This document shows, piece after piece, positions 1-64,000 of a DNA stretch of 64,000 bases. The notes under the pieces are model-generated. The model was not told where the DNA came from and did no database searches. It was given only the letters and a program-made list of their open reading frames with translations. The stretch covers positions 589,501 to 653,500 of the forward strand of contig JAFKAC010000033.1 in assembly GCA_025766275.1 (NCBI GenBank), in the 5' to 3' direction. The first letter of the stretch is position 1. Each line of letters opens with the position of its first letter. A program made the position numbers and the translations under genes. The stretch comes from Lactarius indigo. Lineage: Eukaryota; Basidiomycota; Agaricomycetes; Russulales; Russulaceae.

Positions 1-1
1 A

Positions 2-2941
2 GCGGCCAAAAGACCCCAGAAAACCTTCGAAGAGATGGTCCCGGAAGAATACCGGAGGCATCAGAAAGTTTTCAGTGAGGAAGCGTCCCAGCGCTTTCCC
101 CCCTCACGCCCGTGGGACCACGCCATCGATCTGATCCCAACTGCCCCTGAGACAATGGATTGCAAAGTATACCCACTCACAATCCCGGAAAACGAAAAAT
201 TAACAGAATTCGTAACCGAACACCTGGAAAAGAAGTACATCCAACCGTCCAAGTCTCCTTACGCATCACCCTTCTTTTTCATCAAAAAGAAGGACGGGAA
301 ATTACGCCCGGTACAGGACTACCGCCGTCTCAACGAACTAACCGTAAAAAATCACTACCCACTCCCCCTAATCCCCGAACTTATCGACAAGATCCGAGAA
401 GCAAGGCTTTACTCGAAGCTTGACATCCGATGGGGATACAATAACGTTCGAATCAAACAGGGGGACGAATGGAAGGCGGCGTTCAAGACAAACCAGGGGT
501 TATTCGAACCACGAGTCATGTTTTTCGGCCTCACAAACTCCCCTAGCACCTTCCAAACTATGATGGACACTATCTTTCGGGAGCTGGTGCTGACAGGAGA
601 AGTAATTGTCTACATGGACGACATCCTAATCGCGACCTCAGACGACCGCACCCACCACAGAATGGTATTACACCAAGTCCTCGACCTCTGCGACAAACAC
701 AACCTATACATCAAACCGGAAAAATGCGTGTTTGAAGTCCATGAGGTGGAATACCTGGGGCTAATCATCGGGTACGGTCAACTGCGAATGGACCCAGTCA
801 AAGTACAAGGAGTCCGAGAATGGAAGGCGCCGACATCACTCAAAGAAGTACGAGCCTTCCTAGGATTCTGCAATTTCTACCGGCGATTTATACGGGGGTT
901 CTCTACAATTGCAAGACCCCTCCACGATCTCACAAAGAAAGACGTCCCCTGGGAATGGACGGAAGCCAGACAAAAGGCCTTCGACACCATCAAAGAACGA
1001 ATCAGTTCGGAACCGGTCCTACTATTCCCGAAACTAGATCAACCCTTTGAAATCGAAGTTGATGCTTCAAGTTACGCCCTAGGGGCCGTCTTAAACCAGA
1101 AGGGAGGGGATGACAAGATGCATCCGGTCGCATTTTATTCCGAATCCCTCTCGGAAGCCGAACGCAATTACGACATCTACGATAGGGAACTACTCGCGAT
1201 TGTAAAAGCGTTACGCACTTGGCGAACATACCTCGTGGGATCCCCCCATCTAATAACGATCCATACAGACCACGCCAACCTACAATACTGGAAAGAACCC
1301 AGGAAAATCAGTTGACGAGTAGCACGGGAGTTTCAAGAACTGTCGGAGTACAACTTTATACTCAAACATATCCCTGGTACCAAGAATACGCAAGCAGATT
1401 CCTTATCGAGAAGGCCGGATTATGATGACGGCACCAGCGACAATGATCACGTCACAGTACTCCCGGACGACGTATTTCTCAAAGTCACCCAAACGTCCAT
1501 GCACGACATGGATATATGGACTCAAATCGCACAAAACATGGACGAAGCAGCACTCCTCCCATGGATCGAACCCCACAACCTAAAGAAACACAATGGGTTG
1601 TGGTGGAAGGGCGACGCTCTCGTTGTTGTGGGAAACAACGAACTTAAAAGGGGGGTAATCACCTTTTTCCACGATACTCCAAGCGCAGGACACCCAGGAA
1701 TTACAAACACTCTAGAGCTATTACGACGCGATTTCTGGTGGCCCAACATGCGTAAAGACGTGGAAGCCTACGTTAAGGGGTGCGCAACATGTCAAAGCAA
1801 CAAAATCAATCATCACCGACAGAAGCCCCACTTATTTCCCATCACCACCGAGCCATCAGCCGAACCGTTTGAAGTGGTAGCCATGGACTTCATAGTCAAA
1901 CTCCCAATATCAAAAGGGTTTGACTCAATCCTCACCGTCACGGACCACGACTGCTCGAAAGCGGCAATATTCATACCGTGTAACGAAACCATAACGTCGG
2001 AAGGCGTGGCAAAACTTTATCTCCAACATGTCTATCCCCACTACGGCCTACCCCGAAGAATCATATCCGATCGAGATCCAAGATTCGCGTCTATGTTTAT
2101 GCGACAATTGTGCAAAACACTGGGGATACAGCAAAACGTATCATCAGCGTATCACCCGCAAATGGACGGACAATCAGAACGAACAAACCAATGGTTGGAA
2201 CAATACTTACGACATTGGTGTAACATGCAACAGGACAACTGGGTGGAATTCTTACCCATGGCACAATTCGCTCACAATTCTTGGAGAAACGCCACCACCC
2301 GGCATTCCCCCTTTTCTCTCATTATGGGGTGGGAACCACGAACTGTGTGGACACCAAAACCATCACACAGTCCCGCGGTGGATCAAAGATTGGAAGAATT
2401 GCAGATACTCCGACAACATGCACAAGATAGCATCAAACACGCACAACACCTCATGGCCCAACGAGGAAAAACAGGGTTCACACCTTATCAGCAAGGGGAT
2501 CAGGTATGGCTAGAAGGGACCAATCTCCGTACCTTCTATCCCACAAGCAAATTAGCCCCGAAGCGGTACGGACCCTTTAACATCGTCAAGGTTCTATCAG
2601 ACGTTTCATATGAATTGGAACTTCCGGCATCATGGAAAATACACCCAGTGTTCCACGCGAACCTTCTGACGCCATACAAAGAAACGGAGATGCATGGCGC
2701 AAACTATACCCGACCTCCGCCGGACCTTATCGATGGAGAAGAGGAGTATGAAGTGGAGCGAATCGAAGACGCCCAGGAACGGGGAAGAGGGCGCAAACTC
2801 CACTACCTAGTAAAGTGGAAAGGATTCCCACCAAGCGACAATACATGGGAACCCGCAACAAACATGACCCACGCCACAGACGTCATCAAAGACTTCTACC
2901 AACGATATCCGACCGCCAAAGGGGCTGGACGAACGATATAA
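2..2941 (+). pseudogene. Ty3/gypsy pol of element A: reverse transcriptase, RNase H, integrase, chromodomain
   Basis: One reading frame, open at the window edge, with a single in-frame TGA at 1313-1315. It encodes the copying and integration enzymes of a chromovirus-type LTR retrotransposon. Visible in order: RT with the catalytic YMDD at about 611-622 and FGLTNSPSTFQ just before it; RNase H from about 1050 (EVDASSYALGAVL, TDHANLQYW); integrase HHCC zinc motif at about 1670-1800 (ending CATCQSNK); integrase core with MDFIVKLP, SDRDPRF and the downstream Glu in GQSERTNQW; a C-terminal chromodomain at about 2745-2900 (LVKWKGFPPSDNTWEP). Element D has KISRRVARE where A reads KIS-stop-RVARE, so the stop is a lost Arg codon (CGA to TGA). 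The natural stop is TAA at 2939-2941. The 5' LTR, gag and protease lie outside the window. Confidence 0.93.
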
Positions 2942-2982
2942 GAATACCCCTCGTTCACAGTCCCGCACATCCCAACGCAACA

Positions 2983-4431
2983 ATGACCGACACCCCAGTA
3001 TTCGACACCACCTTCGTCAACATCCTCAGCAACCCCCAACTCGAAGCCGCCCTCGAACGAGGGATTGTCACCCTCGACCTCACCAGCATTCCCCGTCTAT
3101 CACCACCACCGTCTCCCCAACACGTTACCATTGCCACCCCCATCCCTATCGAACGAGAACCCGGGGAACTTACCCCGTCAACACCAGAGGAAGGGCAATA
3201 CTCTCCAACACCACCTCCTCAGCAACAGTCGACTCCTCCACCAGAACCACGACCTCAATCACCACCATCTTCCCCATCGTCCACGCCACCTCCACCTCTA
3301 GAACCGTTTACCCCGGTCCGCGTCCACACCCCCATTGACTACGACCGACCCGATTCCCCTCCTAACGACACAGATGATCCAGGCGCCCCATTCTTTCCAA
3401 ACCTTCCTGGCACCCCCAAGTATTACCCATTACAGATCCCACTACCAGACGGTGGATCTAACCCAGCGAAGTATATTTACTATCGCAAGGGATTCACCGA
3501 AGTAGTGGGGACAATGGGCATGGGACAACCTCACTATGGAGAGGAGGTTTACCTCTCGTCACTTCGGCCAAACGTCTCGGCGCCCCCCTTCACAGCGGAA
3601 CAACTGCAGTTCTTTGACCCTCACGACATCCGCGCCTGTGCTCTGGATGAAACACTCATAGAGCTTAACTCACCTCGCCTCACGGCTGAGATCACTAGGC
3701 TAAGGACGGGACTCCTGGCGCTCAAAGAACTCGACGAGAAGTACGAAAAGTTGGAGGAGGACACGCGCAAGCTACGAGCGGAGCGGCTCACGGTCGACCT
3801 GATGCTAGCCAGTACCAAGAGGCGCCTTCAGTACGCAGGAGCGCTGGCTACCATCGGCAACGAATATGCGCGTATGACGGCCCTACCAGCCCCACTTCGC
3901 CACTCCCGTTACGCCATCCCATTCTCCCCACGACGCGGAGGACCATTAGAGTTTCCCCGCCTCGCTGACAAACCCCACCGCCGACGCTGCTACCACTGCA
4001 ACAGCCCCCATCATATCGTACGCGACTGTCCCACCAGACCACGGCCCACCTGTCGACACTGCCAAAGCCAGGAACACCAATCCTATCGATGCATATTCCG
4101 TCGTGCTGGTATGGTCGAAGAAGTGATCACGACCCATCAGGCAGACGAACGCATACGGCAAGCAGTGGCTGCGGAGGCCACCACTTCCTTTACCGTCCCT
4201 GAACCACCAACGATCGCGGCCCACACCAAAGGAAGGTGGTGCGGGCGGTGCTTTCGCACCGATGCCAATCACGACGAGATCAGGTGCCCACAGTACGAAA
4301 TGTGTCGCAAGTGCGGCAAACGCGGACCCTTCCTCTTCCTCAAAACGCATTACTGTCGACTCGACGTTTCTCCGTGGCCGGAGAATGACCTCGATGCTGA
4401 CATCTATGACCTCATAGACCCGGAATCTTGA
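2983..4431 (+). CDS. Element A third ORF after integrase: proline-rich protein with tandem zinc knuckles
   Basis: An intact ORF of about 482 residues starting at ATG 2983, 41 nt after the pol stop and in a different frame. N-terminal third: a conserved start (TPVFDTTFVN) and a Pro/Ser/Thr-rich stretch. Middle: a folded-looking block (YPLQIPLPDGG, KYIYYRKGF, GEEVYLSSLRPNV) followed by RLTAEITRLRTG and a charged likely coiled coil. C-terminus: CYHCNSPHHIVRDC (C-x2-C-x4-H-x4-C), a second similar finger CRHCQSQEHQSYRC, then two more Cys/His clusters. It lies where env would lie in a retrovirus, but I see no signal peptide or membrane segment. Element D has the same ORF and families 2 and 3 have a related region fused to pol. 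Function unknown; the knuckles suggest nucleic-acid binding. Confidence 0.85.
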   Translation: MTDTPVFDTTFVNILSNPQLEAALERGIVTLDLTSIPRLSPPPSPQHVTIATPIPIEREPGELTPSTPEEGQYSPTPPPQQQSTPPPEPRPQSPPSSPSSTPPPPLEPFTPVRVHTPIDYDRPDSPPNDTDDPGAPFFPNLPGTPKYYPLQIPLPDGGSNPAKYIYYRKGFTEVVGTMGMGQPHYGEEVYLSSLRPNVSAPPFTAEQLQFFDPHDIRACALDETLIELNSPRLTAEITRLRTGLLALKELDEKYEKLEEDTRKLRAERLTVDLMLASTKRRLQYAGALATIGNEYARMTALPAPLRHSRYAIPFSPRRGGPLEFPRLADKPHRRRCYHCNSPHHIVRDCPTRPRPTCRHCQSQEHQSYRCIFRRAGMVEEVITTHQADERIRQAVAAEATTSFTVPEPPTIAAHTKGRWCGRCFRTDANHDEIRCPQYEMCRKCGKRGPFLFLKTHYCRLDVSPWPENDLDADIYDLIDPES

Positions 4432-4452
4432 AGTCGAGGCGTCTTCAGACCA

Positions 4453-4465
4453 AGACGGGGGGTAA
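4453..4465 (+). other. Polypurine tract of element A
   Basis: A purine-rich run with a GGGGGG core ends directly against the 3' LTR. This is the expected primer site for plus-strand DNA synthesis; the same tract precedes the LTR of element D on the other strand (28659-28670). Confidence 0.7.
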
Positions 4466-5033
4466 TGTTACGATTCTCTTGGACTCGTCTCTTTTCTTAC
4501 TATTATTCCCTTCCCACACTATATGAGCCCTGTACGACTACGCGGACGTTACGATTACCCGGTTTCCATCACGCGCCTTGCTTATCGACGTTCTCTTCTG
4601 ATAAAGCTTGACATGTGCTAGTTTCCGACCTGTTCCCTCTCACGCGCGACCCCGCGTGATTCTCCATTATCCTCGATATAGCCTTGCCTTGTTCCCTATA
4701 TGTCCCCTCCTTTCTTCCCCGGATTGGCGATGGCGCCATCTATTTGTAATGACCATACAGTGTGATCTCTATTTAACCCTAGTCATACCTAGCTTGTACG
4801 GTAGACTAGACTTCTTGTGTAAAACTACACTCGTCTATGCGGAGTCTCCTCGTTCCCCGACCCTTGTCTTCGCTAGACCTTCGAGTCTTAGCTCCCCTCT
4901 ATAGTCCAAGTGACGTGCGTCCTTGTGACTCTTGTGCATCATTCCTACTGAAGTCGAGCCTTTGAGCTTTGACTACCGAGCGACAGACTGACTTAGTACA
5001 GGTCGTACTCAACGCCCCTGTAGTGGCGTTACA
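4466..5033 (+). repeat. 3' LTR of element A (family 1)
   Basis: A 568-bp LTR starting TGTTACG and ending GTTACA, homologous to the two LTRs of element D. It holds a TATTTAA box at 4770-4776 and, 33 nt after the first base of that box, the 11-mer AGACTAGACTT (4803-4813). That 11-mer is the complement of the primer-binding site of element D, so it is the predicted start of the RNA. The matching 5' LTR lies before the window, so the target duplication cannot be checked here. Confidence 0.9.
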
Positions 5034-6365
5034 CCGTTAACAGCGAAGCGAAGATGTCCATAAGTGGTTACAATTCTCCTGTCCAAGAAGTCTTGGATCT
5101 CTAGGGTCACTAGAGAGTCAATATACCCGGCCCTATGAATGTTAGTGAGGGGGGCGAAAACACGCCGCAGTCCTTCCCTGAAGTTGTAGCGCACAGTTCC
5201 AAAGGGGGTGTCAGGGGAAGGGAGGTCGTAAATGGCTTTGGAACAAATGTATAGGGGAGGGAAGTTGGGGTGTTGAGAGGGATCAACGATGCGAGGGAAA
5301 AGGGTGTAAACGTGAGGGGGGAGGAGACGGAAAGGGGTGACGGAAGGAAAGACTGGGGGATAGTTGGCAAGGGTGGTTGCAAGGGGAACTTTAGTGATTA
5401 GTTCCCGAAGTGTAGTAGAGGCGACCCGCCAAGACTCTCCTTGGGGAGTGATGATGGCGATGTAAAGATGGGGGTGTTCTCCTTGGTGAAGGAGACAGGG
5501 GGGAGCTTGATAGGCAGCAGCGGCAGCAGGAGGGATATTCTCCTGGTTGGGGTGTGGGACAAAGGGGGCTTGCTCAGCTACCCTTTCGTAGTTAATAGGG
5601 GAGTCGGGGGTGGGGGGACGTGAGGCAACTGGAGGAGGTGAGGGAGAAGGAGGGCGCGGAGGAGTATCAACAGGTAACGAAGGAGAGGCACGAGGGGTAG
5701 TTGCCGCGTGGGAAGGAAGAGGGGGACGAGGTGTGGGAAGACAAATGGGGGGCGCAGACTCGGCGCGTGGTTCAGGGGAAGGAGTGCGAGAGAGCTCAAC
5801 TATGTTTCCGTTGAGGTCTACTATCTCGAGCACTTCTTCGTAGAATTGTGCGGTACTGGGTGAGGTAGAACGAGGGGAGGGATGAGGGGTGGCTTCGGGG
5901 TCAGGGTAAACTAACTCTGGGGTGACTTCCCAACTTTCTAGGATGGGGGAAGGGATGACAGGGGGGGAGAAGCTTGGAGTGGGAAGAGGAATGTAAGGGG
6001 GATCTGGAAGACGAGAGGTGGATGCAACAGGAGAGCGAGTAAAATAGAATCGAGGGGGCTACCCTGGAAATGGTCATATTCCTGGTAGCTGCAGGAATCT
6101 CCATCCCAATGTCCAAACTGCGAAAAGTCGTAGTCTGAATCCACTGGAAGAGCCTGAGGTCAGTCTATTAAAGAGACTGTCCAAGTGTGGTGAACTCACT
6201 GTCACTCGACAGCGAGGGATACAGTTGAAGACGACGGCGGGCGAGATGGAGACGGAGAGAGCGTTGAAGGGGGCGAAGAGGAGGCGTCTTGGCTCGAAGA
6301 GGATAGTGGCACACACAGGGTGGGGCACTCGAAGGAGCTGTGAGGCAAGAGAGGGAAGATGTCAC
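5034..6365 (-). pseudogene. Proline-rich gene of unknown function cut by element A
   Basis: The minus strand is open from about 6064 down to the LTR of element A at 5034, where the reading frame runs into LTR sequence and stops, so the 3' end is missing. The protein is rich in Pro/Ser/Thr (many SP, PP and TP), then has a more ordered part (LYIAIITPQGESW, YTLFPRIVDPSQ, PLYICSKAIYDL). Upstream there are exon-like pieces: one up to about 6365, a GTGAGT donor near 6194 and a CTGACCTCAG acceptor near 6157, then a piece reading DSDYDFSQFGHWDGD. I could not join that piece in frame to the long exon: a TAG lies at the junction near 6066. It faintly resembles the post-integrase ORFs nearby (Pro-rich then globular), so it may be a retroelement ORF rather than a host gene. 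Confidence 0.45.
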
Positions 6366-6405
6366 AAGTGGACAGTCTGAGGGACTGTTCGATAGATTGT
6401 GCTAG

Positions 6406-6413
6406 CTTATATA
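6406..6413 (-). promoter_or_regulatory. TATA box for the cut proline-rich gene
   Basis: TATATAAG on the minus strand, about 40 nt upstream of the first exon-like sequence of the minus-strand gene. The spacing fits a core promoter. Confidence 0.4.
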
Positions 6414-6753
6414 CTACAGGGGGTGGTCTGTGCGTAGGTTTAGGGCAGGCTTAGGGCCTGTTCACGAGTGCTGCGCAATACTGCGGATTGGAATATTCTA
6501 GAGACTAGTTATTAATACTGCCCAATCAGAATAAGGGATAAGCATGGTACGACTGCGCCGCAGTCAATGACGCCATATTGCGCCATAGTGGTGTGATTCC
6601 GCAGCAGCTGTGGAACCCATGATTAGAACACGTGTTCCTTGTGACTTGGTTGATTATCTTCATTGATTGATAAACAATCAACCGTTGATTGATACATGTG
6701 CATGTACACATGTGACTTGGAAGGACAGAGTAATCACGTGACACATCATGTGA
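6414..6753. other. Intergenic stretch without a recognised gene
   Basis: About 340 bp between the TATA box and the left target duplication of element B. It holds short inverted repeats (TTGATTGATAAACAATCAA-like, and ACATGTGCATGTACACATGT) but no ORF that I would call a gene. It is the presumed upstream region of the minus-strand gene. Confidence 0.5.
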
Positions 6754-6758
6754 CCATC

Positions 6759-7200
6759 TGTAACGCTGTCACAGCGTTAGCCCGACTTGAGCTTGGTAAA
6801 GGTGACTTTGGTGACTTAGCTGATCACGCCCCGAGGCGTATGGCACGAAGGCTTTCCTAGACGTTCGAAGACGCTAATATAACAGCAGTCCTCTATACCA
6901 GTGATAGAGGCGAGAGAGTATAGAGACAAAGAAGTGACGATTGAAGAAGACCAAGATGGCGTATCTTGGTCTTTCGCAGCTACCTTAAATACAAGAAAAG
7001 CAGGCTTTCAAGCGCTGCTATGAGTCACAGTAATGTAGCGTCCGACGTATCGCGTAAGTAGCGCAATCCTAATACTACTACTACTTGTACTAGGATCGAG
7101 TCATCCTTCAACTTCTAACACCGATCGTAAACTCCAAGTCCGTGACTAATCTACCTTACCGCCGTAGCCACAACCGGTACAGTAAGGGTCAACCGTAACA
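6759..7200 (-). repeat. 3' LTR of element B
   Basis: 442 bp, ends TG...CA in element sense. It contains a perfect 11-bp inverted repeat around a 5-bp loop (6947-6973), which gives the predicted RNA start on its second arm. Near identical to 13956-14397. Confidence 0.97.
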
Positions 7201-7230
7201 TCACCCCCTTTTCAGCATGAGACCCCAGAC

Positions 7231-10200
7231 TCACCGGAAGTCCCGTGCCGTCCAAGTCGACTGCTCCTCGCTAATCCTCTCGAACACATTGGCCCTCTCC
7301 AGTCAGTAAATGCAGTCCCTCTTGTCGTCCCTAGCCGACAAGCGCATGGCCTGGAGCTGGCGGATGCAGGCGGCAAGCCTCTCTTCTTCGTATGCGGCCG
7401 CCCGATAACACGTCACCTCCGCAGTCAGGGATTCATCCCCAATGCGGTGCAGTGCGCGATCGGTGATCTTGTCGGAGGCGAGGATGACTAAATCCTCATG
7501 GGCGATGAAGGCGCGTCCCGCAGCCGATAGCATCGGATGGGCGTAGAGAGGTTTGCCGTAGAGATGGGGGGAACCGGGAATAAGCCCCAACACAAAGGGA
7601 TTCGCACCTCCTACGATCTGAATGTGACTGGCGTTTCTTTCTACGCCATCAGGCCCGGTGATGGGGAAGTGAATGTAATGGGGCTGTCGATTCGCCCTGA
7701 ACCCTTCAGGCGCAAGGACCTGCGTGGGGTCGTCATCGTGCGTAATGGGGGTGTGAAGTGCGATGCTGGGCAATCGCACACGTCCTCGAGACATGGCGGT
7801 TCCGTCGGTGTGAACGAGCCATGGGGTGATTCGGGAATTAGTAGGGTGGCTGTGCGTTCGAAGGAGGGGGTGTCTGACCGGGTAGTAATCCTCGTCGTCA
7901 GCGTAAGCCTCGTCATTAGGGAGCGCTGCCTGCGCTGCCGCAACTCGCTCAACCTCCTCTGTGCTAAGCGCAGTTGTTCGTCGGCCCACTCCTTCGCCAT
8001 CCTCCGCCAGTCCTCCGCTGCTTCTAACTCCTGTTGGGTCTTCGAGGGGGCAGTCGACAGGGAGAATTCCCCTAGTGCCGATGAGGTCGTCACCTGGGGG
8101 GATGATGGCGACGGGTTCTCGATTACCATTGTCATCTTGGAAGATGTGAGGGACGGCATGCTGCTGCTCGTCGTTGGGCTGGCGAGTCGGGTTGGGGAAC
8201 CTCTGTAGGACACTAGCCCACTCTTGAGCGGTGATATGCCCGGCTCGCATGTTTGCAGGTGTGTACAGAGTGAGCTGGACCTGTTGAACCACGGTTTCTT
8301 CGTCGTCTTCGATGAGGTTGGCGGTGTCTTGTGCGACTTGGTCGAGGAGGATCGCCGTGGTGACATGTCTAAGAGGAGAGGTGGGCATAGAAGTACGAGA
8401 GGATCGGAGGTGGGAGTGATACTCTCCCTGGTTATCCTCGGACTGGCTTTTAAGGTATTGCACACCTGTTCGGCCCGCTTGGTACTTCTCTATCGCTTCT
8501 GGGGCAAACACGTCGTCCTTGTCGACCCACTGGTTCTCCGAGTCTGGATAGCCCTTCCATTTGATGAGGTATTGCAGTTTCCGTCTTCTGCTGAAGTGCC
8601 GAGAGTCCAGAACGGCCTCAACTTCGTACTCCTCTTCACCTTCCACGAGATCCGGTGGTGGTCTTGGGAAATTTTCGCTGTGGAAGGTTGTATTTTTGTA
8701 CGGTGTGAGAAGATCAATATGGAACACTGGATGGATGCTCCACTGCGTGGGAAGTTCGAGACGATAATTGTATGGGGACATCACCTGCACTATCTTAAAC
8801 GGTCCGTGGCGTCGCGCCGCTAGTTTTGCCGTGGGTTGATTGGTTCGGAGGTGTTTTCCTTCTAGCCATACTTGGTCACCGATCTGATAACGCAGGGTGT
8901 TTTTGTGCCGGACCCAGTTATCTTGTGCCTTCTTGATAAGGTCCTGAGCAAGTTGACACGCTTCCTTCAGCTGCGTTAGTCTGGTGATCACATTAGGAAT
9001 TGGGGATGGCTTATCCGTCCAATCAGCCGTTGGGTTGTATCCCATCAGAAGCATGAACGGCGATTGTTTCGTATGCTCGTGGGGCCAGTTGTTGTGAGCG
9101 AATTCTGCTATGGGGAGATACTCCGCCCAATTATCTTGACGCTCATTAGCCCAAAAACGTAGATATTGTTCGAGCCATTGATTCGTTCGCTCAGACTGCC
9201 CATCGGTGTGTGGGTGATAGGCCATGGAAATGTTTTGTTGGATGCCCAGTATGCGGCACACTTCTCGTGTGAACTTGGAAGTAAATTGGGGGTCGCGGTC
9301 ACTGATGATTTTACGCGGTAGCCCGAATCGTCTGAACACGTGATTGACATACAAGATTGCGGTTCCCTCCGCCGTAATTTCTTCATTACATGGGATGAAC
9401 ACGGATGCCTTACTGCAGTCGTGGTCGGTGACAGTCAGAATACTGTCATAGGACTGCGAGGTTGGTAGTTTGGTAATGAAGTCTAGGGCGATGGTGTGAA
9501 ACGGGGGAGCATCCGTGGTGGCCGTAATCGGGTGTAGTGGGGCGCGAGTGGGTCTGGTGTTAACTTTGTTTCGCTGGCAGTCAGCGCACCCCATGACATA
9601 CTCATACACATCTCAGCGAATGCTTGGCCACCAATGATGTCGTTCCACAATTCGTTGAGTTCGGCTTATTCCCGGATGTCCGTGTACTGGTGGGTCGTGA
9701 TGATCTTGTATGATAGCCCGATAGGTCGCCATGGGCCCCGTGACCACTAGTCGCCCATCCTTGTACCATTCTCCCTCTATCTTTTTGAGGCGATGAGTGT
9801 CAACCCAGGTTTTGATCACGGCTGGATCTTGTCGTCGTCTCGGTGGTTGCATCATCGGATGGATTTCCAGGGTGCGTGCAACATTAGCGGCTCATACGAA
9901 CACTTCTGGAGGTAAGACAACCACACCTTGGTTATCTTCTTCTCCTTGGTCGTAATCTGGTCGTCTTGATAGCGCGTCTGCTCTGCTGTTGTTTTTCCCT
10001 TTGATATGGTGGATCTCAAAATCGTACTCCATCAATTCCAGCACTTCCCAGGCGACCCTTCGACTGATCTTCTGCAGCGTCTTCCAATACTGCAGGTTTA
10101 AATGGTCCGAGAATATTTTGATCTTGTGTGGGGACCCTGCGAGTAAGGGGCACCAGTGCCGAAGGGCTTTTACAATGGCGAGAAGTTCTAAGTCGTAAAT

Positions 10201-11957
10201 GTCGTAGTTGCGCTCTGCTTCACTCAGCGTCACTGAGTAGTATCCTATTGGGTGCTTGCGCCTGTCATGTTTCTTTTGTAAGAGGACTGCGCCTACCGCG
10301 AATCCGGAGGCGTCGACCTCCAATTCAAATTGCTCTTGCAGATTGGGGTGTGCCAACACTGGCTCTTCGGTAACGAGGCGTTTGAGTGTTTTAAACGCCC
10401 GGTCTTCTTCTTCTGTCCACCGCCATTCAGTATCTTTTCTTGTGAGCCGATTGAGCGGCCGGGCGTGTGTGGCGAAACCTCGGATGAATAAGCGGTAAAA
10501 GTTGCAGAAACCTAGAAAAGAGCGTACGTCCCTAACTTTCGTTGGCGTGGGCCAGTCCTTGATACCTCAAACTTTTACCGGGTCCATGCGAGTTACCCCC
10601 TTTTCAAGGATTACCCCCAGGTAATCCATCCAAGGTTGGTGGAAGAGGCATTTCTCGAGTTTGAAGTATAGGTCATGTTCCTGGGCGACGCGAAGGACAT
10701 CCGTGACCGCAGCAATGTGGTCCATGGAGGTGTGGCCCTCTCGCGTTGCAATCCCGATGTCGTCCATGTAAACTCGAATAATGGTGCCGCGGAGTTCATG
10801 TTTTGCTATGGTATCCCGATAAATGTGGTTCATCATCATTTGGAAGGTCGCCAGTGAATTTGTGAGACCAAAGAACATGACCGTTGGCTCAAAGAGACCA
10901 AACTTGGTTTTAAAGGCCGCTTTTTCCTGATCGCCATCGCGAATGCGGACGTTGTTGTACCCCCAGTGGATGTCGAGCTTGGTGTAAATATGCACGTTGC
11001 TGAGGTCATAAATAAGATCTTGAATAAGGGGTAGGGGGTATTGATTGTGTATGGTATGAGAATTGATCACCCGATAATCCTGTACCGGGCGTAGTTTCCC
11101 ATCCTTCTTTTTAATGAAGAAGAAGGATGATGCGTACAGGGAAATGGAGGGACATAGATATCCCTGCTTAAGTTTTTCGTCGAGAAATTCTTTGAGTTTG
11201 CTCTCTTCTTCCTGCATCAGCGGGTATATTTTGCAGTCTATTGCTGACGGGGCGTTTGGTTTAAAGTCAATGGCGTGGTCCCATGGTCTGGCGGGAGGAA
11301 AGCGCTGGGATGCTTCTTCGCTGAAGAGCGTCTGGAACGCTTGATATACTGCAGGCAGTTCTACAGGTGGTTCATCTCCCTTGGCTTGAATCGCCAGTTC
11401 TGTGGACGTCGTGGCACGTAGACATGCTTCTTCTAAATCTGCGACTATTTCTTCCTTTCGTTCTTCAGTGAGCGTGGTGGCAATAACGGTATGGTGGTGA
11501 TGACTATCCTGCGTACTAATCACCACTGGCATGACTTCTTCGTGTATCACCGCGTCGTGCCAGTTGATAGTTGGCTCGTAGGTCGCCAACCATGGGTATC
11601 CTAATACGATTTCTTCATCTCCAAGATCCGTTACAAGGAATCGCATTGTCCTGTGGTATCCTTTGGTATATACATCAAGGTCGGTGAAGTGAGTAATGGA
11701 CCCAGCTTTGTTTTCCGTTTGATCGATATTCCAAATCTTTCTCGGCTGGGCTAATGACTGTGTGCCAATACCCATCTTCTTTATGAATTTTGGATGTATA
11801 AAGTTGTCGGTGGCTCCTGAGTCCACCAGTGCCCTTATGTCGGCCATTCGGTAATTCGTGCATATTGAGACTGGAATTCGAAGGGAACGAAAGCGCGTCA
11901 TGATTACAGAATTACAATTTAAAGCCCTCACCCAGGCCGATGGGTTCAGGCGCTCCG
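7231..11957 (-). pseudogene. Element B pol: protease, RT, RNase H, integrase, chromodomain and post-integrase domain
   Basis: One continuous frame, entered by a -1 shift from gag near 11957-11964 and ending at TGA 7233-7231. Protease has the active-site LVDSGATDNFI (about 11815-11845). RT has YMDD in VYMDDIGIA; RNase H has EVDASGFAVGAVL; integrase has CADCQRNK, LDFITKLP, SDRDPQF and GQSERTNQW; a chromodomain (LIKWKGYPDSENQW) follows. A further stretch of about 400 residues continues without a break: a Pro/Ser-poor acidic linker, then HIQIVGG, GSPHLYGKPLYAHP and ESLTAEVTCYRAA with a likely coiled coil at the end. Internal stops, all TGA: 10569-10567, 9894-9892, 9615-9613 and 7305-7303. Element C lacks the last of these, showing that the protein normally runs on to 7231. 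Confidence 0.93.
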
Positions 11958-13934
11958 AAAATCCTCTTTCCCCCATAAATCCTGTAGTATCAGGTCCTTT
12001 ACTTCGTCCGGCGCGTTGGTGACCCCGGTAAGCCACTCTTTGGCCCGTTCTTCGGCAGTTTTGCTGGTTGAAGCGGCTTGTATTTGCGCTGGCGGGGTCT
12101 CTTGTGTATAATAGTCGGTCCCTGCTGCTCGGACAGAGGGCCCTGCATTCTGCGGTTGCCATTGTCGCGGCTGTCTGGGATGGGGGCAGTTTCGTGACAG
12201 ATGACCGGGAGCGTTGCAGTTATAACACAACACTGTCCTTAGGTCTCGTCGTAACCCGCCTCTTCCTCGCCCCCTTGCTCCTGGTCCTCCTCTCGGTGGG
12301 AATGGGGGGAGGCCTGTATAGGGCGGCTTACTGTAGTCGATTTCTTCCGACCCTGCTAACCTTGCCTTTGTTCAGTTGGCGGAGGTATCCATGGCCCATG
12401 GATTTGCGAGATTTTGGGGAATGGTCCATCCGGCGTTTCCCGTTTTCTTTGGCTTAGCGTCCTTGTATTCATCCACCCGAGCTCGGATGTGGATGTAGTT
12501 GCGTTGTCATCGGAGCGTCGCCCGTTTCCACTCGTCGAATGTTTCCGGCTCATCCAGATCGTATGTTTTTTCGTATAGCTTTTTGGGCAGTCCCTTGGTG
12601 AACAAGTCGATAGTCTGGGGGTCGTTGAGGCGATATCCTGCTTTCCTGGCGGCTTCTTCGAATTCATTGACGTTTTTGTCAATATCTCCATTGACCATTT
12701 TGAGTCCTTTCCTTAGAAGCGCTTGAGCTTGCTCTCGTTCAAGGGTATTAACGAACCTTTGGTTAAAACCCTCTGCTACTGCGTTCCACAGGTCCCTCGT
12801 GTGTTGATCTATTCCTCGCTGTATCTGCCGGTTGAGCCATTTGAGGTACGAGAGTACCCATTCACTAACAGTTACCCCCTTGATGTAGGATAGAAATAGA
12901 AGGCATCGTCGATAGTTGTTGCGCATAACCGGGGTGTCGAGATTCATTCCCCAGTACACGTGCCATTGCATGAGGAATGAGTCCACCTTAGTACAATCTC
13001 CATCGAAAATAGTGGGAGGTTCACCGGTCAGTTTTTCGTGTCCATGTCCTCCTCCTCCTCCTGCTGGCGGACCTCCACCACCGCCTCCACCTGGGGGTCC
13101 TCCTTCTGGTGGGTTATTTGGGAGATCTGGTGGGTTTCCTCCTCCTCCGAGGCGTCGGGGAAAATCCCCTCCTGGCGGTCCTCCCCATCCTGGTGGAGGG
13201 TCGAGTGGTAGTCCTTGTCTTTGCCCTTCTCCTGATGGGGGGTCTCCTTGATCGGGTCCGATAGCCCGAAAAATTGCTGCATCATCTGCAGTCATTCGAT
13301 GCCCCGTTTTGGGATTAATGGGCATGAGGTGTCGCTGTGATTCTTGTCTGATGGCTTCGGCTGCTTCTCGCGCCGCCTGTTCTCTTATGCTCATGATTTC
13401 TTCAGCCGTCATGGTGGTGGTTGCCATTTCTGCTGCTGGTGATCGTACGTGAATGACTTCTGGCTGGTCTGAGATATGTAGAGACTCAGCTCGTTGAATA
13501 GTATATTGCTCAATAGGCCCGATGCTTGCGGGTCGATTTTCTTCACTTTGTTCTTCTTCTTCGGTTTCTTCGCTGACCGCTTCTCCGGTAGAGTGTTCTC
13601 GTATCTGGCCGTCGATGGGCCCCCAATCGGCTCGTGAATTGAGTTCGCGCACGTCTATGTCGCACTGATATTGCCTTCCTGCTGGTCTAATGACGTCCCA
13701 CCGGTGGTCTACTGGGTTCCACGTAATCTCTACCCAACACAAGTGGTCGAAATTGAACTCAACAGGTCTGAACCTTGTAGGTCCGTTGAACTCTACGAAG
13801 TATCCGGTTTCGTCTCCTCAGTCTCTCCACCTTGCTGCTCCTAGGAATCGGGTTGGTACGTTGCGATCCCCTCTTCGGTCTAAATAATAAGGACGGAAGT
13901 TCGTCCACTGATCTCTGGTGTTGACAGTCGCCAC
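11946..13934 (-). pseudogene. Element B gag with CCHC zinc knuckle
   Basis: Capsid-type Gag of about 660 codons. It reads from a GTG at 13934, just after the 5' LTR, to TGA at 11948-11946, in one frame interrupted by three TGA codons (13820-13818, 12509-12507, 12374-12372). The middle has a Gly/Pro-rich low-complexity segment (about 13028-13260). The Retrotrans_gag-like core follows (about 12900-12520), then the zinc knuckle CYNCNAPGHLSRNC. No in-frame ATG stands near the expected start; the first conserved codon, GTGGC, is matched by GTGGC at the same place in element D. The last codons overlap pol. Confidence 0.85.
11957..11964 (-). other. Predicted -1 frameshift site at the gag-pol junction of element B
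   Basis: GGATTTTC on the minus strand. Gag reads GAT TTT C.. and stops 9-12 nt later; pol needs TTT TC., one base back. The same GATTTTC stands at the junction of element D (34187-34194), and in element E the site is GGGTTTTC, whose GGGTTTT is a textbook X-XXY-YYZ heptamer. The shift is inferred from the frames, not demonstrated. Confidence 0.6.
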
Positions 13935-13942
13935 AATGAATA

Positions 13943-13953
13943 ATCTTGGTCTT
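13943..13953 (-). other. Self-complementary primer-binding site of element B
   Basis: Two bases after the 5' LTR the minus strand reads AAGACCAAGAT. It is the exact complement of ATCTTGGTCTT at 14154-14144 in the LTR, the predicted first 11 nt of the element RNA. No tRNA 3' end is needed to explain it. Confidence 0.75.
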
Positions 13954-13955
13954 AA

Positions 13956-14397
13956 TGTAACGCTGTCACAGCGTTAGCCCGACTTGAGCTTGGTAAAGGC
14001 GACTTTGGTGACTTAGCTGATCACGCCCCGAGGCGTATGGCACGAAGGCTTTCCTAGACGTTCGAAGACGCTAATATAACAGCAGTCCTCTATACCAGTG
14101 ATAGAGGCGAGAGAGTATAGAGACAAAGAAGTGACGATTGAAGAAGACCAAGATGGCGTATCTTGGTCTTTCGCAGCTACCTTAAATACAAGAAAAGCAG
14201 GCTTTCAAGCGCTGCTATGAGTCACAGTAATGTAGCGTCCGACGTATCGCGTAAGTAGCGCAATCCTAATACTACTACTACTTGTACTAGGATCGAGTCA
14301 TCCTTCAACTTCTAACACCGATCATAAACTCCAAGTCCGTGACTAATCTACCTTACCGCCGTAGCCACAACCGGTACAGTAAGGGTCAACCGTAACA
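13956..14397 (-). repeat. 5' LTR of element B
   Basis: 442 bp. The predicted core promoter on the minus strand is TATTTAAG (14188-14181), with an RNA start at about 14154. The hairpin arms are 14144-14154 and 14160-14170. It differs from the 3' LTR at two CpG sites only. Confidence 0.97.
14154..14188 (-). promoter_or_regulatory. Core promoter and predicted RNA start in the 5' LTR of element B
   Basis: The TATA-like box begins at 14188 and the self-priming sequence begins at 14154, 34 nt downstream. The same 33-34 nt spacing recurs in families 1 and 3 although the sequences differ. Confidence 0.6.
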
Positions 14398-14402
14398 CCA
14401 TC

Positions 14403-16091
14403 GGAGAGCGAAATTCAAACTCCGATTTCGGATTTCCCCTTTTAGGAAGTTGATGACATAAGCCTGGTCCGCTCCGGACCGGTCCTAAGTGCCTTGAGTC
14501 ATGACCTGGTTTATAGGTTCATGACACTTGCTGCCACCGCCAAGTGGGAACCCAACACAAAGGGAACCATCGCCCACTTCAAAGCAGGACTACAACTGAA
14601 CGTCCACTGATGGATCCTACTGCGGGACAAGTGGCCGACAACCATGGCAGAATGGAAAGAACAAGCACGGATAGAAGTCCTATGCAGCCAAGAGATCTTC
14701 AACATGCGGCTTGGCTTCCACAACAACAACAACAATAATCCTAGGAGTGGAGGGAAAAATCAGCAATATCAAAACACCACGAACACCCCACATACCACAC
14801 CGCGCAACAACGACATTGTCCCAATGGACATTGATGCCACAACGACAAGTCAGACACAAACCCAGCCGCTCACTAAATTAACTGACGAAGAGTGAAAGAA
14901 GTTATCAGCCAAGGGACGATGTTTCTGTTGTCGCCAACAAGGCCACATGTTGCAGAACTGCCCACTCAGAAACACACAAGGAAACATACCATGACAAAAC
15001 ACATCAGCCCGAGTCACCGAAATCACCCCAACAAAAGAAGAAGTCACTGAATCAGGTGACTCGGCCACGGAGCCTGCACCACTGAACCCACTTACCAAGG
15101 AACAACAACTTCACGCAATCCTCAACACGATGACTGACAAAGAACACAGAGCGTGGCTGGACCAACAATATATGGGCAACAAAAATTTTTGAAGTGCCGA
15201 ACCCTAACGGTTGAGGGAAAGGCAAACATTAGCACCATGTACAGTACGAAACAAGACTCAATGACAGTACCTGCAAAGCTGTACATGTGGCACCAAATGA
15301 CCAAAGTTGAAATGCTACTAGACTGCAGCGCAACAGAAAATTTCATTGACGAACGCACAACAGAGGGACTGAAGATAGGCATGCTACCCCTGAAACACCC
15401 CAGAGAAGTCCAAAACATAGATGGAACAACCAATCGAGCAGGAACGATTACCCGCTACTGCAATCTATATGTCAGCAAGGGCACAACAACAAAAAAATTA
15501 ACCTTTTTCGTCACTAACCTGGGAAGGGACCGACTTATCCTAGGGTACTTGTGGTTCAGAACATTCAGCCCAGAGATCGACTGGGCAACAAACACACTAA
15601 AAGGAGAAGATGTCAAAATTGAAACCATGGGATACTGGAAGAGAAACGCACCCCTACTGATAAGACATTGAGTGACAACACAAGTCGGGGCAGCAGGAAC
15701 AGTTAGAAGGAAAGTCATCTGGCAGAGCGATGAAGGATGGACAAAGGTGATAGCTAACAACATAGCACAACAATGGGCCAAATGCACAGCCACCAACAAA
15801 CCAAACCAAACCCCAGGGATTCCCGAAGAGTACAAACGGCATGAAATCGTCTTTTCTGAAGAAGCAGCCCAACACTTCCCACCAGCCCAAAACGAGGATC
15901 ATGTAATCACACTAAAACTGGATGCCCCCTCCAGCCTCAATTGCAAGATATATCCTCTAACACCAGCAGAAATCACCGCCATGAAGGAGTTCCTAAAAGA
16001 ACACCTAGAAAAAGGATATATAGTAGAATCCAACTCACCCTACACCTCCTCATTTTTCTTCAGGAAGAAGAAAGATGGGAAACTCTGCCCC
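14403..16091 (+). pseudogene. Fragment G: gag, protease and start of RT of an old Ty3/gypsy element
   Basis: A plus-strand remnant that begins inside gag next to element B and ends inside RT where element C was inserted, directly after KKKDGKLCP. Seen in order: gag core (TLAATAKWEPNTKG, about 14515-14560), an Asn-rich run, zinc knuckle CFCCRQQGHMLQNC (about 14920-14965), protease LLDCSATENFI (about 15315-15350), then the RT start (RKKKDGKLCP). Several TGA stops and a frame change lie between gag and protease. The protease site reads Asp-Cys-Ser where Asp-Ser-Gly is usual, so it is probably dead. No LTR of G is left in the window. Confidence 0.8.
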
Positions 16092-16388
16092 TGTAACCCC
16101 ATCACAACGTTAGCTCGACTTGAGCTTGATAGACAAGGCAACTGGACTTAGCGAATCACATCTGGGACGTATGGCACGAAGGCAATCCTAGATGTTCGAA
16201 GACACTAGGGAATCGGTATGCTTCAGCAACGGTGAAGGCGGACTAGAAGAGACAGGACGAGAAGTGACGATTGAAGAAGACCAAGATGGCGTATCTTGGT
16301 CTTCACAAGCCAGTTTAAATACAAGAAGAGCAGGCTTTCAAGTGCTGCTATGAGTCACTGTAATGTAGCGTCCAATGTATTGCATAAG
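16092..16388 (-). repeat. First part of the 3' LTR of element C
   Basis: Homologous to about the first two-thirds of the LTR of element B (on the + strand), including the AAGACCAAGAT hairpin near 16276-16302. It stops at TGTATTGCATAAG, which is repeated at 25094-25106 where the remaining LTR resumes. The SINE-like element was inserted here. Confidence 0.85.
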
Positions 16389-16792
16389 GGGGGGTGGGTG
16401 GTGCAATGGGCAAATGCTCCCCCCCTCGCCTTACATGGGACAGCTCTGGTGACGGACTCTGGGTTCGAATCTGGGCTGGTGCATTCCCTGCGGGCAGCCA
16501 ACATCTCCACATGATCCTACGTGGCTCCTTCCTTATCCACCCTTCCCAACAAACAACAACACACAACCTCGGCCTATCTGGCCACACCTTCTCTCACACC
16601 CCGGGCTCTGTCATGCTGCACCACTGACATCCCATGACACCAACTACCCACACTCCTTATGTAACCCTGGGCTCTGCCGCTAGCCGCCACATCCCACCTA
16701 TCCTCAACCCTGTAACCTTCACCCCAGTTCCTTCTCCAATTCCATTTCCAACAATCCCACACTGTGTCCAATTCAATCTCCGCCACTCACAG

Positions 16793-17134
16793 TGTCACGG
16801 TACCAGCGGACCGTCCATGACGTGATCGTGTTCGAAGACTTGTGTTTTGCACAAGTAAAAGGATGCTGACTTGGAGCACTCAGAGAGCACGCAAGTGAGA
16901 GGGTAGACAACTGGATTCAAGACGAAGAGTAGACAAGGTATGTACTACTCTGTGGCTACATCTTTATACTCGTACATACTATGGGTTTTCGGGACTGTTT
17001 TCTGGTATTTACGGGCTCCTAATGAGCTGGCAAGGTACAACAGATGTGGCAGAGACAGCTGGCAAGAAGTTAGTGCGTTGGCAATCGATTCGACGTGGCA
17101 GGGCCCATGACCGTGATGTCACGTGGGCATGACA
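16793..17134 (-). repeat. 3' LTR of element F
   Basis: 342 bp, starts TGTCA and ends TGACA in both orientations. Confidence 0.95.
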
Positions 17135-17145
17135 TAGCCCCCTTT

Positions 17146-20100
17146 CTAGGCGTGATCGTCCCGATCTTCGTTATTGAGCGCGTGCGAGAAGTCGTAGTCG
17201 TGACGGAAAATGAAATGAGTCGGTCGCTCGTATGGCGTACCGCGTCGCTGCGCGCGAAGGCGGGCGGTGATTTGCATTGCTCGCTCGCGGTCTACCGCGC
17301 GTCCGAGCATGGTGAGCCACGCGCAATAGGTGCATGCGTGGGCGTGTGTCGTAGGGACATGGCAAACTCGACGAGTCACGCACTTGGTGTGAGGCTTGCG
17401 ACATTCGAACGAAAGGTGCTGCTCATTATCACAGTAGTTGCACGCGGGCAAGCCTCGCCTGTCATGGCGCGACGTGCGTCGATCTTCCTCGGCTACCTGG
17501 CTGGTGGGCAACTCTTCTCCATGGAGGGTCAGGAACTGGGTATGACGTGACACCTGTGCAGTTTGAGCGTAAGTGCGAAGAGGCTGATGAGGTGGGACCG
17601 GTAGCGCGATTGCCGATCCAATGATCGGGACACGGTGGTGATCGAGTCGCCTGTCGGTGTTATTCATGCGAATGGTGGCAAACGGTAGTAATGTAGGCAC
17701 AGGATCGGATAGATATGGCCTCAAACGCGAAGCGGCGCGAGCGTTGGCCAGGCGTTGGTCGATTTCTTCGGCCTCAGTACTCCACTCGCTCCAGGCACGC
17801 TCTATTTCCTTCATGCATGTGACGAGCTGATCTCGTCTGGTGAGAGACGCACGGAGGCAGTATACGTCCACGCTAACTCCTGGATCGGCAAGTAAGTACA
17901 AGGCTTGGTCGACTTCGTTTCGCGCAGGGTGGTCGGCGCGGAACAGGTCTCTGGTGTCCGGAGAATCAGAAGGGAGATCGGGCGCCGTACGAGGTTTAGC
18001 GAATAGAGGGCCGTAATAGATGGGCTGATTTCGTCCTTCAGTGGCGATGACCACCGGTCGGTCTCGCTGGTCAATGAGGAACTGAACAAATGGAGCGCGT
18101 CCTCGCGTTCCATTAGCGAGCGGTATCTCCATGAGGTAATCGTTAGTAGGGAGGGTCATCGTCCAGTGACGATCTGGTCGCTCGATGCTAGCGAGGAGGG
18201 GTTGAGGTCGGTGTGTACCTTGAGGGTTCACGGGACGCGGTGGTAACTGGTGCCGAGATTGTACTGCCGAAGTTGGGTTGGTAATGCGAAGAGCGAGGGC
18301 GGGTACGGCCGGCGATGGCAAAGCAAGATGGGGTATGTCCTGTGCTGGCGATAGTGGTGACTGTGGTCCTTCCCAAGGAGCGGCTTCTTCTTCTTGGGCA
18401 ATCTGTTCCAATGCCTCTCTCAGTAGTCGTTGTTGTCGATTAGTCCGAGCCTGCGAGTGTCGACAATGCATACCCTGCAGGGTGATGTAGGTGCTGAGGC
18501 CCCACATGTCCTCTCGAGAACGCGGGGAGTTTTCCCTCGCATCGTATGTAGGGCCGATGTTTGCCCATTGTTCAACTTCTCGGTTGACTTGTGCGCGCAG
18601 CCATTGCAGGGTGTCGCGGTCGGAAATCCAAGGGTACTGTGGTGGATGTCGAGGGGGGTCGCTATCCATGATGGTGATGTGGTTAATGGTGGCTGACCAG
18701 GAAGCTTTATACTTGTGAACGAGGTCTGGGGCACGCAAATTGGTCTCCGGTTCCCAGCTATCATGAGCTGCGGAGTAGCCCTTCCATCGTACCAGGTATT
18801 GCGGTGTTTTTCGACGACCGAAAAGTCGATAACCGAGAAGTCGTTCTACCTCCCATTCCTGCTCTCCGTCTATCAGATCCAGTGGTGGTTGATCGTCTTT
18901 GGTCCCATGGATCTCAGTGGATTTACACGGGGTTAATAACCCGGCGTGGAACGTATTGTGGATGTGCCAGTTTGCCGGCAGTTGGAGTGCGTAGGTGACA
19001 TCGGATATTCGTTTCCCGATTACGAAGGGTCCATATCGGCGTGGTGCAAGTTTTGTTGTCGGGTGAGTAGTCTTTAGATTAGTGGCGTCTAACCATACCT
19101 TATCGCTGATGCGATATGGCTGATAAGACGTATCTTTTACCCACTTTAACTGAGTCGCCCTCATGGCTTCTTTCGCCTGTCGCCGGGCTTCCTGAAGTGC
19201 AATGATTCTCTCGGTGGCAGTAGGCGATGTGGTGGTGATTGATGTTGGTTGATGTATGTGAGGGGTGAATCCTAAGAGCAACTCGAACGGGGTCTTCTTC
19301 GTGTTTTCGGAGGTCCAGGCATTGAGGGTATACTGCACTATCGGAAGCCATCGCGCCCAGTCGTCCTGTTGGTAATTCAAGAAGATCCATAGATACTGTT
19401 CGAGACGTTGGTTAGTACACTCCGACTGTCCATCTGTATGTGGATGATACGCGGTGCTGATGTTCTGTTCCACATTTAGTGTGGTACAGAGTGCTTTGGT
19501 AAATGACGCGGTGAATCGAGGGTCTCTATCAGAGATCACTTTAGTGGGAAGTCCGTAGTGTGGTACCACGTGTCAAAGATAGAGCGCCACTACTTGCGTG
19601 GCATCGATTGATTCCTTACATGGGATGAAGATACTCGCTTTCGAGCACCCTTGGTCCGTGACTGTTAGGATCGTGTCATATTTTATCGATTTGGGCAGTT
19701 TGACGATGAAGTCGAGCGCGATAATGTGAAATGGTAGCACTTGATCTGTTGGGTAGATAGGTGATATTGGGGGCTTCGGGCGTCCAGGCAGGTTTTTGTT
19801 CGCCTGGCATACGTGGCATCCTGCGACGTAATCGGTGATATCCTGCATCATGTTTGGCCACCAATAATGTTTTTGTATCGCCTGCAAGGTTTTCATTTGT
19901 CCGGGATGGCTGGCAGTAATTGAATCATGGAAGGATTCAATCACCCCCCTTCTCAGAGGGAGATCGTCCACGATCACAAGGCGCTGGCGATGGAAAAACA
20001 AGGGCGGGTGGGTGGCGGACCATTCGAGGTGATAACGGTTGATCCAAGTGGGCGGAAACACAAGTAGTTGCGCTTGTCAGCAGTGATCATCAAGAGAGAC

Positions 20101-23100
20101 GACATGCGCGGTGTTGATGAAGTACGCAGGTGGTAGGACAGTAACGCCAACGTTATCGTTGCTGGCAGGCGAGAGGGATGGATGTCGAGATAGCGTGTTG
20201 GCGTGGAGAGTGGGGCCCGGGACGTGACGGAGCTGAAGGTCATAGTCAGCGAGAATGTTAACCAGCCGTGCGATGCGTTGGTTGATGTGCTGCGGGGAGC
20301 GATAATGAAGAAGATTGGCATGGTCAGTAAACACGGTGACCAGGTGTCGAGCCGCGACCAAAAGGTGACGCCAATGTTCGAGTCCACGTACAAGGGCGAG
20401 AAACTCCCGATTGTAGACATCATAGTTGCATTCTGCGGGGGAAAAGGCGTGAGAGAAGTATCCGACAGCCTGATTTTTGTTACGCGAGTCAGGTTGAGTG
20501 AGAATGGCGCCCATAGCGTATAGCGAAGCATCCATCTGAAGAGAGTATGGGAGGTCGGGGTCTGGTTGTTGCAGGGCCGGCTGTGAGCATGCCAGAGTAA
20601 TGAGTGTATCGAGTGCTGCGGTATGTTTCGAAGTCCAAACGAATGGGACATCTTTGCAGAGAAGTTGCGTGAGCGGTTGGGCCAAATGCACGTATCACGG
20701 GATGAAAGGTCGTTGATACCCAAGCACACCGAGAATGCTGCAGACTTGCTTGACAGTGGTAAGTTGTCGCGGCCAATCGTGCAAACCAGAGATTTTATCT
20801 TGGCCCATGCGAATGGTTCCCTTCGCGATCATCATTCCTAAGTAATCAATTTCGGTACTTTCGAATTCGCATTTCGAGAGTTTTAGAAAGTAACTTTTGT
20901 CGAGGAGGACTTGTAGAACATTACCAACGATCATCCGGTGTCATTCGACGTTGTGCATGGTGGCGATAAGTATATTGTCCATGTAAATGAAGAGCTCGGC
21001 CGGGAATTGATTGAGCAAGGAGCAAAAGATACGGTTCATTGCACGTACGAAGGTAGCTGGTGAGTTCGTCAAACCAAAGTACATAACCATTGGTTCGAAC
21101 AATCCGCGAGGAGTTTTGAATGTGGCCTTCCACTGATCGCCATCCTTGATACGAATATTATTATATCCCCAGCGGATATCGAACTTGGTGAATAGCGTTT
21201 TATCGGCCAGTTGGTCTAGGATGTTCGAGATCAGCGGAATCGGATAAGTGTCGCAAACCGTTATCTTGTTAAGCGGTTTGTAATCTTGAACCGGTTGCAA
21301 CTTGCCGTCCTTTTTCTTTAGAAAGAAAAATGACGACGCGTAATTTGACTTGGATTCTCGAATGTACCCCTTTTCTAAGTGCTCACGCAGAAACTCGTCG
21401 AGATGCTCCAATTCCTTGGCGTTTAATGGGTAGATCTTGCACTGAAGTGTGGGCGGCGCGTCTGGAAGTAGGGTAATTATGTGATCGTCAATTCGTTCGG
21501 GTGGGAAGCGTTTGGCAGCTTCTTCCAAAAAGACCGTGGTGTATTTCCCATACTGTGGTGGTAATGTCTCGGTGCTGCTCAATGCAAACTTCTCCGCCAT
21601 CTGCTGCGCGATAGTATCAATAGTCTCCCGTATTTCGAAGGTGAGTTGTCAGTATGGGCTGAGTAGTCGATTTCCCTTCCAATCAATTTCGGGACTCGTA
21701 TCTTTAAACCATGCATGGCCCAGGATGATTCTCGGTCGGCCCAAGACAGTGACATAGAGGTGGGTCTGGTACGTTTGTTGCTCCCAGGTGAGCGTGACTG
21801 GGCACGCCTCGGAAATCGTCCCTTGTTGATTCAGTGTTCCGTCGGCGTTGTACACTTGTCTGACAGGTACGCGAGTCATAGTCATTCCGAGTTGCTGGAC
21901 TAACGTGGGATCGATGAAGTTTAGGGATGCCCCCAAGTTGAGCAACGCTGGGACCTTTTCTCCGTTTTCGACATATAGCTGAATAGTGAGCGTTGATCCT
22001 TCATCTGACAAAAGGGCGTTAATCTCCGTCATGCTTCCTTCCTCTAAGTTGTCATCGTCGTCGACTCCAGCCTCTATGAGCATCTGTGATATCATCTGCC
22101 TTCAATTGGCGTTGGAGAGTCCCAGCAGTCCCGAGATCAACGTTTGTTTGTCTATCGTGGGTGTAGGAGTGGTCGATGGTTGTTGTGTCGGGGCCGTGGT
22201 GAGCTCATTAACCCAACTAGGATTCGTCCTTTTCTTTGGGCAGTCTCGGGAGAGATGCCCTGATTGCTTACAGCAGAAGCAGAGGCCTTCTTTCCTACAT
22301 CGTTCCCATTCGGCCTGTTCTTGCGGGGTGCGTTGGCGCAGTGTAAAGGTACTGACTGCGTCCACATCCATTTGTACAACGTCGTTATGCGTTGTAGGAC
22401 GAGGCGCTGGAGGTTGAGGTGGGGGTGCCATTCCTTTTCCGAGGGCTGCAACACAATTCGTGATGGTTCGAAACTGCTGGACTTCCTCTCTTGTAGCGGT
22501 TTTCCAATCGTCCATGGTAACGGGCATAACACTGCGCTTCAAACAGGCAACGAGTAGGCCCTTCTTCAGTCCTCGCCGAAATAAATCGACCGTTCCGATA
22601 GCGGTCATATCCCATCCAGCCGCGTCCGCGAGTTGCTCAAATCGAGCAATATATTCATCGATAGCTTCGCTGTTCATCGTTAAGGCGGTTAGTCTGGCAT
22701 ATGCGTTCTGTTTACTGAGCATGTCTGTCCAGGCGTTTTTAAAATCGTCGATGAATTCGTTCCAGAGTTGTTCATTGGTCTCAGCGATGGGGTGCGTGGC
22801 GTGGTTGATTTTTGCGTCCAGTTTTTTATCCTGGGTCTGGTTCCAGTTTTCTACATCAGGTCCTCATATGAGGGTTAGTGCCAACGCAACTCGTTGGTAC
22901 AGTGAGACCATGCATTCATTGGTACGGTTGACTTGTTGATACTGATTAAACTCGTGTAGGAACTGCGCGCTCTTGGCTCTATTCCCATTGAAGTATGTGG
23001 GGGCTCCTCCCTGGAGTGGGCCATTTGTCGTCGCCGTGGCTGGCGTACTACTAGAACTGCTTGCCATAGGAGTGGGTGGAACAGTAGCTGGGAAGGGGAG

Positions 23101-23535
23101 TGGTGAAAACGGTGGCGGTTGTTGGGGTGAGCGTCGTTTTCCTTTTCGTTTCAAGGAGATGATGGCTAATCGGTGCGTATTCCAGTCATATTCTGGAACG
23201 GTTTGGACGTTGGTTCTGATGCGTAACCCCCAGTCTTGGGGTCGTTCAATGCGAGCGCTGTTATATGTCGCCCAGCCCAGGTAGTCAAGTAGTACTTCGT
23301 ACCAGGTGTTTTCATTTTCAAAGTATTCAATGTCGAGGCTCAGGTCCGGTAGTCGTTCTAGTGTATATCCTCTGTGGTGTTCCCACACAAGGCCTTTTAC
23401 CGCGAGATCAGCGAGATTGGGTGTCGTTTGTCTAAGCACTAGTCGTTTTTCAGTGCTGTCGTTTAAGTCAGTGGCGGGTTCGATATATGCAAATTGTCTG
23501 TCAGGGGCGTCTGCCAGTTTGAGTTTGCACGACCA
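17146..23535 (-). pseudogene. Element F gag-pol polyprotein with post-integrase zinc-knuckle domain
   Basis: One frame of about 2130 codons, opening after a TAG at 23538-23536 and broken by seven in-frame stops, all TGA: 22866-22864, 22104-22102, 21651-21649, 20943-20941, 20697-20695, 20079-20077 and 19575-19573. Order: gag with zinc knuckle CFCCKQSGHLSRDC; protease reading ALLNLGASLNFI, with Asn at the catalytic Asp; RT with YMDN in place of YMDD in LFIYMDNILIAT; RNase H; integrase with CHVCQANK, LDFIVKLP, SDRDPRF and GQSECTNQR; chromodomain (LVRWKGYSAAHDSWEP); then about 480 more residues with PLANGTRGRAPF, YYGPLFAKP, a charged helix and a final knuckle CNYCDNEQHLSFEC. Gag and pol share one frame, unlike families 1 and 2. 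The protease and RT changes are G-to-A, as CpG decay would give. Confidence 0.92.
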
Positions 23536-23569
23536 CTATGCGCCGTGTTGCTAGGCGAAAAGATAGATG

Positions 23570-23579
23570 GTCTACTCTT
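23570..23579 (-). other. Self-complementary primer-binding site of element F
   Basis: One base after the 5' LTR the minus strand reads AAGAGTAGAC, complement of GTCTACTCTT, which lies in the LTR (23722-23713) 34 nt after the start of a TATAAAG box (23756-23750). Ten paired bases. Confidence 0.7.
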
Positions 23580-23580
23580 A

Positions 23581-23922
23581 TGTCACGGTACCAGCAGACC
23601 GTCCGTGACATGATCATGTTCAAAGACTTGTGTTTTGCACAAGTAAAAGGATGCTGACTTGGAGCACTCAGAGAGCACGCAAGTGAGAGGGTAGACAACT
23701 GGATTCAAGACGAAGAGTAGACAAGGTATGTACTACTCTGTGGCTACATCTTTATACTCGTACATACTATGGGTTTTCGGGACTGTTTTCTGGTATTTAC
23801 GGGCTCCTAATGAGCTGGCAAGGTACAACAGATGTGGCAGAGACAGCTGGCAAGAAGTTAGTGCGTTGGCAATCGATTCGACGTGGCAGGGCCCGTGACC
23901 GTGATGTCACGTGGGCGTGACA
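23581..23922 (-). repeat. 5' LTR of element F
   Basis: 342 bp. The seven differences from the other LTR cluster in the first 45 and last 30 bp, and every one is CG against TG or CA. Confidence 0.95.
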
Positions 23923-24296
23923 CACAGTCCCCCAGCAACCGCAACAGACTCCCGGATGGACACCATGAGGCATTCGGCTGGAGCCAGGGATTGGGCCCCC
24001 TGGTGTACCCCACGCCAGTATTTGGTAACAAAAGTCTGGGTCCAACTCCAGTCTCTGGGACGGCACCAAGGGGTTGGAAGGCAATGACGGCGTGGGAGGT
24101 AGGGATGAGGATGTGGATGACATACGTACTGATGGACTGGGAGACCGCAATTACTTAATCACTTCACGTACCCCAACCTGCTTCCTCTGTGTCTGGAGGT
24201 GGCTTTAGTGGGTGGGTTTAAACCCCCGCCCCTATACCCTTGGGGAGTAACTACCCCACACCGGGTCCTCGGACCCACAGACTCTTCGTTCATACT

Positions 24297-24828
24297 TGTC
24301 ACGTTTCGACTTGTACGACTGAATACGGTGAAGGACCCTTACTGTACTGGTTGCGATTACGGCGGTAAGGTATATTAGTCGCAGACTTACTTACGGTGAT
24401 ACGGTAGTGCGATAGGCGATAGGGTACGATAGCTGACTGATGACTGACGCCACTAGTACTGGTACTAGTAGTATTAGGGTTCGAGTTGTTTCTGCGATAC
24501 ATTGGACGCTACTTTACAGTGACTCATAGCAGCGCTTGAAAGCCTGCTCGATATGTATTTAAACTGTCTTGTGAAGACCAAGATACGCCATCTTGGTCTT
24601 CTTGAATCGTCACTTGTTTCTCTTTCTCTCTCTCTCTTCCCTTCTATATTCGTCTATCCCTCCACAGTCAACTTCGCATTATCAAGTACCAAGGACTTGT
24701 CGGTGTGCCTTCGAGCGTTCACTAAGACAAGGACATGGACCTTCGCGTCGTCGTGTCAGGACTGGAATACCTGCTAAGTGTTACCGCCATCAGAGCTCAA
24801 GTCGAGCTAACGTCGTGACGGCGTTACA
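24297..24828 (+). repeat. Solo LTR of family 2
   Basis: 532 bp, TGTCACG...GTTACA, flanked by the duplication ATACT (24292-24296 and 24829-24833). It shares the TATTTAA box and the AAGACCAAGAT/ATCTTGGTCTT hairpin with elements B and E. It was left by recombination between the two LTRs of an element inserted in the SINE-like retroposon. Confidence 0.92.
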
Positions 24829-25106
24829 ATACTCCTCTATGTTTATGACGCTACTTCCTCACCCTTGTCTCCTCGCTCCCCTTACCTAATATGGCTAACG
24901 TACCTGCCCCGGGTCTTAATAAGGTTTCACCCTTTCCCGTTGAGCCTATGTGTGAAGGGAGGTTTACTAATAGTTGCAGGATTTGGATGGGTTAGGAGTT
25001 TCCGTACAGAGTGATGGCTTAGTAACTAGCACCGGCTTTGTACCCATAGGTACTGCTCCGGAATATAAATTCATTTAAAAAAAAAAAAAAAAATGTATTG
25101 CATAAG

Positions 25107-25258
25107 TACCACAATCCTAATACTACTACTACCTGTACTAGGATCAAGTCATTCTGTACCTCCTATCGCCTATCGTAAACCCCGAGTCTGTGACTAATAT
25201 ACCTTACTGCCATAGCCACAACCGGTACAGTAAGGGTCCAACATGCGTAACCGTAACA
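25107..25258 (-). repeat. Second part of the 3' LTR of element C
   Basis: Continues the LTR begun at 16092-16388 and ends CCGTAACA, followed by the polypurine tract of C (ACCCCCTTTT on +). Together the parts give about 450 bp, like the LTR of element B. Confidence 0.88.
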
Positions 25259-28077
25259 TCACCCCCTTTTCAGCGTGAGACCCCAGACTCACTGAAAGTC
25301 TTGTGCTGGCCACATGGATTGTTCGTCACTAATCCTCTCGAACACGTTAGCCCTCTCCAACCGGTAGATGCAATCCAGCTTGTCATCTTTTGCTGCCAGC
25401 CACATCGCCTGGAGCTGACGAATGCGGGCGGCAAGCCACTCTTCTTCATATGCGGCTGCTCGATAGCGCGTCACCTCCACAGTCAGGGACTTGTCCCCAA
25501 TGCGGTTCAGTGCTCGGTCCGTAATCTTGTCAGATGCGAGGATGACCAGATCCTCGTGGGTGATGTGGGTGTGTCCCACAGCCGACAGCATCGGGAAGGC
25601 ATAGAGGGGTTTACTGTAGAGATGGGGAGAGCCAGGGACAAGTCCTAGCATGAATGGATTTGCACCTCCAACTATCTGAACATGACTGGCATTCCTCTCT
25701 ATGCCGTCGGGTCCGGTGATGGGGAAGTGAATGTAATGGGGCTGTCAATTTGCCCTGAACCCTTCAGGTGCAAGGACCTGTGCAGGGTTGTTGTCGTGTG
25801 TGATGGGGGTGTGAAGTGCGATGCTGGGCAGTTGCACATGTCCTCGAGACATGGGGGTTCCGTCGGTGTGGACAAGCCACGGGGTGATTCAGGAATCAGT
25901 AGGGTGGCTGTGCGTTTGAAGGAGGGGGTGTCTGACTGGGTAGTAATCTCCGTCCTTGAAGTGAGCTTCATTGTCAGGGAGCACTGCCTGTGCTGCTGCA
26001 ACTCACTCAATCTCCTCTGTGCCAGTTGTTCGTCCACCCAGTCCTTCGCTAACCTCCACCAGTCCTCCACTGCTTCTAACTCCAGTTGGGTCTTCAAGGG
26101 GGCGCTCGGCAGGGAGAATTCCCCTTGTGCCAATGAGGTCGTCACCCAGGGGGATGACCACAATGGGCTTGTGATTGCCATTGTCATCTCAGAAGATGTG
26201 AGCAACAGCATGCTGCTCGTCGTCGGGCTGGCAAGTCGGGTCGGGGAACCTCTGTAGGACATTAGCCCATTCTTGAGCGGTGATATGCCCTGCTCGCATG
26301 TTTGCAGGTGTGTATGGAAGGAGTTGGACCAGTTGGACCACAGTTTCTTCGTCGTCTTTGATGAGGTTGGCAGCGTCTTGTGCAACTTGGTTGAGGAGGA
26401 TCACCATGGTGACATGTCTGAGAGGAGAAGTGGGCATAGAGGTATGAGTGGATTGGATGTAAAGGGGATGCTCCTCCTGGCCATTGATGTACTGGCTTTT
26501 AAGTCCCCTTGCTGTTGTCCGGCCCACTTGGTATTCTGCGATTGCCTTGGGAGCAAAGATGTCGTCCTTATTGACCCACTGGTTCTCTGAGTCTGGGTAG
26601 CCCTTCCATTTGATGAGGTATTGGAGTTTTCTACAGCGGCCGAAATGCTGAGAATCTAGAACAGCCTCAACCTTGTATTCTTCTTCTCCTTCCACAAGGT
26701 CCAGAGGTGGGTGAGGGAAATTTTCGCCATGAAAGGCAGTGTTCTTGTAGGGTGTGAGAAGATCTATGTGAAACACCAGGTGGATGCTCCACTGCGTGGG
26801 AAGCTCAAGGTGATAGTTGTAAGGGGACATCACCTGGATTACTTTAAACGGCCCATGGTGTTGTGCCGCTAACTTCGCTGTAGGCTGATTGGTTCTTAGA
26901 TGCTTTCCTTCTAGCCACACCTGATCACTGATTTGATATCATGGAGTATCTTTGTGTTTGATCCAACTATCTTGTGCCTTCTTGATAAGGTCCTGGGCCA
27001 ATTGTCGCGCCTCTTTCAGTTGAGTCAGTCTGGTGATTACATTTGGAATAGGGGATGGCTTATCCATCCAATCAGCTGTTGGATTATATCCCATCAGAAG
27101 CATGAATGGTGATTGTTTCGTATGTTCATGGGGCCAATTGTTGTGAGCGAATTCTGCTATGGGGAGATATGCCACCCACTTATCTTGACACTCGTTGGCC
27201 CAGAACCGCAGATACTGTTCAAGCCATTGATTGGTGCGTTCAGACTGCCCATCTGTGCGTGGGTGGTATGCTGTTGAAATATTCTGCTTGATGCCCAGGA
27301 TTCGGCATACTTCTCTGGTGAATTTGGATGTGAATTGGGGATCGCAGTCACTAATAATTTTACGTGGTAATCCAAATCGTTTGAACATGTGATTGACATA
27401 CAAGATAGCAGTCTCCTCCACTGTAACTTCTTCATTGCATGGGATAAATATTGAGGCCTTGCTGCAGTCATGGTCTGTGACAGTGAGGATGCTGTCGTAC
27501 GACTGGGAGATTGGTAATTTAGTGATGAAGTCTAGTGCGATAGTGTGGAAAGGGGGAGCGTCCATCATTGCAGTGATTGGGTGTAATGGTGCATGGGTTG
27601 GTCTGGTGTTGACCTTATTTCGCTGGCATTCTGCGCATCCTGTGACATACTCATACACATCTTGGTGGAGACGCGGCCACCAGTAATGTTGCTCTACTAT
27701 TCATTGTGTGTGACTTATTCCAGGGTGTCCGTGAACTGGAGGATCATGGTGGTCATGTATGATTGCTTGGTACGCTGCCATTGGTCCCATGACCACCAGT
27801 CATCCGTCTTTGTACCATTCCCCTTCTATTTTCTTGAGCTGGTGAGCATTGACCCAGGTTTTGACGATGGTGAGGTCTTGTTGTCGTCTTGGTTGTTGCA
27901 ACATGGGGTGTGTTTCCGCCGTGCGTGTGGCATTAGCGACTCGCACAAACACTTCTGGAGGTAGGACGACTACACCTTGATTATCCTCTTCTCCCTGGTT
28001 GTAATCCAGTCATTTTGATAATGTGTCTGCCCTGCCATTGTTCTTTCCCTTAATGTGATGGATTTCGAAGTCGTACT
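25259..28077 (-). pseudogene. Element C (family 2): 3' part of pol, from RNase H to the post-integrase domain
   Basis: Minus-strand pol in one frame, close kin of element B, from the end of RNase H (DFEIHHIKGKNN-like, about 28075-28040) to the stop at 25289. Integrase motifs are present (CAECQRNK, LDFITKLP, GQSERTNQW), the second catalytic region reads SDCDPQF, and the chromodomain (LIKWKGYPDSENQW) is followed by the C-terminal extension (GSPHLYSKPLYAFP, KSLTVEVTRYRAA). TGA stops at about 27996, 27800, 27702, 26951 and 26191-26189 fall mostly where B has Arg. The 5' half is lost at 28078, where element D starts, and the 3' LTR is split by the SINE-like insertion. Confidence 0.88.
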
Positions 28078-28658
28078 TGTAATGCCACTACAGGGGCGTT
28101 AGATATGACCTGTATCAAGTCAGTTGATTGAACGGTAGTACAAGCTCAAAGGCTTGACTTCAGAGAGAATGGTGCACAAGGATCACAAGGACACAAGTCA
28201 CTTGGATCGTAGAGGAGAGCTAAGATGCGAAGGTCTAGCGAAGTCGAGGGGTCGTGAGACGAAGGGGACACAAGGGTGCTCCGTCTTAGACGAGTGTAGT
28301 ATTACACAAGAAGTCTAGTCTACCGTACAAGCTAGGTAGTACTAGTCTTAAATATGTGTCGGACTGTATGGCCAAGGCAAACAGATGGCGCCATCGCCAG
28401 TCCTGGAACAAAAGGGTAGACATAAGAAGAACAAAGGGAACACATAATGGGAACAAAGGTGAATCACGTGGGGTCGCGCATGAGTGGAAGTATCACAGAA
28501 ACTAGCACATGTCAAGCTTTATCACAAGGGAACGTCGATAAGCAAAGTGCACGATTGGAACCAGGTAATCGTAAAGTCCGCGTAATCATACAGGGCTTGT
28601 ACAGTATTGGGAAAGGAATAGTGATATGTGAAAGAACGAGTCCGAGAAAATCGTAACA
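28078..28658 (-). repeat. 3' LTR of element D
   Basis: 581 bp, TGTTACG...GTTACA in element sense (start altered to TGTAATG on +). Followed on + by the polypurine tract TTACCCCCCGTC. Confidence 0.93.
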
Positions 28659-28692
28659 TTACCCCCCGTCTTGGCCTGAAGATGCCTCGACT

Positions 28693-30156
28693 TCAGGACT
28701 CTGGGTCGACAAGGTCATAGATGTCAGTGTCGAGATCATTCTCTGGCCATGGAGAGATGTCGAGTCGACAGTGATGGGTCTTGAGGAAGAAAAGGGGCCC
28801 TCGGCATCCGCACTTGCGGCACATTTCGTACTGGGGGCACCGGATCTCATCATGATCAGTGTTGGTGCGGAAGCATCGACCGCACCACCTTCCTTGAGTT
28901 TTGGCGGCAACTGTTGGTGGTTCTGGGACAGTAAAGGAGGTAGTTGCCTCAGTCGAAATTGCCTGCCGAATGCGTTCATCTGCTTGGGAGGTGGTAATGA
29001 CTTCAGCAACCATTCCTGCTTGACGGAAAATACACCGATAGGACTGGTGCTCTTGGCTTTGGCAGTGTCAGCAGGCTGGTCTTGGTCTAGTGGGGCAGTC
29101 ACGTACAAGGTGGTGGGGGCTGTTGCAGTGGTAACATCGCCGACGATGGGGTTTGTCGGCGAGGCGTGGAAATTCGAGTGGTCCTCCTCGATGAGGAGAG
29201 AATGGGATAGCGTATCGTGAATGTCGTAGTGGGGCTGGAAGTGCGGTCATGCAAGTGTACTCATTTTCTATTGTCGTAAGAGCTCCGACGTATTGAAGTC
29301 GCCTCTTGGTGCTAGCTAGCATCAAGTCCACTGTGAGCCGGTTCGACTGTAGTGTACGCGCTTCTTCTTCTAGCTTCTCGCACTTCTCGTCCAGTTCTTT
29401 GAGTGCGAGAAGCCCCATGCACAGCCTGGTTACTTCAGCGGTGAGGCGTGGGGAGTTAAGCTCAATGAGTGTCTCATCTAGGGCACAGGCTCAGATGTTG
29501 TGGGGGTTGAAGAACTGTAGTTGCTCAACTGTAAACAGAGGGGCTGAGACGTTGGGTCTTAGTGTCAACAGATAGACCCCTTCTCCATAGTGTGGTTGCC
29601 CAGCACCCATCGTTCCCACTACCTCGGTGAACCCCTTGTGATAGTAAATATACTTTGCGGTATTGGATCCACCATCAGGGAGTGGGATTTGCAATGGGTA
29701 GTATTTTGGTGTCCCCGGGGTGTTTGGGAAGAAGGGGGCGCCAGGGTCTTCGGTGTCATTTGGGGGCGAGTCAGGGCGGTTGTAGTCAATAGGGGTGTGG
29801 ACGCGAACTGGGGTGAACGGTTCTAATGGAGGCGGTGGGGTGGAAGGTGACGACAAGGACAGCGATGGGATAGGTGGTTCAGGTGGGGGAGTGGATTGTT
29901 GGCGAGGAGGTGGTGTGGGGGAATACTGCCCCTCTTTGGGCATGGACGGCGTGAGCTCCCCAGGCTCTCTTTCTGGGGAGTGTGGTATGATCGGGACAGA
30001 GTTTGTGGCCATGATGGGGCGTGGTGAAGGTGGTGGTGATAGGCGGGGAATGTCGGACAGGTCAATGGTAACAATCCCTCGTTCGAGGGCGGCTTCAAGT
30101 TGGGGATTGCTGAGGACGTTGACAAGGGTGGTATCAGAGACGGGTGTGTTGGCCAT
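28693..30156 (-). pseudogene. Element D third ORF (post-integrase zinc-knuckle protein)
   Basis: Homologue of the element A ORF at 2983-4431. It starts at ATG 30156, 40 nt after the pol TAA (30199) and in the same frame as pol. It has the same layout: TPVSDTTLVN start, Pro-rich linker with HTPIDYNRPDSPP, block with KYIYYHKGF and GEGVYLLTLRPNV, RLTAEV-type helix region, CYHCNSPHHLVRDC knuckle, then CGRCFRTNTDHDEIRC. Two TGA stops (29493-29491, 29070-29068) stand where A has Arg codons. The ATG follows the pol stop closely, so reinitiation or a spliced RNA may be used; neither is shown. Confidence 0.85.
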
Positions 30157-32096
30157 GGTTGAGTTCTGGGGATTTGGGGTGGTTGTTCTTGTGTTCTTTT
30201 ATGCCATTCGTCCAGCCCCTTTGGCAGATGGATATCGTCTGTAGTAATCTTTGATGATGTCTGCAGCGTGGGTCATGTTACTTGTGGGTTCCCACGTATT
30301 GTCACTTGGTGGGAACCCCTTCCACTTAACTAGGTAGTGGAGTTTGCACCCTCTTCCTCGTTCCTGGGTGTCTTCAATTCGCTCCACTTCGTATTCCTCT
30401 TCTCCTTTGATAAGGTCCGGTGGTGGCCATGTGTAATTTGCGCCATGCATCTCCGTTTCCTTATATAGTGTGAGAAGGTTCGCGTGGAATACAGGGTGGA
30501 TCTTCCATGACGCCGGGAGTTCTAGTTTGTAAGAAATATCTGATAGAACTCTTGCGATTTTGAATGGTCCATGTCTTTTCGGGGCAAGCTTACTTGTGGG
30601 GTAGAAGGTGCGAAGATTTGTCCCTTCTAGCCATACTTGATCCCCCTGTTGATAAGGTGTGAACCCCATTTTTCCTCGTTGTGCCATGAGACGTTGCGCA
30701 TGATTGATACTATCTTGAGCGTGTTGTCTAAGTACCAACAGGTCTTCCAGTCGTTGATCCACAGCTGGACTGTTCGATGGCTTGGGTGTCCAGGTTGTCC
30801 GCAGTTCCCATCCCATGATTAGTGAGAATGGGGAGTGTTTAGTCGTGGAGTTCGCCCAGGAGTTGTGCGTGAATTGTGCCATCAGTAAGAGCTCTGCCCA
30901 GTTATCTTGCTGAAGATTGCACCAATGCTGTAAGTATTGTTCCAACCATTGGTTGGTGCGTTCCAATTGGCCGTCTGTCTGGGGGTGATATGCAGATGAG
31001 ACGTTTTGTTGTATTCCCAGGGTTTTGCACAATTGTCCCATAAAAGTTGATACAAATCTGGGGTCTTGATCGGAAATAATCTTTCGGGGTAGGCCATAAT
31101 GAGGGTACACATGTTGAAGGTACAGTTTGGCTACTCCTTCCAACGTTATTGTTTCATTACAGGGAATGAATATTGCTGCTTTTGAGCAATTGTGATCTGT
31201 GATGGTGAGAATCGAGTTGAACCCATCTGATATGGGAAGTTTGACTATGAAGTCCATTGCCACCACTTCAAACGGTTCGGCAGCTGGGTCTGTGGTGATA
31301 GGGAATAGGTGTGGTTTCTGTTGGTGGGAGTTGATCTTGTTACTTTGGCATGTCGCGCATCCTTTGACGTAGGCTTCTATGTCTTTACGCATGTTGGGCC
31401 ACCAGAAATCACGTCATACTAGTTCTAGGGTATTTGTGATTCCTGGGTGTCCAGCACTTGGAGTATTGTGGAAAAAGGTAATTACCCCCCGTTTGAGGTC
31501 GTTGTTTCCCACAACAACGAGGGCATTGCCTTTCCACCAGAGTCCATTGTGCTTTTTTAAATTATGAGGTTCGACCCATGGGAGTACTGCGGACCCCTCC
31601 ATGTTTTGCGTGATTTGGGTCCATATGTCCATATCGTGCATGGATGTTTGGGTAACTTTTAGGAATACCTCCTCTGGTAACACCGTAACTTGGTCATTGT
31701 CTGTTGTCCCATCGTCGTAGTCAGGGCGTCTTGATAGGGAGTCCGCCTGAGTGTTTTTGGTGCTGGGGATATGTTTGAGTACGAAATTGTACTCGGAAAG
31801 TTCCTGGAATTCTCGTGCTACGCGTCGGCTGATCTTCCTTGGTTCTTTCCAGTACTGAAGGTTGGCGCGATCCGTATGGATAGTTATCAAGTGAGGGGAG
31901 CCAATTAGATACGTGCGCCAGGTTCGTAAGGCTTTGACGATAGCCAACAGTTCTCTGTCGTAAATGTCGTAGTTTCGTTCTGCCTCCGTTAATGATTCGG
32001 AATAGAACGCGACCGGGTGTGTCTTCTGGTCTTCTCCCTTTTGGTTTAGTACCGCTCCTAGGGCGTAGCTGGAGGCATCCACTTCGATTTCGAAGG

Positions 32097-32538
32097 TGTC
32101 ATGAACGCCCCTTATCTTTCCACTCTTCTCTCTCCTTTTCTTTGCTCCACTCTTCTTCGCATCTGCTCTGCTGGCATCTGCTTTGCTGGCATCTGCTTTG
32201 CTGGCATCTGCTTTGCTGGCATCCGCTCCGCTGGCATCTGTTCTGCTGGCATTGTATCGCCTTGCTGGCATCCCTAGACACGGACTATATAAACTCTGTA
32301 GTATATCCTGTATCTCCTTAGCTTCGGCTTCGTCAATATACTGTCTAGTTCCCTCAGCATCTTCCTCTCGTCTCTATCACAGCCCTCTTCTCTGAAGCCT
32401 TGTTGCCTTGAGCTATATCAAGGAACATCCACAGACTTAGGTGCCGTTCTGCTCAGCAGCGGACCGACTCAGTATCCTTTGCCTTAGGCAGGACCTGTTA
32501 CAGACCAACCCGACGCACGCCCCGACAGTGGCGTGACA
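32097..32538 (+). repeat. Solo LTR of an unrelated family, with a 15-bp minisatellite
   Basis: 442 bp, begins TGTCATG and ends GTGACA, flanked by the 5-bp duplication GAAGG (32092-32096 and 32539-32543), inside the RNase H of element D. On + it has a TATATAAA box near 32287. Its first quarter holds about seven tandem copies of a 15-bp unit (CTGGCATCTGCTTTG, about 32158-32262). No internal region of this family is in the window. Confidence 0.88.
32158..32262 (+). repeat. 15-bp tandem repeat in the solo LTR
   Basis: Roughly seven units of CTGGCATCTGCTTTG, the inner ones nearly identical and the outer ones more diverged. On the minus strand the repeat reads as Asp-Ala-Ser-Lys-Ala units in an open frame that joins the RNase H of D; that coding reading is accidental. 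Confidence 0.85.
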
Positions 32539-34175
32539 GAAGGGCTGGTCGAGCTTTGGGAATAGCAGTACCGGTTCAGAACTTATCCATTCTTTGATGG
32601 TGTTGAAGGCCTTCTGCCTGGCATTTGTCCATTCCCAAGGTACGTCCTTCTTCGTGAGGTTGTGGAGTGGTCTTGCTATTGTAGAAAACCCTTTTATGAA
32701 TCGCCGATAGAAGTTGCAGAAGCCCAGAAAGGCTCGCACTTCTTTCAGGGACTTCGGTGCCTTCCAATCTCATACGCCTTGCACTTTCACCAGATCCATC
32801 CGCAGTTTGCCATGTCCGATAATCAGCCCTAGGTATTCCACTTTGTAGACTTCAAATATGCATTTCTCTGGTTTGATGTAGAGGTTGTGTTCATTACAGA
32901 GGTCTAGGACGTGGTGTAGCACCTGTCGGTGGTGGGCACGATTATCAGCGGTCATGATCAAGATATCGTCCATGTAAACAATGACTTCTCCCGTCAATAC
33001 TAGTTCTCGGAATATGGTGTCCATCATGGTTTGGAAGGTGCTAGGGGAATTGGTAAGGCCAAAGAACATGACTCGCGGTTCAAACAGTCCCTGGTTGGTT
33101 TTGAATGCCGCTTTCCATTCGTCTCCCGGTTTGATCCCGATGTTATTATATCCCCATCGGATATCAAGCTTAGAATAGAGTCGTGCCTCTCTGATCCGGT
33201 CGATAAGCTCAGGAATCAAGGGGAGTGGGTAGTGGTTCTTTATGGTGAGTTCATTAAGACGTCGATAGTCTTGTACTGGACATAATTTCCCGTCCTTTTT
33301 CTTGATAAAGAAGAAGGGGGATGCATAGGGGGATTTCGAAGGTTGGATGTATTTTTTGTCCAAGTGCTCAGTCACGAATTCAGATAACTTCTTGGTTTCG
33401 GGGACCATAAGGGGATACACTTTACAGTCCATAGTTTTGGGGGCATTTGGGACAAGATTGATGGCATGGTCCCAAGTTCGTGATGGGGGGAAGCATTGAG
33501 AGGCTTCTTCGCTAAATACTTTGCGGTGCCTTCTGTACTCCTCAGGGACCATCTCTTCGAAGGTCTTCTGGGGTTTCTTTGCGGCTTCTTGTTGTGCCAA
33601 TTCTGAGGCTGTTGTCGTTTTTTGCAGTCAGATGTGCGGATCTCCTTCTTTTTCCACCTGTTCCCAGGCTAATTCGTCAAGTTGATACGTCTCCAATGCC
33701 TTGATTGTGGCTTCTGTAGGCATGGCTTCATCTGACAAATTAAGACTGGTGACAACAACAGGCTGAAATTCCTCGTCGAGGGTGGCATCTTGCCAATGGA
33801 ATTTTGGTTCGAAGGCTGTGAACCAGGGGTATCCAAGGATGACCTTGTCGTTTCCGAGATCTGTGATGAGAAATTGGAGGTTCTGGGTTTTTCCTCCCAT
33901 TTTAACGGTTAGGTCAGTAAAGGAGGTTATTTCTCCTCCCTGATTGTGTGTTCCGTCCACGTTCCATATCTTGATGGGTCGTTCCGTGGCTAGCCAGGCA
34001 ATCTTCAGTTGTTTTAGAAGGTTTGCACTTATGAAATTGTCGGTTGCTCCAGAATCGATGAGAACATTTCATTCAGCCGTCGCGTGTGCAGATCTGAAAA
34101 GTACTGGAATTCGCATAGATCGGAACCTGCTATTATACACGCTAAGTTTTAGTGCTCTAGCCCAGGCCGCTGGGT

Positions 34176-35786
34176 TCAAGCGTTCAGAAAATCCTTCTTT
34201 TGTCCAAAGAGCTTGTCTACCATAAGCTCACGGACTTCAGGGGTTTGAGCAAAGAGGGCCGCAACTTGTGCTTCCGCTTGTTCTTCATTCGAAAGAGGGC
34301 GTGATGCCGTCATAGAGATCGTGGCTGTGGGTGGGGCTGTGTCGCTGGTGTTTGCAACCTTAGTGGTTATGGCCGGTTTTTGAGGGCAGAATCGTGAGAT
34401 GTGTCCCTGGCCCCGGCATTGGAAGCACCTTCCTTCTTTTTGAAGTTGCTTCTTTTCGTCATCTGTCATGGCAGCGCTGGCGCGAGTACGGCTGACATCC
34501 ATCACATTCGGGTCTCTTGCTTTAGTGAGGGCTGATAGCCACTGGTCATGGGATGCTCCTCCCTTTTTGTCGTTCCTCCCCTTGGTGAGTCTATCTTTGA
34601 GGAGGAGGTACTCTGCTTGTTGAAGGGTGACCACCGTCTTCCAGTTGTCCCAATCTACAGGATAATGGAACTTGATGGCGTTTATGACCAGCGCGTTTGG
34701 GAGTCCCTTTTGGAAAATTTCCAGGGTGGTGGCTTCATCCTTGTTGTACCCTGCTTTATTGGCCAGGTTGGAGAACTTGGCAATGTACGTGTCGATATCT
34801 TCCTTGTCCATTCGTAGACTTTGAATGGCATGTCGTGCTTTTTGTTGCTGGGTAGTGTCCGTGTAAGCCTGGACGAAGCGGGTTTCTATAGTGTTCCACA
34901 GGTTCTCCGCATTCATGGCTACTCCTCCTACTAGTTGATCGGCCAGCCATTGGATTTGTTCCTCTACCCAGTCGTCCACTAGTGGTCCTCTAATATAGGA
35001 GAGGAAAGTCATTGCTTGAGAGTATGGGAGGGTTAATTGTTGGACATTTGGGTTTATTCCTCAATAGAGCGCGAATGCGTTGAGAAAGGGTCGACTGGCT
35101 TCTCGATCTTCAGTGAACTCCGGTGGGGGATTTCCCCCGAGTCGCCCGTTTGGTGGTAGGGGTCCTCCAACGGCGATACCGCCCGCTCCCACTCCACCTC
35201 CAGGCGCACCGCCTCCATGATGGCCTCCTGTGCTTCCCGCAGGGCCTCCTCCGCTTGTCGACAGACCTCCTCCCAGAGGATGTCCTCCACCACTTGAAGG
35301 ATTCACTGTCGAGGACCCTGTAGGGTTGGAGCTTCCGGATGGTTGGGCAGTGGTGAGGGTGGTGGCGAGTTGGGTGATGGACATGTTGGCATACGAAGTG
35401 AAATCTACAGGTCTTTGAATCGTAGGTGTGAGTGCGGGGTTTTCTGAGTCGGGTTCTGATGTTGGTTCTTCGACGTCGGAATTGGCGTCAATTGCACTAA
35501 TTTGTCCTTTTCCTGGTCCTAGTCCTAGGTGAGCTGGGACTGGTTTGTAATAATACCAGGAATGTTTCAAGTCAGAGTAGGCAATGTAAGCCCAGATGTG
35601 CTGATCGTCAATGTATTCAATTGGTTCGTATGTGAGTTTGTTGGGGTCATAGACGTAGTATCCCTCGTCGTGCGGAGTGTTCCTCCAGAGAGCGGTTCCT
35701 TTGATGGAGGGTCAGAGGTCATCTTGTGGGTGTCGTTCAAGGTACTCCTTGACAAACTGGGTTCTGCTTCGACTGGTGAGAGCCAC
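34176..35786 (-). pseudogene. Element D gag with CCHC zinc knuckle
   Basis: Gag of about 537 codons in one frame from GTG 35786, just inside the 5' LTR, to TGA 34178-34176. The N-terminal part reads EYLERHPQDDL and GYYVYDPNKL. A Gly-rich linker (about 35330-35120) precedes the gag core (AENLWNTIETRFVQAY, TYIAKFSNLANKAGY) and the knuckle CFQCRGQGHISRFC. TGA stops at 35714-35712 and 35063-35061. The C-terminus overlaps the pol frame at the slippery site. As in element B the expected start is GTGGC, not ATG. Confidence 0.85.
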
Positions 35787-35794
35787 GGTGGTAG

Positions 35795-35805
35795 AGACTA
35801 GACTT
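35795..35805 (-). other. Self-complementary primer-binding site of element D
   Basis: Two bases after the 5' LTR the minus strand reads AAGTCTAGTCT, complement of AGACTAGACTT at 36051-36041 in the LTR. That site lies 33 nt after the TATTTAAG box (36084-36077). Confidence 0.75.
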
Positions 35806-35807
35806 AA

Positions 35808-36388
35808 TGTAACGCCACTACAGGGGCGTTAGATACGACCTGTATCAAGTCAGTCAATTGAATGGTAGTACAAGCTCAAATGCTTGACTTCAGAGAGAAT
35901 GGTGCACAAGGATCACAAGGACACAAGTCACTTGGATCATAGAGGAGGGCTAAGATGCGAAGGTCTAGCGAAGTCGAGGGGTCGCGAGATGAAGGGAACA
36001 CAAGGGTGCTCTGTCTTAGACGAGTGTAGTATTACACAAGAAGTCTAGTCTACCATACAAGCTAGGTAGTACTAGTCTTAAATACGTGTCAGACTGTATG
36101 GCCAAGGCAAACAGATGGCGCCATCGCCGGTCCTGGAAAAAAAGGGTAGACATAAGAAGAACAAAGGGAACACATAATGGGAACAAAGGCAAATCACGCG
36201 GGGTTGCGCGTGAGTGGAAGTATCACAGAAACTAGCACATGTCAAGCTTTATCACAAGGGAACGTCGATAAGCAAAGTGCGCAATAGGAACTGGGTAATT
36301 GTAAAGTCCACGTAATCGTACAGGGCTCATACAGTATCAGGAAAGGAATAGTGATATGTGAAAGAACAAGTCCGAGAAAATCGTAACA
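35808..36388 (-). repeat. 5' LTR of element D
   Basis: 581 bp. It carries the predicted promoter and RNA start (36084 to 36051). Confidence 0.93.
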
Positions 36389-36934
36389 GGATGGACCCTT
36401 CCGCAAAACCTGCCACAAACAAACCTGTGGGCAATGGACACGTCCACAGATTGTGCACAAGTAAGACTCGCGGGATCTGAAGAGATTGATTATGGAAAGC
36501 CGCCTTACACGTGGCAACAGCCACTGTTCCCACCTAGAGGGGGGCCTGGGGCTCAAGGAAGAGGGCAAGGAGGGTCTAGGAGGGACCTAAGGAACGTCCT
36601 CTGCTATGATTGTCACGTGCCAGGGCACCTCTCACAAAATTGTCCACACCCATGAACACAGGGGACATGGCACCCCAGTGCCCCATCAAGCAGCCGAATG
36701 ACTGAAACCACAGGGTATACGCAGGGGCCGCAGACGACATACAAGCCATCGCTGCCAGGGTATGCGTCACCGGCACCAAGCGCGATGCCCATGCCACAGA
36801 TAAATGCAGCCACCACAAAAACGGTGGGAGAACAAGCAAAGGAGTGGCTCACGCAAGTAGCCAACAGTACAGACGAGGTGAAAGACCTCATTCTTCAAGA
36901 CTTGTGGGGAAAAGAGGGTTTTCAGGACACCTGA
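36389..36934 (+). pseudogene. Element E gag, 3' end
   Basis: From GWTLPQNLP, matching element B, through DYGKPPYTWQQ and knuckle CYDCHVPGHLSQNC to TGA 36932-36934. One further stop follows the knuckle (36652-36654). The last codons contain the heptamer GGGTTTT (36916-36922), a canonical -1 slippery sequence at the point where pol must begin. Confidence 0.8.
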
Positions 36935-39900
36935 ACCCGTCAGTCTGGGTGAGGGCTTTAAAATGTAATTCTGTAATTGTGACAACGTGCCATCAATCTC
37001 TGTGAATTCCAGTAACGATTCACACGAATTACAAAACGACTGAAGTAAATGCCCTAATCGATTCTGGGGCAACCAACAACTTTATACGACCAAGCACGGC
37101 GAAGCGGGCAGGAATCCCAATGCAGGTACTTGAGGTACCACGCAAAATCTGGAACATTGACAACACGGAGAACAAAGCTGGGTTAATCACTCATTATGTT
37201 AACCTAGAAGTGAAAACACATCAGCAGGTGAAACAAATGAGCTTTTTGGTCACAGACCTTGGAAGCAAAGACATGGTACTAGGCTACCCATGGCTCAGTG
37301 CATTTGAGCCAACAATCAACTGGGCACAAGCAACAATACACCCAAATATGCATCCGGTCATTGTTGCCACCAGTGAAGCATTACTAAACCATACCACAAT
37401 AAGGGCGTTGATCGCAACAGAAAAGGAAGAAATCTTCCAAGAATTGGAGGAAGAAACCTTTGCCCGTGCCACCACGTCCACAGAGTTGGCCATACTGGCA
37501 CAGCAACAACAACATGCAGCAACTCTTCCACGAGAGTATGAACAGTTCTGCAAACTCTTCGATGAGCAGGCCTCGCACCGCTTCCCCCTGGCTAGGCTGT
37601 GGGATCACGCGATAGACTTCAAGCCCTCAGTGCCAGCCACTATAGACTGCAAAATATATCCCATGACGCAAAAGGAAGAAGGGGAACTGAAAGAGTTCCT
37701 AGAAGAAAAGTTAAAGCAAGGGTACTTACGCCTGTCTATTTCTCCATACACATCCTCTTTCTTCTTCATCAAAAAGAAGGATGGAAAACTACGCCTGGTA
37801 CAGGATTACCGGGTCATCAACTCGCACACAATCCGCAACCAGTACCCACTCCCGCTAATTCAAGATCTCATTCTCGACCTCAGCAATGCCCATATTTATA
37901 CCAAACTGGATATCTGATGGGGCTATAACAACATATGCATTTGCGACGGTGACCAAGAAAAAGCGGCCTTCAAAACAAAATTTGGACTTTTTGAACCAAC
38001 CGTCATGTTCTTTGGCCTCATGAACTCTCCTGCCACATTCCAAGTGATGATGAACCATATCTATCACGACACCATTGCGAAGCATGAACGGTTGGGGACT
38101 ACGATACGTGTTTATATGGACGATATTGGTATCGCCACTCACTTCGACCATGATCTAGCTGCCCACATCGCTGCTGTCTGGGATGTTTTGCATGTTGCCG
38201 CAGAACATGACCTCTACTTCAAGCTCAAAAAATGCCTATTCCACCAACCACGAATGGATTACCTGGGGGTAATCCTTGAAAGGGGGGTAACACGCATGGA
38301 CCCCATAAAAGTTCAAGGCATTAAAGACTGGCCAACACCGACAAAGGTCAGGGACGTACGGTCCTTTCTGGGTTTTTGCAACTTTTACCGGCTTTTCATT
38401 CGCGGTTTTGCCACGCATGCCAAACCTCTTAACAAATTGACAAGAAAAGACACGGAATGGAGATGGACAGAAGAAGAAGACAAGGCCTTCAATACATTAA
38501 AGCGCCTGGCAACGGAAGAACCGGTACTAGCCCACCCAGTGCTTCAAGACCTGTTCAAACTGGAGGTCGACGCCTCAGGATATGCAGTGGGAGCTGTACT
38601 ACTACAGTGAAAAGCTGACGGAAAGAAGCATCTGATAGGCTACTATTCCGCAACACTTTCCGAAGTGGAAAGGAACTACAACATCTATGACCTAGAATTG
38701 CTTGCAATAGTCAAAGCTCTACACAATTGGAGACCACTGCTGGTGGGAGCCCCCCACAAGATCAAAATCTTTTCCGATCACCTCAACCTACAGTACTGGA
38801 AGACACCGCAAAAGATTAGCAGGCGGGTGGCAAGGGAAGTACTGGAGCTATCAGAATACAACTTTGAGATTCACCACATCAAGGGAAGGAACAATGGTCA
38901 TGCCAACGCCCTATCAAGATGACCGGACTACGACCAAGGAACTGCTGACAATAAACAAGTGGTTGTGCTGCCCCCAGAAGTCTTCGTAAAAGTGACCAAC
39001 ACGGCCAGGACCCTCACCATTAACCCAAACCTCCAGCAACCTCAGCATCAGCAAGACGAAAAGACAATCAAGCAATGGGTAGATCCCTACAAACTAAAGA
39101 AGATCGATGGAGAGTAGTATGAGAGTGGTATAAGGACAGCAGGTTTGTGATCACAGGACCCATCTCCACACAATGAGTGCTAATACACGACCATCACGAC
39201 CTGCCCATCCACGGACATCCGGGAATCACAAGGACACAACGAATCATGGAGCGACACTACTGGTGGCCCCGCCTACAAAAAGACGTGTACGAATACGTAC
39301 AAGGGTGCACCGAATGTCAGCGGAACAAAGTCAATACACGCCCCATTCGAGCGGCATTACATCCCATCACGCCCATCCTGGACACCACCCTGTTTCAAAC
39401 AGTGGCAGTAGACTTCATCACCAAGCTACCAGTATCGGAAAAATACGATAGCATCCTCACGATCACTGACCATGACTGCAGCAAGGCCTCCATCTTTGTA
39501 CCATGTAAGGAGGAAATCACGGCCAAGGAGACAGCAATCCTGTACGTGAACCATGTCTTCAAACGCTTTGGATTACCGCGGAAAGTTATTAGTGACTGAG
39601 ACCCACAATTCACGTCAAAGTTCATGCGAGAAGTATGTTGGATTTTGGGTGTCCAACAGAATGTGTCGACAGCCTATCACCCACACACCGATGGACAATT
39701 GGAGAGGACAAATCAGTGGCTGGAACAGTATCTACGCTTCTGGGTAAACAAGCAACAGGACAACTGGACCTCTTATCTACCCATAGCAGAATTTGCGCAC
39801 AACAATTGGCCTCATGAACACACCAAACAGTCGCCCTTCCAACTTCTGATGGGGTACAACCCACATGCTGATTGGACCGATAAGCCATCCCCAATACCAC

Positions 39901-41658
39901 AGGTAACCACAAGGCTGACACAGCTCAAAGAAGCTAGGGAAGAAGTGCAACGCCTCATGAAAAAGGCACAGGAAGCATGGGTATGCAACAAAGATACGCC
40001 CAAGTTCAAAACCGGCGACCTTGTGTGGCTAGAAGGACGGCACCTTTGAACCAATCAACCTACGGCGAAATTAGCGGCGTGACGCCACGGACCTTTTCGG
40101 GTGACACAGGTGATGTCTCCTTGTAATTATCAATTGGAACTTCCCACACAGTGGAGAATCCACCCAGTGTTTCACATCAATCTTCTCACGCCGTACAAGC
40201 AAACCCCCCTGCATGGGGAAAGCTTCACACGACCACCGCCCGAACTGATTGATGGAGAAGAAGAATATGAAGTTGAAGCAATTCTAGACACACGGCACTT
40301 CAGCAGGGGAAGACGGCTACAATACCTCATCAAGTGGAAAGGGTACCCAGACTTGGAGAATCAGTGGGTCAACAAGGATGACATATTCGCACCAGAAGCG
40401 CTGTGACTATCAGGAATCTCAAGCGCGGAGGATAAAAAATAAAAGGAGGGACGAAACAGTAGAAGAAAGTCATCCCCTCTTCCTTCGCTCCACTCATACT
40501 CATACTCACATGCCCACTTCTCCCCTGCGACATGTTACACAAGCGGCACTCCTTGACTCCCTCGCACAGGACGCCTGTGCCCTACTGGAAGAGGACAACG
40601 TCACTGAAGTTCCCAACACCCAGCTCACGCCCTACACACCCCTTAGACAGTCAGAGGGCCCTATCACTGCACAAGAATGGGCGCATGTCATCGCCCAATT
40701 CCCAGATCCTACTCAATACCCCGACAACAAGCAAGCAGTCGTCCACATCTTCCAAAATGATGCTGGTGAGCGTGAACCCATCGCCGCCATCCCCCCAAGT
40801 GACAACCTCATCGGTGTTCGTGGAATTTTCCCATGCAACGACGAGCGTTCAAACGCTGATGGAGTATGAGTTGGAGGGTTGGAGGAAGGTAGCGGCAGCA
40901 TGGCAGAAGGAACAACTCGACTCAGCAGCGGCCCAACTGAGGGAGATGCGAGAGCAACAGGAGCGATGGCAGCTGCTGAGGCTGGCCATGGTGACGACGA
41001 TTACTACCCGGTGAGACACACCTTCCTTCGAACGAAGCGCGACCCTACTAATCCCCTCATCACACCCTGGCTCATCTACACCGATGGGTCCCCCATGTAT
41101 CGAGGACGTGTGCGCGTACCCAGCGCCGCAGACCACCATCCGTTCACCACCACCGATGACCCAGTGCACGTCATTGCGCCTGAAGGGTTCAGGGCAAATC
41201 GACGACCCCATCATATTATGTACCCCATCACCAGGCCCAACAGCGTCGAGAGGGATGCATCACATGTCCAGATAATCGGAGGGGTGGATCCATTGATCCT
41301 AGGGGTTATACCAGGTTCACCACACGTTTATGGCAAACCCCTCTACGCAGAACCACATGTGTCGGCTGCACTCTGACCCACCTATCCACACGAAGATCTG
41401 GTGATCTTTGCGGCCAATAAGGTCACTGACCACGCCCTCAACCGCATCAATGACGAAACCCTCACAGCCAAGGTGATGCGCTACCACATGGCGAGCTACA
41501 AACTCGATCGGCTACATGCCAGGGTGAGTCAGCTTCACACTATGATCGTAAGCACACAAGACGACAAGCGCAACTGTATCTACCAATTGGAGCGTGCCAC
41601 TGTGTTGGAATGCATTGCTGATGAACAGAGGGACTGGCCAGCTTGTGACTTTCGGTGA
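36919..41658 (+). pseudogene. Element E pol with post-integrase domain, degenerate
   Basis: Protease (ALIDSGATNNFI, about 37050-37085), RT (VYMDDIGIA, about 38110), RNase H (EVDASGYAVGAVL), integrase (CTECQRNK, VDFITKLP, GQLERTNQW) and chromodomain (LIKWKGYPDLENQW), followed by the C-terminal extension (SPHVYGKPLYAEP, ETLTAKVMRYHMA). TGA stops at 37915-37917, 38608-38610, 38920-38922, 39597-39599, 40046-40048, 40080-40082 and others, plus a TAG near 39115. The frame changes between 38922 and 39177 and again after 40406. Clearly dead and older than B. Confidence 0.88.
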
Positions 41659-41688
41659 GTCGGGAGTCTCACGCTGAAAAGGGGGTGA

Positions 41689-42183
41689 TGTTACGTCTTG
41701 ACTCGTGGACCCTTACTGTACCGGTTGCGATTATGGCTGTAAGGTATGTTAGTTGCAGACTTAGGAGTTTACGATGTAGTACGATAGGCGATTGGGCACA
41801 ATTGCTGACTGAGGACTAATACTAGTAGTAGTAGTATTAGGATTGAGCTACTTATGCAATATGTTGGACACTAGTTTACAGTGACTCATGGCAGCACTTG
41901 AAAGCCTGCCTGACTTGTATTTAAGATAGTCGTGGAAGACCAAGATACACCATCTTGGTCTTCTTGAATCGTCACTTCCTGTCTCATATCTTCTCTTTCC
42001 TTCTCGATCTCTCTATCGCACTCAAAGTAGCTTTTCAACTCTCGATTCAGTATACGACTTGTCGGTGTGCCTTCACGCATTCACTAAGACAAGAACACAG
42101 ACCTCTGAGTCATCGTGCCAGTTTGCTAAGTCTGTTACTGCCTCTACGAGCTCAAGTTGAGCTGATGTCATGACGACGTTACA
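41689..42183 (+). repeat. 3' LTR of element E
   Basis: 495 bp, TGTTACG...GTTACA, preceded by the polypurine tract GAAAAGGGGGTGA. It contains TATTTAA and, 34 nt downstream, ATCTTGGTCTT within the family 2 hairpin (about 41936-41962). Confidence 0.92.
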
Positions 42184-43115
42184 TATTTCATAGCAATAAG
42201 ACAACAGACATCTTCGCTTGATACTTGTGTGATCCAGAATCTCCAGAACCCATGCCCCTGCTAGGGTGTAACAATGTTCTCATCTTGTCTTGAATCTAGC
42301 AACTAGTTTGTCCCCTCTCGCAGATAGCCTGCTCCCAGTCCTCCCTTCTGATCACTATCTAAGTTCACTAGCTACAGGGGTTCTCTCAGCTCGAACCCTC
42401 AAACCTTAGCTGGGCTTCTCCCATCCGGCTTCTCAAAGTCTTCTCTAGGTTCTGTTTAGAACCTTCACTCAGCCTCAGACAGTCCTCCTAGTCCCCTTGC
42501 CGATCCCCAAGTCACTGGAACCCCCCAGTTTCCCTACTGATCCCCAAGTCACCTGGACCCTTGCCAGGGTTGTGACAGTGTGGTTGGGGTGACAGTTGTA
42601 GGGTATTGGTGGTTTGTTTGTTGGGTCAGAGTTGGGGTCGGGCTTCTGGGGGGGTTGTGGGTGTCTGCTGGCATTGTTGGCTTGTGCAGACTGGGGTTGT
42701 GTTCTTGGGTGGTGGTGGGGGAGTTGTTCTAGTCACAGGCTGTTGAGAGTGTATGTAGATGTTGGTTGGTTGGGCTCTGGTCAGTGGATTAGTCAGTTGG
42801 TCGCTTGATGCTGTTAGGGGGGGCAGGTTGGTAGCATTCTCCCTCAGGTCTCTCTGTCTTTTGTTGGCTCTCTGGGCCACATAGTGGTTGTGAGGGTATT
42901 TATTGTTACAGGGGGCCAGTGGTATTCAAGGACTGGGATAGGGCTCATCTGCCATTGCAGCTCACTCTTGGTCCTAGTCCGTCCTTGCCCCGGCTTTGCC
43001 GTGGGAATTCCGTCCCCTGGTGGTGGTTACAGTTCAAGGAGCCCCCACGGCGCTGAAGCTTGTCTGATTATAATCTATGTAAGCTCTTTTGATTTTGGTA
43101 AGCACATAAAAAAAT
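42184..43115. other. Gene-free stretch with strong strand asymmetry
   Basis: No gene recognised. A 20-bp near repeat (GATCCCCAAGTCAC) occurs at about 42503 and 42540. From about 42565 to 42860 the plus strand is very rich in G and T; on the minus strand this gives an 84-residue open frame (42880-42626) rich in Thr, Pro, Gln and Asn. It may be the eroded end of a retroelement, but there is no motif to prove it. Confidence 0.4.
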
Positions 43116-43129
43116 TTATCTTTATTTTC

Positions 43130-43500
43130 TGATGCCACGGCATTCTTGTTGATTGAACTTTTCCAACCCGCTTCATCTTTCAATCTTACGGAACAATGGA
43201 TAGAGCATCCTATTGGCTTTGACGAGCGATATGGTGGCGCCGGGAAGGCCTTCCGAAATGAAGCCGCGAGGATCCGGAACAGATGAGTCGTCAGAGAGCC
43301 ACATGTCTGCCGAGTTGTTGGTCCTCTGCAATGCTTAATATTGTGATGGTCACAGTTAGAGCAGGACAAGATTCGGTCTTAGTCGAACCTCGGAGGCTAT
43401 CAGCAAGTCCCGCCAACCCGATTAGCCCGTTGACATCACACCAGCAATTAGTTAAAGGCCAACCCAAGTCTTTCGGGGCTCTAGCTTTCTAAACCAGCAG
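43130..43500 (+). other. Possible gene remnant upstream of F-box gene 1
   Basis: One plus-strand frame reads EQWIEHPIGFDERYGG and FRNEAARIRN before a stop near 43288, which looks protein-like, but no start, family motif or partner exon could be found. The rest is ordinary intergenic sequence leading to the F-box gene. Confidence 0.25.
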
Positions 43501-43536
43501 AATCCACCTTTACATCCTTCTCGCTAGGCGGATACA

Positions 43537-45432
43537 ATGCGACGGCGGACCTTGACGTCTCTCCCAGAGGAACTGCTGGTTAAGATCATGGAAGTTGGCG
43601 ATGGGCAATCGGTACTAGCTTGCTCAAACGTGTGTTTCCTTCCCTGCTCCCTGAACAGCACCAGAAACTAACTATTGCCAAATAGACTTGTCAAACACTA
43701 CGGAATGTCATCTCTAATACCTCAAATCTCGAATATCAGCTGGTTCTTGTTTCTACAGGAATGCGAGACTCAATGGGAAAGGATGGCCCTCTTTTACAGA
43801 TAGACCGATTGCGTCTGTTGGGAAAATACATGTTTTCATGGCGCAATCTTCGGTGGTCGGAAAGTGCCGCGATACCCTTGCTCATAGGGTGGCAGGGGCC
43901 TATTGCAGTGTCGGGCAATGTCCTGGTATTTCGTAGACCACATCAAGGTATAGATACCTCAAGGGAGCTCCTGTGCCTCCGTACTCCGTCCAAACTACGT
44001 GGGGTCGATGCGGGTTATTGGAGACTAACATTGCCTGCAGAAGCTAGGGACATGTGTGTCGATGCTCTCCAAGATTTGCTCATATATCAATGCCCGTACG
44101 TTGACTTCTACTAGCATATCCCCTTTCAAAATCGTTTTTTCTTTCCTAGCGACAGCAGTCTTCATGTGAGGAAACTTTCGACGGGAGGACCACATCCGGC
44201 GGTAAACCACGAGGGCACGGTCTTTCCTCCCGATGGTTGGAGGTCCCACCCAGACTCTCCCCGCGTCTGCGGTACCCATGTCGCCGTCACCTCAGATCAA
44301 GGGTTGTACATCTCTGCATGGGACTGGAAGTCCGGCGCTCACGTGTCCGAGTTTGTGAGTCGGTGTTTCGGTCTCCCTTGGTAATGGGATCGTCTGATCA
44401 TCGATTCGCCCTTCCCAGCTGGCTACTGCGCAGCAGCCGTCTTTCGAGTTTCTGGACGAAAATCATATTGTGTTTCCAGGTTCCGACGATCGTCAACTCT
44501 GCGTCTACAATATCCAGGACTTCCCTTCCTTTCGCACAAAGCCCTCCACAAGCGAGCAGGTGCGTTGCTGCCAGGTCACCATCCCACCCTGCGGCCGCCA
44601 AGGGCTCCCGAAGCGCATCCACTTCAAGTGTAACACCCTCAGCACGGGTGAGTCTGCTGGCAGCCCGTTCTGTATGGACCCCGCGCAGCGGCTCCTCGTC
44701 GTGCAGGTCACGACACCAGCGACTCAAGGAGGAGAGCGCGGGGAGGAAACGGTTGAGTTGTACCTCTCCGTGAGTGCACTACTCAGCTGTGTCAAGGCAA
44801 TACGTGTGCCCGTAGTCGGGCAGGTCACACATCCGAACGCGTCGGACGTGGCGCGAGTCCTGCGCGCAACAGCCCCACATTTCGTCCTCCCGTCCGTTGT
44901 GCACCCCTCCTGCTTCAACGTGTGCGGCATGCGCGCGACCTTCTCGCGACCCACGTGGCACAAGGGCCAGCTCGTCCTTCGTGTAGCTGACTTCCAAGCG
45001 GGACGCATCGCGCGTAGCCATGATCTTCTCCCTGAGGCACCGCGGAGAGTGACTAAAGTCTATCCTTCCGAAGATGCGACGGAACCTGATGGAGGCCGTC
45101 CCAGCGGTCGGATCAGACAGGCACCTCGCGGAAGCGGTGTTGCGTGCGGGGCCGCCGCGGATGAAGGGAGCGCAAGCCATACAGTAGCGGTGAAAAATGC
45201 CCGGCCGGCGCAGCGATACTTCGAAAGGTCCGTTCCTCTACCTTGGTCGATGGGGGTGGACAGCGGCCAGTCCGTTTCGTCTGTTCTATGCGAAGACGCT
45301 ATACTATTGTTCCAGGTACGTGATATGCACGTCAGATCCGGCAAGCTCTGAATTAGGTCGCTGACGCCTCTATGTGACCAGCTAATCCCTAAACGAAATA
45401 TCATAGCAGACGCGTACTGTTATGTGTTCTAA
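43537..45432 (+). CDS. F-box protein, copy 1
   Basis: Five exons: 43537-43629, 43686-44095, 44150-44354, 44419-45315 and 45382-45432, giving 551 residues; introns are 54-66 nt with GT..AG ends and phases that join cleanly. The N-terminus is an F-box (LTSLPEELLVKIME, then ACSNTCQTLRNVI across intron 1), which normally binds Skp1 in an SCF ubiquitin ligase. The rest has repeated short beta-like blocks (VSGNVLVFRRP, YISAWDWKSG, FEFLDENHIVFPGSDD), as in other large fungal F-box families, and presumably chooses the substrate. Copy 2 at 56445 has the same five-exon plan, even an exon 3 of the same 205 nt. The last exon was placed by matching copy 2 (LIPKRN against LVPGRN). Confidence 0.85.
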
Positions 45433-45746
45433 GAGTCTCGATCACGCGCGGCGCAACGGAAGTTTATCTTTGTGTAATTTTACTTGTGCAGGTATCTTGT
45501 TACGCAATCTGTGTTATACGAGAGCGGGAAATCAATGATTATGTTCGTCCATCCGGTGCCGTGATAATAGTCGCCGACCCTGCTATACAGTAGATACAAT
45601 GTTGAGCATCGGGCGTTGTAGTACCCTAATTCCGATACGGGAGTCGAACCCTAATTTAGTACTTGGACTCGAAGTGGTCTGGGTCGCCTAGCCCACCCTT
45701 CATCGAGCTTCATCATTCCGGTTCGGACATCAGCGTTTCTCCAGCC
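45433..45746. other. Downstream region of F-box gene 1
   Basis: No gene seen. Presumed 3' UTR and spacer up to the AT-rich end. Confidence 0.4.
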
Positions 45747-45990
45747 ATTGTCGCAAAATCCCGGAGCACCTTATAATCGAACCGGCTTATAATTAAGATT
45801 GTAAGGTAATTTCAAGGCATTATTAAGGTCTTAAAAGCACATTAGAAGCACGTTGCTTGTAATTATAAATATCATAAGACTTACCAACAATTACAAGCTA
45901 TCATAAGACTATCATAAGGGAGACAACGTATTATAATAAAGTCGCACGATTGAGAAGGTACATTATAATCAAATTATAATTGCCAGAGGG
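45747..45990. repeat. AT-rich left end, candidate terminal inverted repeat
   Basis: Begins with ATTGTCGCAAAAT (45747-45759), whose reverse complement stands at 55856-55868. It continues with many TTATAAT and TCATAAG motifs, as does the other end. The match beyond the 13-mer is imperfect and no target duplication is visible, so the boundary is tentative. Confidence 0.4.
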
Positions 45991-46141
45991 CCCTCAGAAT
46001 TCTTTGAACGTCTCGTTGTTTCTGCCGCCGAGATTGGCGTGCTATATATTACGACGGACGTGATGGCAATCATCCAAACTTGGATTACTTGCATGTCCTC
46101 ATCACAACGTGTTTTCGATATACAGCTAATACTGTCGTTGC

Positions 46142-46915
46142 TCTAGAAATATTACTGATGTCGCTGCTTTTGTAGATAAGGAGGCCGGTGTCCTGGGTAG
46201 GCAAAGGGCTGGGGAGAAGAAACGTACGGCGAGAAACAAGACCATGGCCACCACTAGCCGAGAGAAAGAGCCGGAGAATAGAGCGGTAGAGGTGCGCGAG
46301 CGGAAAACAAATTTGGCCGAGTTCTTGAAGGAGCTCGTAGATAGGTACACGCTTTGTTCGTTGAGATCGGTTGGTTTTCCTACATGAGCAATTCCATCGC
46401 GTTTTCGTGAACCGTTATCGTGATCTGGACCCATCTATTCGTGCGGAGTGCGTTCGTTCCATCGGTTTATGGTTCAAAAATACCCTGGCCACTTCCTTGA
46501 CGGCACGTATCTTCGCTACGTCGGGTGAGTCCTCTCGGATTCTAATACTTAAGTCCGTCTGGAGGCTGTCAAATCACTCTCTGGCGTCTACGAGAACACG
46601 GACTACATCGGATCCATACAGACCTTCACAGAACGATTCAAGCCTCGTCTTGTCGAGATGGCGGCGTGGGACATGGAGCTCGCTGTTCACGTTGCTGTCA
46701 TCGGTGCTGTCGCTGCGCGTCGACTACTCGAGGATGAACAGCGCGAGAAACTGCGCATACTTGTTTTTGATGAAGACGCCAAGGTCCGCAGGGCTGTTAG
46801 TGAGTTCGTCAGAGGCGTGTGGGCCGAAATCGTTGAAGAGATGCTGGGGAATGGCAAGGGCAAGCAGGAGCGCACACGCGCAGGGGTCGAGGCGACAAAA
46901 AAGTCGAAGTTAGTA
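46142..46915 (+). pseudogene. SCC3: Fragment of a cohesin SCC3/STAG-type gene
   Basis: Plus-strand pieces match the cohesin subunit family SA/STAG/Scc3, which holds the cohesin ring on chromatin. Seen: VDKEAGVLGRQR and AEFLKELVDR; an intron-like break near 46342-46390; the stromalin domain start NRYRDLDPSIRAECV; YPGHFLDGTYLRYVG after a one-base frameshift in an A run (about 46472); VRLEAVKSLSGVYENTDYIG; then LLEDEQREKLRILVFDEDAK. The usual segment between YLRYVG and VRLEAV is missing, and only some 230 of the usual 1000 or more residues are present. It is therefore a broken partial copy. It lies between the AT-rich ends together with transposon genes, so it may be captured host sequence. Confidence 0.75.
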
Positions 46916-46998
46916 ATAAGCGGACGTTGGCGCTGCGCGCGGTTTCCCGACTAGACGAGCGCCAACCATCGTCGGTTTTCCTTCGTCAACCACTGATC

Positions 46999-47270
46999 AT
47001 GAACCCCTCGAATACACGTAAACGAGAGCAGCTCCCGGACACCCCGCGAAAGCGTCGACGGATCGTGTTGAACGTCGGTGAGTACTCGCACTCGAATCTG
47101 CAGGGAAGGCGAATTGGCTGACTCGAACCTCGCCTAAGTGGACCCTGGTCCTGTTGCTCCTGCGGCCCTCCCGCCGCCGGCGCCGCCCCCCACCCCAGTT
47201 CAAGAAACCGACCCGCCCCGAGGCGATTCTCCGTGCGGATGTTCGATCTGCGCCCGTGCCGGAGCGCAAC
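46999..47270 (+). CDS. Short two-exon ORF of unknown function
   Basis: ATG 46999 opens MNPSNTRKREQLPDTPRKRR, a basic start; a GTGAGT donor at 47078 and an acceptor at about 47139 join in frame to a Pro/Ala-rich stretch with CGCSIC, ending TAG near 47268. About 70 residues. The basic run could be a nuclear localisation signal. No family recognised. It may be a short cargo ORF or part of a longer gene. Confidence 0.3.
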
Positions 47271-47649
47271 AATAGGTGGGTCTTCTGCGCTTGCCTGCTG
47301 TCCCAGGCTGACTCTCCCTCCATCAATTTGACGACTCCTGCGCGTCAGATCTGCGTACGCGTTCGCGGGCAGCAGGAATGGGGAATAACAACCCTTAGCA
47401 ATAGTATAGTGAAGTTGGATTGTTCGTAGTTGGATGGAATGCGCACGCGTTTGGGTGTCTTTATGGTTTCTGCCTCCCTGTGAGGTACCCCCCTTTACGC
47501 CTGGCTCAGATGTGTTCTCGTTGATGTGCGGTGACGTTCGATCAGTTCCTGCGGAAACTGCGTGCGTGCTCGCGAAAGGTTGTCTGGGAGGAGGCGGTAT
47601 GTTACGTGGGGTGTTGATTGTTAGCACTGTCGACACGTTCCGTGGCAAA

Positions 47650-48045
47650 ATGTACCTCTTTGCGGGATTGGGCTAGCTCGTGTTCTAGTTCCGCGCACAA
47701 CTGGCTAAGATCCGCGTTCGCCACGCTTAATTTGGCGACTTCGGCAGTGTACCTCGCCTGATGGCTTCAAGGACACGCTCGGCAAACTCACCGCGAGCGT
47801 CACGGAGGCCAAGGAGGTACCGCCAGATATCCCGTGAGACGGCGGAGCGTGTGGGGTACCAGCGGGACTCGGCGTGGACCCCCCAATTCTGATGAATGCT
47901 AGCAGACGTGATGCGGCATCTCGTATGGCCTTCTGCACGTTCTTGCAGAGTTGGCGTATCTTGGGCTTCTGCTTACCATCGGAGAAATCTCTGGCGGCGG
48001 CTGGTCTCAATACCCTAAGAGCACGATTGCGAACTTGGTTGTCGT
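47650..48045 (-). CDS. Exon-like minus-strand sequence downstream of the Plavaka gene
   Basis: Two open pieces: one about 48044-47880 (VRNRALRVLRP, KIRQLCKNVQKAIRDA) preceded by an acceptor GCGCAG, the other about 47757-47640 (YTAEVAKLSVANADL, a likely coiled coil). If the GTAAGA at 48212 is used as a donor, the first piece joins in frame to the Plavaka gene and would be its C-terminus. It could equally be a separate small gene; I cannot decide. Confidence 0.3.
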
Positions 48046-48134
48046 TCTGCGCAAGTTTTCATCAATGACGATGACCACTTAGATCGATTTTTCATTACTG
48101 TCGACAAGAGAGTGGCTATTTCGGTTCAGAACAA

Positions 48135-51100
48135 TTAAACAACTAACCGGTGAAAGCATACCGTGACGAAAGCATCAGCCAATGAAATATGAAATGGATA
48201 AATGAGTCTTACCTTGTACATTAGTCTCCGATGTAGTAGTCCTAAGAGGGGAATAAGCCAAATGGGATCAGATGGAATATAATTGCGAATACATTGCCGT
48301 CCGAATATTTCGTTACAACGAATGAATAGGTCGCCGCTGTGGTCAACGACATCCATCACGAAGTAGTCGCCAGACATATTATCGAAGGTTTGAATGAGTG
48401 GCGCACCACGCACAATTGACTGCGCAAAAAAGAACTCTGTTGATGACTTGGAGCGGAGACGACGAAGCCTCAAATTGACATCCTTGGACCGTGGTTGGCT
48501 TGCGGCGTCAAGGGGGCGCACCAGGCAAATAGGGAATGTATAATCTGCGACTGAGGTGGTGAATATAAACAGAAGCTCCGCAAAAATGAACCCATTTGTT
48601 GTCTTGAGAATAACGAAATCGCGTCTCTCGAGGCCATGGAATCGCGGGCTACAATATAGGTAGTCCAGGTATTGTTTCCAGTCGACCATCGATTCATAAC
48701 ATACTTTCATCGACCTGTATTCCGTGATCTTAAAAGGCTATGAGCCAAAATACCAGATTAGATGCGAAACTCACCTTGTCTTCAGCCTGAAATTCAACGC
48801 GCATACAGCCTGGTGCAAAAGTGAAGTCATACAATGGCATTGTGTTAGTCAACCATGCCGCGAGCCTCACACGGAAGTTCCTGAAAGTCTTATTTTGAAC
48901 CCCCAGGGCTTCAAGAGCCCCAAATGTGACAGGAGACTGTCGTGATCGCAAAATAACAGCCCCGGCATCGAACGTCGACCTTCTCTTTTGACATGATGGA
49001 CCATCTTGTACTGGGGGTTCTACGGAGGAACCAATATCTTGTTCCTGAGTGCTCCCCAAAGCGTCGCATCCAATGTCATCATCGTTCGTCGCCGCCTCAC
49101 GTATAGCCGCGTCGAGTTCGTTGATTTGTTCCCGAATCAACACCGCAATGAGCAAAGTGTGTTCGTGTTTTAAGATCTATTTTTGAGAGATCATCACAAA
49201 TTGAATAGATAAAGATAAGGTATGCGACGAACCTGAGATGCAACACGCTTGAAATTGGTCCGATTTAAGTACAGCTTCCTGAGGAAGCCGTGCATCTTCT
49301 CGTTTGGCTTCGTATTGTAGTTACGTGAGGTACCTTTCGCTTCGATATCGTCGAAGCTGTGGACCAACGCGTGCATCTTGGGGAAGTTCCAGCTTTTGGC
49401 TGTGGTTTTACTCTGCGGATCCTCCTCCAATTTATTACATAATTCGGTATACTCCTGCTAAATAGATCAGTACCACCGGATCATCAAAAGAGATTGAGTA
49501 CCTTCATGAGGGTCCCGAACCTCTCTAGTTCGCTCCGCCCAGCCAGAATCGTCTCCTCCGTGTGTACCTCTAAAGATAGAAGTAAATCCAAGATGGAAAA
49601 ACTTCGCAGGCAGAGTAGTAACTTCCACTCTTCTTTATCTTTGTCCGGGGGAAAAAGGTTGTGTGCAGCAAAGACCACAACCTGAGTTTGTCAGTCGATG
49701 AGATGAGGCCGCATATAATTGACACACCTTGGATATATCCTCGTTCTTCCCACCGTCTGTAAAATCCACATGCATCACTTCAGAAAAGTGATTTAGACCA
49801 CGCCAGCGGGGCGCGAGATTGAACCTGAGGGAGTGGAGTGAAGTTAGCGCTGGGACATTGACTTGTATGAGACGGGAAATAGTATAGTACTGTTGTTCGA
49901 GTTTCGTTGCGGCAGCGCGGCCTATTAGGGTATCCTTAAAGAGACCCTTGAACCTCTTCCATAAATGATTCCCGAATATGCCATTATTGTTCGCGTGAAG
50001 CCTGTCAAATGATAACGCGCGATATGGGTCGGAATTGTTGACATGCCAGAACACATTCTAGACCCACCGTTACACATAATTAATGGACAAAATAATCATG
50101 AGACTCACATCGACATCACGAATCCCATATCTAGAGAAATGGTGCTCGCGACCCCTCTTGTCGAAGGTTCTCCCTTCTTCAATAAGTTCCCGCATCCGTT
50201 CCGTTGTCCTCAGTGGCCAAGTTTGTGAGACGTCAGCGAGCTGGTGGTCGGGGACGAAACAAATCGGGCAGGGCATTTTTCCACGAGTACCCCGGATTAG
50301 AGACATAACGCACCTAATACATTGGGGTCAGTCAATTCAGGCGGTGACAGAGAATAAAATATGTATTACTGTTCTTCATAGTCGGCAGATAATGTGATGA
50401 CGCCAGGGAAAAATTGCTGTTGGGTGCCATCAGCGCACTGAAGCCAGCAGCCCACCTTAGATTTGTCGACAATGGATTCGATTATGTAGTAAAATGCACG
50501 ATGCCAGACCTCGCGTTTGAAGTTGGTGAATTCGGTCTTCCCAGAGCCCTCTGCAGTTTCCCGGATCTAGAATGAGTGTTACGGTGCAATATCAGATACT
50601 TATTAACCAGAGAACTTACATCCGGCAACCACCCGACAATGCGCCCACCGCCAACGCCGCTATTGCGATTCCGAATCTCAGCTGGTAGATTCGCGCAGCG
50701 AGCGATCACTGGGTAAGCCTTTTCTGTGCCGAAGCTTGACAGCTTCGACTTATCCGCATAAAGGATGAAGCATAGCGGGCGCGCACCCTTGGGGATCCCG
50801 GACTACAACGATAATTTGTTCAACAACAAAAAAGGTATACGGACTCGACTGTTACAAGGGATAAATAGTAATATGCGTACTTGAAAGTTCCAGAACGAGC
50901 CCGCGGTCCAAGGCTCGTCATATACACGAGAGATATTCTCCCCGTCGTGCTTAAAAACCTTCTGCGCGTCCCATTCGAAATATTGGGTCAATTGCGGGTC
51001 CATGATGAGGTCGACTGCCCAGTCCCATAGTGGACGATAAGGTATCTCAAACGTCCGATCCACACCATCGTAAGGGACTGAAATATTGCAGAAATCAAAC

Positions 51101-51897
51101 TAGACCTTGAAAATATTAGTGACTAAACTTCAGTAGAATTCCTGCGCTTACAGCGGTCAGTTGAAGCGATGCGCGCTCCCACGCACCCCGAATGTCAGAG
51201 TAATTTGAGAAGGTAAGTTTACCCTTGCCCTCGATACAGAGTCTGACAACTTCAATGAGACGCTCAGTGCGATCCTTGTTCATCCCGGCCTCCATGAGAA
51301 CCTCCGAGAACAGGAAGTCTTCGCGCGTTTGAAAGAATGGACGCCATGGCTCGGCCTTAGGGGGACTGGGACGTTTGCGTTTGCAGCTGTTATCGCCAGG
51401 ACCTTGTGGCGCTCGTCCACTATTTGGATGGTATTCGATTGTAAATGCGGGGGGTCTCGCAGGGGGGCCAGTCGTCATTGTGACAGAAGGGGGTGTCGGT
51501 TCACGCACTGGGTGGGTGATCACATCAACCAATAGGTAGGAAGATCGAAATACTACGTACCTGCTGTTTCAAAGCCCGCATCAAAGTCCATCGGGTCGGC
51601 AGCAATGAAGTCAAAGGTTTGGGGTTCGTCTGGAATGGCGACACCTGGGGCTGAAAACTCTGGATCGTCGGTCAGTATATCAAATATGATATGGTGTGTC
51701 CATCACGTACCATCGTGACCTGCCTCTAGTGTGCGAAGTCTCCTCTCCCGGGTCTTCGCGTAGTTTATTTCCCCCTGGCGTTCCCTTCGTTCTCTCTCAC
51801 ATTTCTTAATATGGGCTGGAAGATTCTGGGCGCGAAATGAAACGCGACATAATTGACATTTCTTTACCTTGCTCGGGGATTGACTCGCTTTTGGCAT
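48135..51897 (-). CDS. Plavaka-type DNA transposase
   Basis: Twelve exons on the minus strand: 51897-51711, 51659-51561, 51507-51152, 51099-50881, 50802-50620, 50566-50370, 50313-50109, 50057-49728, 49681-49502, 49457-49233, 49176-48775 and 48728-48135. All joints have GT..AG ends and keep the frame without a stop, giving about 1058 residues. The N-terminus is a C2HC-like zinc finger (CQLCRVSFRAQNLPAHIKKC). The body has the family hallmarks: FILYADKSKLSSFG, YPVIARCANLP, GGGRIVGWLPD, FKREVWHRAFYY, LSADYEEQCVM, CPICFVP, NSDPYRALSFDRLHA, LNHFSEVMHVDFTDG, NFPKMHALVHSFDDI and YNTKPNEKMHG. Plavaka elements are fungal cut-and-paste transposons usually grouped with CACTA. An unb broken 12-exon frame suggests a young or active copy. 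The 3' end is uncertain: an intron may start at 48212. Confidence 0.88.
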
Positions 51898-52270
51898 AAG
51901 TAGAGGGAGTAGAGCAAAGAGTAGGAATGGTGGGCGGTCAGAGAAAGTGATAATATAGTTATTACAGTAAGCGTGGGAGATCAACAAAGACCAATATTAC
52001 GTCGAATAACACCAGCCAATATTGTCTCATCATTATTAATCACTTCCACGCCAATCCAGCACCTGCCCCGTGCTGCGTTTAATTGGACCATTGTAGGTGC
52101 GTCGTGACTATTCTTTTAATTGATTGTGATTATCTGACTTTCCATGTAATCATTCTAGATAAAGCTGGTCGTCTTCACGAGCACACCAGAATCGACAATC
52201 TCAATTGGGTACCAGGACAAGTTCGGGACTTTGTCCAACGGCGCAAACCCAATGTTACTGCGATCGGGGG

Positions 52271-52490
52271 TTTTACGTGGCTACCCCCAGGTTGTCTTCA
52301 CAAGCTTTGGGAAGCGACGCTAATACATCAGCTGATTCAGAGGACGGAACTTTTGTCAACCCCAGTGACACTCGCTGCCAGGAATTTTCCCGTATCGCTA
52401 CCACCTATGTCTCCGATGAGGTCGCACACAAGTATCAGCACAGTAACCATGTAGCCGACGAACTCGCGTCCTTTTCCCCTATCATGAGGT
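52271..52490 (+). CDS. Exon-like plus-strand sequence of unknown function
   Basis: After a CTACCCCCAG acceptor an open stretch reads SADSEDGTFVNPSDT and TTYVSDEVAHKYQHSNHVAD and ends at a GTACTG donor at about 52491. An earlier frame (NLNWVPGQVRDFVQRRKP, about 52197-52250) may be the preceding exon. No family recognised. It sits in the 900-bp space between the two divergent transposon genes. Confidence 0.3.
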
Positions 52491-52798
52491 ACTGTACCGA
52501 TCTTACTATCAGCACCTCCTTCGCTATTACATTCGTTCTAGGTTGGACCATTCCTTGGACCGAGCCGAGATCTTAACTGGAGACGTGCCCAGATATCAAC
52601 GTAAGTATGTCTATTAATACTTGTGTGCTGCACCCCCGATCTCCGTTTACCAGGTGGCTTTGTACGTGGACAGTGGACAGGGTCTCTCGGCTGAATTTTT
52701 TTATTTGGGGGTTGAGAGTCCATTATAAGGATTATAAGGTAGTCGCATAGCTAATCCACTGATCTTCACCCCCCTCTCGACTTGCAGAACTTTTTTAC

Positions 52799-54402
52799 AT
52801 GGCTTCCGATGACTCTGATTCGTCCTCTTCACGACGTGGTCCCTACGGTTCAGACCTGGAAGACAACGAGGTCAATTCGGCGCGGACGTCTACGGTGTCG
52901 ACACTTCCGCCCAACCTTTCGAATCAGCAATTGCATGAGGTCAGTCATATGAATTTAGTCTCGTGTCGTTTCTTACGCTAATTTGACTCACCTCTACTAG
53001 ATGCTCAAAGCCAGCCAGATTCATCAGCAAATGCTCGGCAATGAGTTGAAGGCACTAAGAATCAACTACGAAGAACTGGAAGAGGTGAACAAGTCCACGA
53101 AAACCTCAAGAGCTGCGAGGGGGTCGTTGGAGGGGGAGTCGAGGGAGATATCGCTTGCCGGGGGTAGGTTTTCCGTAGTCGGCGAGCTCTGGGTTAAAAA
53201 AACCACGCTCGGAATCCCTTTCCCTGAACACCTTGACCCACTCGATCCCTCACGCTACAACGATCCTGCTGGTGGTTCTGAAGCGCGTGGTGTAATCGCC
53301 GAGTTGTACAGGGACCTTAAGCCACATCTCCGGTTGGCACTTGCGGACCCTGATCGAAGCATGACGTTCAAGAACATTGTAAGTTTTCGAATTTTCTCCT
53401 GGCGCATCTGATTAATTTGCTGCGGTGTAGTTTCTCAAGCAATTGGATCAAGAACGTGCAAATTCAGCACATGCAGTGCGCGCCTATGCGCCCCGTTTCT
53501 TCGACGGCCTCAACCTCAGCTCGGCTCTGTTTGCCAGGAACTTTGATCGCACGACTTCTCCGGAGCTTCAAAAGCTCCTCGGAAGTCCAGCAAAACCCGG
53601 CATGACATATGCGCCCTTTCCACGGCTCATTTTCCCCGACTATGATGTCAGCAGCCACCGCCCATACCGGTCTATGGTACTTGTAAAAGTGCGTACGGTG
53701 GCCTGAGTTTCATAGCCGTATAAACCACTGACACGTTTTTTTTAGTTCCTTAAACTCATTTTTTATGGGCCCTCATCAATCGATGGTGAGGCCGCTGCGA
53801 AACGCTTGACAAAGGGAGTGATCTGGGGCGTCGATTCGGCCACTCCGGGAATGATTGCAATGGCAGCCACCCTGGTAAGTAATGAGCGTTTGTATCTAGT
53901 GCCTTCCTTTGCTAACTTGATAATGTAGCTCACGTACGCGTGCAGCCCGGACCAATCTTTTTCAGAGAGGACGTTGGGACCAAGCCGCATTCCATGGGGG
54001 CAGTGTTTTAACTGCCATAAACGTGCTATCCTCAGTTTTCCTGCTACGCATCGCAAAGACCTACTTTCCTGGTACGACAAGGTACTCTTCGGGAAGGATC
54101 CGGATTCTACAGAGTCGTCATCATCAGATAATTCGGGGCCTAGCACGCGCAACGGCTATGCCAATGACTCGGACATCACAGACCTAGTCAGTTGTCTCGG
54201 CCAAGCAAAAGTTCACTCTCCAGCAATTCAACCCGACCCACTACCATTGACAGTCCCTCGTAGCCCGTCCCCTGCCCCATCTTCTGGCCAGATGGAGCGG
54301 CTTGAGCCCGAGAAAGTTGCAGAGGCTAATGAGCCGCAGAATGTGGTGCGGACTAACAAGCCCACCACTCGCAAGCCGAGGAGGAAAAATACCAAGAAAT
54401 GA
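52799..54402 (+). CDS. DUF6698-like protein next to the Plavaka transposase
   Basis: Five exons: 52799-52939, 53001-53378, 53431-53688, 53746-53874 and 53929-54402, giving 459 residues; all introns are 52-61 nt and phase 0. The N-terminus is Ser/Asp-rich, followed by a short coiled coil (NELKALRINYEELEEV). The middle shows the signature I associate with fungal DUF6698 proteins: YAPRFFDGL, LTKGVIWGVDSATPGMIA, SPDQSFSERTLGPSRIPW and RKDLLSWYDKVLFG. The tail is disordered and ends in a basic stretch (TRKPRRKNTKK), perhaps a nuclear signal. It is transcribed away from the Plavaka gene. The biochemical role of the family is not known to me; a partner function in the same mobile element is an inference from position. 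Confidence 0.7.
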
Positions 54403-55060
54403 TATTACTAGTATAGATACATTCGTGTTCTTTCCCTACGACGTCCGTATATTTTTCGAATCGACGACAATTGATTTCTTTCTGGCAACGGTTAGTTTTC
54501 TGGTCACGTGATCAGAAAGTTGGAATTAAGACGTCTGAGTCGCGTCTGTTCTCTTTCTCTTATTACCTTGATCACCATTGACACTCCCTTCTTCTCCAGC
54601 CTCGCCATCGACGTCAACTCCCCCCGTCACTGGTCCGGCGTCCAGCATCTTATCCACCTTCTGAATCCCCGTGCTGGACTCGGAGCACATGATACAATGT
54701 AAGCTTGTCGCTTTGCCATTGACACCCCTCCAGCGCTATACTGTCAATGTTCGCGGCCTCATCTCTTGGGACATGCACGTCGACTGGGTCTTGACACGAA
54801 CGTTTCCGGTATTTAATTTCTTTGCTAAACTTACCGTGAGATTAGTTTTACTGACTAGTCGTCCCCCTGGACCGTCGCACCTACCTACACCGCGAAATCA
54901 AGTCTGCCACCAATACCCCTCCCAACCGCCGACGCTGAGGGCTCAACGACGGGCCGCGTGCACAAGAGCGTCAACTACGCCGAGCCAAAGCTCAACACGT
55001 GCGTTATCCCATTACACCCCTCAGCTCTCCTGACTCCTTATAACAGAAGATGCGCAAACC
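54403..55060. other. Stretch without a recognised gene
   Basis: Several short open pieces on + (for example DTPFFSSLAIDVNSPRHW near 54580 and RYTVNVRGLISWDMHVDW near 54735) but no consistent gene model. Confidence 0.3.
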
Positions 55061-55075
55061 TGACCCGTAACCGCG

Positions 55076-55280
55076 CCCGCAGACATCCCCACAGTCACGG
55101 AGCGGCGGCGTAAATCGCACCCGTGCCTGCCTGTGGACGACGATGAGGAGAGCGATGGCGCACAGGCGGACGAGGAGCCCCTCGCGGGATCGAGGGTGCG
55201 TGCGGGCCTGGCGAACGTCGATGCGCGTCGGCGGAGTGCGGTAGTCACCGCCTCGCGGTGGTCTCTCCCCGTCGCAAGCC
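55076..55280 (+). CDS. Exon-like plus-strand sequence of unknown function
   Basis: After a CCCGCAG acceptor (about 55080) the frame reads PTVTERRRKSHPCLPVDDDE, ESDGAQADEEP and ANVDARRRSAVVTAS. Basic then acidic composition suggests a nuclear protein; no family recognised. Flanking exons not found. Confidence 0.25.
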
Positions 55281-55494
55281 AGGTATGTCTCGCAAGCTTC
55301 CGGTCACCTTCGCCGCCGTTGCTAATGGCGCTCCCGATACCTCGACACTGTCCGCGGGTCACGCAAGCTATCACGTCGCCGTCACATCCGATCCTCATTA
55401 GACATTCCCTACAACACAGCATCAGGGTACACGCAAGCCACCACGACCGCATGTGTCTAATAATTATTGTGCGTAGTTTGATGGGAGATTAATA

Positions 55495-55868
55495 AAAGGG
55501 GATTAGAATATAAGACGAAAATAATAATAGTTTGAATATCGGTAAGAGAATAAGAAGGAAGATAAGACGGGCAATAAGAAAGAAGATAATTACAGTATTC
55601 TTATAATGTATATTATATTTATAATGTCTATTATAATCTTATTGTGATTTATAATCAGGCGATCGATCTGGTAATACCGCGTGTTCCTTTTAATAAATTC
55701 CGAGGTCTTATGATTGATTATAGTGCAACTGACAGATCTGACAAGCGAATTATAAAGTTGTTTATAAGAACTCACGATCTCTTAGATGAGTTATAAGGTT
55801 TGGGTGACATTATATCACATTATGTCATTATAATTTATTATAAACCGCCGCCCGAATTTTGCGACAAT
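55495..55868. repeat. AT-rich right end, candidate terminal inverted repeat
   Basis: Dense TTATAAT/ATTATAA motifs, closing with ATTTTGCGACAAT (55856-55868), the reverse complement of the left end at 45747. In both ends the first TTATAAT-like motif comes about 12 bp inside the 13-mer. Confidence 0.4.
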
Positions 55869-56444
55869 TTCCCGCAACCCAGTGTAAACACCAATCGAAA
55901 AAGGACCTTCGAACTTCTTGACCCACTTTCTTTTTTTTCAGACCCTCTTCGCGACTGACTAACTTACATTCGCCTGAGCCAGGTACGGTATTTTTGAGTG
56001 GGGTCCCGGGATGGCAATTACCGAAACGCTGACTCTGGGTCTACCCACGGCCAGCCAGGCCCAAACTCTGGAACGAAGGGACAAGCCGTAAACCCGATGA
56101 CGAGCATCGGCTGACGAGGTAATTTCTACGTCTTCCAATCCAATCCCCTGAATCAGCTTGTATTAATACCACTTTGGGCTGAGGTCCTCCGAAACGGTGG
56201 TCGGGTGCCTGCGGCTGCCACAGCCCATCGGACACCGAGGGGTCGTCGTCTTGGTCGCTGTAGCTACAACCATGAGCCCTAGCAGCACACCGGGATTCGG
56301 GGAAGATATTGGCGCCATGGTCTATAGTCGCTGTCGATCTAGATCCCAGTTTCTCCATCCGTTGGGGATCACTGGCTTAAATTGCCCCACCAGAGCTGCT
56401 CACTTCGTTCCCCCGATTCCCTTCCACGAACAATCCAGTACGAG

Positions 56445-58493
56445 ATGTCAGTCTCTTCTTCAACCTTCCTCACCCTACCAGTGGAAATCATACTCGCGAT
56501 CTTGGAGGACTGTGAATACCAGGAGATACTGGCCTGCAAGCTCGTACGTTTGCACATATTTTACTTCTCCACATTTATCCTCACATTCGCCCCGGGAATA
56601 GACATGCCGACGCATGTATGATACCATCTCTGGGTCTATTAGCCTTCGCTATTTACTAGAGCTCGCAGCCAATGGCATGCGAGACGACCATCGTTCCTCC
56701 CTAGGGAAAGTCCAGCGCTTGAACCTACTCGCGGAACACGAAACCGCGTGGCGCACCTTGTCTTGGTCAGACAACACTTCCATAAGCTCGCTCGACGGCT
56801 GGGGAGAACCCGTCTCTGTGTCCGGGAATATCATCGCCTTCCGCAATGCGCGTGCGAAGCCCGACGCGTCCTCTGAAGAACTCCTCTTACTCCGTGCGCC
56901 ATCGAAACTGCGCAACGTTCAGACGAAACGTTGGGTGGTCCAGCTCCCGCAAGATACCCAGGATGTCTGTATTAGCTCTGCGCAGGATTTGCTCGTATAT
57001 CGGTGCGGGTATGTCATCGGTCCTTTTCCTCTACACCGTCATTTTCACCAACAGTGGCCATCTAGCACCAAATCATTTCATTTCTGCTCCCTTTCGACAG
57101 GAGAAAAGCACCCTCTGGTCCAACACTCCGGCACTTTCGAGGCCTCCAATAGCTGGGGATACCGCGTCGGAAGTATGCGCGTCTATGGAGACAGCTTTGC
57201 CATAGCATCTGGGCAAGGCTTGTACATATCGACATGGAACTGGAAGTCCGGAGGGCATGAATCAGATTTCGTGCGTACTTTCGCTCAAATGATGTATGAC
57301 TATCAACTCAGCTGAGTATACACCAATTAGATGGCGTCGCTCCAACATTCCACCTTTGACTTTTTGGACGAACATCACATCCTATTTCCGAGTTCGATCG
57401 ATGATAGCATTTATGTATACGACACCCGTGCCATGCCACCAATGAACTCGAGGCGCCAAAAGTCGAAGGGAACGCACTGCTTTGAAATATCCATGCCCAG
57501 GTTCTTGGGTAGTCACGCCGCGTGCAGTATCAACCTTCGCTGCAACTCGCTCTCTGTAGGCCAAGACGCGTCGCCTGCCTCATTCCATGCGGACCCCCGT
57601 CAGCGCATGGTGACACTGCTGATCACCGCGAGCCCCAACCCGACGGGAGCGCATGGTCATCCGCGTCGAGGACAATGCGAAATGCATGCGAGAGCAAGCG
57701 CGCTCCTCGCATGGACGAAGACGCACCCGGCACCGCCAAACGCAAGCGTTGTCGTACCGTGGTCAGCGTGGGGACCCGCAGCCGCGCGGGTCGTCGTGCC
57801 ACGGGTAGACGACACAACGTTGTGCGCATCCAAGTCCAAGTTCCTCGGAAGTGGCATGCGTGTGATCACTCCGCCGTCCTCGCGCAGCGACGGCACATCC
57901 GTCGTCACCGTGATGGACTATCACCCTGCACGCGTCTTTCGCGGCCTCCGAACCGAAAAGCAGCGACGCCACAACAGTCACACATACCGGACCGCTCCGA
58001 CCCAGATGCATGGGACCGTCGCGGTGGTAGACCCCGAACGGGACAACAGCAAACAAGAACCCACTATCAATTCCAGGTCGCGATCCAAGAGTTTACCTCT
58101 CCCTTCTGTGCGCACTCTACCTTCACCCCACAGGTCTCATGAAACTAATTAGCATGACCCCCCAGTTTACCAGCAGTCCTGGCGTACGCGGAATGTCCGT
58201 GACAGACGTGATAAAACACCTTGTGTTTGGTGGATGGAACGGCTCTCCACAGCCGAGGGTGCGAGCACCTGCAGTCAAAAAGCTGCAATTTCTTGAAAAG
58301 GATATACTGCTCCCTCAAGAACTGCAGCTTGACAATACCCGACCAGTTTTCGATGTGCTGTGCGAAGATGCGGTCATGTTTTATACTGTACGTCAACCTC
58401 TGGAGTACCTATCAATTTGCGACTCACGCATCCGTCCTGCAGCTTGTTCCCGGGCGCAACACAATCCAACACGCACATTGGTACACTTTTTAG
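56445..58493 (+). CDS. F-box protein, copy 2
   Basis: Paralog of copy 1. Exons 56445-56543, 56602-57008, 57066-57270, 57331 to about 58130, then sequence in a new frame to 58387, and 58443-58493. F-box: FLTLPVEIILAILEDCEYQE joined to ACKLTCRRMYDTI. Shared blocks: VSVSGNIIAF, YISTWNWKSGGHESDF, FDFLDEHHILFPSS, VFDVLCEDAVMFYT and the last exon LVPGRNTIQHAHWYTF. Between about 58050 and 58150 the frame must change (copy 1 has no intron there). I found no convincing intron, so either an unusual splice or a one-base indel is present. If an indel, this copy is a recent pseudogene. Start ATG 56445 chosen by alignment with copy 1. Confidence 0.75.
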
Positions 58494-58684
58494 AAACCTT
58501 TACACGTTATACTTCTCAAAGAAAAACTACACAATGCAGCAAAGCGCACTTGCATAATACATAAACTAGAATTGTAGCCCTCATCCACATGCATTACATC
58601 CTGTACTATCACTTCACATTCATATCGGTGACAATGCACTATTCATCTTACAATTGCATGCTCTGAAAAGGGCACCAAAATACG

Positions 58685-60617
58685 TCAAACTCCCAGATAT
58701 GGTGAGTCGGATGTAAAATGACGTACCCTCCCCCTCCCATGTCCTCTCACGTACTCCTTCCCGTGACCCGGGAGTCCCGAGGCTCCTCTTCCTAACTCCG
58801 CATCAGGCTTCTGCACCGCGATGCTGACACGGCGCCCGCGTCCTTGATGCACTCCACATACACCGAAATCTCCCGGGACCGCGGACCTATCTGCCGAAAT
58901 GTGACCCACGTGACCCGCACCGTCCGAAGGGCGGCTCAAGCGCACGGTAACGCGCGGCGGCGGACTGAATGTCTCCGCGGAAGGCGGCACGGGGTTGTGG
59001 TACCGAACGGCACTCGCGTATGCCGCGTCGTGCGGAATGATGTGTGAAGGAGCCTCGACAAGTGGTACTGCACCATATAGCGTCATCGGGTCCGCGGTGA
59101 TGGGGAACGCAAGCGGGCAGGGCTGCTCGCCAGCGTACGGTGCTCGTATGAAGGGCGTCTGCGGCTGTGGGACGACAGGCGTTGTTGCATGACCTACGGT
59201 GGGACGCCCACGCGGTTGCGACATCGGCAGCTTATCCACCTGCGGGTGCTTGAGCGGGCATACTTGAGTCGGGTAGCCGCAGCGCGGCCAGGTTAGGCAC
59301 GGTGTGTACTTGATATCTATTGGAGAGGATGGCGTGTGAGAACGGGTGAGAGTGTGTGCATGGTGGACGTACAGGGCACGGTGTCCGCAGGGTGGACGAA
59401 CTTGCATTTGTCGCCAGAGTGTGGGCAGAGGCCTTGGATGTACCCCCAGCAGTGCGCGCTCTGGCTACTGGACGAGCGTACGGCGGTGCCGGGCTCAGCT
59501 ACGGTGGTCACGGTGCCATTGTGTGAGGGATTATAGTTGCCGCCAACGAGCGTCGTCGAGCTGGGTGTCGACCGACCTGACGAGCCGCGATCCGGCGCAG
59601 GCACCCATTCCAACTCGGAATCGTGAATGCTATGTTATTCTATTCAGTCGCGTCATTGCTGTGGAACAGGTGAGAAGCCTACAAGCAGCAATCGTCGCCC
59701 CAGGGACACCACCCACGGTTCAAGGTGAAATGCCGGCACGGCGTCGTCTTGTAAGACATATCGACCTTTCGTGGGACAGTGACCGAGGGATTGGGCACTC
59801 CGTGAGTGTACGTCGCGACGGCCCCAGGGGGTGTTGCAGAGATAGGCCCTTCATGATTATATCGACCTGTGGGAGATGCATTCTTCGGGATGTGCATAGG
59901 AGCGTAAGGAATGGACTGCGTATGTTTCAATCGGGGGGTCGGAGGTGTAGATGGAACTTCAGGCCGTTGGCCACGGGAAGTTTTCGCCAAATTACTCGTC
60001 ACCGTGGCCGTGGTTCCATTGGTGGTGGGAAGGGCATTAGCCATGGTCGGTGGTATCATTCCCAGAGGTGGGAAGTCCAACGGGTCCAAGTCGAGCTGGG
60101 GAATGGGAATAGAGTACTGCTTGCTCATAGCCTGGATCCTAGCCTTCTGCACCTCGACTTGGCTTTCGAGCCACGCGCGATAAAACGCGAGTCCGTCTGT
60201 TGCTACGATAATATCAGCCGTTGCACAAAAAATCTTGTGACGAAGACGGATAGATGCACGCGCGATGAGAAAGTAGCTACCTTGGGCCAGAGCATTCGCA
60301 TCTGAGGTGCCGGACGGAATGGCAGCACTGCAGTTTATATCGCGCGGACCTGGTGCGAGCACTGCGTGTTCGGCAGAGGGACGGGTATCCTGCGCATGGA
60401 CCTTCCCGTCGCCGCACCAACCGCGCGTGCGTTGTTCGGGGGAGGAGAAATATGCCCTTTTGGGGCCCGGGACTGGCGTCGGAGGCGGGGCAACTGAGCC
60501 TTTGAACGAAGTGGAGTAGAAGACATGAGTGGACGTCGAATGTTGGAAGCGACAATTGTTGATCGGACAGTCCTCGCGCGTACCATGTCTACACATTTTA
60601 GCTAGAGGGTATAGCAT
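58685..60617 (-). CDS. Four-finger CCCH zinc-finger protein
   Basis: Three exons on the minus strand: 60617-59683, 59629-59373 and 59316 to about 58685; introns of 53 and 56 nt join in frame. Four CCCH fingers: CRHGTREDCPINNCRFQH (C-x7-C-x4-C-x3-H) at the N-terminus; CRHFTLNRGWCPWGDDC, completed by CFIH across intron 1; CWGYIQGLCPHSGDKC plus KFVH in exon 2; CLTWPRCGYPTQVCPLKH in exon 3. Between fingers 1 and 2 lie a helical segment (FYRAWLESQVEVQKARIQAM) and a Pro/Thr-rich linker. CCCH proteins usually bind RNA. The C-terminal end is uncertain: from about 58925 another frame (WVTFRQIGPRSREISVYVEC) looks more protein-like than the one I followed, so an intron or indel may be missed. Confidence 0.78.
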
Positions 60618-60765
60618 CAGTGTTGTGCGGGCTGGCGCAAAAGTGACGACTCAAACGAACAAATCGGTTTAAACTTGGACTGCATTGTGACAGTAGTTGA
60701 AGGGTGTTTCGGGGGGAGATGATAACTGAGAGATTGGAGCAAGGAAATGAGACGGTCGCCCCCAT

Positions 60766-60775
60766 CTTATATAAA
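60766..60775 (-). promoter_or_regulatory. TATA box of the CCCH gene
   Basis: TTTATATAAG on the minus strand about 150 nt upstream of ATG 60617; a short 5' UTR would result. Confidence 0.45.
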
Positions 60776-60779
60776 TGAG

Positions 60780-61472
60780 CACGAACACAAACGGCCAGGC
60801 CACACCTGCCTGTGGTGGGGTCGATTTAGTATGGCAGCTCGCGTGAGGTGGACAGTGACACAAGTGACTGACTTTGACGATTGTGGCTGGCACACCAGAT
60901 GGCCATTGTTCGCTGGGTGTGGCAAGATTGACACGTGGACAACACAATCTATCAAGAGAACACAGGTTTCGTATCGTGGATAAACGGCAGTTGGGTATCT
61001 AGGAAGCAGAGATTCAACCCCATTGCTTGCGCAGCGACGAGGAGGACGCAAGAGGAATGTCTCGGAGGTTGGAAGCAAGGACTCGGAACCGGGTTTCCGA
61101 GGCGCGGACCGAGTGTGGACCGAGCTGTCCGGATTATGTAACAATGTGAAGTACCGGTCAAACGCTGACGTCCAACTTGAAGTTGGTTTCTCATTCTAAC
61201 CTAGCCGCTACGACTGTATATTCAGTTTCGAATTGGTCCCATCAAATTCCTGAGTCCTGAGTCCTGGGGAAAGTCACAGGCTGCAGTTCTACGAGTCCCG
61301 TGATTCTAAATATCTGGTGTGCACTGGATACAACTATTGAAAATAAGTGCTGTATATGATCCCTGGGAATTAAGGAAACGAGCCCCATTCTCCTCACAAC
61401 TCTATGTTCTTGGTGTATCAAAGGCGTGACTTGGGGTAACCCGCGATGACACAGGAACGAGTCGCGTGATGC
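60780..61472. other. Intergenic region
   Basis: No gene recognised between the CCCH gene promoter and the end of the MDP1-type gene. Ordinary composition. Confidence 0.4.
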
Positions 61473-62509
61473 TCACGGAGTCTTGCCGTCTTGGGCGCTA
61501 CTACTGGCGGACTCGTCGAGAGAGATTTCTGGGTTCCGGCTCCTCCAACTCGCTAAGCCCTTCTCGAAAGTAGCGTTGTCGAGACCGCGAGGAACTAATT
61601 GGAAGGTGACACCTTGGGAAGGCAAGGTATTAAACATCACTCAGATAACTCGGATGTCTGTGAGATAACTCACCTAGGGATTCGACCTCTTTGTTTCGTA
61701 ACTCATCGTCGAAAAATAACTGAGACACGACAATTCATATAAGAGGGAAGAGAAAACGGCGTGAACTGGCCAAGTTACCATCTCAGAATATGAAATCCCC
61801 GTCTTTTTATGCAGTTGTTTGAAATGGGCAATCTTGGAACCTAATCGTAGAGTACCATGTGTTGTGAGTAGTCCGCCGATCAAGTATTGGTTCGGTTCAA
61901 GTACCAACGCACCAGGATATATCTCTTTCTGGTCAAAGAACTTGGTAGCAGGCATGACCCGTGATCCATTGTCTCCGGCCTTCGGGGGTACAAGTAGTAG
62001 AGAGAGAGCTTGGCGAGCGCTTGACGAATGGTCTGCTATTCAGAGGAGTACATGCTATACGCCATAGAGCACTCACAGAGCAGAAGCCGTCGTCCGAGAG
62101 CACGCTGCTATCACGACGCCCGCGGCACGCAATCTATGCAGAATCTGTGGGACGTCATCGTAGAAGGCGACTATGTCACCATATCTAGAGCATCCGACTT
62201 AGATATTGCTTTCCAGAACCTGAACAGGACTGGTAGTACTAGGAGGACGTACTTGTCGTGAACTTCATTTAATGTGTCCCCATCACGCTTCAATGAAGCT
62301 ATAACGGACAAGTGAATGTCAGTGAAATATGCCGGCCCCAGCAAAATTTTGTTGGGTCCCCGCGGAACGTACAGCTAATATGGGTATCGATCCACAATGG
62401 CCAGAGGGTATAACTGCATGGAATATATCAGCCGAGCTTACTGGTAAAAACATCGAAGAACTGACTCCAAATCAAATGCAATGAGCTTCGGAAGTCTGTC
62501 AATGGTCAT
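61473..62509 (-). CDS. MDP1: Magnesium-dependent phosphatase of the MDP1 family (HAD superfamily)
   Basis: Eight exons on the minus strand: 62509-62466, 62413-62373, 62298-62253, 62184-62077, 62019-61913, 61840-61779, 61719-61674 and 61612-61473; introns 52-74 nt, all phases consistent, 197 residues. HAD motif I is FDLDYTLW, split by intron 1, with the nucleophile and acid Asp; WPLWIDTH follows as in MDP1. Motif II is AACSRT. The motif III region has YPGSKIAHF with Lys, then MLFFDDE with the Mg-binding Asp pair. KEIYPG and GVTFQLV also fit the family. The enzyme is a small cytosolic phosphatase acting on phosphotyrosine or sugar phosphates in vitro. The length matches fungal homologues and no key residue is lost. 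Confidence 0.9.
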
Positions 62510-62689
62510 CAGATCTCAAGGTGAAGTGGAGAAGAGCGCCCAAAGCGAACAACCTGTCCATGGGACCGTGAGCATTACGATTCCTCCGAGTCATGTCGCC
62601 CGATTCGGAATATCACGTGGTTCACGGACCGAGTCCGAAATTGTCAAACGCGTACAATACTGTAACCTGGATTCTCTTTCTCTGACGAG
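62510..62689. promoter_or_regulatory. Short divergent intergenic region
   Basis: Only 180 bp separate the start codons of the MDP1-type gene (-) and the LRR gene (+), so both promoters must share or overlap this region. No clear TATA box. Confidence 0.4.
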
Positions 62690-64000
62690 ATGGCCAAAGA
62701 ACCTCTTCTTGATACCAGGAACCCCTGTTACTCTTCCACAGAGTCCGCATCGTCATTCCTCAAGAATATCTCTGGCTCATTCGTTGGCCCACCTGCCTCA
62801 CGCGAGCAATACCTCCTCTCCTTTTTAGCTCGGCTGGTTTATCCCTCTCCTGGGATCGCAGAAGACCTTATTGCCTCTTCGGGTTTTCTGTTATCCCCAT
62901 ACACCCTTTCGAAACGGATTTCTCACACTAGGGCTCCTCCGTCGGATGACGTTTTTGCACCTTTTTCCCCCACTATAGGCGTCCGCCGCTCTTTTCAGTC
63001 GCTGTCACTGCCACTTCCCGATGTGCCCGCTAAGCGTCCGGCATCTCTTTTAAACAATAACGGAGATTCTCGACCTCGTTCGTCTCTTGTTCTTGGGCTA
63101 AGTCTAGGAAAGCGCGAGTATGCATCTCTCTCCTCCCAGTCACCAACCTTCAGCGACCTCTGCGGCTCCTCGAAGCGCATGCGTTCATCCCTAATACTTG
63201 ACCAATCTTCTTTTGAAGTAGCTAAAGCAGACCCATTTGTCAATCTCGCGCATTTGGACAGGTTGTACTCCGCTGATGTAGAGTTGGATGCCCTAGACGC
63301 TAGTCGTGTATCTCCCTCGAACAGCGTCCATTCTCCTGTTCTTGTCCAAGGTTCGTGTTTCCGGTATGGGATTATACAGGTGTCCCGAGTCCAGACCTGG
63401 CACCGTGTGTCCTCGCATATATGCTGTGCCTAGGTTGTCCCACGCGCCACTTCTCATCTCTTGGAGAAGTTTTTTTTTCCCTTCCAGTGCTGACGAAACT
63501 CCTCTTTCAGAGGGTTCTTCTCTGACTCCTAGATATATAGCCTCATTTCGTCCGTCTTCCCAGTTAATCGACCAACTCAAGAAGGAGCTAGCACGGAAAG
63601 GGCTCGAATGCGAAGTCAAATCCTGCAGTTCTGTTAATTTGCAAAGAGTAGTAGATATATTGGCAGATGGCGGTATGACGACTAGCTTGCGCGGATAGTC
63701 ATTTGCTATATTGTGACAGGTCACCTTAACGCGCGTTTACTTGAATTACTGGGTCAATCCCCTATCAGGCGCCTTAACCTCCAGAGTTCCCTCACTGGCC
63801 TCAACCCCTACGAGTTGGATAATGTTCTACAGGGTGCGTAAAGAGCGCGAAGCTACATGTACTTCGTAATATCTTGGCACTCACTAGTGTTTCGAAAACT
63901 ACACACTTTCCGCGCTCTCTCGATACTTGTGCTCGAAGATGTCCCCTTGACGGACGACGATCTCCTGCATATTCACCACCTGCCGAGTCTCGAGGAATTA
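62690..64000 (+). CDS. Leucine-rich-repeat protein, 3' end outside the window
   Basis: Exons 62690-63363, 63488-63672, 63720-63833 and 63888 to beyond 64000. Introns 2 and 3 (47 and 54 nt) are secure by phase; intron 1 (124 nt, GTATGG..TTCCAG) is my best fit. The first exon is Ser/Pro-rich and looks disordered (RSFQSLSLPLPDVPAKRP). The second ends in QLIDQLKKELARKGLECEV. Exons 3 and 4 show leucine-rich repeats: RRLNLQSSLTGLNPYELDNV, ALSILVLEDVPLTDDDL and HIHHLPSLEEL. Such repeats bind other proteins. No F-box seen in this part. Divergent from the MDP1-type gene. Confidence 0.65.

Follow-up and report, generated by a model that had tools for sequence, protein, structure and literature searches.

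Sequence evidence for probable Tf1-type self-priming in chromodomain Ty3/gypsy elements of Lactarius indigo

The Ty3/gypsy elements at this locus raise the question of what primes their reverse transcription. The initial annotation of the window (the whole stretch of 64,000 nt analysed here) had claimed that, in three families, the sequence just behind the 5' LTR exactly complements a site in the family's own LTR, and had likened this to Tf1 of fission yeast. All of the coordinates involved were reproduced. The complement is 11 nt long in family B, 11 nt in family D and 10 nt in family F, and the distance from the TATA-like box to base 1 of the LTR site, annotated as 33-34 nt, was measured as 34 nt (B), 34 nt (F) and 33 nt (D). 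The TATA-like box and the primer sequence recur, as had been noted, in the 3' LTR of element A, at 4770 and 4803. The sequences themselves differ between families: the leaders of B, D and F match the LTRs of the other two over at most 6 nt.

Elements of the window and their leaders

The features on which the analysis draws are as follows.

13956..14397 (-): family B 5' LTR, 442 nt; the 3' LTR is at 6759-7200, with 2 differences; 5-bp target duplication CCATC
14183..14188 (-): family B TATA-like box TATTTA, 34 nt before primer base 1
14160..14170 (-): in U3 of family B, the PBS-sense upstream arm of an inverted repeat; fold z -3.9
14144..14154 (-): family B proposed self-primer, putative first 11 nt of the RNA; exact complement of the primer binding site (PBS)
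13943..13953 (-): family B PBS, 11 nt
7303..13817 (-): family B coding region, spread over several open frames, with domain matches to gag, protease-RT, RNase H and integrase with SH3_Tf2-1 and chromodomain
23581..23922 (-): family F 5' LTR, 342 nt; the 3' LTR is at 16793-17134, with 7 differences; target duplication CACAG
23713..23722 (-): proposed self-primer of family F; TATAAA at 23756 precedes it by 34 nt
23733..23739 (-): family F upstream arm, 7 nt complementary to the primer
23570..23579 (-): family F PBS, 10 nt
35808..36388 (-): family D 5' LTR, 581 nt; the 3' LTR is at 28078-28658, with 35 differences
36041..36051 (-): proposed self-primer of family D; TATTTA at 36084 precedes it by 33 nt
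36065..36079 (-): family D upstream arm, an imperfect, bulged complement of the primer region; fold z -1.7
35795..35805 (-): family D PBS, 11 nt
4466..5033 (+): element A 3' LTR, D-type; TATTTA at 4770, primer sequence at 4803-4813, spacing 33

Chromodomains were found in all of B, D and F. In the Pfam domain search, PF00385 (chromodomain) and PF24626 (SH3_Tf2-1) were matched in A, B, D and F; for F, D and A, the matches covered the integrase part, SH3 and chromodomain, and RNase H domains were matched in B. B, D and F each carry a zinc knuckle (CX2CX4HX4C), 1.3-1.7 kb past the 5' LTR. No target duplication was seen at the flanks of the family D element. Transitions account for 41 of the 44 differences between the paired LTRs of B, F and D, as deamination or RIP-like mutation would predict.

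Several other features of the window were recorded. Behind its chromodomain, element A carries a separate frame of 482 aa (2983-4431, +) that matched no Pfam family; two hypothetical proteins of Lactarius indigo match it best (88 and 87% identity over 67 and 63% of the length), and five further proteins share 38-40%. Zinc-knuckle motifs far behind pol were also seen in D and F. Between 43000 and 64000, none of ten open frames of 150-323 aa gave a Pfam match, and this part looks gene-poor or intron-rich.

The likelihood of the self-complementary matches was assessed by comparing the first 25 nt after each LTR with 2000 dinucleotide shuffles of that LTR, geometry being ignored. The observed length of self-complement was reached in 3 (B), 4 (F) and 5 (D) of the 2000 shuffles. 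As to geometry, only 18 of the 1245 positions in the B, D and F LTRs have a TATA-like motif 31-36 nt upstream.

Primer and PBS pairs across the genome

The 90.3-Mb assembly (291 contigs) was searched for the same layout in 32 stretches, 20 upstream of gag matches and 12 upstream of SH3_Tf2-1 matches, hand-picked from lists of 150 matches each to span different classes. The layout was defined as a 10-nt complement, a TATA-like box 31-36 nt upstream and CA immediately before the PBS; once family H was known, TACTTAA was added to the list of TATA motifs. It was present in 18 of the 32 stretches (9/20 for gag and 9/12 for SH3_Tf2-1), and its count in 30 shuffled sets was 0. The other 14 stretches were without the layout on the expected strand; one of these (L113) has it on the opposite strand, and others may miss the LTR or be primed otherwise. 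The occurrences fall into seven families: H with five, D, F and I with three each, G with two, and B and J with one each.

The proposed primers are ATCTTGGTCTT in family B, AGACTAGACTT in D, GTCTACTCTT(A) in F, AACTTGTCCT in G, AAGCTCGACTTA in H, TAGCTTTGGCTT in I and AGACTTGGCTT in J, and the exact complement of each follows its LTR, starting 1-2 nt past the LTR end. For G, H, I and J, which were read with no second LTR, that end was placed by the CA before the PBS. When 18-nt contexts were compared seven by seven, own pairs shared 10-12 nt and foreign pairs at most 7. The closest pairs are I and J, in which two positions differ over the shared 11 nt and are matched on both sides. G is the weakest pair, with a 10-nt match only. 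J is known from one stretch, and its PBS recurs among the genome-wide places listed.

Searches with PBS patterns of three LTR-end types returned 212, 169 and 368 places, the second count including copies of a satellite, against 3, 5 and 10 in reversed controls. Among the 212, 100 places were listed, of which 94 read exactly AAGACCAAGAT, three carry the D-type block and three a one-base variant. The bases behind the B PBS 11-mer vary among the places listed, so the block has a sharp edge. Primer columns were 94-100% constant in sets of distinct junctions (28 for B, 32 for D and 26 for F), all preselected to differ from the primer at no more than one position; in D the surrounding sequence varies hardly more than the primer itself, and D therefore gives little evidence of special constraint. 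One F-like match (L038) had been dropped as a chance match without the family promoter, reducing the F junctions from 27 to 26, and no B or D match was dropped.

Two candidate families were rejected. A D-like primer, AGACTCGACTT (L049), had no PBS in the fetched stretch and was kept in the D counts. A pattern containing GGCGTAACATAAGGCCTTTCG proved to be a tandem satellite, and the place read (L127) is without a matching LTR site; the satellite, which mimics an LTR end, occurs there and on contigs C22, C89, C104 and C167. A search for one-T-gap families with other PBS sequences yielded fewer places (16) than the reversed control (29), and no further family.

Two further observations concern single families. 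At L113, the F-type LTR end, PBS and primer are opposite in strand to the SH3 match used for selection, and the adjoining part is 93% like the J stretch (L117); this appears to be a nest of elements with the F-type one inserted the other way round. In family G, the primer sequence recurs 67 nt downstream in the LTR as part of a longer direct repeat (L089, L090). Its gag class gave 86 matches of near-equal score among the 150 listed (e.g. C257:207582), with mostly intact frames near 496 aa, and many pol frames of 1298 aa were among the matches listed. Family G, of which these two copies were read, has probably expanded recently.

Paired changes in the LTR site and the primer site of single copies, which the initial annotation had suggested looking for, were found in part. 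Six copies with an altered PBS were read; a few more listed genome-wide lie outside this count, and a seventh altered place was set aside as the satellite at L127. In two of the six the change is matched, by one base pair each: a B-type copy (L121) with PBS AAGGCCAAGAT and its own primer ATCTTGGCCTT, and an I-type copy (L123) with PBS AAGCCGAAGCTA and its own primer TAGCTTCGGCTT. Three have an altered PBS and an unaltered primer, one of D type (L122) and two of B type (L124 and L125) that are near-identical to each other. The sixth (L126) is undecided, with no primer within the 306 nt fetched.

Probable priming by the element's own RNA and the U3 inverted repeat

These sequence relations suggest that the chromodomain Ty3/gypsy elements very probably use their own RNA to prime reverse transcription, in the manner of Tf1. 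Transcription would start at primer base 1, 31-36 nt after the TATA-like box, and the first 10-12 nt of the RNA would fold back onto the PBS. The element's RNase H would cut the RNA behind those 10-12 nt, and the freed 3' end would prime minus-strand DNA. The start, fold-back, cut and extension steps are modelled on Tf1. If the standard pathway applies, plus-strand strong-stop synthesis would then copy the RNA primer into a new PBS; the match between primer and PBS would be renewed each cycle, and a change in the primer would carry over to the PBS. This tempers the earlier assertion that the pairing is kept by selection: match and geometry do recur, but selection is not their sole possible cause, since the match may renew itself.

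Predicted folds of the leader agree with the proposed pairing. Eleven leaders, each beginning at primer base 1 and ending 60 nt past the PBS, were folded, and in nine the minimum-energy fold pairs at least 10 primer nucleotides with the PBS. In the other two (the B element of the window and F109), forcing the primer-PBS pairing costs about 1 kcal/mol.

Pairing alone does not imply cleavage or extension, and leader folds bring the two sites together readily. It could thus be held that pairing of the 5' end with the PBS serves packaging, dimer formation or translation control, priming being a separate matter. We regard this as improbable: the complement occupies the very place required of a PBS, 1-2 nt past the LTR end, is 10-12 nt long and has a sharp edge in B, and a tRNA-type primer site was not found in the seven pairs.

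The alternative that priming depends on a host tRNA, or on a tRNA half of the kind used by some copia elements, the LTR match having some other cause, is scarcely credible. It can point to the fungal copia element FunCo1, the PBS of which is described in an excerpt of PMC5445492 as matching an internal part of tRNA-Lys (a Drosophila gene was used), and to 7 nt that the family F PBS shares with host tRNA-Lys. However, TGG, the requirement of a tRNA 3' end, is absent from the first 8 nt after the LTR in all seven PBSs. The longest match of a PBS to host tRNAs was 8 nt, short of the 12 nt that, by the initial annotation, would have counted as refuting self-priming; this comparison covered 21 tRNAs of 13 amino-acid types including Lys, a set without Met, Phe, Trp, Tyr, Pro, His and Asp and with introns left in the tRNA genes. 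Against it stand the own-LTR matches of 10-12 nt at fixed geometry, and priming by a tRNA would give no cause for the matched changes in L121 and L123. The suggestion that the matches reflect functionless descent or chance has a negligible probability, for although the elements are related to one another in pol and AAG opens five of the seven PBSs (B, D, F, I and J), the match is kept in seven pairs of differing sequence, the layout was absent from the 30 shuffled sets where a similar rate was predicted, and the paired changes in two single copies contradict the expectation that an altered PBS is never matched.

With at least seven primer versions, this single mushroom genome would offer a natural mutation series of self-priming. 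The match between primer and PBS can be followed in it across families and single copies, and both sides changed together in two copies.

A second complementarity, which the initial annotation had overlooked, lies upstream of the primer. In family B, the primer forms one side of a perfect 11-bp inverted repeat that encloses a short loop. Exact complementarity over 8 nt or more is kept in 28 distinct junctions, while the stretch between the TATA box and the arm varies. In F, the arm is 6-8 nt long, its position shifts between copies, and single folds are little below shuffles. An exact-match test gave a median of 12 nt in B against 4.2 in letter shuffles, and 7 against 4.3 in F (mean tail 0.027); D, G, H, I and J were not above shuffles in this test. 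Fold z scores for single junctions were -3.9 (window) and -2.7 (the diverged L120) for B type, -4.8 for G, -1.7 and -2.3 for D type, -1.7 and -1.3 for F type, -2.2 and -1.6 for H, -1.9 for J and 0.5 for I. The form also differs: bulged in D, a long stem flanking the primer in G, short in J, little in H and none in I. As the repeat is strong only in some families, it was rejected as a general part of self-priming: it is strong in B, weaker in F and absent in I.

On one reading, the repeat acts as DNA, a palindrome to which a transcription factor binds at the start site, and not as an RNA hairpin. This has an appreciable chance of being correct: the repeat lies between the TATA box and the predicted start in B, D and F, and the dyad in B is long. 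On the other hand, the sequence of the repeat differs between families and the complementarity stays in B and F. In the B-type copy with the matched change (L121), moreover, the alteration in the upstream arm falls where primer and PBS are altered, and a second change still permits a G-U pair.

A role in RNA may tentatively be proposed for B and F, and in another form for G, although we consider it rather unlikely. A self-primed RNA holds the primer sequence twice, at the 5' end and in the 3' R. The U3 arm, which stands beside the 3' copy only, would fold that copy away from the PBS; hiding it would leave the 5' copy for the PBS. If this is true, the U3 repeat would be a second cis device of self-priming, following the primer as it evolves, and would answer how the elements avoid priming from the wrong primer copy. 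To our knowledge, such a cis device of self-priming is undescribed.

Relation to known self-priming systems

The mechanism itself is not new; it is already established. The title of a 1997 paper by Lin and Levin says that several elements have it in common. The excerpted text of PMC10085805 calls self-priming common among Tf1/sushi elements, a group that it finds in fungi, vertebrates and non-seed plants, and a figure legend places marY1 of Tricholoma matsutake among the elements of the chromovirus tree. The same excerpt describes a three-duplex 'pretzel', made of the primer-PBS duplex and two duplexes of the PBS flanks with the LTR; here, in a crude test, one flanking duplex of this kind exceeded letter shuffles at 0.05 in H alone of the seven families. 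Extracts of other reports give the Tf1 primer as 11 nt and note that self-priming had been proposed for Tcn1 of Cryptococcus (PMC7175516), describe a PBS complementary to the RNA 5' end in Tj1 (PMC4600332), predict self-priming for the plant Tcn1 clade and copia TAR (PMC6317226), and describe a hairpin site in copia (PMC5445492). As far as the extracts go, evidence of neither tRNA priming nor self-priming was found for SM-Tcn1 (PMC2864245), and an LTR complement was not found in Skipper chromoviruses (PMC5006619); these negatives argue against self-priming in every relative. Judging by titles and the opening parts of abstracts, no paper on marY1, on retrotransposons of Lactarius or Russulaceae, or on compensatory change or palindromes in self-priming was found, among the open-licence papers searched, to describe the present elements or the U3 repeat.

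The initial proposal of Tf1-like self-priming is thus borne out as a fit of sequence, by seven pairs, matched changes in two of six altered copies and no tRNA match longer than 8 nt among those compared, together with chromodomain and Tf2-type SH3, but not as a mechanism newly extended, because it had already been described for Tf1/sushi elements and proposed for Tcn1.

Among the systems compared is the fungal copia element GalEa, the Conserved Hairpin Site of which is likewise a short inverted repeat near the priming region without a tRNA PBS; it differs in being copia, in having its hairpin after the 5' LTR and not across U3/R, and in that no LTR complement was found there, according to the excerpt (PMC5445492). 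Tcn1 (Cryptococcus neoformans, a basidiomycete) and marY1 resemble the present elements, by the partial descriptions at hand, as basidiomycete chromoviruses. Tj1 (S. japonicus) and Tosmo/Tcry1 (other fission yeasts) share a PBS complementary to the RNA 5' end, in the excerpted accounts (PMC4600332, PMC10085805), which place them in other hosts and describe 'pretzel' duplexes for them. A close likeness by description is to Tf1 of Schizosaccharomyces pombe, of the Tf1/sushi group: the self-priming layout, with a chromodomain and a Tf2-type SH3 in the elements studied here. The host differs, and the match here is 10, 11 or 12 nt. For Tf1, RNase H is reported to cut behind base 11, and a like cut would apply here by analogy. 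A zinc knuckle is present in B, D and F, whereas the excerpt of PMC10085805 reports it absent from Gag of the fission yeast elements. Judged by their layout, the elements of this genome are probably new members of the Tf1/sushi-type self-primers, a well-studied group.
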